Source: Cloeon dipterum (lineage: Eukaryota; Arthropoda; Insecta; Ephemeroptera; Baetidae). From it: 64,000 nucleotides of DNA. The position numbers were made by a program, and so were the translations under genes. The stretch is taken from positions 41,499,681 to 41,563,680 of the forward strand of contig NC_088786.1 of the NCBI RefSeq assembly GCF_949628265.1, written 5' to 3'. Below, one piece after another: positions 1 through 64,000 of the stretch (position 1 is the stretch's first letter; each line of letters begins with the position of its first letter). The notes beneath the pieces are model-generated. The model ran no database searches. It was given only the letters and a program-made list of their open reading frames with translations, and was not told the origin of the DNA.

Positions 1-526
1 CGTAACACCCCGTGCTTCTGCGTGACTCAATTTTGTGGAGATAAACGAAAACTACAGCAAATCTAGCGCCCTAGAGAAAGTCACCAAGGAATTTGCGGAA
101 CCAGTGGTTATGGTAACGCAGATATTGTTTACATGTAGAAGCAGGGTTTTGAATTTACCCGCTCGAACTCACAGGTAAACAAACGGAAACATCCCAGCTG
201 ATCCCATCTTCTGCTGGGGTTGCCACATGTGAGAATTCACGAAAATGTGTTTCATAATCAATAAGGTTAGGATCGTGTTTGGCCCGAAATACTGCTTGAT
301 ATAATAAAATTCCCCGGAATTGACAGTAAAATACCCGTTTTAAGCACAGAACAACCGAAATATTATTATTCCAAAGTAAATGCAGCTGGCATCCCTAGCT
401 CCCATGCTCGCCAGCGCCACCAAGACGTAAGTAGAGGATTTGTTTACATCTCCTTCTTGCTATCGGAGGTTCGTGCTCGTGAGAACTGTTTTGCTTTCAA
501 ATTTCTCGATTCCAACACAATTTAAG
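1..526 (+). promoter_or_regulatory. Duplicated 5' block and non-coding first exon of LRR-like gene copy 1
   Basis: This block is nearly the same as 3141-3675, and its last two thirds recur more diverged at 9250-9655. Each copy lies upstream of one member of the same gene family. It ends at base 526 with AAG followed by GTGAGT, a strong splice donor. The coding start lies behind an AG acceptor at 1023, so the block should hold the promoter and an untranslated first exon. A conserved stretch around 390-430 contains a CCATGCTCGCCAGCGC core in all copies. No clear TATA box was identified. Confidence 0.6.
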
Positions 527-1023
527 GTGAGTTAGGAATAATACTAGATAAAATAACCTCAAAGAAGCATCGGTAATTATTTTAAATGATTAGCAGGGTT
601 CCTGTTGCGTCAAATATCGGCCGAAAGAACACAAATATTCAACAATTTTTTAACTGCGCGATCGATTAGACGTTTGAAAATTGAAATTTGAAGCTTTTTC
701 GGAACTCTAACTGGAGTATTTCATTGTTAGTTAAGTATTAGATAAAAAACAACATTCTAGGACTGAATGAAAGACAAAGGGAAACCTGAACAGTAAATTA
801 ACTGAGGATAGATTGTAGGAAGAAACAAGAAAAATCAACTCGTTCAATTAATTTTTTTATTTTTAAATTCCCCAAACAAATTTGCTTCGAAAATAAAGAG
901 TCCTTATTGAATTTTCTGAATTTATTGAATTTACGGACTAAGTATGTGATTTTGTTTCGTTGAGTTTACGGAATCATATAAACTCTATCGGTTTTCTAAA
1001 CAAAATCCCATTTATTTTTCCAG

Positions 1024-2588
1024 ATGAGTATTTGGGACGAAGAAAGTGACCTGGAGTGGATCTTCCTATGTCTTCCTTCCCTGCAAGAGTCGACGATCAA
1101 CACAATCTTAAAAAATATCGCAGGCTACAAAGACCTTTTGAAGAAAAAAATTTGTACTGCAAAATCATCAAATATTTTAACTTTATTTCATATTTAACTT
1201 ATTCTAGCTCCTCCCATGCGCAAATTTTTGTTTGACAAAGCAATGGAAAGGAAAAAAGAAATTGGAGAAGACCAAGTCTGGGCTGCTCTTCCATACCTTG
1301 ACCAACACAAGACGACTGAACGTTTTTCAACCAATGATTTTGCAAGCATTTTTCGCTTGGAGAGCAAATCTGGAGGTTTCTCTGAAGCTTCCGTTTCAAT
1401 GGAAGAGGTAAAAATTAGAGCCATGTTGCAGAAACTTAATTAAAAATATTGCTTTTGCTTTTAGTTCCTCCAATACCTGGTTGAATTTGTACCAAACTTG
1501 AAAAAGCTCGAGATTGAGGACCCAAGGATGGCATATTCATGCTCCGAAGGGATGATGTTCGAAAATATACGGCTACAGCCAGCTGCCACTGACCTTCTCT
1601 TGAAGATGGAAAACTTAACGGAAGTCAGGATGCACGATGTTTCCATCAAATTTACGGAATTTGTGCGTGTCTGCAGAGAAAGCCATTACTTGCTGTCTAT
1701 TGTAGCAAATAATATTGAGGTCGACACAGAACCAACTAATTCCATGAAGAACATTCTGGAGACCCTCGGCTCCAAGTTTGACTTCCAAGAGTATGATGAA
1801 TGGAAATTTCCTAGAAAAATTCGAATAACTTTGAAGAAGACATTCGATGCTACACCTCATCGAGAAGCACAGGTCACTCTTTCGAATGACTTCCTTGACC
1901 TGATCCCGTTAGGTTTGACGAAACTGCGAGTAAGATATTTTTCCCAACTTTTCGCACAGTTAATTAATCAAAACAATACTAAATTACAGATTTGTGCCAG
2001 GAAAACAATCGACTTCCAAAGCGAGAGAAACTGTTTGCTTCGCAACCTGCGCAGAGTAGGAGGAACTCTGAGAACTCTTCTCCTCGAATTCTTACGGCCC
2101 GATTTGGAAATCACGTTCAAACATATTTTTGAAAACTGCCAAGATTTGGAAACACTTGATTTATTTGACTCCTGTTTGAGTCTTGAAGATCCGATAGCTT
2201 CTTTTGGTAAATTGAAAAGCTTCACCTTGACAAACCGGTAAAAACATATTTTGATTTTAAATAATTTATAACTAACTCTATTTTTGATTTCAGGTTTGGT
2301 GAAGAAGGTGAAAGGTACAGCCCAGTACAACTTGGCATAATATTTGCTGCACCTCTTCTGCAAGAAATTTATGTCAAAACTTCCTCGATATTAGATCTGG
2401 GTGATATAGGGTCACTTTTGAACCTGATTAGAAATCGAATAATTTTGACCAAGTTGACTCAGATGATGCTCATTTATTGCGTTCATCGCAAATACCCACG
2501 TTCCAAAGAAGAAGAATTCCAGGAGTTGGCTGATGGACTCCGCTCTTTAGGTTGCAATGTACATGTAACAATCGATAGATCACCATAA
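1024..2588 (+). CDS. LRR/F-box-like protein, copy 1 (intact, five coding exons)
   Basis: Five coding exons close in one frame: 1024-1153, 1208-1407, 1465-1929, 1990-2237 and 2294-2588, giving about 445 residues. All four introns are GT-AG and short (54-60 bp). The N-terminal 110 residues form a helical region. The C-terminal half has leucine-rich repeats, for example LETLDLF and FGKLKSFTLTN, with the spacing seen in F-box/LRR proteins. No clear F-box, signal peptide or membrane segment is visible, so a cytoplasmic protein-binding role is only inferred. The start is the first ATG after the leader intron, at the same place in all three copies. I do not recognise the family by name. It is the only one of the three tandem copies with an unbroken frame. 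Confidence 0.75.
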
Positions 2589-3140
2589 TCGGGCAGACCC
2601 AACACCTTACTGTAAATAGACTAAAGGCAATGCTTTTGTAGGCATACACAAGCAATTTATATTTGAATTATTTTAAAATTCTATCAATATAGGATAAAAA
2701 ATGGCAATGTTCATTACGAAGAATGAAATTGTTATGAAACTATTGTAAAACTCATATTAAATCAAAGAGATACTCAATTTCAGTATATCAAATTGGAAAA
2801 ATAAAAAAACATCGTTTTCTTTCTTTAATTTTAAAAAAATTTGAAGAAGTTAAACGTTCTGCAGACAAATTATTGAGGTTATCATCTTCCATAGAAGGTC
2901 TCTGCTAATTCAAATTTGTAATTCTTTGGGTGGGTGTGGGTGAAACAAAGTCCACCCGTGCAGGGCTCTAGTGTTGCCCCCGGCAAAGATTCACCCAGAA
3001 GCCGAGCACTGGCTTACCCTGATTGCCATAGGGTTTTTAAGTTTAGACGTGCACTCGAATCACCGCCACTGCCAGAAGTGCAAGTGCAAGGGATGGGATT
3101 ACGTTGTGGCCGCATAATCGGGTTTGAAAGCTCGCCACGC
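2589..3140. other. Spacer between copies 1 and 2
   Basis: AT-rich 3' flank up to about 2920, then a GC-richer 200-bp stretch (2930-3140). The sequence at the start of the window continues from the end of this stretch, so it is probably the head of the duplicated 5' block, cut off at the window edge for copy 1. Short open frames here show no recognisable protein. Confidence 0.4.
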
Positions 3141-3675
3141 CACACCCCGTACTTCTGCGTGACTCAATTTTGTGGAGATAAACGAAAGCTACAGCAAATC
3201 TAGCGCCCTAGAGAAAGTCACCAAGGAATTAGCGGAACCAGTCCCAGTGGTTTCAATAACAAAAATCGTTTATACGGATAGGAAAAGGTTTTGAATTTTC
3301 CCGCTCTAACTCACAGGTAAACAAATGGAAACATCCCAGCTGATCCCATCTTCTGCTGGGGTTGCCACATGTGAGAATTAACGCAAAGGTGTTACCGTTT
3401 CATAATCAATAAGGTTAGGATCGTGTTTGGCCCGAAATACTGCTCGATATAATAAAATTGCCCGGAATTGACAGTAAAATGCCCGTTTCAAGAACAGAAC
3501 ACCAGGAAAATTATTATTCCAAAGTAAACGGAGCTGGCATCCCTAGATCCCATGCTCGGCAGCGCCACCAAGCTGTAAGTAGAGGATTTGTTTACATCTC
3601 CTTCTCACTTTCGGAGGATCGTGTGCGCTTTTGCAGTTTTTGCTTTCAAGTTTCTCGATTCGAACAAAATTTAAG
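3141..3675 (+). promoter_or_regulatory. Duplicated 5' block of LRR-like copy 2
   Basis: Close copy of 1-526, ending in the same AAG/GTGAGT donor at 3675-3676. The following leader intron is only 61 bp (3676-3736), against 497 bp in copy 1 and 767 bp in copy 3. The longer introns share a diverged block (about 595-740 and 9718-9860) that copy 2 has lost. Confidence 0.6.
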
Positions 3676-3736
3676 GTGAGTTGAATAGAACTAGATATTA
3701 TCAGTTTTCTCACCCAAATGCAATTTATTTTTCCAG

Positions 3737-5339
3737 ATGGTTCAAAACGATGCAAAATTTAAAGTTTTGAGGTTCGTCCCTGCTCTTCTTTCCCTGCAAG
3801 AGTCAACGATCAACACTATCGTAGAAAATATTGGACGCTACAGCAGAGACCTCTTTAAGAAAATAATTTGTATTGCAAATTGATCACACATCTGAACTTT
3901 ATTTAATATTTCACAAATTCTAGCTCCTCCCATGCGCAAAATTTTGTTTGACAAATTAATGGAAAGAAAGGAAGAAATTGGAGAAGAGCAAATTTGGGCT
4001 GCACTTCCATACCTTGACCAGCACAAGACGACTGAACGTTTTTCAACCAGATAATTTCGAAGTATTTTCCGCTTGGAGAGAAAATCTGTAGGTTTTTCTG
4101 CAGCTCGCGTTTCAATGGAAGAGGTAAAAAATAGAGCCGTGTTGTCGAAACATAATTAATAATAATTCTTTTTGTTTTAGTTCCTCCAATACCTGGTTGA
4201 TTTTGCTCCGAACTTGAAAAAGCTCGACATTAAAGACCCAAGGACAGAATCGAGCAGGAAGTTGTACAAAAAAACACACCTAGAAGCACTTGCCACTGAC
4301 CTGTTCTTGAAGATGGAAAATTTAACGGAAGTCAGCATAGACGATGTTTACATCAAATTTTCGGGATTTGTGCGTGTCTGCATAGAAAGCCGTAACATGC
4401 AGTCAATTGAAGCAAATAATATTTTGGTCGACATGAAACCAACTAATTCCATGAAGAACATTCTGGAGACCCTCGGCTCCAAGTTCGACTTCCAAGAGTA
4501 TGATGAATGGAAATATCCAAGAAAAATTCGAATAATTTTGAAGAAGACAGTCGATGCTCCACCTCATCGAGAAGCAAAGGTCACTCTTTCGGATGACTTC
4601 TTTCACATGATCCCGTCAGGTTTGACGAATCTGCACGTGATTGATTTTTTTGTCCAGCTGTAGCGCAGTTATTCAAAATACATTTCAGATTTCCGCCCGT
4701 GATTCAATTGACTTGCAATGCGAGAGAAACCGTTTGCTGCGCAACCTGCGCAGAGTAGGAGGAACTCTGAAAGCTCTTTTATGATCGAATTTTTACGACC
4801 AGATTTGGAGATCACGCTCAAACATATTTTTTAACACTGCAATGATTTGGAAACACTTGCATTACGCGACTCCTGTGTGAGTCTTGAAGATCCGATTGCT
4901 TCTTTTGGTCAATTGAAAAGCTTCACCTGGACAAACGAGTAAAATTTATTTTTTGAATCTAAATTTTAAAACTCACTCGATTATTAATTACAGGATTGGT
5001 GGACAAGTTGAAGGGTACAGCACCTTACATCTTGACAGAATCTTTTCTGCGCCTCATGTGCAAGACATTTACATCCGCACTGACCTCATACTAGATCTGG
5101 GTGACAAAGAGGCACTTTTGAACCGGATTAAAAATCGCCAGATTTTGACCAAATTGAATATGATTGAGATTTGGTATTACGTTCCTCGCGATTACCCACG
5201 TTCCAATCAAGAAGAATTCCAGGAGTTGTCTCGTGAACTGCGCTCTTTAGGTTGCGACGTACATGTTTTAATAGAAAGACAAAATTATCGGACAGGAACA
5301 ACACCATACCGTAATAACCAAAGGGCTAATTTTGTTTAG
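3737..5339 (+). pseudogene. LRR/F-box-like copy 2, inactivated
   Basis: Clear paralogue of the gene at 1024-2588, with matching exons 3737-3869, 3924-4123, 4181-4636, 4689-4938 and 4994-5339. Three lesions break it. An in-frame TAA lies at 4052-4054 in exon 2. A 2-bp insertion in exon 4 creates TGA at 4782-4784 and shifts the frame. A TAA lies at 4832-4834 in the ancestral frame of exon 4. Splice sites, exon lengths and the C-terminal exon (about 115 codons) are otherwise kept, so loss looks recent. A transcript could still be made, because the 5' block is intact. Confidence 0.85.
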
Positions 5340-5894
5340 GAATTCACAGACACTTTTGATATGATTTTGTTTGGAATTCTAACAAAACGAATGACAATGT
5401 TAATTATGAAGAATGAAATTGAAAAAAGGTTCTGTATGTTTTTGGTAATAAACATAGTTCATTCAAGGAGATACTCAATTTAAATTTATTTAAATGGAAA
5501 GTAAAATAAATTGTTTCCCTTCTATCATTTTTCTAAAACTGAATTTTTAATTAAACGTTAGACAGTGTTTCACAGAAAATAAATTTAAGTTACACCCGAC
5601 AGATAATGTAACACGGCATTTTTAGGGTTTTATCATCAATTGAACTAAGCAGGGTAATGAAAATAACCGCATAAAATTGGCCTTGACGCCCAAGCGTAAG
5701 ATCACCAGCCCGTTGGCTCGCATTGTTCAGCGGCATTCTCAGGAGTGTCAAAGCAATGTGAGGTATTTGAGCAGTTCGGAGATCTAATACTGGCTACAGA
5801 ATGTCAGAGATGGCAAAAAGTGGTTAGTTTAGTGACTCGAAATGCTCAAATTGCTCAACGGGCTAGCTGCTTTGCACCTTTCCAGCCGTTGTAA
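5340..5894. other. Intergenic, no gene seen
   Basis: AT-rich 3' flank of copy 2 followed by about 250 bp of mixed composition. I see no coding signal or repeat match elsewhere in the window. Confidence 0.4.
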
Positions 5895-6163
5895 AATAAA
5901 CCGTGCCACGTGGCTCTCGTGCCTCATTTAAAAAGCATCTACCTTTTGCTACTCTTTATAAAATAAATCAATATCGTGAAGAGCTGAATATCTCTCAGAA
6001 AGCAATTCGAAATATGCGCTTTGATGGGCTGGTAAACGACGATGACCGAGAATCGTTCGAATTTTTTTTCTGCTGTACTCGTTGTCAGTGAGGCAAATTC
6101 TCTTCTCCGGGCAACACAAGCGTTGCGATTACTCTCGTCCGTGGAAGATTTTAGTCTGAGAGA
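5895..6163 (+). promoter_or_regulatory. Conserved leader of a zinc-finger gene
   Basis: About 250 bp directly upstream of the start codon that recurs before two other zinc-finger genes, at 38245-38461 and 48845-49053. Shared blocks include GTGAAGAGCTGAAT, ATGCGCTTTGATGGGCTGG and ACAAGCGTTGCG. Conservation outside the coding region suggests a 5' untranslated region or a shared control element carried along by duplication. Confidence 0.55.
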
Positions 6164-7605
6164 ATGGGTCGGAAGAAAGGAATACCGAGGAAAACCACAA
6201 CCTTAGACACTGACCATCAAAGGTAAATTCTTAAACAAGCTTTAAATTTTAATTTATTTAGTCCTCAAACTTTCAGTTCAGAGTCAGAAGTTGAGGAAGT
6301 GAGGCAAATTCAAGAAACACCAGCGTCACAGCTTGGTGAAACCCCACTTGATCTGACGGGTATGTTTTTTTATTCAACCAGCCTATTTTTACATTTAAAC
6401 GCTGTCCGCGTCAACATTAATTGCAAACATTTGCCCTACTATTTTAAAAGTCGTATTAAATCACTTTGTCGAACCGAAAATTATTATTGCAGTCCGAACA
6501 GACCAGACCCAATCCTTGAGGAATGTTCCCGATGTTTCAAAAGAGTCTAAAAGTCGTCAAAATGGACGATCAGCTCGAGACACTTCTTCTATTTTTGGAG
6601 ATACGCAGCCGTCGAAAAGACCAAGGATAGATGAGGTTCAAGAAGACACAATTCTTGACCCATCAACAAGTACTGCTCCTTGTAAGGAGAACATGTATTC
6701 TTAATTTCTGTTAACTGAACAATTTTGTTTAAAGTGCCTGGACCTTGGAGTGGTTCGAATCAATCCCTGATTGAAGGTCTTGTTCAACTGACCCAAAATT
6801 TAATTCCAATAAGAGCAGGAAGCATGATGATCCAGCATGGTCCACGTTACCCTCCAGCGCAGCTTCCATCAACTTCCTCTTTTCAGGCCATCCAAAATGT
6901 GGCTGGAAACGCAGCTATTATGGAAGGTTGATTAATTTAATATGATCAATTATTTTCAACCCAAAACTCTTGAGTAAGAATTGCTTGAAGATGGCGGAAA
7001 TGAAAAAATTGTTTTTTAAAAGTTATATAAAAACCCAAATTCAAGTAAGATAATGTCAGATTTTCCCAAGGTTATACAAAAAATAATTTTCTAGCGTTTC
7101 TTTAATCGATTTAAGGCGAATATTCAGTTTTAGAAAATCGAAAAGGAAGAATAAATTTCTTTATTTCACTTTTCCAGGTGAATCAAATCGTTCCGAGAAG
7201 AAACATCAGTGCCCTTACTGTCCATATAGGAGATACAAAAACATCCAAGGTTGGCGTGTTCATTTTAAAAAAGAGCACAGTCAATTGAAATTTTGTAATG
7301 TTTACTCTTGTGGACGAGAATACGATACTGATCAACAGCTGAGAAGCCACAAACGCGAGGATCACACTCGGGAAGAAATCGATGACCTGACAACTCCAAA
7401 TGGCATGACCTTCTGCCCGTTCTGTAAAGAACTTTGGAATGATGGTGGAATCTGTATTATGCACATCAGAAACTGTTATTTTCGTCCCAAGGGGCAGGAT
7501 GCCTTGATTTGTGAATTACATCCTAAAAATATGTACTTAGGAAGCGCAGAGGAAAAGAGGCAGCACGACGACAAAGTGCACAAGCACCATCATTCATGTA
7601 TTTAG
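6164..7605 (+). CDS. C2H2 zinc-finger protein, modular family, type III fingers
   Basis: Five exons: 6164-6222, 6277-6359, 6493-6681, 6735-6926 and 7178-7605, about 316 residues in one frame. The first junction is phase 2 and the rest are phase 1. The N-terminus is basic (MGRKKGIPRK), followed by a low-complexity polar linker with an SKRPRID patch that could be a nuclear localisation signal. The last exon carries four finger-like units: CPYC with HFKKEH, CNVYSC with HKREDH, CPFC with HIRNC, and CELH with HDDKVHKHHH. Some spacings are atypical, and the last two are probably degenerate. A nuclear nucleic-acid-binding role is inferred. Exons 1-4 match modules in the genes at 38462, 46396 and 49054; the last exon matches the gene ending at 60526. 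Confidence 0.8.
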
Positions 7606-7852
7606 TCTCATGTTACGTCATTTATAGGCAAATAGCTAAGAGCGATCCTCAAAACATCTGTTTGATTAGAAAAATTGTTGGTGATGGAAAATGTATCAGA
7701 AATGAACCTACAGTTTTGTGAATAATAGCCTAATTGATTAATTTTCTTGGCGTTCTCTTTTAAAAAAATATGACATGTAATAAAAAAAAAAATCCAAAAA
7801 TGCTTTTGAAATTGAAATTAAATAGTAAAAATAAATATTTGATCTCACAAAA

Positions 7853-8860
7853 ATGGCCGTTGGTGTAAAAGTGCATTTGAGTAGCTCGAGTGAATATTTT
7901 AAGTTGCTGATTGCCGACAGCGACGTATTTAGTCCAGGAAACTTTAATTATTAGAGTCATCTTGCCTCAAAATGAACCTGACATCATCCAACGCGTCGTC
8001 GAGTAAGTTTTTAATTTATTTTCAAATAGATTTAATTTTTTGAGTTTGATTTCATATGAAGATTTACGTTTTTGGGTGGTAAAATGCTTTCCGAGGTGGC
8101 AAATGTGCATGGAACTCTCATCGTCGCCTCCAAGATATTCAATCTCGAAGAACTGGGTCAATACTGCAAACACATCTTGATCGAGCAATTCCTCACCGTG
8201 AACTCCTTCTCGCCCATTTTCAACGCCTTCCACGACATACATCCTCTCGTTTACGAAACCACTGCTCAGGAGAAGAATGTCCCAAATGCGGCAAATAATT
8301 GAGCCTCGTCGGTGCAATGTATAATCACAACCGGTATGGAAGATGTCCTGGAACGGCAGCAGATCAGTGATTGACTTGATGAAGCATTTCATTTTCGTAG
8401 CGTTAGCAATTATTAGATTATAGTTCATACCTCGTCGACACGTACGTAAATCCACTGCTTCTGACTATAGATTAACAATTCTTAGGTCATATTTCGAAAA
8501 CAGTATAATTGTACATGAACGAAAAAATCAATTCCTTAAGAGTTTTTCAGCAGAAAATGAATTAGAAATAGTATTAATTTGTCGCCGGTTTTTGGCATGT
8601 AAAGCAAATAAACAAGTCCGTAAAGAGTGGTCAAGAACTTGAACCAAAATTGTTTTATTTATAGTGCACACTATAGATTATGTATGAGAAAAAGCGGGTT
8701 TGCATTCTTGTTTTGATCACCGCTGCTTGCAATTTATTAATTTTTTTTCATCCTTAGAGTCACCCGCAATGAGATCTTTGTATCGGAGGTCTGGAAATCC
8801 AATGTCATGAAAACTGCAACCAAAAAGCATCCGCAAGAATTGGAGATTTCACATAACAGA
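7853..8860 (+). pseudogene. BTB/BACK-domain gene fragment
   Basis: Three pieces of a BTB protein lie in order. At 7853-8002 the read runs from a BTB helix (VHLSSSSEYFKL) to LPQNEPDIIQRVVE, but a TAG and a frame change fall between the two halves near 7945. A GTAAGT donor at 8003 and an acceptor at 8061 join it in frame to 8062-8240, which reads NLEELGQYCKHIL, a BACK-like helix pair. A last piece at 8757-8850 contains EVWKSNVMKTATKKHPQEL, typical of the end of a BTB-only protein. The N-terminus is truncated and the tail is interrupted by foreign sequence (see 8255-8735). Confidence 0.65.
8255..8735 (+). repeat. Copied 3' end of the 14.4-kb zinc-finger gene inside the BTB fragment
   Basis: At 8265-8335 the read CPKCGK, a stop, then NHNRYG matches the last finger (CAKCGKEMSL, KHNRYV) of the gene at 14380-15126. 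At 8516-8735 the sequence matches 15375-15590, which is downstream of that gene, including AACTTGAACCAAAATTG and TTTTGCATTCTTGTTTTGAT. Gene end and flank keep the same order, so a piece of genomic DNA was copied here, not a spliced transcript. Confidence 0.65.
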
Positions 8861-9249
8861 CGTTTTGTACTATAGTGGAATTAAAAACGTTTCAGAATTT
8901 CCCGAAAGTTATTTATAGCTAAATTAAGTGCGTCGGTGATGGCAAAAATGTGGCTGCACTCGGGCTATAAAACCAGACAATGGGTATCATATTGGGAATA
9001 AGGGAAAGAATAATATATATCGCCCTTTACTGCTTCGCATATATCCGTTGTGTCCCGATATGGTCGCCGTGCGTTTTAAATTTTTGAAAACGTCTTGTCC
9101 CCCCGATTAATTCAATCTTCAATACACACCCCTCGTTCCAGTTCTCTGCCTGGAGATTAACAAAAGCTGCTATTAATCTAGCAGAGGACCATCTCGAAGC
9201 CGTAATAAAAGAAATGCGCGGTAGCAGTGTTTTAATTAAAAAGTATTTA

Positions 9250-9655
9250 GGTTTGAAATTTACCCGCTCTATATAGCTCTCAGTTAAACAGATGATGAAA
9301 ACTAACATGGGAAACCTACCATCTGCTGTGGGGTTGCCACACGTGAGAATTATAAATCACAAAGGTGTTTCATAATCATTCAGGTAAAGATCAAGTTGGG
9401 CCCGAAAACTTGCTTCAGATAATATTAAATTTCCCGGAATTGGCATAAAGATGCCCGTTTCAAGCACAGATCACTCGAAAAATTCACAACCTACAGAAAA
9501 ATCAGCTGGCAACCCTAGCTCCCATGCTCGCCAGCGCTACCAAGCAGTAACTAGAAGGTGTTTGTTTATATCTCCATCTCTCGCAATCGAAGAGTCGTGT
9601 GCGTCGCTTCGCTGACCTCTCTTCAAATTTCTCATCGATTTCAACAAAATTCAAG
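9250..9655 (+). promoter_or_regulatory. 5' block of LRR-like copy 3
   Basis: More diverged copy of 150-526 and 3280-3675, with the shared TGCTGTGGGGTTGCCACA and CCCATGCTCGCCAGCGCTAC segments. It ends with AAG/GTGAG at 9655-9656. The long leader intron runs to 10422. Confidence 0.55.
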
Positions 9656-11243
9656 GTGAGATTGTAACTACACTTGTTTAAATTAACTCAATTAAGCTTT
9701 GTTAATTACTTGAAACACGTAGCCGGGTTCTCGTGGCGTCAAATATCGGCCGAATGAATAAAGATACTCTCGACTTTATTAACCACTCGCTCTATTTCAC
9801 GTTTTAATCAGAAATTCTTAGCCTTTTCGGGACTTGAACTGAATTTTTCACTGTTCTTTTAAAGTTTTGTAAGAAAACAACTATAATGAAATGACTAAAT
9901 GGCAAAGTTGACAAAAATCATTGAGTAAAACGTTGGCAGAAAATATTAATTATAAAATCGATCCAACAAAATCTAAATTATACGTGGATGAAAGTTCCAA
10001 GTATCCCGAATATTTACGCTTTGCAACTGAATAGTTCCTGAAGTCTCAAATATTTATTACAAAAATGTAGTAAGAAGAAATGTTACAATGTCGAATTCTA
10101 GGAATTCCCATTTTTGAAATTGATGAACCTATACAAAAATCCAATCCAGCAGCCACTGTGCTCCCATCATAAATTCGAACTATTCAAAGAATCAACGTGA
10201 AGATAATTCATGTAATCAGAGTAAAAGAGCATTTTTTTAGACATCTTTAGTTGCCTGACTTCCAACTAGTATATTATTATATAGTGTTCACGAAAGAGAG
10301 CTCAATGATTTTTTTGGCCCTTTTAATAGTCACAAGGGAAACCAAAATTTCGGGCTGTAAATCTGTGCCTTTTCTTAAAAATTTACAATTAAAGTTCTAG
10401 AAAAATGTTAATTTATTTTCAGATGAGTGATAACAATACAAACAACGAGAGGGAGCGGCCATCTCTGTATGAAATGGCTTTGAACACTGCTGTGATGAAC
10501 ATCGGGCGCTACAAAGACCTCCTCAAAACCAAAATTCGTAAGATAAAACGACATTTTGAGAGTGAGAATTAATTTATTAATTTTAATTTAAGCTCCACCT
10601 CTTCGGAAAATATTGTGCGAAGAAGTGATGAAAAGGTTGTCGGAATTAGGATGGGAACAAGTTTGGCCAGCTTTTCCTTATCTTGAGCCGCACAAAACAG
10701 CTGAATATTTCTCAACTTCGGCAGTAGCAGGGCTTTTAAAATTAGAGGTGCAACCTGAGCAGTCAGAAGAACTGAAATTTGTAGTCTCCTTAGAAGAGGT
10801 AAAACTAAATTAAATTTGAAAAGAACTCATGAAAAATGATAATCGATTCGTTTCTTTTTTCTCAGATTCTGCGGTACCTTGATAAATTTGCGCCAAGCCT
10901 ACGCCAACTAGACATATATGAAACGAGGTCGTATATGGAAAAAAATATTTTTAAAATGCTACGACTCGAGACAAGTGCCATTGATCTGATCTGCCAAATG
11001 AAAAATTTAACGCATATCTCGATCAGGAATGCTGAACTCAAATTATCGGGATTTGCAAAAATCTGCATGGAGATAGAAAACTTGCAAGAAATTGACGCAC
11101 ACACTGTATCTAAAATGAGTCAAGCTGACAAGGAAAAAGCTGGTCAGCGACGTAGTGACGAGGTTAAACCTTCTCACGACAAGGATAAAACTTGTCAAAG
11201 TGCGATGACACGGTTAAAACGTGTTGTAATTAGAGGCTTTATC

Positions 11244-11758
11244 CATGTCAAAATTTCCTGCTCAAAATGACATGGTTAAAACTTGTCAAAACGCGATGAC
11301 ACGGTTTAAACGGGTCGCAATGAGAGGCTTTATCCATGTCAAAATATCCTGCTCAAAATGACATGGTTAAAACTTGTCGCAATGAGAGGCTTTATCCATG
11401 TCAAAATTTCCTGCTCAAAATGACTTGGTTAAAACTTGTCAAAACGCGATGACACGGTTTAAACGGGTCGCAATGAGAGGCTTTATCCATGTCAAAATAT
11501 CCTGCTCAAAATGACATGGTTAAAACTTGTCAAAGTGCTGTGACACGGTTTAAACGTGTTTCAATGACAAGTTTTAACCATGTCAAAATTTCCTGCTCAA
11601 AATGACATGGTTAAAACTTATCAAAACGCGATGACACGGTTCAAACATGTTGCAATGAGAGGCTTAACCATGTCAAAATTTCCTGCTCAAAATGACATGG
11701 TTAAAACTTGTCAAAGCGCTTTGACGCGGTTCAAACGTGTTGCAGCAAGAGGTTTTAT
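11244..11758. repeat. 91-bp tandem repeat, six copies, inside the transposon
   Basis: Copies begin with CATGTCAAAATTTCCTGCTC at 11244, 11335, 11397, 11488, 11579 and 11669. The third starts after only 62 bp because of a deletion in the second. Each unit carries GGTTAAAACTTGTCAAA, which resembles the element's subterminal sequence, so the array probably grew from the end of the element. Confidence 0.9.
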
Positions 11759-12048
11759 CCGTGCTAAGACGCAGGCAAACCGTCAATCTCGCGTGAGCTT
11801 CAAATCTCAGACTTAGAGCAACACCAACGGTCATTAACGATGTGCGTCCAGTTTTATCCGGGAATTCAGTGCGATGCATTTGATTTTTTGTGCACATTCC
11901 CGCTCATGGTCGGACGCTTTGAGGAATATGCACATTAATTCACCAAATTGTGCGAAATTTGGTGTTCGTGGTGCCTCTGGTGCTGGATTAAACCAAAAAG
12001 GTAAGACGCATTTTTATTTTATTGGGATAAATTTCATAATTCAATGTC

Positions 12049-12256
12049 GCGCGGCGAACACCGGGGGCGGCGGTCGATTAGGTGGCCACGCCGGAGGCGG
12101 CCAGCACCGGGGGTGGCGTAACTTATAGGGGCGGCCGGTTAGAGGTAGTGGCCACCACCAGGAGCGGCCGCAGCGGAGGCGGCCATAGCACCGGGGATGG
12201 CGAACGTATGAGCGGCTGGCCAGCGGTATAGCGGCCAACATCGGGAGCGGCCGCGG
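12049..12256. repeat. GC-rich imperfect repeat in the transposon
   Basis: About 200 bp of very high GC content in AT-rich surroundings, made of variants of GCGGCCAGCACCGGGGATGG of roughly 20-45 bp. Composition is unlike everything else in the window. Confidence 0.7.
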
Positions 12257-13324
12257 AGAAGGACAAGCTTTTAGCTAGTCAAGAGCTTAAAACCGTGACG
12301 AGTTTAAAGCTTGTTAAAACGCGGTCATCGTCAATTTGACAAGTTTTTTCCTTGTCAAATTGACCCATTTTAGATACAGTGCATATAATTTTAGTTGAAG
12401 AAACCCCAGAATCTACGAAGATGACCCTGGAGGCTTTCGACTCTGCTTTTAAATATCAAGAGTACACTGAAGATTCCATATTACGGAAATTTGGAATATA
12501 TTTCAATAAAAAAATCGATGATGAACTCTGCCGTATTGCGAAAGTCAAAATTCAATTTTCTCCGGATCCGGTTTACCTTGACTCAATTCCCCAGATTACG
12601 CAACTGGAGGTATACTCAATTTTTTATACTGCCGAATAGATGTTAAAAGTGTATTTTTTGGCAGAATTGCGACGACATCCATATTTCTCGTAGTGCGTGC
12701 GATATAATGAATTTGCATCACAGCCTGAGAAAAGTAGGAGAACATTTGAAAGAACTCCGCCTCTTTTGCTATCAGGAAGAACCGAAATTTACGTTCAGAC
12801 ACATTTTTGAACACTGCAAAAGATTGGAGACCCTCCGTTTACATGAATTGTATGTCGCTGACGATGACGAGCCGATAGAATCTTTCGGAAAACTGAAGGA
12901 GTTATACTGGAACAACGAGTAATATTAGTTTTGGTCTTTAAAATTGAAATCTTCATATTTTCTTCTTATTCACAGAAGCCAGGGATACCCCATCACTCTG
13001 AGCACGATTCTCTCTGCACCACTTCTTCGAAAAATAGAGATCAAGGCCGACTTATTCGACCTGGGCAACAAACAGGCACTGTTCAATCGCATAAGAAACC
13101 GCGAGATTTGCAACAACGTTCAGGAATTTACAATTAAAGATGTGAAAAGAGATAATCCCAATTTTCGTGACTTAATACAATTGTTAGATGAAATTGAGAC
13201 AGTCAATTCTTCATCAGAAACTGTCACTCTCCGGCTAAGGCGACGTCGAGATTTCCCCGTGATGACAGAAAGTTGGCCAAGGATCCACAACCAAATGCAA
13301 TTTACCCTCTCTACAATCGATTAA

Positions 13325-13690
13325 ACAACTTTGCCGCTAACATGATGAATTTGCAGATGTCTATGAAGGTTTTCTCGATTTTTCGTGAAGATTGCTATCA
13401 TGTAGCAAAATAAATAATGAACAACCCATATGTACATAAAATAAAGGATGTGGTGCGAAAGGGAACGAAATCTATATATGTATTTTATTTCTAAGCTTCC
13501 TTCTTTATGTTCGTTCATTTCGGACAATCATCGCTTAGAATTGATCAGAAATGATTCTAGATATTATTAAGATCTATAAATATTTCATTTTAATATATAT
13601 AAGTGGTGAAAATTATTTAAATACGAAAGCAGTTTAAAATCATAATTTATATAGAGTCAAATTTTCTCGTATTTGGCGGCTCGCAGCTTC
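13325..13690. other. 3' flank of LRR-like copy 3
   Basis: AT-rich sequence with no coding signal. Possible polyadenylation signals (AATAAA-like) occur near 13410-13440. Confidence 0.35.
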
Positions 13691-13843
13691 TTAAGATGAG
13701 GCGGATCGCGGACACTTGACCTTGAAACGCTGTACAGTGAAGTATCCTTTATGCCAAGCGTTGCCATTTTCTTTCAAGGTTGCGTTGCCGTTAATCCACC
13801 CCATAAAATCAGCTCTTGTTGAGCATGAATCAATTATTTGGTC
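13691..13843 (-). pseudogene. Unidentified terminal coding exon fragment
   Basis: On the minus strand, after a possible AG acceptor near 13844, an open frame of about 50 codons ends at TAA (13693-13691). It contains FMGWINGNATLKENG, then WHKGYFTVQRFKVKCP. Composition is protein-like, with Trp, Gly and Cys rather than simple sequence. No partner exons are visible upstream on the same strand, so it is probably a solo exon or remnant. I do not recognise the family. Confidence 0.3.
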
Positions 13844-13899
13844 TCGATTTTAGAAGCTTTAGAGACGGTATAATTAAATTAGCCGCGGTTTCGGTCAGT

Positions 13900-14379
13900 T
13901 GCATTTGCGCGCCTAATGTTTCATTATTTAACGAAATAAAAAGCAGCGCATAATTGAAGTCAGGATTCAAGCGAATCAAACAGCTTGCTTCGCCGATCCA
14001 TCGTCGAACGAAAACAGAAGATATTCAAATAGGGAAATAAACGCTCCTAAAAAGATTAGTGCCGAGGTAAGGTTTAAGAAAAAATATATTTGATCAGAAG
14101 AAGCAATCAAAAGAGAAGAAATCTTTAGGCAGCAGAGATTCCTAGATATCCATTGGCATTATTTGGATCATTTTTTGTCCTTTGTGCGGAAAAATGTGTG
14201 AAGTGACGAAAATTTTTGGAATGGTTTATTGATTCGTAAAGAGATAAAATAGAAAACTCTTCGAATCGTTCACATTTCAGGTGCTCTCCATTTCATCAGT
14301 CAGCCGTCTTCTCCCAATTCGATCGCTCGTGCTTATTAGTACGTGCTATTAGTTGGAAACATTTCTTTCTCCTGCTGAA
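13900..14379 (+). promoter_or_regulatory. Promoter and 5' leader of the 14.4-kb zinc-finger gene
   Basis: A probable untranslated exon ends near 14065 (GCCGAG/GTAAGG), with an acceptor at 14279 (CATTTCAG). The segment 14240-14379 is matched in inverse orientation upstream of the minus copy (25640-25780), including GAAAACTCTTCGAATCGTTC. No TATA box is obvious. Confidence 0.45.
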
Positions 14380-15126
14380 ATGTCACGCAAGGATAGGTAA
14401 ATATTTGTTTTATAGCAGCAGATGAAAAAACAAGTGAAAAATCACGATGATTGCGGTGTTAATTTTCTTATTATTGACAGCTCTAAAGTTGAAATAGATG
14501 CATTGGGGCAAGATGAAGTTCAACCACAGGAATTTGCAGGTCTTGAAGTAGATGGCAATGCAGGACATTCATCAGGTGCAAACAAAGATCGGAATTTGAA
14601 GAGAAAGAACGACTACCTTGGCAAGAAGGAGGAAAACCAAGAAGCAAAATTGCCAAAAAAGTCTACGTCTTCAAATGAGATCAAAAAACGAGGCAATAAT
14701 AGTGGTGAATGCTGGGAATGCGAGAGGGTGTTTACCGATATTTTCAATCACTCCAAGAGAAAGCACAACGGAGAGTTGGAAAAGTGCACCGCCAGTGATC
14801 GCGTTTGCAAGAAATATTTCGACTCGGCCCACAACCGAATCGAACACGAGCAGTGGCAGCATCCGGAGCGAAAGGAATTCTGCTGCCAGCTTTGCCATCA
14901 CTCGACAGATAGAGGAGATAATTTGAAAACTCATGTTCGACGAAAGCATTCGGAAAAGAAAATCAAATGCGGAGAGCTGAAGTGTGGCAAGATGTTTGGC
15001 TCACAGGCAGATTTGAGGCATCATGTCAAGTGGTGTCACACAATGGAAAGATGTGCCAAATGCGGCAAAGAAATGAGCCTGGATGCACTTGATAAGCACA
15101 ACCGGTATGTTAATTGTGCTCAGTAA
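14380..15126 (+). CDS. C2H2 zinc-finger protein, five fingers
   Basis: Two exons: a tiny first exon 14380-14396 (MSRKD plus 2 bp) and 14481-15126, about 220 residues. I chose this start rather than the longer open frame from 14422 because the copy at 25.6 kb has the same short ATG exon, GTAAAT donor and TTGACAG acceptor. A lysine-rich linker with a KRKN patch precedes the fingers: CWEC with HSKRKH, CTASDRVC with HEQWQH, CCQLC with HVRRKH, CGELKC with HVKWCH, and CAKC with KHNRYVNC. The alternation of C-x2-C and longer C-C spacings is shared with the modular family further right. A nuclear DNA- or RNA-binding role is inferred. Confidence 0.75.
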
Positions 15127-15374
15127 TTTAAGGAGGAGTGGCTGATTATGGAGTGACGTGGCTTTATGCTTAAATTTTAATTTATTTTTAAGATTCATTC
15201 TATAGGACTTTGTCACTTAAAATAAAGATGAATTTTAGCTTTACGATATAGATATATGAAGTGTGAAATCAAATCTTATAAATTTTCAATCAATTTTGTA
15301 CAATGTTAACTTCAACTATGACGATAGAAAATCTATACACATTTAGAGAATAATAAAGCAGCAATTAAACAACT

Positions 15375-15590
15375 TAAGGAAAAAATCAATTCCTTAAGTG
15401 TTTTTCAGCAGAAATTGAATTTGAATAGTATTAATTTGTCGACGGTTTTTGGCATGTAAAACACATGTATACTATAGTCAAATACAGCCCGAAAAGATGG
15501 CCAAGAACTTGAACCAAAATTGATTTATTTAATGCACACTTATATGGGAAAAAGCGGTTTTGCATTCTTGTTTTGATCACCATTAGTACG
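15375..15590. repeat. 3' flank segment also found at 8516-8735
   Basis: About 210 bp shared with the copy inside the BTB fragment. Here it is the normal downstream flank of the zinc-finger gene and ends about 120 bp before the 3' end of the large minus-strand gene. Confidence 0.6.
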
Positions 15591-15713
15591 TTTAAGATAT
15601 TTTCACTCAAATAAAAATGCAGTAATAGATCTAAACCCGATTTTATTCAAACCACTCGTTTTTCACGCAAGAAAACTATGCTAAGATCAAAATAAGGTGA
15701 GAAACAAATTTTC

Positions 15714-18700
15714 CTATGGTTTTACGCAGATAAAGGCTTGGACATAGTTTGGGAAAAAAGAATAATTCTGCGGATTCATATAATTGTCAATGAGGAACGG
15801 CGGATACCAGACAGAAGTGAGAAAATTCCTAGGAGGCACCGTAAGTAAGAGCGAATCTTCGCAGGGATATCTTTTTGACGACTCATAGTAGAAGATATCC
15901 TGCAAAATGGTGCGGCTGTTGCACCACACCTCGTGCGTCGCGTTGATGAACTCCGTCTCTCCCACGAACATATTATCAAAATATTGCCAATTACTTAAAA
16001 TTTTAATCGTATCATAGTCCGTCTCGGTCTCAGGCTCCATAAGCTTCATTCCCAAGGAACAGCAGTGTTTGTATATATCCACTGGATTCTGTTATTTTAT
16101 AAGATTTTCTGTTACTATACGAGTAGTTATTTTAAGGACTTTGAAATTTAGACTCTTTTTTTACAACTTATTCAAATCGTTATGAGCACTTTTAGGCATT
16201 TTAAACATTTTTAAAATAACCTAAAGCCAACGATGAACATTATATTATGATTCAACGATTTAAATAGCCCAGTCTAAAGATCAAAACCTTATAATAAAAT
16301 TGAATAATTACTAGCATTCCACCAATATCAATTTTGGAAACATAATAAGTTTTGCCCTCCAGTTGTCTCAAGGTTCCATTGCTATCTAATACGCGAAAAA
16401 AATTAATTCATTGAAATGTCATACAAAACTATTTCCAGCGTACCTAAACCAAATTTATTCAGCTTATCTACGGCAGTTTGCTTTTAAAAAGAATCCAATA
16501 AATTCGATAAATTCGAAACAAAATGATAAATACATACATCAATAACGCAGGGATAGTTTTCTGAGAGCCAACAACGTCGGCGCACGGGAACACAACCGAT
16601 TGGAGGGGAAGACTAAAAGTCATTTTAGAATAAATTAAGCAGAAATAATATCATTTTCTTACGATTGATCCATTATCGTAATTATTATAGATTATTTTCG
16701 AAACCACGTCAGGCGCATTCCGTTGGCAGCACCTGTACATTTCGTAGGCAGTCGTGCAGTCCTCATTAAACTCTAAATAAATGGATTAAATCGTTCTCAA
16801 AATGGAATTTATAAAATGCAAACTAATTGTGCTGCACTGGAGGAAGGCAGCCATTGCCTGCTCAAGCAAAACAGGATTTTCCTGGGCTACCAGTTCTATT
16901 TGCCGCAACACTTCCATGCTCATTGCCTTTCCAAGCTCAAACTAAAATAAATTTAAATTAAATATTTTCAAGCTTGTCAAATATATAAAAATACCAATCC
17001 CATTTCAGATCCGATGCATTTTATAAAGCACTGGAAGTAATAAAATTGTTTTCTCAAAAATTCAGGTTGAAATATTAAATTAACCATCAGGTTCCGCGAG
17101 ACGCTTGCCGCAAGGAAAGCAGTCGCGTTAAAAAGCAGGTCAATTTGTTCTGAAACAAAATTAGTTTAAAATCAGAATCACTGCCAAATTTTCGTTTCAA
17201 CCTAAAGGCACGTCCCAGATTTCTGCGCATTCCATCTCCATAGCCACGTTGGGAGTGGCTTTTTTTCGAATCTCGCAAAGGGGATTTTTCTGTTCTGCAC
17301 AGTCGGCTGTTGCCAGCAGTGCCGTTCCGTTTCTAACCTCGAGATAAACGCAAGCAAGACCTGCCTTTGGATGGCCAACCTTCCACTTGATTTCGGGGGA
17401 AACAAAGTCCCGATTCCTCGAACACCACCGGAATTTCGAAGGGCAACCCTGATCTGTTCCAGACAGCCAGAAGTCACCGTTTCCATCTGAATAGTGTTTT
17501 TATAAGGTATTAATTTGTCACAGTGAAAGATAATCCCGCACTCTGGATGAGTTTGGAAAAGCAATTCAATTTCCCGACCGACTCCATCGAGGCCAGGGTC
17601 AGGCCGATTTCGCAGCATTTATCCCGAGCTGTTGCCCAGCTAGCCTTAGATTTCAGAAGGATAAAATAGATCGAAGCCAATTTAATAAGGAATTATACCG
17701 CGCTTTTGGTGAAGTTTAGAAACATTCGTCCACATCCTTGGTACCAGTCTCCATAACTCACATAGTCTTTTTTATTTAAAAACGTAATTGTCCATTCTTT
17801 CACTCTCTTCAATGACAATTAACAAACCTGTTAGCTCCAGATCGTTATGTTCATTATAGTTGAATAGCGTATTCTTAAAAAAAAACAATTCAAATTGTTA
17901 TATTTAAATCAAATTAATTTAAAAATTAATTTAACTGATCGTTGGCAGCTCCCAGTTGGACAAGTAGCAACACACATCAAAGGAGGTTTGATGATCAGAG
18001 ACTAAAATTTCCCCAGCAGTTTAATCGAAATTCGCATTTCTCTAATTCAAATACCTTGCACGCAAAACTGTAATGGTTTGCACAGTTTCTGTCGGACAAG
18101 ATTGTTCCTGTTGAGTTAAAAATGAAGCGAAAGTGGATGCAGCTCTCATTGCCGCCTTTGTTGTCTGGCTGTCCTGTCTCCCACACGAGATCTTTGGTGA
18201 AAATTGCTGGACCAGATGGCTCGCACCACGACCAAAGGCCTGCCGACGAGCCCTTAATCGTTCCTGAGGTCCAGAAATTTGAGGTTGCTTTCCAGTTGGC
18301 TAGTAAATCCAGATAATAATGTTCAAAGTTCATTATCAAAAATAATTTCAGTCTTATAATGTGATTGTCCTTAATAATTAATTCTATAAGAACAAATAAT
18401 CACTTTTTGTAAAACTAGTCACGACTTTCTGCTCGGCCAGATTATCGATATTGAACGCATCCATTCCCAAAGCGCAACAATGTGCGTAGTTCTCCAACCA
18501 AGTCATCTAAAACAAATAAATTATTTGTAATATAGCCTTCTCTCTTGATTTGTATATTAATTGATCAAAACCGGCTTATTTCCAAAGAGATAAGTGTAGT
18601 TTCCGATGGCAGTCCAAAACCCGTAAGAGGGCGAATCTACAATAAAACGAAGTTTATTCATTTGTATCTTAATATATCCTAAATTTACCCTTCAAGCTTC

Positions 18701-21700
18701 CAGAAGAATCAAATAAAGAATTCTAAAATTTGATTTTTAAGTAAATAAATTTCCCTTTTAAAAAAGTCCAAACCTTTTTGATGCAAACGTCGCTGCTAGG
18801 ACATTCAACGGTGTACTGGCAGATAAACGGCAGGCTCTCACTGCAGTTTTTGTGCACTGTCCCACTGGCGGCAGTGGCAGAAATGACGAAAGCCAAACAG
18901 CGTTCGGCGGGAGTTGGTGCTGCCGTGGTTGAAAGCCAGAATTTATTCGAGGAAATCAACGTGGGAGACATGTTGTAGCCCGTCGAACACCACGAGTACT
19001 GACTCAACGGCGCACAAAGCGGATCCACGTTCGAGCCACTCGTCCAATAAATTCCGGCTGACGAACATAATTCTTAGGCTGTTTGATAAAATCATTTTAA
19101 AAATCTTATTTACCGCTCAAGCTAGTCAAGCAGTCAAATTCCTCGAGAGAAGTTACGGCCAAGAGAGCCATGTTCAGCGCCTTGCACCGCAATCCGGCCT
19201 CGTTTCTCGGCACCTTAAATTTCATTCAAATTAATTCATTCGAATTTATATCAAAATCATTGTTACATTGACGCTTGAAACGTAATATTTCCTATTTGTG
19301 CACTTTGGTGGAGCTATTGCTGAGCCATCGACTGAGATTAAGGATTCAACACTCTATAGAGTTTAGTTTTTATATTTAATTTTGTTCAAACCTGTGTTCG
19401 GCATTGCTGTTGGATTCTTTCAAAAGAATAGAATGTCGGTTCATTAAATAATTAATATGTATTATATATATTTAGTGCAAAATTGGCTGCTATTTTGTTC
19501 TAAGCCACGTATTAAGTGATATAGACTCTATATAAATTTGTAAATTACCGCCAAGAAGTTGTTGAAATCTGCACAGTCCAGGAGACATGGAAGAGGCTAA
19601 TGCAGGAATGGCATTTCGAAAAAATAAACTGTTTTAAAATAACTTTGACATATCTACAGTCGTAGTAGTAGCAGTAGTGGTTGTTGTTGTTGTTGTTGTT
19701 GTAGCTGTAGTTGTTGTTGCAGCTGTAGTTGTTGTTGTTGTTGTTGCAGCTGTAGTAATTGTTGTTGTAGTTGTTGTTGTCGTAGTGGATTTTGCGGATG
19801 TAGCGGTAGTTAGCAAAGTAGTTAAAGTTGTTGTTTTTGTAGTAGTTAGAATGCTTGTCGATGATGTCGCCCGAGTGGTTGTTCTAATTGACAATCTAAA
19901 AACACATCTCTTTAACGAAAAAAAATTGCAAAATATATAGAAATTTTTACGTAGGAATTGGAGTGGTTGGAGAAGTTCGCTTAATGGTTGTCACAGGTGT
20001 AGTCGCTCTGAATTGAATTACTTCTTATAATTTCGTGGAGTAGTCTAAATAGAAACTATACTTTTTCTTCGTAGTTGTAGCTTTGACGGTGGTTTTCATT
20101 CCTGGTGGATCAGGCACCTCGCAAACAAAGTTGGAAACCATGTCGCATGAAATCCCCTCGAGACCTAGAGCGCTGAGACCGAGACAGTCGCCATCATTTG
20201 AAGGATCTTTGGGTGGGAGAAGTGCAGAGGCCAAATCTCCCAGCCAATCGGTGCCCCCGTCGGTGACCTTTTCCATCGAGGTCAAGAACGTGGTTGCTGA
20301 CAGGCCTAATAAGCGAGAGGATGCCATCAAGAATTCTGTATGGCAGTCCATAATCACCAATGTCTCCGAGAAAATCCTTAACTGGGTCGAGCTCAGCGAT
20401 CGAGCCAAGAGACATAAGCTCCAGACCATTGTCTTTGCATATGGTTGTAGCCTCGGGAATTGTAGCACGGTTCTCGGGAACTATTAAGTTTTTTCCCCCA
20501 ACGAAGTTCAGAACAGCTAATTCAAGAGAATTATAAAACAATAATGATATTTAAAATATTTCGAACCATCTTCAATTGAAGTCAAAGAGTCCAAACCCCT
20601 GAATAAATATAACAAAGCATCGAAACTTCTATTAATTCATCGTTAAATTACAAAGTTGATGCATCATCCTCCTTCGGATCTTCGCAAATAAAATGGTTCT
20701 TAGTATTGCACGAGCTGTTGAAATATTGGTCTTCCTTTTGCACCAGACAATCGCCAGGACCTCCGGGAGGATCTTCAGATCCCCAATTCGATAATAATTT
20801 TGCTCCTTCCTCGACCAGAGACGAGAACGACGAAAAAACCGGTGCTTTGAGCAAATCTATAAACGAATCAATCGATTTCTGATGTATGACTCTCGCGCAA
20901 TTACAAGAAACGAATTAACCTATATACTGTAAATAGTCTGAAATGTCTGCTGCTTCGCTTTGACTGTCCAAAGAGGCAATTTCCATCTGGTCCTTTTCGC
21001 AAATTTTCTTCGCATCGGTAAATGTAGCCTGTTTAAAATACATTTTAGTAATAGTTCAATCGTTGTAGGTAAAATTTCACTATCTCATCGGGAAACTTGT
21101 ATTTCTTCGTTCCGATCCTGACCATTTTATCAGAAGGCGCTATGTGGTAATTTTGAATTAAAATATAAAACATAATAATAAATATGGTTTACAATTAAAA
21201 ACGGTCCGCCATCCTGAAAAAAGAAGCATGCATGGTTGTAGAAAAAAATATGATTAGTTTAATTTTTAAAGTTTGATGTTATACAAAAAGATAAAAGTAA
21301 ACACTTTTTAAGGATTATGTGTAACATAATATTAAATTTAGTTTTGAAACTCAGTTTTACCATTGGATTTTGTTGTAGCTCTTCTATAAGATAGTAAATT
21401 AAATTTCAAATCATATAAGGAATCTTGAAATTACTGTTTTGCAGTAGTTTTCCTAGGTTTTGCTCCTGGTGGATCAGGGACTTGACACACAAAGTTTGAA
21501 ACCGTGTCGCACGATATTCCCTCGAGACCTAAAGCGCTGAGACCGAGACAGTCGCCATCTTTTGATGGGTCTTTGGGTGGGAGAAGCGCAGAGGCCAAAT
21601 CTCCCAGCCAATCGGTGCTCCCATCGGTAATCTTTTCCATCGAGGTTAAAATTGTGTTTGTCGGGATGTCTAAAACTATTATTAATAGTTACTAGGGAAA

Positions 21701-23417
21701 TCGTTTTATCTAAAATACCAAAATCCTTGATTAAGTCCTGGACAGGTCCGAGTTCGACGAGTGAGCTCAAGGACATGAGTTCTAAGCCCTTGTCCTGGCA
21801 AATGCCTTTCGCCTCGGGAATCGAAGCTTGTTCCTCGGGAATCAGCATATTTTTCCCGTTAATAAAATTCAGAACCGCTATTTTCGAAAAATTAAAAAAG
21901 ATCACAAATTAAATCCAATTCAAAACCATCTTCAATTGATGACAAAGGTTCCAAGCCCCTATAAAATTGGGATGTAACTAAATTTTTAATCAGTAAAGAA
22001 ATTTACTCATCCTCTTTGGGATCTTCGCAGATGAAATTGTTTTTCGCTTGGCATGAACCGTTGAAAAACTTTCCTCCCTTTTGCACTGAGCAGTCACCTG
22101 GTCCTCCGGGAGGATTTTCAGTTCCCCAATTTAATAATAATTTCGCTCCTTCCTCGATCAAAGACGTGAAAACTGGTTTATCAGACAAATCTGAACAAAA
22201 GTCAAAATTGAAGATTATTTGCATCAATACGGAAATAACTCTTTTAACCTATGTATTGCAAATATTCCGAAATCTTTTCTACTTCAATTGGACTGTCCAA
22301 AGATGCGATCTCCATCTGGTCCTTTTCGCAAATTTTCTTGGCATCGGAAAAAGTAGCCTTGTTTAATTTAGAAAACATTTGAGCTTGTATATTGCTAAAA
22401 TAACAAAATAATACCTTGGCAAAAGGAAACTTGTACTTCTTATTGCCAATTTTAACCTTTTTTAAAGAAGGTGCTGTTAATAATTATCTTAGTAAGATTA
22501 AATATTTATTTCAAAAATATTTACAGTTGAACATCGTGCGCCAACCTATAAAATTAATTTCATAAAATTTGCGGCGTAGATTCAAGCGGAAGTGGTGTTC
22601 GCGATGGAAAATTTTATTCCGGGAATTGTTAATTTTTAAAAATCGATGATGCAGTGCAGAAAACACACGTCACAAGTTTTCAACGTATATTTAATTATTC
22701 GGAAATTTATAAGACTCTCAATTTCACCGTTGTATTTTGATGTTCTATTTCTGCAAGGTAGAGAAGAGTCACATTATATATATAAACTAAGGTAAAATGA
22801 AACTATGTACCTGTTTTTATTCCAATTTGATTTTGAGCATTTCTTTTGGCCACAGCATTTGATTATGTAAGATCTCCGTGTTGAGGTGGTTTTAACTTGA
22901 AATATATTCAATAGATACGATGAAGGGAGGAAATTAAAAATAAAATTTATATACTGATGATTTTTCGGTCCAAAGGGGCGGTTACACTGATTATTTTTCC
23001 TTTAGTTTTGATTCCTGTGGAAGAGTTCCGGTCTATTTTACTTAATTGTGTTTGAAAATGATTAATTTTCCATTATAAATACGAACCAACAGCTAATTTC
23101 TTGGTGGATCCTTTCTTCGTGTCTGATTGAGCCTGAAAATAATGATTATTTTTCGAGCACTCACTCAAATTATACAAATCATACGAGAAAACACAAAATT
23201 ATGCAGAAAAGAGCAAATTTTGTTGATTTCATCGTTAAATCAAATTAAGTTTTCGAACTGACGGCAGGCACGATACTGTTTTTGATGGCAGAAGCAGAGC
23301 ACATCGGTGGTGCTTATATCCTGTGCTAGTTTGTGCGACGGAAGTGAGGCGCTCGTGTTTGGTCGAGCGAACAGAAAATTCCACGAGAAGTAGCAAGGCC
23401 ATATAGCAGCGAAGCAT
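15714..23417 (-). CDS. Secreted mosaic protein: eight C-type lectin domains, mucin segment and an OBP domain
   Basis: More than 30 short exons on the minus strand. An ATG at 23417 opens a hydrophobic signal peptide (MALLLLVEF core). Lectin domains follow: A 22497-22003, B 21905-21431, C 21160-20640, D 20520-20083. A threonine-rich mucin stretch lies at 19960-19640. Then come domains E 19320-18740, F 18690-18000 (with a QPD sugar-binding motif), G 17760-17250 and H 16380-15714. Domains show WLSG/WTSG strands, the GDC and FIC cysteines, and linkers such as ECPSSDVC. A six-cysteine OBP domain sits between G and H. The exons I checked from 17644 to 15714 join in one frame to the stop. The first few exons after the signal peptide are uncertain, and two separate genes (A-D and E-H) cannot be excluded. 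An immune or extracellular recognition role is inferred. Confidence 0.75.
16663..17240 (-). other. Odorant-binding-protein (PBP/GOBP) domain within the lectin gene
   Basis: Exons 17486-17202 (end), 17149-17085, 17030-16995, 16941-16824 and 16772-16663 join in frame. Cysteine spacing is C1-x30-C2-x3-C3-x42-C4-x8-C5-x8-C6, inside the classic insect OBP signature. Local reads include MECAEIWDVP at C1, CFIKCIGSEMGL at C2-C3 and DCTTAYEMYRC at C5-C6. It follows lectin domain G (ending NPLCEI) after about 12 residues and is followed by a short Cys-rich linker and domain H. OBPs are normally stand-alone secreted proteins of about 120-150 residues. Confidence 0.88.
19640..19800 (-). repeat. (ACA)n-type codon repeat encoding polythreonine
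   Basis: Plus strand reads (GTT)n with GTA and GCA interruptions. In the minus-strand frame it gives runs of threonine with some alanine, a typical O-glycosylated mucin linker between lectin domains D and E. Length is likely variable between individuals. Confidence 0.8.
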
Positions 23418-24919
23418 GACGTTGATAAATTAAATAAATAAAATTTTCCATCACGTGCAGCTCACACACGTGTCCCTCACTCTTTTGAAATAAAATCTAA
23501 AAATTTTACGTCAAACAGGACTGAAAGACGGCCAGCACTCTGATTTTTAATACCAGATTTTTTGAACTATTCCTATTTCATCAACAGTGTCCCACAATTT
23601 CAAATACTCGCTGTTTTTTTTTACCACAGTTCAAGGGTTGCAGAAATTTCTAGTAAATCTAATGCCAAATCGAAAGCAATGCTTAATACTGGAAGCAAGA
23701 AAGAGCAAAACGACTAGCATTTAAGCAGTTGAATTTATTATTTCTAACAAACAGTATGGGACTATATACTTTCCAAAAGTTTAGATCTAAATTGGATGAA
23801 ATATTTCATTTTATTCTGAAATTTCACATAATTCTGTTTCACCGGTGATTATATGCAACACGCACGACCCGTTTGTATCTCTTGTTGTGAACTTTCCGCT
23901 CTTGCAGACACTGAATTCTCCGAAGCTTTAAGCAATTTGATATACATTTTAATTTTGAGACTAAATAAAACAAGTCGCATGGTATTACAATAGTAAATCT
24001 TTAATACATGCAATCTCGACTAGATGGCATTGTTGCGAAAAATGAAATTAGAACATTTCACCGAGCGGTTGCGGTGGACAGAGTGCGATTCTCTCGTCAT
24101 CGTCATTATAAAAAATAATGAGCCTAGTTTGATGCGAGATTTGTTTCATTATTCAAAAGGCACACTCAGCAATCTACTCAGATATCAGACGAATTAATTG
24201 TTAATTGAGATTTAAATCCAAGAATCACGAGATTAAAATTAAATTGAATCAAAAGGGACAAGTTCGCAACCTGCTTGGCAGTAGAGAGCTGCACGTTGCA
24301 TACTTTACAGAGTGAAATCAAAATACTCGCTGCGCGTCGTGATAAAAAATGTGCGCGCAGGAAAATCTAACCACATCGAAAGCTGGAAGAATTTGCCTCT
24401 TATTAAGATAACACTAGCATCGCTTGTATTTTTGTGACGTCATCGAAACTCGCGGGGAGAAGCAGGTGCAGGCGAGCAGGTACCTGAACACCCGACATTC
24501 CATATATGCGCGGAGGGAAATTTCCTTAGTCCCTTCACAAAGCCATTCCATTCTGTTTTGTAGTATTTTAACTGAGATGTCTGAAAATAAACGCGTATAT
24601 TTTTGTCATCTGGAAAGGATTAAATAAAAATACCAGTCATTTTTTCCAAAGTCTTTTGAAGTAAAAGTACAATTTGTTGTTGGTTAAACTGCTGTTTTAT
24701 TTTCTAATCTATTTATTTAAGATTTCTAATCGTCTTCGTTTCATTTTATTGTGTACAAAATTACTTGAAAGATTTGAATTTACACTAAGTTTCTACCGTA
24801 AAACTAAAATTGATCTAAATTTTAAGTGGCAAATACTGTAAAATGGATCTTAAAAATACCCTTAACATTTAAGAATCATGTCTCGTCGCTTGGAAAGCAG
24901 CTATAGTCCATCTACATTA
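23418..24919. other. Intergenic, divergent promoter area
   Basis: Upstream of the minus-strand lectin gene on the right side. AT-rich with no convincing exon. A perfect TGACGTCAT site lies near 24434. Short open frames at 24424-24627 have no protein-like features. Confidence 0.4.
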
Positions 24920-25639
24920 TCAAGTACACTTCACATACCGATTGTGCTTATCAAGGGCATTCAGGCTCATTTCTCTGCCGCATTTGGCACATTTTTCCAT
25001 TGTGTGACACCACTTGACATGACGTCTCAAATCTGTCTCCGACGCAAACATCTTGCCACACTTCATCTCTCCGCATCGTAATTTCTTCTCCGAATGCATC
25101 TGTCGAACATGAGTTTTCAAATCACTCTTCTTCTTTGTCGAATGATGGCACAATTGGCAGCAGAATTCTTTTCGATCCGGATGCTGCCACTGCTCGTGTT
25201 CGATTCTGTTGTGGGCCGAGTCGAAATATTTCTTGCAAACGCGATCACTGGCGGTGCACTTTTCCAACTCTCCATTGTGCTTTCTCTTGGAGTGATTGAA
25301 AATATCGGTATACTTTTCGTCGCATTCCAGCATTCACCACTATTGTCTCGTTTTTTGATCTCATATGAAGACGTAGACTTTTTCGGTAGTTTTGCTTCTT
25401 GGTTTTCCTCCTTCTTTCCACGGTGGTCGTTCTTTCTCTTCAAATTCCGATCTTTGTTCGCACCTGATGGATCTACCTCAACACCTGCAAATTCCTGCGG
25501 TTCAACTTGATTTTGCCTCAATCTATCCTTTTTAACCTTAGAGCTGTCAACAAAAAGAAAATTAACACCGCATTCATCCTGATTTTCACCTTTTTTCTGC
25601 AGCAAATGGATCAATAATTTACCTTTTCTTGCGTGGCAT
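24920..25639 (-). pseudogene. Inverted copy of the 14.4-kb zinc-finger gene, frameshifted
   Basis: Same structure as 14380-15126 on the opposite strand: exon 1 25639-25623 (MPRKK), then exon 2 from 25543. All five fingers are recognisable to the stop near 24920. A single-base deletion at about 25325, in the codon run after GECW, puts the fingers in another frame from the N-terminal part. The rest is well kept and the upstream leader (25640-25780) is also copied, so this is a recent segmental duplication. A sequencing or assembly error at that base would make it functional. Confidence 0.75.
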
Positions 25640-25860
25640 TTCAGCAGGAGGTAAAAATGTTTCCAAATAGCAAGTAAAAAACACGAGCAACCCAAACGGG
25701 AGGAGACATCCGACTGACGAAAGGCCGGAGGAGAGCGCCGCAGGAATGTGAACGATTCAAAGAGTTTTCTATAATATTTTTGTTTAAAAATACTCCACGA
25801 ATTTTCTAGAAATTAACAAAACATCAATCCAGTGATTTCTCTCTCCTGTATTGATACAGG

Positions 25861-27090
25861 TTAAATTTTGTGCGTTTTAGAAAAGTGAGCTCTAAGCAAC
25901 CTTCCAATATTATCTGCAGTTTTTGGACATGATTTGCATTGTAATGTGCCTCTATGTTCGGAGGCACAATGAGCATCCTGCAATAATTCTACTCTTTCTT
26001 CATTATTCTTTTGAAACAATGTGTTGCAGTCACGTACAATGAACCATTTCATATCCCCCATTATGAACCTTTTTAATATGTCTTTGAAAACCGTTGCTTG
26101 TACCATATCTTCGAAGCATAATTTTAGAGTTACCTTTTTTGCACAAAAATGGGCATGTCATTCCGACGAAAAATTCCACCTGTGCGTGAAGGTCTCCGGG
26201 TAATAACAATTTACATAATTTAATACCGCATTTAATTGATATAATTTGTACAATTTTAAGATAAGAACAAATTTCAATCTACCATTCATGACACGCGGTT
26301 CTGCCTGAAGAGAAGCGGCTGAGGGCACTGATGCAGAGTAATTCTGGACATGCAGAACTTCACCTTGCAATGAAGACCTGCTAAGAAGAGGAGGTTGATG
26401 GAAGCTGCGTTGGAGGGTAACGTGGACCAAGGATTTAGAGAAATGGATGAAGATTTTTAAAGAGAAAGCTGCTAAAGTTGTCAATCTAGATAATTCCAAC
26501 CTATAAATTAACAAAAAAGTGAAATACGATAAGATTTATTTTGGTTTTCATCGACTTATTGATTCGCGTTCAAATTTCCACTGTAATTCTCATTCGAAGC
26601 AAAAGTGACGTAATAATGACTGGAGGAAGTTGAAAAATCGTGTGTTGTCATACAATATATTTAAATATTCACTGAATTGTGGCTAAGTAGTAATTGCATG
26701 CCTGCGGTTGCCAAAAGTGAGGCTGCGTGTTTGATTCTGTTGATTGTAAACCAATTTGAGGTAGACCAAACGAATGATTGAATTGCTCCAACTGATCTTG
26801 CTTTTGACTAGAAACTAGAAGGCAATCATGCTGCTCTGCTGAAATAAAAAGATAAACTGATCTTTCTCCTTCTTCCTCTATAGCTTTATATGATTATCTA
26901 TACCAGGATATGGTGGTGGTGGGTTCTTGGTAATTTCTGCAATCGCATTGGTTTCAATGTCAGTCTGAAAGGAACAAAAGAAATACACCTCGCATGGCAT
27001 GGGCAACAAGCATAGGAATTTCCACCAGCTTGTAAAGTGTTTTTACATCTTCTGCAAATGGCCGCCGTCAATTTTTCTACACTTCTGAAA
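25861..27090 (-). pseudogene. Remnant of a modular zinc-finger gene (type II fingers)
   Basis: Reading leftward from 27090: an N-terminal exon matching MAAIC-type exons at 52862 and 61944, but with the start changed from ATG to ACG. Next is a short Pro exon ending ATATCCTG, and a Gln-rich exon (AEQHDCLL, LPQIGLQSTES) at about 26842-26650 that has lost its middle. Then a degenerate linker exon with a stop (26450-26280). Last is a type II finger exon (VEFFVGMTCP, CASEHRG, CKSC) with a 1-bp insertion near 26060 that breaks the frame. It mixes modules from two gene subtypes seen elsewhere in the window. Confidence 0.7.
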
Positions 27091-27718
27091 TACTTTTTAA
27101 TTTATCGTGTTTGGTGGTTAATAAGCTTAACATAGGCTGTTCAATTTTTTATTCGAGTTGTCAAATAATAAAAAGAAAATGAAACTAAAAAACCTTTTTG
27201 ATTGGAAATCAATCGTTTTAAAGGATCAAATCATTGGGAAAATAATCACAGATCCTTGCTTTTGATCGGGTATTTTGTTTAATTCGTCTCAAACAGGAAA
27301 AATTTGCGAATGTACACGTATTGGTGCAGTTTAGGGCAGGACAGAACTGGATTAAATGAGCCCTTAGCAAAATAAAGGTCAACTCTTCTGTGTTCAAGGA
27401 ACAAATAAAAATTATTAAAGTTTATTTTTTAATAAACCAATCTTCCAATTCTGCACAAATGTCATAGCGTACTATTCATGCTTGTAATTAAAAATTTAAG
27501 TTGAAATATCAAATAAAGTTGAAATTATTGCATATTCAAATTTCTGCTGTATTTTCCATAAATTTGAGGCATTTTAGGATACATAAAAACGCAAGATTTC
27601 AATGCAATCCTAAATTTTATTTCTAAATTTTTGTTCATCGAATCAATTTTTCTATTGGCCAAACATTATCAGAAGATTTTGATGACAAATTGCTCTCATT
27701 GAAAATGAATTGTCATTC
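27091..27718. other. 3' flank of the next gene
   Basis: AT-rich. The stretch 27320-27680 matches 43520-43900 in inverse orientation, which is the 3' flank of another type I finger gene. The duplicated unit therefore includes downstream sequence. Confidence 0.5.
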
Positions 27719-29795
27719 CTATTTATCATCATCGAAATATTCAAGAGGATGTGTTTCAATGTGATTTTCAACATCCAGTTTTTCAGTTGAGGAGAAGCCA
27801 CATTTTGGGCAGTAGAATTTCTCTAGAGGTGGAACGCCCCTTTCCTCATTCCTGTGTTGCTTGGTATTCATGTGTTTTTTTACATTAGATTTATTTACTG
27901 AGCGGAAATCATCGCAGTGCGGACATTTATAAAATTTTCGTACTAATTTGCTCGGCAAACATAAATGTCTCCTTTCAATGTGTTCTCCCAAATCCCTTTT
28001 TTCGTTTGCGGAGTAATGGCAATGTGCACAGCGAAGTTTCTTCCTTTCTCGATGTATGTCGAGCTCGTGCTCGCGCTTTTCCTCCCATGAGGGGTAAAAT
28101 CTCCTGCATCCAGGCATTGAGCATTTTTGCAGCCTGACATGATTTTTCTTAAATTGGTGCTCATAAATGTTTGTTTGGTATTGTTCCTTGTTGCATGTAT
28201 CTGCTGCACAATAACCACCTCTTGGGTCCAAATTCTCACTGGTCTGTTTATCTCCTTTCTTCTTCAAGTCTGAGTCAGATTTGGCTTCTTGCGGATCCTG
28301 CGCTCTTTTCCTCTTCAAACTTCGGACTCCGCTGCTATCAGAACCTCCTATTTCAGTTCAATTAAATTAAAATACGTTTATTAAATTCACAATAATTACC
28401 TTGAGCCTTCTTTTGCTCATCTGCTGATTTGTCACTCCGCTTTGGAACTTGACCTTGAATCAAGAGTTGATTCCAACCGTGCGAAGTTCCAGGCATATCA
28501 TAGGCCACTAAAACAAATTATTGTTAATTTTTTTCAGTAATTTAAGTACAGAATTAAAGATCTTCTTACAAGGAGCTCCTCTTGTCGATGAGTTAGTATG
28601 GTTTCTTACACGATGATCCAGATATTCGTTTAAAATTCCTAACAAATCAGGAATTTCGCGATGCTTTCCATCAGGAAAGTTCAGTTGCCTGCTTGCTGCT
28701 CCCTGACCCTGGTTCATGGCTGCAAACCCAAAAGGTTGCTTTACTGGAAAAAAACGAAATATTCCTATCTCAAAGAGTTTTAAAAATCAATATCAGCCTG
28801 CCCACTGGCTTGCATTTTGTATTCTCATAATATTGAGCCATTTTTTTAGATTGTGGAGTTATTTTTATTATTTTTGCAAATATGTTCTAATTGTTTTGGC
28901 TTGGTAATCAATCAATGAGGTTCTTACCTCGTGTCCTGACATTGTCTCCTGAGGATGTAGCTCCAAGACACACTACCAGGTAAAAATTACATAGTTAGTT
29001 GGATTTTTAAAGAATTCGTTCTTCTTACCTTGTGGCACTTCAGAGGGTAGACTTTCAATTGGTCCACGACTCTGTTGCTCAATCAGATTCTGGGAACGTC
29101 CACTTTTAGCAATCAATTTTTTGTGATGTTGTTCTAGTTTTGCTAATGTTGTTTTAAAGTCTTCCTGGTTTGAAGTTGAAGCTTGGTCTTGCTCTGCGTA
29201 CGGTCGATTTAAACCGAGCGAAGATCCAGGCGCTTCATTGGCCCCTGTTTTTGACAAAATCTCATGTATTTTATAGTTTTAAGGTAAACTTTCTTCATAC
29301 AAGAAACAGAACTGGTCGTAGCCTGTGCAATATCAACTCCAGGATCCTCTATTCTTGGTCTTTTTGGTAAATGCCTTTCTGGGAGACAAAACGAGGTTCC
29401 TCGATCCTGCTGTCGACCATCTTGACCTTGAGATACATTGGAAAAATCGGGGTAATTTTTCTGCGATTCTCTGCGATTTATACCGACTGCAATTGTTTAT
29501 TTTATTAGTAAAACATTCAATTTCAAATTAAATATGTTGCATTTATGAGATCGATTCTAAGCACAAAATAGAAGAAACTAAAAACGCACGTGAAACTTGT
29601 GGGGCATTCATCTGCTGAAACTCGGATATTCCTCGAATCTGACATTCTTCCTCATCTTCAGACTCTGAACTGTTTTTTCCGAAGTTTAATCGTTAAGTTT
29701 TTTGAAACTTATCGGCTGAATATTTCTTACCTTTGAACAGGACCCTCTGAGGCGGAAATTTCGCCCTTCGGCGGCATTTCTCTGCAGCGAGACAT
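27719..29795 (-). CDS. C2H2 zinc-finger protein, modular family, type I fingers
   Basis: Eight exons on the minus strand: 29795-29731, 29669-29590, 29486-29301, 29244-29029, 28972-28928, 28743-28570, 28507-28400 and 28347-27719, about 500 residues. All junctions after the first are phase 1. The protein starts MSRCREMPPKGEIS. It has an acidic exon, an LPKRPRIED patch, a coiled-coil-like exon (FKTTLAKLEQHHKKLIAKSG), a PDLLGILNEYLDHR exon, and a basic SLKRKRAQD entry to five C2H2 fingers (CAADTC, CSMPGC, CAHC, CPHC, CPKC). It ends in an acidic tail. A nuclear nucleic-acid-binding function is inferred. Every module has relatives in the genes at 31813-34379 and 49054-50859. Confidence 0.85.
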
Positions 29796-30122
29796 GCCGA
29801 AACAAGGAGAGAAAACGCAAGACTGAGTCACGCCAGAGAGGAAATTGCGTTTCACTACCAAGCAGATATCTGAAAAATTTCGATCACATTTGACAACAAT
29901 GATCTAGCGCGTTTCAGGAACGCACGTAATTTCAAATATTCGGCTCTTCTCGTCTGCTTTACTTTTGTCATTTGAATTGAGGATTTTGATTTTATAATAA
30001 TCGATTTTGAAAATCTGTCGAAATGCTTAAAAATTGATTATTCATACTCGTTTGATAATCTTAACATCATAAACGCAAATGAAAAAAATAATCGGTTTTG
30101 CACTACCCTAAAAATTACTCAC

Positions 30123-30420
30123 GATATTTGGGTTTTCGGTCCTTCTCCGTCAGCTGTGTGGCGTGAATTGAAAGCTAAGAGCTGTCGTGCAGGCTCCTCA
30201 GTTCAGGAAAACCTGCTAGGAGGTTTTTGATCTGAACCAATCAAAAAGATCTGTTGATTCATGTTGATCTGAACCAATCAAAAAGAGCCACGAGAATTCA
30301 GGCAACCAATCAAAGCTGAGAGAGGCTCTCCCTTATTGGCGGTGTCGCTCTGAGCTGGTAAGCCAGCCAATCGGGGAGTTGCTCATCCCTTCTCTGATTA
30401 GTCGGCAACGTTCTTGTGGT
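30123..30420 (-). promoter_or_regulatory. CCAAT-rich promoter block of the 29.8-kb gene
   Basis: About 300 bp with several CCAAT boxes (AACCAATCAAAAAG twice, CAACCAATCAAAG, GCCAATCGGGG). On the minus strand it ends in a leader donor (AAATATC/GTGAGT at 30123-30122). It lies about 330 bp upstream of the ATG exon. The same block occurs at 31106-31380, 37281-37533 and 48361-48616, the latter two on the plus strand before plus-strand genes. Orientation always agrees with a neighbouring gene except for the 31.1-kb copy. Confidence 0.65.
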
Positions 30421-31105
30421 ACAAATTAAAACCTCATTTAAGATTTTACCTTTGACGGGCAATGTTTGAGGTTGACGTCTGTTATTCCCTCAGCATTCTT
30501 TTTTCCAAAGCATCATCTCAGAACAATAACTTCCACGGATGAAATAAATAGGCTACTTCCAATGTGTTTACGGATGAATATTCTGTCTTTCAGAAATACG
30601 AGAATTTTTAATATTTTTTTTCATATAAAAAATACTGTAAATCCTACTATATTTCGTCCTTGAAATATTGAACCTTCTAAATTAAAATTATGTCAACTTT
30701 CCTTTCTTTCAAGAAATGGGTAGTCGCGAAAAATGCGTTGCCCAAGTCGAAAGAAGAGAAAAGCTGAAAATAATAATATGTCAATGAAAGCAGCAGAGAA
30801 TTTCTCTTTCCAAACCGCATTAGGAATAAATGATCTGACATGTTGCGTAATAATTTTTAAAATGGTTCACTGAATATTCTGCATTCCGTATTTCTTTGGA
30901 AAGACCCTACCATCTTGGATTTGACATTTGACCGTTAGGAAATGATATTTCAAATCGCATCTTGCCCCTGGCCTCTGGTGCTTTTATAAGTTTGAGAAAA
31001 TGCAATTCATCCAAGATGGGTTTTCATTAAAATGATCTTACAATTAAGGCTATAGGGCACGACAGCTTCGAAATGGAGGGCAACAAAACGCATTATTTTA
31101 CTCAC
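30421..31105. other. Decayed duplicate of promoter-downstream sequence
   Basis: No gene. Pieces match, in inverse orientation, the region after the promoter block at 37.6-38.05 kb (TTTCCTAACGGTCAAATGTC and a segment near 30560 with CATTCATCCGTAAACACAT in its complement). It is therefore a remnant of another copy of the unit. Confidence 0.45.
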
Positions 31106-31380
31106 GATTTTTAGGATCTAGGTCCTTCTCTGTCGGCTGTGTGACGAATATTAAAAGCTAAGAAGGGTGGTGTGGGCTCTCTAGTTCAGGAATAATTGCT
31201 AGGAGATTTGTTTATTCAAGGAGGTTTTTGATATGAACCAATCTAGAATTGCCACGAGAATTCGAGCGACCAATCAGAGAAGCGAGCGACTCTCTCTTAT
31301 TGGCTGCGTCGCTTTGAACTAGCAAGCCAGCCAATCGGGGAGGCGCTCATCCATTCTCTGATTGGTCGGCAACGTTCTCG
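31106..31380 (-). promoter_or_regulatory. Orphan CCAAT-rich promoter block
   Basis: Copy of the block at 30123-30420 with its leader donor (ATC/GTGAG). No coding exon of its own follows on the minus strand before the next promoter block. It is probably a leftover from an incomplete duplication, but it could drive a non-coding transcript or an alternative first exon for the 29.8-kb gene. Confidence 0.5.
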
Positions 31381-31408
31381 ATGTATACATAACGATTGGA
31401 TCATAACG

Positions 31409-31470
31409 AACTTTAGAAGCGCGGAGGAATAGAACGAGAACGACGAGAAAGTGCTTCAGAACAATCATTT
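31409..31470 (+). pseudogene. Relic of a type III finger exon tail
   Basis: Reads FRSAEE, a stop, then NENDEKVLQNNH, matching the end of the type III fingers at 60440-60510 (YFRNADENGQHDEKVH). It abuts the promoter block just as the relic at 48269-48349 does, so both came from the same ancestral junction. Confidence 0.55.
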
Positions 31471-31812
31471 ACTTTAATTTGGAGAGAATAAACGCCATAT
31501 TTTAATTTGAACCATCACCGTTTTATACAGATTAAGTGTAAGTGGAAAATGGATAAAATTTCGGGCAGTTCAACCCTCGCCGATTGAGCGTTGGGGTTTT
31601 ATTATTCCGGTAAAAAATAATTCTATTCTTTTAATTAACATCAAAGGTTTACACAGGTTAATTTCAAATAGGTAGTTCTTAGTTCAAATTTAGAAAAAAT
31701 AATAATAAAAATCAATCATTTTGCTGATAAAAGGTGTTTTTATTATCGAATATTTTTTGCAGTAGGGTCTATACAAATTACATGCAAAGTTAATATCAAG
31801 AAGAAATTCCCT

Positions 31813-34379
31813 TTACTGCGATTTGTGAACTTCGGAAAAGTGAACTCTCAGCAAACCCATATTTTTCAGTTCTAGTTTTGAACATTTTCTACACTTGACT
31901 TTACCTTTATGGACACTGGCACAGTGCTCATTCTCCGATTCTTTTCCTCTTTTAGTCGTTTGAAACAACATGTTGCACTCAAGTACAAGGCACCAATCGT
32001 AATCCCCATGACAATTATTCAGATGCTTTTTAAAAGAACCGCGTGATGAAAATGTTAGAAGCATTCCATAAGTGTACAATCTTGTGCACATAGATGGGCA
32101 TGTCATTCCGACGAAAAATTCGATCTTAGGTCTGTCTTCAGCAATTGGTGCTCCGTCAGCGGACTGGTTGTTCAACGAAATATCCTCTGGAAAAATAATC
32201 CACAATCAACATAATTTAATACCGCATCTAATTGATACAATTTCTTAAATTTTGTGAATAGTAAAAATTAAATCTACCATTCATGGCACCCGGTTCTGCC
32301 GGAAGAGGCGCTGATGCATTCTGGACATGCTGAAGTGGCTGGTGAAGAGCACAATCAGGGAAATGAGTTTCCTGGAGATTATCCATGCACGTCGCACCTT
32401 GATTTGGAGGTAAGTTTTGGGTCAATTGATCTTGACCTTGAATCGGAGGTTCCATCGAACCGAGTGATGATCCAGGCAGGTCATTTTCCACTATACCGAA
32501 TGTTAGAATTGAGTTCAAAATGATTATCAATCAGTGTTCTTCTTACAAAGAGCAGCACTTGTCGATGTGCAAGGAAGGTTTGGTCCAAAACCCGTCATCC
32601 TTGGTCTTTTTGCTGCATGCTTATGTTCAGAACCAATCGCAACTCCGTGAGCTTGTTGTCTTAATTGACCTTGAGACGTTGAGCAATTACTCATACCATC
32701 GTTGAATCCCATGGATCTCTTTCGATCTGAAATTAAGTTATTTTTTATTTTTGTAAATGTTCTAATTGTTTTGGCTTGGTAATCAATCAATGAGGTTCTT
32801 AGTTCTTACCTCGTGTCCTGACATTGTCTCCTGTAGATGTAGATCCAAGACACACTACCGCAGGTAAAAATTACATAGTTAGTCGGATTTTTAAAGAACT
32901 TGTTCTTCTTACCTTGTGGCACTTCAGAGGGTAGACTTTCAATTGGTCCACGACTCTGTTGCTGAATCAGATTCTGGGAACATCCACTTTTAGCAATCAA
33001 TTTTGTGTGATATTGTTCTAGTTTCGCTAATGTTGTTTTAAAGTCTTCCTTCTCTGAGTGAGGTTGTTCTGGTAAACCAACGGAAGCTTCTGAGCAACCA
33101 GGAGCTGCTGCGACATTTTGAGTGAATGAGAATAAATTTTTAAACAAGATACCTTGTTGCGAAGAACTGGCACTTTCTTCTGACGTTGCAGCTCCTAGAT
33201 TCACTGCTGAACAGAAGAAATAAAGATTTGAATTTTTTTTATTTATTTTACCATGCGGCATTTCAGAGGGAAGATTTGGGTTTGGTGAATCCTGATTCTG
33301 CCAACTACTCGTTGGATTCTGGGAACATCCACTTTTAGCAATCAATTTTGTGTGATATTGTTCTAGTTTCGCCAATGTTGTTTTAAAGTCTTCCTTCTCT
33401 GAGCGAGGTTGTTCTGGTAAACCGACGGAAGCTTTTGAGCAACCAGGAGCTGCTGAATGAATGAGAATAAATTTACAATCAAGATCAGGCATCTATTCAT
33501 ACCTAATTGTTGCGAAGAACTTGCACTTTCTGCAGAGGTTGCAGCTCCTATAGATTCACTGCTGAGAAGAAGAAATGGAGATTTGAATTTTTTATTGATT
33601 TTTTTTACCATGTGGCACTTCAGAGGAAAGATTTGGGCTTGGTGCACCCTGATTCTGCAAACTACTCGTTGGATTCTGGGATCGTCCACTTTTAGCAATC
33701 AATTTTATGTGATATTGTTCTAGTTTCGCCAATGTTGTTTTAAAGTCTTCCTGGTTTGAAGTTGAAGCTTGGTCTTGCTCTGCGTACGGTCGATTTAAAC
33801 CGAGCGAAGATCCAGGCGCTTCATTGGCACCTGTTTTTGACAAAATCTCAAATATTTTATAGTTTTAAGGTAAACTTTCTTCATACAAGAAACAGAACTG
33901 GTCGTAGCCTGTGCAATATCAACTCCACGATCCTCTATTCTCGGTCTTTTTGGTAAATGCCGTTCTGGGAGACAAAACGAGGTTTCTCGAGCCTGTCGAC
34001 CATCTTGACCTTGAGATTCATTGGAAAAATCATGGTAATTTCTCTGCGATTCTCTGCGATTTATACCGACTGCAATTGTTTATTCTATTAGTAAAATATT
34101 CGATTTCAAATTAAATATGTTGCATTTATGAGATCGGTTCTAAGCACAAAATTGAAGAAACTAAAAACGCACGTGAAACTTGTGGGGCATTCATCTGCTG
34201 AAACTCGGATATTCCTCGAATCTGACATTCTTCCTCATCTTCAGACTCTGAACTGTTTTTTTCCGAAATTTAATCGGTAAGTTATTTGAAACTTATCGGC
34301 TGAATATTTCTTACCTTTGAACAGGACCCTCTGAGGCAGAAATTTCGCCCTTCGGCGGCATTTCTCTGCAGCGAGACAT
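31813..34379 (-). CDS. C2H2 zinc-finger protein, modular family, type II fingers
   Basis: Twelve exons on the minus strand: 34379-34315, 34252-34173, 34069-33887, 33830-33609, 33547-33503, 33452-33252, 33203-33153, 33107-32913, 32854-32810, 32726-32547, 32490-32278 and 32186-31813, about 617 residues in one frame. The coiled-coil-like module (DFKTTLAKLEQYH, KLIAKSG) occurs three times, alternating with short 45-51-bp Gly-Ala/Ser exons, so this pair of exons was tandemly duplicated. An AAKRPRM patch is a likely nuclear signal. The last exon carries three fingers: CPSMC with HLNNCH, CLVLEC with EHCASVH, and CRKC with HFSEVH. The acceptor of the 33547 exon uses an AG made by a 2-bp insertion. 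Confidence 0.85.
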
Positions 34380-34559
34380 GCCGAAACAAGGAGAGAAAAC
34401 GCAAAGACTGAGTCGCACGCCAGGGAGGAAATTGCGTTTCACTACCAAGCAGATATCTGAAAAATTTCGATCACATCCGACAACAATGATCTAGCGCGTT
34501 TCAGGAACGCACGTAATTTGAAATATTTGGCTCTATTCTCGTCTGCTTTACTTTTGTCA

Positions 34560-35130
34560 TTTGAATTGAGGATTTTGAACTATTTTGAAAAGACTACCAG
34601 AGAGATTTCTTCTTTGTGACACATTTTATATATTTTATTTGTGTAATGCCAGTGCCTCCATGATTTTAAATCCTGCAATTGTCGTAAATTAATTCAATAT
34701 ACAATAGAGATTAGTTTCAATTGGCGAATTTTAAGAAATCAAATTATTAAAAAATATGCAATGGAAAGGCATATATTAAAAGAACATATCTGTTGCGTTT
34801 TTGTTATCTCTTTAAAAAATTAATAACGTACTTAATAATTTAAATATTAAAAAAAATTGTTGACACTTAAAAGTTTCAATCATTATAGGAAGTTTCCACT
34901 CTCTAAATGAAGCCATAATTAAGTACATTTCGACATTATTCCTTTCGAAATGCCTCTTTTCATTTGAATATTCGGTGTTAAATTAAAATCCATTTTTGTT
35001 TGGATTTGGAAGATTAATATAATAACAGAATTTAAGAACATAATAAACAAAATTTGACGTTATAAACAAGATGATTAGAATACTAATATTCCATTAAATA
35101 CCATTTTAATATTTCCTTAAGTATATTCAG
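34560..35130. other. Intergenic, very AT-rich
   Basis: No exon, repeat match or RNA gene recognised between the divergently placed zinc-finger and protease genes. Confidence 0.4.
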
Positions 35131-35135
35131 TGGCT

Positions 35136-35143
35136 TATAAAAG
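35136..35143 (+). promoter_or_regulatory. TATA box of the cathepsin-like gene
   Basis: TATAAAAG at 35136 lies 63 bp before the end of a short leader exon (ATG/GTGAGT at 35199-35200). The leader intron ends at 35285, directly before the start codon. This is the clearest TATA promoter in the window. Confidence 0.6.
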
Positions 35144-35285
35144 TTCAGTAGTATTTTCAATGCGAGTTTTGTCTGCTTTTACAGTGAACGTGTTTAATGG
35201 TGAGTATATATTTCTAAATATATGATTTAATCTAGACTTTTCGAAGGTCAATCTTAACCTACACTATTTCAATTATTTTTCAAAG

Positions 35286-36685
<1,400 letters not shown>

Positions 36686-36711
36686 TACTCTGGTATATTT
36701 GATCAAATAAA

Positions 36712-37280
36712 AGTATAATTATAAACAAATTGTTCTTTTATTCGAGAAGATATGGAGAGCATCATCCATGCTGCTCTTTTAAATAGAGGCATATATATTT
36801 CATTAACGAAGTAACCATGTGTTCATTAAAGAAGAGTTTCGAAACAGAAATAACTATAGCCTCAAGCTCATTAAGAGAATAAATTTAATCACCCTTTCTT
36901 TGGCCTTAAAATGAGTCAAGATAAGGTAAAAACTACCAATTGGACTGAATATTGAAACAGGAACACATTTCCTGCATTTGATTACGATTATTTGTCAAAG
37001 ACTAGAAGTTGACAAGGGTTGTGGGAACATAGTGTCTTGAAATTTCAAATAATATCCAACCGATAGCGTGCTGGACTGGTAACGGCAACTGATCATGATT
37101 GTGTTCTGGATTCTGCCATCTGTGGAGTTTAAATTATGAATAAAATTGCTTAAGCCAATGTAAAATCTCTAAATTTGTACCTTTTGATTCATCCTGCTCC
37201 ATTTTAGGGTAAGCCAAAACATGTGTTTCCCGACTAACGAACGTTTTATACTGACAAAATGATATTAACATAATTGGGTT
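36712..37280. other. Intergenic
   Basis: AT-rich sequence without coding signal downstream of the protease gene. Confidence 0.35.
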
Positions 37281-37533
37281 GGTTTGAGTGACCAATCAGA
37301 GAAGGGAAGAGCGACTCCCTGATTGGCTGGCTTACCAGCTCTAAGCGACACAGCCAATGAGAGAGAGCCGATCGCTTCTCTGCTTGGTCACCGGCGTTCT
37401 CTTGGCTTTTTTTGAATGGTTAAGATCAAGAACCTCCTAGCAAGATTTGCTGAACTTAAGAGCCTGCGCGAGACTTCTTAGTTTTTAATTTGCGTCACAC
37501 AGCCAACGGAGAAGGACCTAAATCCCAAATATC
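37281..37533 (+). promoter_or_regulatory. CCAAT-rich promoter block before the 38.5-kb gene
   Basis: Plus-strand copy of the block at 48361-48616, with CCAAT or ATTGG boxes and the leader donor (AAATATC/GTGAGT at 37533-37534). The untranslated exon is followed by an intron reaching the conserved leader at 38245-38461. Confidence 0.6.
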
Positions 37534-38244
37534 GTGAGTAAATTTAAGCATTTTATAGCCTCTCCATTTCCAAACTGTTGTACCGCATATAAGCATTAAT
37601 TGTTGAAAATTAATTTTCCGTCTTATGTCGGTTCACCATTTTTCAAAGTAATTAAAGCGCTGAAGGCCAGGGCGAGATACGATTAGAAATATTATTTCCT
37701 AACGGTCAAATGTCAATCCAAGATGGCGGCCTTTCCAAATATCACAGAATTATGCGGATTGGGTGAAATATTGTTACTGCAATATGTCAGGATATTTATT
37801 ATTGTTAACGTTTTTTTTTAAATAGAAATTCACTGCTGCTTTCCTTGACAAATTAATTACTAAATTTTTGTCTTCTCGATCACTGGGCTTTATTGAAAGA
37901 AAGGAAAGAGGACCAAACTCACAATCAGAAGAGGTTCGATCTATCAAGGACAAAAATATTTTAGAGAATTTGAAGTATTTTGTTCATGAATCAAAATAGT
38001 AAAAATCCTAAAATTTCTGGACAGAACATTCATCCGTAAACACATTGGGAGAGTAGGAACTTTGTTCCTAGCCTGTTTTTACTGGATTGCGACCTTTTGT
38101 TCTTAACTTATGAAAATTTTCTAAATTTATTTCTGTGTCCTAATATTATGAAATATAAAATAATATACATCTTACTTGAAAATATCAAAAGCAACTGTAA
38201 AATATCTGTAATTTTAAATTGGAAAGCATCTCCATTGTAACTGT

Positions 38245-38461
38245 TTATTAAATAAATCAATTGCGTAAAGAGCTGAATATTTGACAGAAAAAAAATTGAA
38301 AAATGCGCTCGAGGGGCTACAAATGCCATGCACGACCGAGAATTAATCGTTCAAATTTTCACTACACTGTTCTCATTGTCGCAGTGAGGAAAATTCTCTT
38401 CTCAGATCAACACATTACAAGCGTTGCGATTACACTCTTCCTTGAAAGATTTTGTTCTTAG
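38245..38461 (+). promoter_or_regulatory. Conserved leader before the 38.5-kb gene
   Basis: Matches 5895-6163 and 48845-49053 (AAAGAGCTGAAT, CAGTGAGGAAAATTCT, ACAAGCGTTGCGATTAC) and runs into the ATG after a TTCTTAG acceptor-like end. Confidence 0.5.
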
Positions 38462-39652
38462 ATGGCTCGAAAAAAAGGAACACCGAGGAAGATCCCGAAT
38501 TCAACCTCAGGCACTGCTGACCGTCAAGAAGCCTCTCCTGGTTTTGGAGAATCGCAACCGCCGAAAAGATCAAGGATGGAGGATCGTGGAGATGAAATTG
38601 GTCACCCATCGACAAGTGCTTCACATTGTAAGATTTCATTTCATTCTTCATTTTACTATTTACTGAAATAAAATTTAATTTAGTGGAAAACGACTTGCCT
38701 GGAACTTCGCACGGTTCAAATCGACCCACGATTCAAGGTCAAGTTCCGCCGACCCAATATCTATCGCAAGATCAAGGTACAGGTAGTAAATTTCTTGAGC
38801 CAATGGCTGTTCAGCAGCTGCTCCAGCATTTACCACGTCACCCTCAAGCGCTGGTTCCATCAATTTTCTCTTCTCATATTCAGGTGTTTCAAAATTGGGC
38901 CGGAAATGGTTCAAATGAAGGAAGATTTACAATTTTTTTACGACAAAGGATAACAGAAATAAAATTGGCTTTAAAATGTATATAAAAAAACAAATAAGTT
39001 GCAATTCCTCTATTGAGGAGAATCTTAGACATCCTCCTTCAGCAAAGAAAGCGAGAACTTCATCTCTTACTTTAAAATCATGTCACACTTTCTTAGTGAC
39101 TAAAATAATTTTCAATATTTCGATTCCAAAATGGAAAGTGCGCGAAGAGTTTTAATTTCACCGTCCATTTAGATTTTAATTAATAATGACAAAAATTTAT
39201 ACTAATAATTTACATTTTTTATTAATATAGGCTATGTCGATCGTTAAAAATGTGTAAATATATTTTTGCAGGTGCGACAAGCATCCAGCAAACTCTTCCC
39301 CAGCCACTCCAGAATGATTCTGCACCAGCGCCTCTTTCGGCAGAAACAGGTGCCATGAATGGTAGATTTAATTTTTACTATTCACAAATTTTAAGAAATT
39401 GTATCAATGAGATGCGGTATTAAATTATGTTGATTGTGGATTATTTTTCCAGAGGATATTTCCTTGAAAAACCAGTCCGCTGACGGAGCACCAATTGCTG
39501 GAGACAGACCTAAGATCGAATTTTTCGTCGGAATGACATGCCCATCTATGTGCACAAGATTGTACACTCGTGGAATGCTTCTAACATTTTCTTCACGCGA
39601 TTCTTTTAAAAGGCATCTGAATAATTGTCATGGGGTTTACGATTGGTGCCTT

Positions 39653-41907
39653 CCCTGCAAGAAAAATGATGTCAGTGACGTGAAAATGACGAAAAATTTT
39701 GTATTTTCAAAAGGCTTTAAATTTTGATTTTGAACAACTAAAAACAAGTTTTGTTGGTTTTCCATTGAATTTTGAGCAAATTTGGAAAATTTCCTCATCC
39801 CTCCAATGACGTCACTGAGACATCACTGTGATATCACTCACGTCACGATTGCACTTCCGAAGAGACGAGGAATGAAAATGATGTCAAAATGATATCATAT
39901 TGACATACCCACGGTGACCAAACGTTTTAATATTTTTCCGTTGATATACCAAAGAAATCAATATAATATCTCTAAAATTTTCCAATTTTGGAAAAAATTT
40001 TAAAAATTTTTAAAAAAAATTTGTCATTTTTTCATACTTTTTTAAATTATATTATTGCAAATGGGGCATACAATTCAGGTGTGCAGGGTCACGATTCGAC
40101 GTGATGTCAAAGTGACGTCAAAGTGACGTCAAAGTGACGTCAAAGTGACGTCAAAGTGACGTCAAAGTGACGTCAAAGTGATATCAATATGACATGCTCA
40201 GCGTGATGATTTTTTGAAATTCTGGGGATGCACGTGATATCAATGTGACATCAATGTGATGTCCCAAAAGAATTTGAAACAAAAAAATTATGAAATTAAT
40301 TAATTAATTTAAATGTTAATGATCAGCAAAGATTTCAAATTTTTTTTGTTTCAAATTCTTTTGGGACATCACATTGATGTCACATTGATATCACGTGCAT
40401 CCCCAGAATTTCAAAAAATCATCACGCTGAGCATGTCATATTGATATCACTTTGACGTCACTTTGACGTCACTTTGACGTCACTTTGACATCACTTTGAC
40501 ATCACGTCGAATCGTGACCCTGCACACCTGAATTGTATGCCCCATTTGCAATAATATAATTTAAAAAAGTATGAAAAAATGACAAATTTTTTTTAAAAAT
40601 TTTAAAAATTTTTTCCAAAATTGGAAAATTTTAGAGATATTATATTGATTTCTTTGGTATATCAACGGAAAAATATTAAAACGTTTGGTCACCGTGGGTA
40701 TGTCAATATGATATCATTTTGACATCATTTTCATTCCTCGTCTCTTCGGAAGTGCAATCGTGACGTGAGTGATATCACAGTGATGTCACAGTGACGTCAT
40801 TGAAGGAATGGGAAATTTTCCAAATTTGCTCAAAATTCAATGGAAAACTAACAAAACTTGTTTTCAGTTGTTAAAATAAAAATCGTGACGTGAGTGATAT
40901 CACAATGATGTCACAGTGACGTCATTGAAGGAATGGGAAATTTTCCAAATTTGCTCAAAATTCAATGGAAAACCAACAAAACTTGTTTTTAGCTGTTCAA
41001 AATAAAAATTTAAAGCCTTTGGGAAATACAAAATTTTTCGTCATTTTCACGTCACTGACATCATTTTTCTTGCACTTAAGTGCAATTGTGACGCGAGTGA
41101 TATCAAAGTGATGTCACAGTGACGTCATTGCAGGGATGGAAAATTTAATGCTTGAATAAGGAAATCAGTATATATTTTTATTTTATAAAATGGAAAAAAC
41201 TCCATGTTTTCGATTGGTTGGAAAGGCAAATAATTTGCGATGGCTGGGAGATTAAGATTTTTAAAATAAAAGTGACAAGCGTGACGGGGCTACTTTTTCC
41301 GCTGATGCTCTTAACGGTGGAGATTCCTTACACTCAGAATTATATTGTATGCGATGTAAGTGACAATAAAATATAATTCATGTGCGTTTTCTTCGTTCCT
41401 AATCAAAAAATTAATTGAATTTTCCAGGAAAAAATATTACTGTGATGTCATATTGATATCACCCGGGTGACGTCAAATTGACGTCACTAAATGTCCGTCA
41501 CTATGGGATCATATTGACATCATTATGATATCACGACCAAAAAATTTTTCCCAGAAAATTATTTTTATTGCATTTTTAAAACTTGAGGTTGAAAATGCTA
41601 TTAAAATGATTTAAAGAAAATTTTCTGGGGAAAATTTTTTGGTCAAGATATCACCTCAAGTGACGTCAATATGACGTCATATTGACGTCACTCCAGGTTG
41701 GAGCTCGGAATACGGATCCAAAAACTGTCAGTTTTGAAAATGCTATTAAAATAATAGCATTTGGGAAAAATTTTTTGGTCGTGATATCATAATGATATCA
41801 ATATGATCCAATTGTGACGGACATTAAGTGACGTCAATATGACGTCACCCGGGTGATATCATGTGACATCAATATGACGTCACAGTGATATTTTTTTTCT
41901 TGCAGGG
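39653..41907. mobile_element. Foldback element with CRE-like repeats, inserted in a finger exon
   Basis: The left end reads CCCTGCAAGAAAAATGATGT. The right end is CTTGCAGGG preceded by T- and A-rich sequence, giving a terminal inverted repeat of about 14 bp. The empty site is seen in the paralogous exon near 31990 (GGTGCCTTGTACTT); here only one extra T is present after the element, so the target duplication is minimal or unclear. The interior is packed with TGACGTCA and TGATATCA palindromes and has no transposase frame. The right border, a T-run plus TTGCAG, looks like a splice acceptor. No matching donor was found at the left border. Confidence 0.75.
39660..41072. repeat. Giant imperfect inverted repeat (hairpin arms of about 0.6-0.7 kb)
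   Basis: The left arm 39660-40290 and right arm 40332-41072 are reverse complements around a 40-bp AT-rich loop centred near 40312. Both arms carry an array of the 11-bp unit GTGACGTCAAA (about 40096-40185 and 40440-40505). The right arm is longer because a 125-bp unit is tandemly duplicated (40757-40881, 40882-41006). Such a structure could form a long hairpin RNA or a cruciform. Confidence 0.85.
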
Positions 41908-42082
41908 TGTACTTAAGTGCAACATGTTGTTTCAAACGACTAAAAGAGGAAAAGAATCGGAGAATGAGCACTGTGCCAGTGTCCATAAAGGTAAAGTTAA
42001 GTGTAGAAGATGTTCAAAACTAGAACTGAAAAATATGGGTTTGCTGAGAGCTCACTTTTCCGAAGCTCACAAATCGCAGTAA

Positions 42083-42800
42083 AGGGTATTTCTTCTTGAT
42101 ATTAACTTTGCATGTAATGTAGACCCTACTGCAAAAAATATTCGATAATAAAAACACCTTTAATCAGCAAAACGATTGATTTTTATTATTTTTCTAAATT
42201 TGAACTAAGAACTACCTATTTGAAATTAACCTGTGTACAACTTTGATATTAGTTATAAGATTGTACACAATTATTGTAGTTTGGAATTCCGCCCTAGTTT
42301 TTGTCCGGAATGGGACGCAGAAAATCAAAATTGGCGAGAGTGGAACTGCCCTAATATGTATCCATAACTAATATTTAAGCTTTATAAAACTATGCTGGCT
42401 CGAACCAACAGGTGGCGTATATTATATCCTCAACTAAGTTACATTAATACAAATCACAATGAAATTTTACATCGAATTTTCTGGTTTCTTTCGAGATGGG
42501 CTACCCGTTTAATTTAAATAATAAAAACCCTTTTTCGTAATGGACCACGCATTCGACGAAACACTTTGCACGTAGTTCACTCCTTCATTTCCATGCGCTC
42601 AACTTGCTGGATGATAAACTATAATCCCTTGCGAGGTCAATGTTTATATACAAAACAAAGAAAGCAAAAAACTTAAAAATAGAACAATTGTTTTCAATTG
42701 AGAACGGGGGAAAAGGTTGAAATACAAAACCGATAAAAGTTGTTACATTAAATCATATGAACAGTTTGAAGTCTTGAAACACTCACCTTTCAAGATCATT
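42083..42800. other. 3' flank; small inverted repeat
   Basis: The first 130 bp match the 3' flank of 31813 (31680-31810) in inverse orientation. A short imperfect inverted repeat of an ATATTAGTTAT-type sequence borders 42245-42385 and may be a tiny decayed element. No exon recognised. Confidence 0.35.
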
Positions 42801-43512
42801 TAAAGAGAAGATGAGCAAAAGACGACTCAAGGTAATTCTTGTGAATTTAAGGAAATGAATAAACGTAGGTTAATTTAATTGAACTGAAATAGGAGGTTCT
42901 GATAGCAGCGGAGTCCAAAGTTTGAAGAGGAAAAGAGCGCAGGATCCGCAAGAAGCCAAATCTGACTCAGACTTGAAGAAGAAAGGAGATAAACAGACCA
43001 AGACCAAACGCCACAGTGGTTATTGTGCAGCAAAAAAATGCAACAAAGAGGTTGATAACATTTATGATCACCAATTGAAGAAAGATCATGTCAGGCTGCA
43101 AAAATGCTCTATTCATGGATGCAGGAAATTTTACCCCTCATGGGAGGAAAGGCGCGAGCACGAGCGCAACGAACATCGAGAAAGGATGAAATTTCGCTGT
43201 CCACATTGCCATCAATCCTATGGCCAAAAAGGAAATTCGCAATCACACATTAAAACGAGACATTTTTGTTTGCCGAGCAAATTAGTACGAAAATTATATA
43301 AATGTCCGCACTGCAATGATTTCTGCTCAGTAGATAAATCTAGGGTAAAAACACACATCGATGCCAAGAAACACAGGAATGAGGAAAGGGGCGTTCCACC
43401 TCGAGAGATATTCTACTGCCCAGAATGTGGCTTCTCCTCAACTGAAAAACTGGATGTTGAAAATCACATTGAAACACATCCTCTTCTTGAGTATATCGAT
43501 GGTGATGAATAG
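42801..43512 (+). pseudogene. Orphan type I zinc-finger terminal exons
   Basis: A partial exon ending DEQKTTQ at 42831 is followed by the full terminal exon 42893-43512, which reads GSDSSGVQSLKRKRAQD and then five C2H2 fingers (CAAKKC, CSIHGC, CPHC, CPHC, CPEC) with no stop until the acidic tail. No start codon module or promoter block lies upstream before the interrupted gene at 38.5 kb. It is either a 5'-truncated copy or an alternative last exon of that gene. The finger frame is intact, which argues for recent use. Confidence 0.6.
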
Positions 43513-44432
43513 GAATGACATTAGATTTTCAATGAGAGCAATTTGTCATCAAAATCGTCTGATCATCTTTGGCCAATAGAAAAATATGAAAAACAAACTT
43601 AGAAATAAAATTTAGGATTGCATTGAAATATTGCGTTTTTATGTGTCCTAAAATGCTTCATATATTTATGGAAAATAGAGCAGAAATTCGAATATGCAAT
43701 AATTTCATCTTTATTTGATATTTCAACATACATTTTTAATTAAAAGCTTGAATAGTACGTTATGACATATGTGCACAATTGGAAGAAATTGTCTATTTAA
43801 AATTAAACATTTTTAATATTTAATTTTTATTGTTCCTTGAACACAGAAGAGTTGACCTTTATTTTGCTAAGGGCTCATTTAATCCAGTTCTGTCCTGCCC
43901 TAATCTGCACCAATACTTGTACATTCGCAAATTTATTCTGTTTGAGAACATGAACAAATTCTTGTCTCGCACCAACAAATGTTCCCATTATAGATTAAGT
44001 AAGTCAACAAAAATACGACCTTCGCACCAAAGTAACGATTAATTTTAATTCAAATTAAAACGATGCATTCTCCATGCATCATGTATTTCAAATTACAAAA
44101 AAAACGGATGAAAAAACTGAGCAGAACGATTAAATTCAGCAGCACCATTTTGGATTCCAAAAGTGCGACTCTCATTGAATCAAGACGTCGTGGTCATTGC
44201 GCATCAGTCATTCTTAGATTTTGTCATTTAATTCATAACAACAAATTGAAAAAATGCATAATATATAAGAAATAAAAAATATTAGTCATTCAAATCTCTG
44301 CAAGAAATCGTTATTTGTGTGAGTGTCTTTTAAGATTGATTTTTTTATTTTTCCGAGTTCTTTTAACATCTGAAAGTTTGTAACTGGAGCGAAATCTGCT
44401 TTGTATATTTGCTATATGTATTTGAAACAATT
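43513..44432. other. Intergenic
   Basis: 43520-43900 matches 27320-27680 in inverse orientation (3' flank of a related gene). The remainder is AT-rich without exon signals. Confidence 0.4.
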
Positions 44433-44593
44433 TTACCCGCCACTGACCGTTGACAAAAATTGCTTCTCCAACTAACCCGCCACCTGGCTTTCGCGCCTCG
44501 AGTTAACCGTATGAACCTTCAGTATTCTGAGTGAAGCTACGAAAATCAGGTGTTTTTTTAGAGGGAACTCTCTGATTGTGACCGATAGAATAG
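44433..44593 (+). promoter_or_regulatory. Promoter/leader block of Gln-rich zinc-finger genes, copy 1
   Basis: About 160 bp conserved with 52366-52522 and 61464-61626. It begins TACCCGCCACTGACCGTTGA, contains GCTACGAAAATCAGGTG and AGAGGGAACT, and ends with a GTGAGGC donor. Each copy lies 320-340 bp before the start codon exon of one gene of this subtype. Confidence 0.6.
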
Positions 44594-44933
44594 GTGAGGC
44601 TAAAATATGCAGATTTATTTAAATTTAAAAGGCTTTAACTGTAAAATCATCTGATTAGTAACCGATATTCTAATTTTAAAAAAAAATATGTTCAAAATTA
44701 AAAATCTGTGATAATTTTTCACTCAGATTTCATCTTTTAAAACGATTAATTTCCAAAGGATTAAAAACTGGATATATGACTGATTTTAATACCAATTTAT
44801 CTTGTTTTTATAAATCAAACAAGAAAATGAACAGACTTTTTATGACCTGATAAATCAAAACGTAGCATTAAAAATGAGAAACTGTTTCAAAATTGTAGCT
44901 TATGAGTTTAGCGGGCGTCAAAGAGTGAAATTG

Positions 44934-47525
44934 ATGGAGGACATTTGCAGAAACCCTTTACATGCGGGTGGAAATTCCTGTTCACATTGCTTATACCTTG
45001 AAGCATGGTAATTCTCTCTTTTGTTCATTTTTGACTGTTATTGAATCGAATTTGTTTGCAGGAATGCCATTAACCGGCCACCAATCAATTCTGGTACAGA
45101 TTATCTTAAATTTAGTTAAATGGCTAGCAGAATAAGTTTTATTTCAGCTGAGCAGCATCATGCGATGCCTTATTTCAATCAAATGCAAGAAGAGTTTGCA
45201 CCAATCAATAATTCTTGGGTTCCACCTCAATTTGGTTTCCAATCAACCGAAGTAAACAGACAGCCTGCTTATACCTTGCAAGCGCAGCAAAACCAAATAG
45301 GCATGTATATTCATAGCCCGCTCTTTCCTGTAAATATTTTATGCGTGTGGAATTAATGCGATTTCAGCTTCCTATAGTCATTCTGCGAATACAAACCATG
45401 ACAATGCAAAACCAAAATCAATATTATGGTAAATGTTTTTTCCAAAATTATTGTTATTTAAAGGGGAATTTAGGTCATATCCAATTCACCTGCTCTCCTT
45501 TTAAAATCAGTAAAAATACACGAATTAATCTAAATTATAAAATTCAGCGGGGGCACAGATTCGTGCGACGCGCAGATATGGCGTCTGGTGGAGTGTGGCG
45601 CAAAAAACGCGAAAAGAAGAAAGTTTTGGTCATTGTTCTGCCGTATAATTTTCATTAGTCGTACTAATTGTCTTTTGGGTCGTAAAATCAAAATATTGAC
45701 TCTTGACACTCGTACGGCAATCCAAAAAGAGCTTTTTGTTTCCCACGTTTAGACGCCATCTTGGATCTGCGCAGTGCGAACCAATTTTATCGCCCATCTG
45801 GACCCCGATGATAACATTCTTGCTATAATTTGATACAAAATGAACAGCTCAATAAAAGACCACTTTTTAGAACCTTTAGTCATGTAAATATTAATATTTC
45901 TAAAAACAGAAGTGGCCAATTACATGCCTGGAACTGCGCCCGGAGTATATCGACCCGAACAGAGACGCCAAGACCAACTGGTCAATCCAGCCCTGCCGAT
46001 GTTTACCGCTTCGGGAGGACACGTGGACTTCCAGGCGATTGGAGCAAATCATAACGAAAATCAAAGTGCTTCCAATCCTACCAATCACCAAGTTGGAACG
46101 AATCAAAATCATCTATTCTCTCCTCAGGTTGCGAGCGGTAAACAGAAAAATAAATCGGAACAATAAAAAGTATTCTAAAATTTGTGAATTTCAAAATCGT
46201 TTTCAGTGACTCCTGCAGCTGAGACTGCCAGATCTTCCGAAAAGTCTCCTGAGCAAGGTACAATTCATATCAAGTGCTGTCCAAAATTGTACATTCATTA
46301 TTATTGTAACTTGCTCTGAAATATTGTTAACTTCTACAGTTAGTTACGTTTGGAGGAATTTCACTATTATAATTCTCATTTTTTTGCAATAACAGTTCGA
46401 AGAAGACCAATGGGATTCAACGAGGTTACAACTGACTTTTCAAAGACTCAAGGTCAAGATGGATGTATGGCTCAAGGATTTGGGAATAGTTCTGGATACG
46501 AACCCTCACCAAAAATACCAAGGATTGATTATCAAGAAGAAAAAATTCTTGACCCATCAACAAGTACTGCTCCTTGTAAGAAGAACATTCATTCTCATAA
46601 TTTCTGTTAACTAAATAATTTGGTTAAAAGTGTCTTATAACCTGCCTGGACCTTCAACCGGTTCGAATCAATTCCCGATTGAATGTCTTCTTCAACTGAC
46701 TCAAAATTCATTTCCAAGAGCAGGAAGCATCCAGCAAATGCTTCTGCAGAAGCCGCTCCAGCAGGTTCCATCAACTTCCTCGCATAATTTGGCTGGAAAC
46801 GCTGGCGATGAAGGTAAAATTAAAATTTAATATTTTCTGAAATTTTTTTAAGTCTAGGAGGATCAAGGTAATTTTATTGATTTTTTTTTATTTATTTGAA
46901 TTGAACTGAAGAAGGAGGTTCTAAAGGTAGCAGCGGAGTCCAAAGCTTGAATAGGAAAAGGGCACAAGATCCGCAAGAAGCCAAATCTGACTCAAATTTG
47001 AAGAAAGGAGAAAAACAGACCAACTACCACAGCAGTGGTTATTGTGCAGCAAAAAAATGCAACAAAAAAGTTAGTAACATGCGTGAGCACCAATTTAAAA
47101 GAAAACATCCCAGGCTGCAAAAATGCTCAATGAAAGGATGTAGGTATTTTTACCCCTCAAGGGAGGAAAGGCGCGAGCACGAACTCAAAAAACATCGAGA
47201 AAGGAAGAAATTTCGCTGTGCACATTGTCATTACTCCACAGAGAACAAACCCCATTTAAAAAGCCACATCAAAAAGCATTTTCGTGCCCCAATTTGTTCA
47301 GTTCAAAAAACACATGCATGTCCGCATTGCGATTTCTTCTCAGTAAAAATTTGTAATGTGAAAACACACATGGATACCAAGAAACATAGAAATGAGGAGA
47401 GGGGCGTTCCAACTCGAGAGAAATTCTGCTGCTCAAAATGTGAGTTTTCTTCATTCGAAATAACAGATGTCACGAATCACATTGAAACACATCATCCTCT
47501 TGAGTATCTGGACGATGATGATTAA
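44934..47525 (+). CDS. Gln-rich modular zinc-finger protein, type I fingers
   Basis: Exons: 44934-45007, 45062-45093, 45148-45300, 45368-45428, 45910-46137, 46207-46257, 46396-46575, 46631-46813 and 46912-47525. The 45368 exon is 61 bp, not a multiple of three, because of an indel relative to its copies at 53303 and 62379. If it is skipped the rest reads through, about 504 residues. The N-terminal exon is a shortened zinc-ribbon-like module (MEDICRNPLHAGGNSCSHC) lacking the first CxxC pair. Then come Gln/Pro-rich exons, an RPEQRRQDQ exon, a PKIPRIDYQ patch and five C2H2 fingers (CAAKKC, CSMKGC, CAHC, CPHC, CSKC). The intron at 45301 starts with GC. A nuclear regulatory role is inferred. Confidence 0.75.
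45540..45810. mobile_element. Possible small inverted-repeat element in an intron
   Basis: The left end (TTCGTGCGACGCGCAGATAT then GGCGTCT) and right end (AGACGCCATCTTGGATCTGC then GCAGTGCGAACC) are imperfect inverse copies. The right half recurs at 62497-62600 in an intron of a related gene (ACACTCGTACGGCAA, GCGCAGTGCGAACCAATTTT). It has no coding capacity. No target duplication was resolved. Confidence 0.45.
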
Positions 47526-48268
47526 GATTGTCCTTGGATCTTCAAGGATATCTGAGCAGCTGATCTTTTCATCCAAATTTACTTTTCTCTATGATGATCA
47601 TGGCTTTCACCAATATTTGAGAGTGATATAAAAAACTAAAATAAAAATTTGCTGAGATGAAGCGGAAAACATGTTTTATTTGAATCGGCCGGAAGACCCG
47701 GAAAACATCGACTTTAAACACTCAATTCGAAATATCTCGAAAACGAAAAAAAAGTGTCACCAATTTTTTATATATTATATGTTTTTACCATGGATATGAG
47801 GCTAATTAGAATTTACAAAATTTTTGTACTTGCGGGTATGCGGAATTTTTTTGGAAAGTTTGACCCCAAGTTACTGACCTTGACCTTTGACCTACGAAGT
47901 TGGTCATCGTAGGAAAGTTGTTGGGCATTAAGCGTAGATCATTTCGGGAATTAAATTATTTTGTGTTTACCACTATAACAGAGTCCAAGTAACAAATCGC
48001 CAATCGCCGTTTTGAAAACATCGCCTTTTCAAAAATCTCAAATTTTGAACCCTTGTAAAATGGGAAATGTTTTTAATTTAGATCCAATATTTTAGATTTA
48101 AACTTAAGTCTCCTAGGGCAACAACTCCGCCGAATTTCATCAAGATCTGAAGACCACTTGCCAAAGAATGGTTCATTCTATTTGGATCCTTAACAAATAT
48201 TTTTCGCTACATTTTTGGTTTTATTCTAATTAAGCCATTCCTTTATTGGCAAATAAGTGAAGCACAGG
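47526..48268. other. Intergenic
   Basis: AT-rich. A 250-bp part (47740-47990) with GACCTTGACCTTTGACCTAC has the look of an old repeat, but no second copy lies in the window. Confidence 0.35.
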
Positions 48269-48349
48269 CTAAATAAACCCGTGTTTGTTCTTGTGCACTT
48301 TCTCGTCGTGCTCGGCCTTTTCCACCGCGCTTTATTTAAAGTACGGTAG
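48269..48349 (-). pseudogene. Relic of a type III finger exon tail
   Basis: Minus-strand read EKAEHDEKVHKNKHGFI and stop (48271-48269), clearly the end of the type III exon as at 60526 (HDEKVHKNHHGFI). Only the last 25 codons survive. It stands back to back with the promoter block that starts at 48361. Confidence 0.7.
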
Positions 48350-48360
48350 GTACCACAAGA

Positions 48361-48616
48361 ACATTGCCGACCAATCAGAGAAGGGATGAGCAACTCCCTG
48401 ATTGGCTGGCTTACCAGCTCAGAGTGACACCGCCAGTAAGGGAGTCTCTCGTCTCTTCTTTGATTGGTTGCCTGAATTCTCGTGGCACTTTTTGATTGGT
48501 TCAGATCAAAAACCTCCTAGCGATAAGTTTTCCTGAACTGAGGAGCCTGCACGACAGCTCTTAGCTTTCGATTCACGCCACACAGCTGACGGAGAAGGAC
48601 CGAAATCCCAAATATC
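48361..48616 (+). promoter_or_regulatory. CCAAT-rich promoter block of the 49-kb gene
   Basis: Contains CCAAT (ACCAATCAG) and three inverted CCAAT boxes (CTGATTGGCT, TGATTGGTTG, TGATTGGTTC). It ends in the leader exon CCGAAATCCCAAATATC with a GTGAGT donor at 48617. NF-Y binding is the usual reading of clustered CCAAT boxes but is inferred here. Confidence 0.65.
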
Positions 48617-48844
48617 GTGAGTAAATTTAAGCGTCTTATAGCCTTATCTCATTTTCCAAGCTGTTAATTATACCTAATAACCTTAATTGTAAAATCATTT
48701 TAATTAAAATCAATCTCAGGTGAATGGCATTTTCAAACTTTACAAACTTACGAAAGCACAAGGGGCCAGGGGCAAGATACAATTTGAAATAATATTTCCT
48801 AACGGTCAAATGTCAAATCCAATATGGTGGTTTTTATTTTAACA

Positions 48845-49053
48845 ATTAATTGCGTGAAGAGCTGAATCTTTCAAAAAAGAATAAAATAAAAAATTGAAAA
48901 ATGCGCTTTGATGGGCTGGAAATGGTCGATGATTGAGAGTCTTTCTAATTTTCGCTACTTTTCTCACTGTGTGGCAGTGAGGAAAATTGTCTTTCTAAAA
49001 TCAACACAAGCGTTGCGGTCACACACATCCTTGGAAGATTTATTCTTGAGATA
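48845..49053 (+). promoter_or_regulatory. Conserved leader before the 49-kb gene
   Basis: Third copy of the leader seen at 5895-6163 and 38245-38461 (GCGTGAAGAGCTGAAT, ATGCGCTTTGATGGGCTGG, CAACACAAGCGTTGCG). Confidence 0.5.
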
Positions 49054-50859
49054 ATGGCTCGGAAAAAAGGAATACCGAGTAAAATCCCGGCTTCAACCTC
49101 AGACACTGGCCACCAAAGGTAAAATCTTAAATGAGCTTTGAATTTTCATTGATTTTAATCCTCAAAACCTCAGTCCAGCGTCAGAAGTAGAGGAGGTGAG
49201 GCAAATTCCAGCGTCACCATTACCCGACGCCCCACTTGATTTGACGGGTATGTTTTTTTTCTAAACCCTTCCATTTTTAAGGCTGCTAACTCTCCTAACC
49301 AATCTTAACTGCAAGAATAAGCATTAAACAAATTGTTTAATCAAATGTCCATAATTTTGTCGAACGGAAAACTAATGTTGCAGTCCGAACAGGTCAGACC
49401 CAGTCCTTGAGAAATGTCCCTGAACCTTCAAATGCGTCAAAAAGACATCAAGATGGACGATCGGGTCAAGAAACTCCTTCTTCTTTTGGAGTATCGAAGA
49501 CGCCGAAAAGACAAAAGATGGATCGTGGAGACGAAATTGTTCTCCCACCGACAAGTGCTTCACATTGTAAGAAAACTCAAGGACAATTCCATCCTAGCCA
49601 GCTGCCAGCTTTTGATCTCAATTATTTTACTGGCCTACCCTTATATTCTTCACGTAACGCCGCACCTTTCATTCCAAATCCTGGTAAATCATTTCAGATA
49701 TTTGTTATTTCATTGTAACTAATATATTTTGGGGTGTTGAGAATGGCTTTTTGGTACCGGTTTTGTTTTCAATCATGATACTAGCATTTTTAAAGCTCTT
49801 TGAGATCGAAATAATTCCTTTTTTCCAGCAAAGCAACCTCTTGGGCTTGCAGACATGAACCAGGGTCAGGGAGCAGTACGCTTGCAACTAAACTCTCCTG
49901 CTCGAAAGCATCGCAAAATTCCTGATTTGTTTGGAATTCTAAACGAATATCTTGATCATCGTGGAGTTGACCACAACAGCTCATCGACAAGAAGTGCTCC
50001 TTGTAAGAAGAACTTTTTACTGTACTTAAATTACTGAATAAAAATTAATAAAATTTTGTTTTAGTTGCTTATGATATGCCTGGGACTTCGCACGGATGGA
50101 ATCAACTTTTGATTCAAGGTCAAGTTCCAGAGCGGAGTGACAAATCAGCAGATGAGCAAAAGAAGGCTCATGGTAATTATTGTAATTTTAATAACTGTAA
50201 GTTAATTTAATTGAACTGAAATAGGAGGTTCTGATAGCAGCGGAGTCCAAAGTTTGAAGAGGAAAAGAGCGCAGGTTCCGCAAGAAGCCAAATCTGACTC
50301 AGACTTGAAGAAGAATGGAGTAAAACAGACCAGTGAGAAATTGAACCGAAACGGTGGTTATTGTGCAGCAGATACATGCAACAAGGATCACTATCATAGT
50401 GACATTTATGAGCACCAATTAAAGATGAGAGATCATGTCAGGCTGCAAAAATGCTCGATCCCTGGATGCAGGAGATTTTACCCCTCAAGGGAGGAAAGGC
50501 GCGAGCACGAGCTTGACATACATCGAGAAAGGGAGAAATTTCGCTGTGCACATTGCCATCACTCCGCAGATAACAAAAGGGGTTTGGGAAAACACATTAT
50601 AACGAAACATTTTTGTTTGCCGAGCAAATTAGTACGAAAATTTTATAAATGTCCGCACTGCGATGATTGCTGCTCAGTAAATAAATCTAATGTAAAAAAA
50701 CACATGAATACCAAGCAACACAGGAAAGAGGAAAGGGGCGTTCCACCTCGAGAGATATTCTACTGCCCAAAATGTGACTTCACCTCAACTGAAAAACTGG
50801 ATGTTGAAAATCACATTGAAACACATCCTCTTGAATATATCGATGATGATGATGATTAG
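49054..50859 (+). CDS. C2H2 zinc-finger protein, modular family, type I fingers
   Basis: Six exons: 49054-49118, 49174-49247, 49384-49683, 49829-50002, 50065-50172 and 50225-50859, about 451 residues in one frame. It starts MARKKGIPSKIP. The 300-bp third exon joins two modules that are separate exons elsewhere, the TPKRQKMDRGDE module and a LPLYSSRNAAPFIP module as at 58394-58525, with the old donor (CATT/GTAAG at 49567) now read as coding; splicing there could still occur. Next come the IPDLFGILNEYLDHR exon, an MPGTSHGWNQ exon and five C2H2 fingers (CAADTC, CSIPGC, CAHC, CPHC, CPKC) with an acidic tail. A nuclear role is inferred. Confidence 0.85.
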
Positions 50860-52365
50860 TAATGACATTTGACTTGCAAGAAGTGCTGAGTAGCTGAGCT
50901 TTGCATCAAAAGGCCCTAACGCCTATCCGTCGGAAATTGTAAATTGTGCGAGCCTCCAATTCACGAAAATCTTTGTAAACAGAACTGACAACTAGAAAAC
51001 AGCGAGTTTGATTATCCGATCGGATTAATAATAAAAAATATTCATGGGAAAAATATCATATTGCATCATTTAATTTAAAAATACCTAATTTTCTCAGGAA
51101 TAAATTTTATCAGAATTGGACTTGTGCCAGAATTTAAAAGACATTCACGACGCTTTCTGCTATTTAGAAATCAAAAATTTATATTAAAGATATAAATAAA
51201 AAGATTTTATTAAAAATGTTTCATCGAGAGTCTGCAAGTTGGAACCTGTGGAAATAAAGGATGCGAGGTAAACTAGGAAATTACAAAAATTTAAATAAAT
51301 CGAAATCGAGCACAAATTTGTTGGGGTCTTAAAGGACGAACGTATATGCCTTCTTCCAGTTCCGACTAACCTTTTTGTCAAACAGTTTTTTTTTCTTTTC
51401 AAACAATGTAATAAAAACTAAATTGCTAGGAATGAAATTAAAATATTATGATGAAACCTTAATATTTCTTAACCTCGGTTCTTTTCAGTGGTTATTTTTT
51501 AGATTAAATTTAAAAATTTCCGTAGAAAATCAGGTTTGGATCCAATCGGTGTTTTATTTACCTGGTAGAAAATTTGAAAGTTTTAATCTTTCGGTAGATC
51601 CTTTTTTTAATTATTGCAAATTGATAAACAAATTTATAGATTAAAGGCTTTTTGCATCCATTAATCCATACATCTTTTTCAATTTTCATCCAGCATCAGT
51701 CTCATTTATCAAGCTCTATTATGTTTAACGAAACTTGGCAACACTGCGAGAAGCGCTATCCTGTCCGCACATGCGCAGCTGCAGCTGCCAAGAATCCTCC
51801 CCATCCACCTTAATTCGGTGCCAGTTTGTAACCTACGGTCAGCAGGTACACGTGTTTCAGATTCAGAGCAGCTCTTCCTGCTCTCATATGGACCAAAAAG
51901 AAATGGGTAAAGATTTAAAACTGTCCTCAATTGTACTAAAATGTTCTGTTGACGAGTTTTATATTTAATGATGTTCCGCAGATGGTCAAAATTTGCAGCA
52001 GTTTCTGCTAGATGATCAAAGCAACGAAACGCAGCAGGTGGACAAAAGCGCCGATAAGTGTTTTCGAGATAAAAACAAAATTAAATTTATCTTCATAGGA
52101 TTTAGTTTAATGCATGATACGTATTTATTATTATAATCAAAAGACGTGTAATCACAAAACTGTATCGCGGAGGGCACAAATATACGTTTAATAATAATCA
52201 CTTAACAACGTAGCCAAAGTCTTAATTTAAAAAAATTAATTCAGTAAATAAGCAAACCAGAGAATTATGATTATTTAATTAGTTGCGATAACGTATAATG
52301 TCGCGAATAATCTGAATGTTTTTTATATAGGTGCTTAGTGGTGGATATGTGTTTTAATTAATATA
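50860..52365. other. Intergenic; weak candidate exons at 51.8-52.1 kb
   Basis: Mostly AT-rich without genes. A possible pair of coding segments lies at 51780-51906 (QSSSSCSHMDQKEM before GGTAAAG) and after a CGCAG acceptor at 51981 (NLQQFLLDDQSNETQQVD). The second resembles Gln-rich modules of the cluster, but phases do not fit cleanly and no start or end was found. Confidence 0.3.
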
Positions 52366-52522
52366 TTTGCCCGCCATTGACGGTTCAAATAGAAATAAGG
52401 CGTTCCCGACTGACCTGCCACCTGGCTCTCACGCCCTGAGTTAACCGAATAAACTGTTAGTATTCAGGGTGACGCTACGAAAATCAGGTGATTTTTAGAG
52501 GGAACTCCAAGCGATAGAATTG
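52366..52522 (+). promoter_or_regulatory. Promoter/leader block of Gln-rich zinc-finger genes, copy 2
   Basis: Matches 44433-44593 and 61464-61626, ending in the same GTGAGGC donor (52523). It precedes the ATG exon by 340 bp. Confidence 0.6.
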
Positions 52523-52861
52523 GTGAGGCAAAAAAGCTGATTTATTTCGTTTTGATCAGACTTTAAACGATACATAATCTTATTAAAGAGTGTGACTATT
52601 GACTATCGGAACTCAATAAGATTTATTTGATCAAATTAATACGAAAATCTGCGATCTTTTTTCACTCAGCAGCCGGTTTTTAGTCCTTTAGAACGAATGA
52701 ACTCCAATGGAGTAAAAAGAGGTTTTATTGATTTTAATTCATATTTATGATGTTTTGAGAACTCAATTAACATGAGATGAGTACAAATGTCTAACAAAAA
52801 AGTTAAAAAGTGTTTCAGAAGTGTCGTTTATGAGTTGCGATTTCGTCAAGGTGAGTAATTG

Positions 52862-55092
52862 ATGGCGGCCATTTGCAGCACATGTGGAAACATTTTACAA
52901 GCGGATGGAAATTTCTACTGTGCACATTGCGCATGCGCATACTACGATGCATGGTAGTTTTTGCTTTCCTTTGCTTCGCATATTCTTATTGAAACTAATA
53001 TGTTCGCAGGAGTTACCAAAACCCACAACCAGCAGCATATCCTGGTACACCTTATTATCATATAAAGTTAGATGAAAGAACAGCAAAGACATTTTTATTA
53101 TTTTATTTCAGTTGAAGAGTATGAGATGCCTTTCACCCAAAGGCAAGAGCAGGTGCAGCCATTCAATCATTTATTGGATCAACCTCAATTTGCTTCCCAA
53201 TCAATGGAGCCTCACTTCTTGCAACCGCAGCAATATCAAACAGGCATCTATTTTTCTTATTTTCCTCTGATTGTTTGATGTGTATAATGAATACGATTTC
53301 AGCTTCCTCCAATCCCTATGGCGACACTTTTTATTGGAACACGAAAAGCAGTGGAAGTTTGCATGCGAGTTATTATGTGAACGGAAACCAAAATCAATAT
53401 TACGGTAAATATCATGCGTTCCATATTTTTGTTGTTCTGTATTATTGGGAGTTTGGGTCACCCAAAAGTTTGCCATTTAAATATTAGTTGAAAAATGTCC
53501 GTACTTATAAAGTTGCGTTTCACCAAAAATAATATGATATAATTTCAAACCTGTGTTACACGCAAAATAAAAGTTGAACGTTTGATTCCAGCCGAGCACA
53601 ACTCTAGCATGTCTTTCAATCAGAACCAACAACCGATGGAACCCATTAGCTTTGAAGCTCAATATATGGTACCTAACATGCAGCCTCAAGAAATCCAAAC
53701 AGGTAATAAAATACAAGCTTCTTTTCTAAATCCATAAAAAAATAAGTTAAGCTTTACTTTGTTCAATCTTGTTGGTCAAACCAAGTCTTCTAATAATGAT
53801 CGATTCATTTTTAAATCATTGATTTCTACTTAGTGGACTAAATATATTCAAAGATAATTTTAAAAAATAAACCGCAAATATTGTAAAATTTTTTAAATCT
53901 TTAGAATCTCGTTAACACTTTTTTCAGCTTTTCCAGACCAATCTATTCCGGTCCTGCAATGTAAGGAAGAAGTACAACTACCAGGAACTGCTGAATTCGG
54001 GGAATTTCAAGGTAGCTGGAGTGCAGGCCAGAGTCAAGGTTTTCAGCAACTAAATTCAGTTGGACAACATCCCTCAGAACATTTGACTAATCTGAACAAC
54101 CAAAATGTTGCAAATTTCTATGAAATTCAAGGTTACGATGGTGTGTTTATGTGGTTTATTTTTTCGACATCAAAATAATGATCGCATTAAAGGCTTCAGT
54201 GGCAGAGAGAACCAGACTAACAGGTCAAATCTTTCCAAAGAGTCTCAAAATGAGAGCATGGAACAGTCCCAAGGAAACGTTCAGGAGGAAACTGGATTTC
54301 GGTTTGAAGCAACGCCTGTGCCCTTTTCAGATTGCGTTGATGATCCAGCCATTTATGAAAATCCTGAGTGGAATGAAGAATTGGTTGTTGAGCAGAAAGA
54401 GGCACATGGTAATGTTTTTATTTTAGTGATGTTTTATAATTTATTTGAATTGAACTGAAGAAGAAGGTTCCAAAGATAGCAGCGGAGTCCAAAGATTGAA
54501 GAGGAAAAGAGCGCAGGCTCCGCAAGAAGCCGAATGTGACTCAGATTTGTTGAAGAAAGGAGTAAAACAGACCAGTGAGAAATTGAAACCAAAGGGAGGT
54601 TATTGTGCAGCAGAATCGTGCAACAAATATTTTAATTGGATTGATGAGCACCAATTTAAAAGAAAACATCCCAGGCTGCAAAAATGCTCAATGCCTGGAT
54701 GTAGGTATTTTTACCCCTCATGGGAGGACAGGCGCGAGCACGAGCGCAAGAAACATCGAGAAAGGAAGGAACTTCGCTGTGCACATTGCCATTACTCCAC
54801 AGAGAACAAACACCATTTAAAAAGCCACATCAAAAAGCATTTTCGTCCACCGATCTGTTCAGTTCGAAAAACACCTGCTTGTCCGCATTGTGAATTCTTC
54901 TCAAAAACATCATCTGTTGTGAAAAGACACATGAATAGCTCGAAACACAGAAATGAGGAGAGGGACGTTCCAACTCGAAAGAAATTCTGCTGCTCAAAAT
55001 GTGAGTTTTCTTCATTCGAAATAACAGATGTCACGAATCACATTGAAACACATCATCCTCTTGAGTACATCGACGATGATAATGAGGAATGA
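52862..55092 (+). CDS. Gln-rich modular zinc-finger protein, type I fingers
   Basis: Eight exons: 52862-52953, 53010-53044, 53112-53243, 53303-53404, 53592-53702, 53928-54140, 54193-54408 and 54461-55092, about 510 residues with full frame closure. The N-terminus has two CxxC pairs (CSTC and CAHC in MAAICSTCGNILQADGN), a small zinc-ribbon-like fold. Middle exons are rich in Gln, Asn, Pro and Tyr. The seventh is acidic (EENPEWNEELVVE-type). The last exon starts with a basic KRKRAQAP patch and has five C2H2 fingers (CAAESC, CSMPGC, CAHC, CPHC, CSKC). The intron after exon 3 begins GC (53244). This is the best-preserved member of the subtype. Confidence 0.88.
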
Positions 55093-56114
55093 TATTGAAT
55101 TTTCAAGAAGAGACACAAGCTTGTCAGCGATAATATCTTTATTAAGGTCCTTTTGATCATATATATATAAAGAGAAATATAAAAATTCATAATTCCAAAA
55201 TATGTATGTATAATAAATAGCAGTGCATTCAAATCTTGCCGTTTCCTATTTCTTCTTTGCTACACACCTATCGGAATATTTGTCTTAAAGTGATTAAATT
55301 TTGTTCAGACATAATTATTAGGATTACAAATGTTTGAAATCATTCGTTTTGGCTGAATGGAAAAACCAGGAAGATGAATATCATTTCTTTGCTGCTTCAC
55401 CTACTTTTGCGAATTATCTGTTTGCGAAAATATCCTAGAATTTGTATATATGGTGGTAGTCACATTTTTTCACGCCTAATATGAAAAATTAAAATCTAAA
55501 TTTAATTGAAACTATTTTTACTTAACGAAGAGATTTAAACATTTTTGAAGAAATGAGAAAAACATCCGAGAAAATCATTCCTGTGGTTGTCTCTGTTCAA
55601 TGTCACAAAATAATTGTTTTGTTCAGTAATATAAAATGCATCAATCCTAATAACGCGCATTCCAAACAATCCGGATTATTAATAAAGGGCTAGAAATGCA
55701 TCCAAAAAGGTAACTGGCTTAGATTTTCGTAGCATTCTTCCTCGTTCAATCAGAAAATTTCACTCCCTCGAGTTTTGCCCATACTCACCGCTACTCCAAA
55801 ATGTCTGCATTTGAAGGAAAGCCAACAAGGAACGTGCGGTGCCTGTCTCAGACCCTGATGAAACTAATTATGTCTCCTATAATGAGCTAGTATATGTAGC
55901 TATTGCATGTTTTCTTTCTGTTTTGTAACTCTCTTTTAGAGAAAACATAATTACTCGTTAATGAATTGTCCTCTATTAAAAGCAGACCGTCTTTGACGAA
56001 GTTTCTGAGCTCACTAATCCATTCTTGAGGGCCGAATTGGGTAAAGTGGATATTTTTACGACCAAAATGAGCAGCGTGATGTTTTTTATAATTACACTTT
56101 TATTTGATTAAAAA
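55093..56114. other. Intergenic
   Basis: AT-rich; nothing recognised between the zinc-finger gene and the inverted protease copy. Confidence 0.4.
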
Positions 56115-57211
<1,097 letters not shown>

Positions 57212-57283
57212 ACGTAGTCCATCTTCTAGATAATAACAAAACTTCAACCCGAATATATTTCCCCTATACTGATAAAGGTTGGT

Positions 57284-57299
57284 GGGGGGGGGGGGGGGG
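57284..57299. repeat. Poly-G tract
   Basis: Sixteen G in a row, unique in the window. Length is probably unreliable in sequencing, and it could mark an assembly join. It lies 70 bp from the truncation point of the protease copy. Confidence 0.9.
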
Positions 57300-58069
57300 A
57301 ATCACACCGCGCAGAAGCAAGAAAGAAAAGAACAGATGACGTCAACTACTGGAAGACAGTTCAAAAGGTGTTGGACAGCGTGGCCGGTAAGTTTTTTTCT
57401 ATTATCCATCTCATCCATCTACAGATATCGTTAAAAAGAGGAATATTTTTATTTAGTTTCCTTTTGCCTGTTCTTCGCAAATATAAATCCACGCTACAGC
57501 TCTGTGCAATCCAAAACTTACCGATTTTAATTAAAAACAAACATTGATAAGTGAATAAGGTTATTTAAATTTCCTAATAAAAATGCTGACCGGATATTGT
57601 TTTGTTCGCAAGAATATTTTAATTTAAATCTGTTTTTCTACAACTCTACCATTCATCGCATTTTCACAATGAAACTTTGCCCTTTAAGGTTAAATTACAT
57701 TAATTTTAACACTGAAATATCCTTCACTGAATCAAATATACAGTTTTCGTTTATTCAACCCTGAAGACGAGGATAAAAATTTCGGTATAAGAATTCGAGC
57801 ATGTCGTTTTTCTCTTCTCATCGTTTCCGAGGAAGATTCAGTCTGAAATCCCTTGAAAGAAAGAAAAGCAGACTCAGAAGTAGGTTTCAACAATGAAATC
57901 GTAGAGAATTTAATATGTTTTGTTTGTAGTTCATCCTTAAATAAACACAATGGGAGAATTGGAATTTGTTCTGGCATTTTCCTCAGGATTGTCACCTATA
58001 AAATTTATTTTAAACCATTTTTTTCTAGTTGGATCGAATCCTTTCAGTACCAGAATTCCGCTGGAAATT
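57300..58069. other. Upstream region of the 58-kb gene
   Basis: AT-rich; no copy of either promoter block is present, unlike the other cluster members. Confidence 0.4.
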
Positions 58070-60526
58070 ATGGATCAACAAAAATGCACACACTGCAACC
58101 AAATTCACAATGAGACCGCATTTTGTGATTACGTTGCTTTGAATAGGCGGTATGAGGATCCGCCATTTTATATATTTTAAAATAAAAAATTGCATCAACG
58201 TTTAGGGAAAGAGAGCGACGAGCGTTGCAGAACCCACTCGAGGAAGATCGCGCAGCTGAAGAAGCACCTGGAATTTCCTCAGGATATTTCCGACCCTGGG
58301 AAGCAGGACCATCTTTTCAAGGTTTCCAAGCTGCTGGTATGAGTTATGAGTGCGTCCATTCTGTGTTGTATTAGTTCCAATTTTTGTGTCCAGCAAGCCT
58401 TCCAGAGCAGCCTTTAAGGTTTGAAGGCCTGAACCAGGACCAAAGACGACTCCGTCATAATTATTTTAATGGCCCACCTGGATTGCGTGCTTCACGCAAC
58501 ACCGTTCCTTTCATTCCAATTCCTGGTAATTTTCACTAGTTTCAGTATTTGATTCCCAAAATGGAAATCTTGCGAAGAGTTTTTGTTGGCATTATGTTGG
58601 CCCATGTGCCTATTTAGATGGACAGTCGATGAACACTCCGCAATATGATTCGGTTCATTCAGCAACCCAAGTAGTTCAAGGTGCTCCGGCTGAAAAGTTT
58701 TGAATTCTTTAACCCACCCAATAACTGCAATATGGACATTTCATTTTTTTCTTGGGAATCATTTAATAATTTAGTTTCAGGTGCAGAAAGCATTGCATTT
58801 CAAGAGAGTCAGTTGTCTCAGGACTACGGCCAAAGTTCGTTTCATCAGCCGCAACGGAATGCACCTTACCCTCGAGCAAGGCCACATCAAGAATCGCCGT
58901 ATTATGCGGCAAATGCTCCCCAAAATGGTAGATTGATTCATAGTTTTAATTTGGTACTACATCTATATTTTCTAGCACAAGTTATATCATGCTTGGAGGA
59001 ATATTTCATTCTAATAATTCTCATTCCCTTCAATTTCTATATTAAAGAGTCAAATTAAAAATTCTGTATAGAACTATTAGAGAATATATTTATTGAATTG
59101 AATTATTTCAGGTTGTACAAAAACTGTTTGAAAAGCGGTAATCATACCAAAATGATCAGTTAATAATACCATATTAAAGAATCACTACGATTTTTTATTT
59201 TAATTAAATTTTATGACATATGAAATCAGTATTAGCATTAGAAATTTAATTCAGTAATAAATAATTTTAAATTTTACTTTCAAAAGAGCTGATCTGAAAA
59301 ATCGTTCTGAAATTATAAAAAATAAATTGTTTTTATTATATCCGTTACTAGAAGTATCATAATCCTATACAAAGGAATACTATTTACACAGTTAACCATT
59401 ACAGTTGGCAAACACCCAAAAGGATTTTATTATTCCTACGATTCCCAAAGTCGACGAAAACCTCTAAATAGCTCCGGAGAGTTGCATTCAAAGGGATTTC
59501 GAGTGGAAAATTCTCACACTTCGACCAGTACAGCTCCACGTAAGAACAGTTTGAAACCTTTAATCATGAACATATTAACATTTCTAAAAATAGGGGCCAA
59601 TTGCATGCCTGGAGCTGCGCCCGGTGTAAATCGACCTGAACAGAGACGCCAAGAACAAATGGTCACTCCAGCCCTCCCGATGTTTTCAACTTCGGGAGGA
59701 CACGCGGGTATTCAGCAGGCCTATGCATATTTTCCAAACCAATCATATAATTACCAAAAACAAATGAATCCAACGATTGGGACACAGAACCAGGTTGCAA
59801 CAAATCAAAATCATCTGCTCTCTCTTCCAGGTTCGAGTTGTAAACAGAAATTAAAATAGGAATTCTTAAATATTCTAAAATAATTGATTTTCCAACACAT
59901 TTTTAGGAAATCCTGGCGCTGAAACTGCCACATCTCTCCAAAGGACACTTGCGCAAGGTAAAAATCATATTTCTTTGTAAAGAATGGATGATAAAGTACT
60001 CTGTTGCAAGATTTTAGTGTTATGTCGAAACCCAAATCATCACGGTTCTTTTTATTCTCCTTTTCTAGTCGCATCGGAAGAAAAAAAGAAGTTTCAATGC
60101 CCTCTCTGTGAATACAAATCGTCCGGCCCTGTTGGAAATCTGCGTAGACATATTTCTAGCCGGCACGATGATTTACACTTTTGCATGGTTTACTGTTGCG
60201 GACGAGAATTTGGAACACCGGAAGAGCTGGAGCATCACATAGAGAAAGATCACAAAGAGAAAGAGAGAGGGAAAGTGTTAAAGAAGAGAACTAAAGAAGA
60301 AAGATTTGCTTCTACAGTCTGTCCGTTCTGCAAAAATTCAATTCCATCAAATACTGCTTTTGGCCACGTCCGAACTTGTTTAGAACGTGACTCAGCATCG
60401 GACGTCCACGAGTGTGAATTGCATATCCCATGCACTATGTACTTCAGAAACGCAGATGAAAATGGGCAGCACGACGAGAAAGTGCACAAGAACCATCATG
60501 GGTTTATTTCGTCTCCTACAGGATAA
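58070..60526 (+). CDS. Gln-rich modular zinc-finger protein, type III fingers
   Basis: Nine exons: 58070-58149, 58206-58336, 58394-58525, 58618-58680, 58781-58927, 59405-59539, 59594-59830, 59907-59957 and 60069-60526, about 477 residues with frame closure. I start at 58070 because MDQQKCTHCNQIHNETAFC is a Cys-rich N-terminal module like that of its neighbours and the 80-bp length gives the expected phase. Middle exons are Gln/Pro-rich. The seventh (APGVNRPEQRRQEQ) matches 45910-46137. The last exon has CPLC with HISSRH, CMVYCC with HIEKDH, CPFC with HVRTC, and CELH with HDEKVHKNHH, the same four-unit finger array as at 7178-7605. A nuclear nucleic-acid-binding role is inferred. Confidence 0.85.
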
Positions 60527-60752
60527 ATGCTTAAGACAATTCCCAAAACTTCTTTTTTGAATAGAAAAAAATACTGGTGTAGAAAAATTAATCAGAATGA
60601 ACTTACAGTTCTTTGAAAAAAGCCTAATTGATTTTTTACTTAAGATTCCCTTTTAAAATAAGCATGATATGTAAAAAGCCAAAAATGCTTTTGAATTTCA
60701 TTTTCGACCTCACGGCAGCATCTGCTGGTGGTAATATTTATTTAATATTCAA

Positions 60753-61010
60753 CCAGAAGAAACCAAAAGACGGACGATTTACTTCTACAGTCTGTCCGTT
60801 TTGCGAAACTTCAAACCCAGTAACTAACTTATTAGAACTGGTGGCGAACAAATCCCATCTTGTGCTGTTCCACTGTCGGCCCTCCAAAAGTGTGAATTGC
60901 ATATTCCATGCGTTGTGTACTTCAGAATCGCGGAGGAGAAGGCGCGGCACGACGAGATGGTGCACATCAAAAGTACCATGATGGATATTTTTGCTCTTTT
61001 AATCCCTGTC
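60753..61010 (+). pseudogene. Second, broken copy of the type III finger exon
   Basis: Repeats the second half of the preceding exon: GRFTSTVCPFCETSNP, then after a frame change KCELHIPCVVYF and HDEMVHIK. The first two fingers are missing. It lies 230 bp downstream of the intact exon in the same orientation, so it is a local tandem duplication. Confidence 0.7.
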
Positions 61011-61463
61011 CGAGGACCGGGGGAAGGGCAGTAGCACGAATGCTGAAACCCGGGTCCCAAAATCACCGTGAACGGATAATGGGCGCACGTACCTAACTTC
61101 GGTGATCAAACGAGAACCGCGGTTTGACCAACACATGATACACCCTAGACGATATCGATAGAAATAAAACAACGCTGATAAATCCTTCTTTTTATTCGAT
61201 TTTCATAATTTTACTCACTGCGCGAGAGAAAAAGAGCCAAAATTAGCGAGGGTAAAAAATTAGATTAGAAGCAGCAAAGTTACCGGGATTATAATTTAAA
61301 ATGCACCAAATTAAAATATAAATAAATTACGTGAGTTGAGTACGCTGAGAATCGTACGTATTTACACAAGAAGGTTAAGAAGCAATTAAAAGGGAAGCGA
61401 GGAAGACACTGGCTTTAATTTTGGTCACTCTGTAAGAAAAAGAAAGCACTTCTTGTTATTCAT
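61011..61463. other. Intergenic
   Basis: No exon or repeat recognised. Confidence 0.35.
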
Positions 61464-61626
61464 TTTTACCCGCCATTGACCGTTGAAAAAATAAAAGCGT
61501 CACCGACTATCCTGCAACCTGGCTATCGTGACCTGAGTTAAACGAATGAACCTTCAACCTTCAGTATTGTGGATGACGCTACGAAAATCAGGTGATTTTG
61601 AGAGGGAACTTTGAGCGATAGAGTTG
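61464..61626 (+). promoter_or_regulatory. Promoter/leader block of Gln-rich zinc-finger genes, copy 3
   Basis: Matches 44433-44593 and 52366-52522, ending before a GTGAGGC donor (61627). An inserted repeat of AACCTTCAACCTTCAGTATT is specific to this copy. Confidence 0.6.
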
Positions 61627-61943
61627 GTGAGGCTAAAAAGCATTTTTATTTGATTTTAATCAGGCTTTTAACGTTCTATTAACTGATTAAAATGTTTTAT
61701 TTCACGAATTGAACAAAATACCCAAACAAAAGTACAATTCAGTTATCCTTTAAAACTATAGATTTCCAATTGATGAAAAAATATTTATTTTTGGATTTTC
61801 AAACATTTCTATGATATTTTAATAATTCGAATAAGAAATTAAACGGCGTATGATACGATTAGTGCAACCACAACACACGAAAATTAAAATATTATTTCAG
61901 AACTGTATTTTAAGAGCCGAGTTGTCATCCAGGTGAATAATTT

Positions 61944-64000
61944 ATGGCGGCCATTTGCACAACGTGTAAAAGAAACCCTTTACAAGCGGGAAGAAATTCC
62001 TGTCCGGATTGCTCATACACGCAGTATGGAATTTTTTTTCATTTGTTAGTTTTGGGATGAATTTTAAACAAATATGTTTGCAGGAATTACGAAAACACAC
62101 CACCACCATATCCTGGTACAGAATACCATATAAAGTAAGTGGAGGAAACAAAAAATCATTTATCTTATTTTCTTTCAGCTGAGCAGTATGCGATGCCTTT
62201 CAATCCAAGGCAAGGTCAGATGCAGCCATTCAATGATTCATTAGTTCCACCTCAAATCGGGTTACAATCAATGCAACCAATTAGACAGCCCCACATCTTG
62301 CAACCGCAGCAATATCAAACAGGCATCTATTTTGCTTCTTTTCCTCTTTTTTTATGTGTAAAATGAATACGATTTCAGCTTCCTCCAGTCAATATGACGT
62401 CACATCCTCTTCGAATGCGAATTACAGTGGAAGTTTGATTGCGAATCAAGTCTATGAAAACCAAAATCAATACTATGGTAAATTTGTTATAAAAACAAAC
62501 TCTTGACACTCGTACGGCAACCCAAATAGAGCTTTTCGTTTCCCATTATCAGACGCCATCTTGCATTTGCGCAGTGCGAACCAATTTTCTGGACCCCGCT
62601 GCACATCTAAATATATTTATTGGTCTCGACTAAAAATATCTTATCGAATTTCAAATAGGTAATGCATAATGCAAGCAAAATGATTTAACCACTTTTAATT
62701 CCAGCAGGGAAAACACTAGTATGCCTTTCAATCAGTGTTTCAACACCAAGCGCAACCAAGATCTTACCCTTACAACCACTCTCAGAAAATCCAAACAAGA
62801 AAAAATATTTAAAAACTTGTTTTGAAAGACTACGAAATTAAGAATTAATTAAGAGTTAATCTTAATTTACTCAACTTAATCTAGTTGCCAAACCTAGTCT
62901 GTCATTATATTTGTACAAAGATGATTAATATTGAATAATATTAACAATTATCTTATTTTCTTTCAGCTGAGCAGTATGCGATGCCTTTCAATCAAAGGCA
63001 AGAGCAGGTGCAGCCATTCAATCATTTATTGGATCAACCCCAATTTGGTTTGCAATCAATGGAACCAATTAGACAGCCTCAATTCTTACTACCGTATCAA
63101 AACCAAATAGGCATGTATATTTATAGCTTGCTCTTTTGCTCCAAGTATTTTATGTTTGTTGAATTAATATGATTTCAGCTCCCTCCAATCCCTATGGCGA
63201 CACTTTTTATTCGAACACGAACAGCAGCGGAAGTGTGCTTGCGAACCCTGTCTATGGAAACCAAAATCAATACTATGGTATATTTCTTGTACACTTTGTT
63301 TTGTTAATTTGTAGTTTATCATTATCTAAGATGACCAAATCACCAGTTATCTCGTTAAAAATCTAATGAACTGCAAACTGCATACATAATATGTCTATAT
63401 GAATGTGCATTATGCCTTAGACAAAAAATATCTTATCCAATTTCGAACATTGCGGGTTAACCAAGCAAAATTATTTTACCTTTTTTAATTGCAGCAGGGC
63501 AGAACACTAGTTTGCCTTTCAATCAGAGTCAACACCAAGCGCAGCCGATGAATCCCAGCTATAACCCTTACAACCACCCTCACAATCAGCAAATCCAAAC
63601 AAGTAATATAGTCAAATAAAAACTTATTTTGAAAAAATTTTGTAAAAAATTCCTATCTCATTCCATTTTTACTGACAATGAGATGATAAATTCTATTGAA
63701 TCTCTTTTACGCTCTTTCAGCTTTTCCAGGCCAATCCAATCAGGAAATGTCGTTTGGCCTGCATTCTAGGGAAGATGTTCAACAACCTGGCAATGCTGAA
63801 TTCTGGGAATTTCAAGATGGCTGGAGTGGCCAAAGCCAAGATTTCCAGCAGCTAAATTCAGTCAGCCATTATTCTAATTCATCAGAATTTCGGCCGAACA
63901 ACCGAAATGTTGAAAATATCTCCATGAACACTCATGCAAACCAAGGTGTCTTTAATTTTTTGAGTTATCTATAGATTTGGAATGCTAATCTCTTTTTTAA
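61944..64000 (+). CDS. Gln-rich modular gene, 5' part (runs off the window)
   Basis: Exons: 61944-62023, 62084-62115, 62179-62322, 62379-62477, 62967-63110, 63179-63277, 63495-63602 and 63721-63945; all join in frame (phase 2 first, then phase 1) and the gene continues past the window. The N-terminus is the zinc-ribbon-like MAAICTTCKRNPLQAG with CPDC. The Gln-rich pair (AEQYAMPFN exon plus NQNQYYG exon) is tandemly duplicated. A third duplicated exon near 62704 is dead (1-bp deletion, lost donor). The introns at 62323 and 63111 begin GC. The usual exon 1 donor is GA here, and a GT 4 bp upstream (62024) keeps the phase. The finger type cannot be told from this window. Confidence 0.8.

Follow-up and report, generated by a model that had tools for sequence, protein, structure and literature searches.

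Insect odorant-binding proteins (OBPs) are seen as free carriers of small size, and the number of OBP genes is taken as a measure of smell. Larger arrangements are known in the double-domain OBPs and the long D7 salivary proteins, where the partner of the OBP domain is a second OBP domain. C-type lectins carry the calcium and sugar motifs EPN/QPD and WND. Among mayflies, 10 OBPs have been reported for Parafronurus youi (PMC13205551), and Almudi et al. 2020 described 191 OBP genes in Cloeon dipterum, the largest repertoire known until then, obtained with Pfam-based profiles, BLAST and curation (PMC7250882). In that species, the OBP genes show tissue-specific expression in the heads and gills of nymphs; 82 of 167 are expressed in the gills, 25 are gill-specific, and in situ signals were seen in HRP-positive gill cells (PMC7250882).

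The gene described here lies in a stretch of 64,000 nucleotides of C. dipterum contig NC_088786.1 (hereafter the window) and, as read from its sequence, almost certainly contains a real in-frame fusion of a lectin domain with an OBP domain. Like classic insect OBPs (PBP/GOBP, PF01395), this domain has six cysteines in the classic spacing, scores above the Pfam cut-off and matches solved OBPs by profile; unlike them, it is embedded in a large lectin protein and has no signal peptide of its own. The small, free format of classic OBPs does not apply, since cysteine 1 is encoded in a lectin exon and 98 of 98 OBP places found in the genome with OBP exon 4 lie behind such an exon. For comparison, the stand-alone OBP relative P0037 of Neocloeon triangulifer has 136 residues, whereas the fused protein is large. 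As in the double-domain OBPs and long D7 proteins, the OBP fold sits within a larger secreted protein, but here one PF01395 stretch is combined with several lectin domains. The gene also resembles multi-domain secreted C-type lectins (PF00059) in its several lectin domains, its Lectin_C score above the cut-off and its Thr/Ser-rich stretch; no lectin with an OBP domain was found outside C. dipterum in the searches made.

The whole gene model is on the minus strand, as are all its parts given below, with its start codon at 23232 and its stop codon at 15714. It is provisional upstream of lectin domain E, and the exons from domain E on were set by hand; an automatic DP gene model skipped short exons, including the 36-base exon of the OBP domain, and misread the threonine-rich frame. 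The first exon (23185-23232), which includes the start codon and was judged signal-peptide-like by eye, encodes MKSTKFALFCIILCFL. A basic CCGxxKC stretch (IIKCCGQKKC) follows in its own exon (22811-22895); 9 of 31 relatives have such a stretch near the N-terminus, for example P0002. The lectin-like domains A-D (20062-22394) have provisional exon borders and were compared with P0002, a protein of 1288 residues in which a single A/B lectin pair scores Lectin_C; two such pairs are apparent in the window gene versus one in P0002, and the order of parts otherwise agrees. Next come a threonine-rich, mucin-like linker exon (19658-19883), with similar stretches in relatives, and lectin domain E (18774-19331; exons 19331-19267, 19213-19114 and 19057-18774). 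A linker with lectin domain F, which bears a QPD motif, occupies 18055-18722 (exons 18722-18689, 18636-18572, 18506-18404 and 18299-18055), and a linker with lectin domain G occupies 17202-18001 (exons 18001-17936, 17873-17828, 17766-17699, 17644-17542 and 17486-17202). For the fourth of these exons the end 17542 was used; the alternative end 17536 is not a GT site. The OBP domain (16663-17240) is made of the end of exon 17486-17202 and of exons 17149-17085, 17030-16995, 16941-16824 and 16772-16663. Finally, region 15714-16612 (exons 16612-16538, 16480-16444, 16385-16323 and 16081-15714, the last with the stop codon) encodes a linker rich in cysteines followed by lectin domain H, which is degenerate; relatives such as P0002 and P0003 have matching C-termini. 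The predicted protein is composed of a signal-peptide-like start, the CCGxxKC stretch, the Thr-rich linker, the lectin domains, one OBP domain, the Cys-rich linker and the degenerate lectin. Unspliced reading beyond 16663 meets a stop codon after three codons, and a form of the gene terminating with the OBP domain is possible.

The two parts meet within one exon. Exon 17486-17202 encodes both the last part of domain G and OBP cysteine 1, with the OBP part beginning at about 17240, so that the fusion is more difficult to split than was first supposed; cysteines 2 and 3 are held by the 36-base exon (17030-16995). The preliminary description of this locus had claimed five exons joined by normal introns, and indeed each intron of the OBP region is GT-AG and the frame is open throughout and into the exons on both sides. 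It had also claimed a complete six-cysteine OBP domain with a spacing of 30-3-42-8-8, which proved correct: this is the classic six-cysteine pattern, and it is not due to chance because 53 of 62 rebuilt family loci share it exactly. The profile searches that it proposed for the joined exons gave matches on both sides of the junction. The joined OBP letters match PF01395 with 39 bits (E 9.3e-10, cut-off 22), the scored sequence being one residue shorter than the final gene model, which has an additional K where exons 4 and 5 join, and a 777-residue model of domains E to H gives 34 bits for PBP_GOBP at 475-579 and 50.2 bits for Lectin_C in two stretches, the best of which, at 358-464, is domain G. 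Each of the ten sequences scored with profiles has one PF01395 stretch. Moreover, a profile of 13 family OBP domains matches solved OBPs, the best being 4pt1 (E 2.3e-8), with LUSH at about 5e-5. The one-exon junction, the matches to both profiles and the 141 paired loci presented below all support the original reading of an OBP domain in frame inside a secreted C-type lectin protein. That reading placed a lectin domain before and another after the OBP domain; it stands for domain G, which is a good lectin domain, but less so for domain H, which is degenerate and in which no Lectin_C stretch was identified.

The view of the gene as a single odd locus was dropped once a protein database, queried with the region reaching from before domain G to domain H, returned 31 relatives, all from C. 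dipterum. In the stored annotation, PF01395 is present in 21 of these and together with PF00059 in 16. The latter comprise eight LOC-named models on chromosome-size contigs, which belong to the same assembly as the window, and eight models named "Hypothetical predicted protein" on small contigs, so that the fusion is seen in two annotations. None of the 31 is the window's own gene, to which P0001 comes closest (87%); the OBP exons of P0001 match locus L007. Among the ten relatives lacking annotated PF01395, P0017, P0024 and P0025 lack exactly the 36-base in-frame exon for OBP cysteines 2 and 3, reflecting either a missed micro-exon or real alternative splicing, by which part of the fold would be lost, and the others appear truncated or mis-joined. 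P0021, which has a sulfatase domain, and P0030 begin with PF00884 (sulfatase) or PF11901, and both are probably mis-joined gene models. No match to the fused region was obtained from another species, though N. triangulifer is represented in the database (P0037), in a search that needed shared 5-residue words, covered candidate lengths of about 430-1360 and used a database that is not complete, since the search that found P0037 did not return the C. dipterum copy of its own query.

At the genome level, the existence of a large lectin-OBP family in C. dipterum is beyond reasonable doubt. The junction exon (95 residues) gave at least 96 rows with E <= 1.8e-30 when 150 of 368 candidates were scored, and 95 of the 96 rows listed extend past OBP cysteine 1. 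With the letters of OBP exon 4 as the only query, all 98 candidates were scored and 98 rows were obtained, and in every case a lectin junction exon is found 251-1242 bp upstream on the same strand. These rows correspond to 97 loci, as two of them share one lectin place; no OBP row was obtained for C5:30631633, which is among the 98 lectin places used. Four other searches added 49 OBP places outside this group (18, 27 of 44, 2 of 4 and 2 rows), after removal of 17 of the 44 rows as loci counted already and of 2 of the 4 rows with E values of 0.057 and 0.62. A lectin exon lies 258-1418 bp upstream on the same strand in 45 of the 49, one of which is already among the 97, and no paired lectin exon was found upstream of the other four (L001, L004, C3:13742461 and C3:1963500). 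Divergent subfamilies included, this makes 97 + 45 - 1 = 141 paired loci, where pairing refers to order and strand and is not evidence of one transcript per locus; some pairs include weak OBP matches (E up to 0.06 for the divergent queries and 0.17 for OBP exon 4), and the main OBP queries came from fused genes, which biases the count towards fused copies. Among the 76 lectin places used with the 49, 31 have no OBP row from these queries, and in two of these, L088 and L089, OBP exons are visible by eye. The family is arranged in large tandem clusters on four contigs. The same domain order, which the preliminary description had proposed to look for in related genomes, is found both in these paired C. 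dipterum loci and in single proteins of two annotations.

Some subfamilies are divergent. Recognisable OBP exons follow 10 of the 12 distant lectin matches fetched, and the reading of such matches as plain lectins was rejected for those inspected. Behind the lectin match of L090 and L095 lies a helical region that has few OBP-like cysteines, is too degenerate to call and is perhaps a decayed OBP; in L085 and L088, the exon with OBP cysteines 2 and 3 is not visible in the segments inspected. By eye, a phase 0 intron follows the last Cys-Glu of the lectin in L087, L088, L089 and L091-L094, and this border intron is absent in L084, L085, L086 and the window gene. Similar peptides occur with and without it, for example CE, intron, ARDTSNS in L093 versus CEARDT in L084 and L086. 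We infer that the fusion may have been made by recombination in the border intron, which would later have been lost in the subfamily of the window gene, and that the copies would then have multiplied in tandem. The family is a plain example of the capture of a soluble carrier fold by another extracellular protein, and some of its copies retain the border intron.

Searched with Pfam by single exons, the genome yielded four places, L001 to L004. The match in L001 spans in-frame TAG codons and may therefore be broken or cross an intron. L002 and L003 are fused and fall below the cut-off by their single exon; L003 and its near copy L002 show by eye a lectin end, an OBP and the start of another lectin domain. 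These two loci (C4:31.08 and 31.18 Mb) form a second lectin-OBP-lectin subfamily with an identical OBP exon, in opposite orientation and about 97 kb apart. Queries with stand-alone OBP genes yielded no further convincing copies in the genome, in exon-wise searches that miss divergent stand-alone OBPs; within the searches made, the visible OBP expansion lies in the fused class.

With GT-AG introns and an open frame, all five exons were rebuilt by script in 64 of 70 loci (L005, which is the window gene, to L074), and the OBP exons of the remaining six were identified by eye. One of these six, L073, is a probable pseudogene or sequence error, its 36-base OBP exon being interrupted by an in-frame stop. 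Nine more short pieces all have OBP exons: in six of them exons 2-5 stand in order, L075 and L076 stop short of the later OBP exons and L083 has no recognisable exon 2. The six cysteines are kept in 62 of 62 measured loci, L022 and L027 being excluded from this set as well as from the dN/dS and distance-correlation sets, and the nine loci without the exact spacing of the window gene deviate in a single loop, by one or two residues. The OBP exons have a median dN/dS of 0.166, with all 258 pairs below 1, and the lectin half has one of 0.177, with 257 of 258 pairs below 1, as measured on equal-length gapless pairs with dS of 0.05-1 that are not independent; the lectin-half pair L005-L009 gave a meaningless value. 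Protein distances of the lectin and OBP parts correlate over the 62 loci with r 0.714, a value reached in none of 2000 permutations. We conclude that the two parts evolve as a unit under purifying selection.

These data also bear on the possibility that the gene model falsely joins a neighbouring lectin gene and OBP gene. Such an error is very improbable: some annotated family models do look faulty, as P0021 with its sulfatase domain, and the lectin-OBP junction is known here from genomic sequence, but a single open exon carries the lectin end and OBP cysteine 1, all 98 OBP places are paired with a lectin exon, the distances of the two halves are correlated and two annotations agree. It is also rather improbable that the OBP domain has lost ligand binding and that its sole role is to keep lectin domains apart as a folded spacer. 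The six cysteines kept in all 62 loci, the strong constraint and the matches to ligand-binding OBPs such as LUSH count against a spacer, while the degenerate OBP part of some distant copies (L090 and L095) and the lack of the exon for cysteines 2 and 3 in P0017, P0024 and P0025 would fit one.

The lectin domains differ in their sugar motifs. QPD is present in domain F of 28 of the 28 relatives possessing that domain, and the domain F region of P0003 matches langerin; [ST]D is found at the canonical WND position, by which sugar binding of domain F may be weakened, and domain G has GHP or DHP at the motif position. The best explanation as a whole, which we advance tentatively, is that the protein could be a glycan-anchored carrier of hydrophobic ligands at water-exposed surfaces. 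The QPD-type domain F and the mucin-like part would fix it to glycans of mucus, cuticle or microbes on water-exposed organs such as the nymphal head and gills, and the OBP domain of the anchored molecule would hold a hydrophobic ligand, so that a carrier otherwise washed away would stay put. This reading is supported by the QPD motif in all domains F and the langerin match, the mucin-like stretch, the constrained OBP domain and OBP expression in head and gills (PMC7250882). The earlier proposal of joint sugar and lipid binding for microbe sensing ranks second and appears unlikely. In its form of secreted immune recognition, the lectins would bind microbial sugars and the OBP domain microbial lipids, tandem duplication providing a large repertoire. 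The large tandem clusters on four contigs, the QPD lectin domain and a mean identity of only 0.66 between loci in the OBP part are in line with this, but the OBP exons are under purifying selection, with no diversifying sign on average over sites, and the published OBP genes are expressed in a tissue-specific manner in nymphal heads and gills (PMC7250882).

The presence of 141 OBP-lectin pairs in the genome of one insect suggests that OBP domains are built into large secreted lectin proteins. HRP staining marks certain glycans, and HRP-positive cells may therefore not be neurons. The family resembles the published C. dipterum set in species, in detection by OBP profiles and in its unusually large number (PMC7250882). 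The word "lectin" occurs 0 times in the main text of that article, and we infer the identity of the 191 genes with lectin-OBP loci: most of them are probably the OBP portions of genes at such loci. Should the published list overlap with the 141 loci, the meaning of the largest OBP repertoire described by 2020 changes, as does that of the claim of smell in mayfly gills. The stronger reading, for which the chances appear evenly balanced, is that nearly the whole repertoire of 191 genes consists of secreted mucin-lectin-OBP chimeras and that the OBP-expressing cell clusters of gills and head, interpreted as olfactory because of this expression, secrete glycan-anchored ligand traps. If true, it would reveal a previously undescribed class of OBP protein, together with a large system for carriage or recognition in an aquatic insect. 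The preliminary description knew of no family with such a layout, and our search of the open-licence literature, mainly at listing level, likewise yielded no paper on a lectin-OBP fusion.

Finally, two other kinds of open frames were noted by eye in the window. Two similar zinc-finger-like frames in opposite orientation, at 14416-15126 on the plus strand and 25333-24920 on the minus strand, flank the lectin-OBP gene, and such an inverted repeat could aid duplication. In addition, similar leucine-rich frames are repeated on the plus strand at 1465-2241, 4181-4663 and 10833-11270 and have the look of a tandem family.
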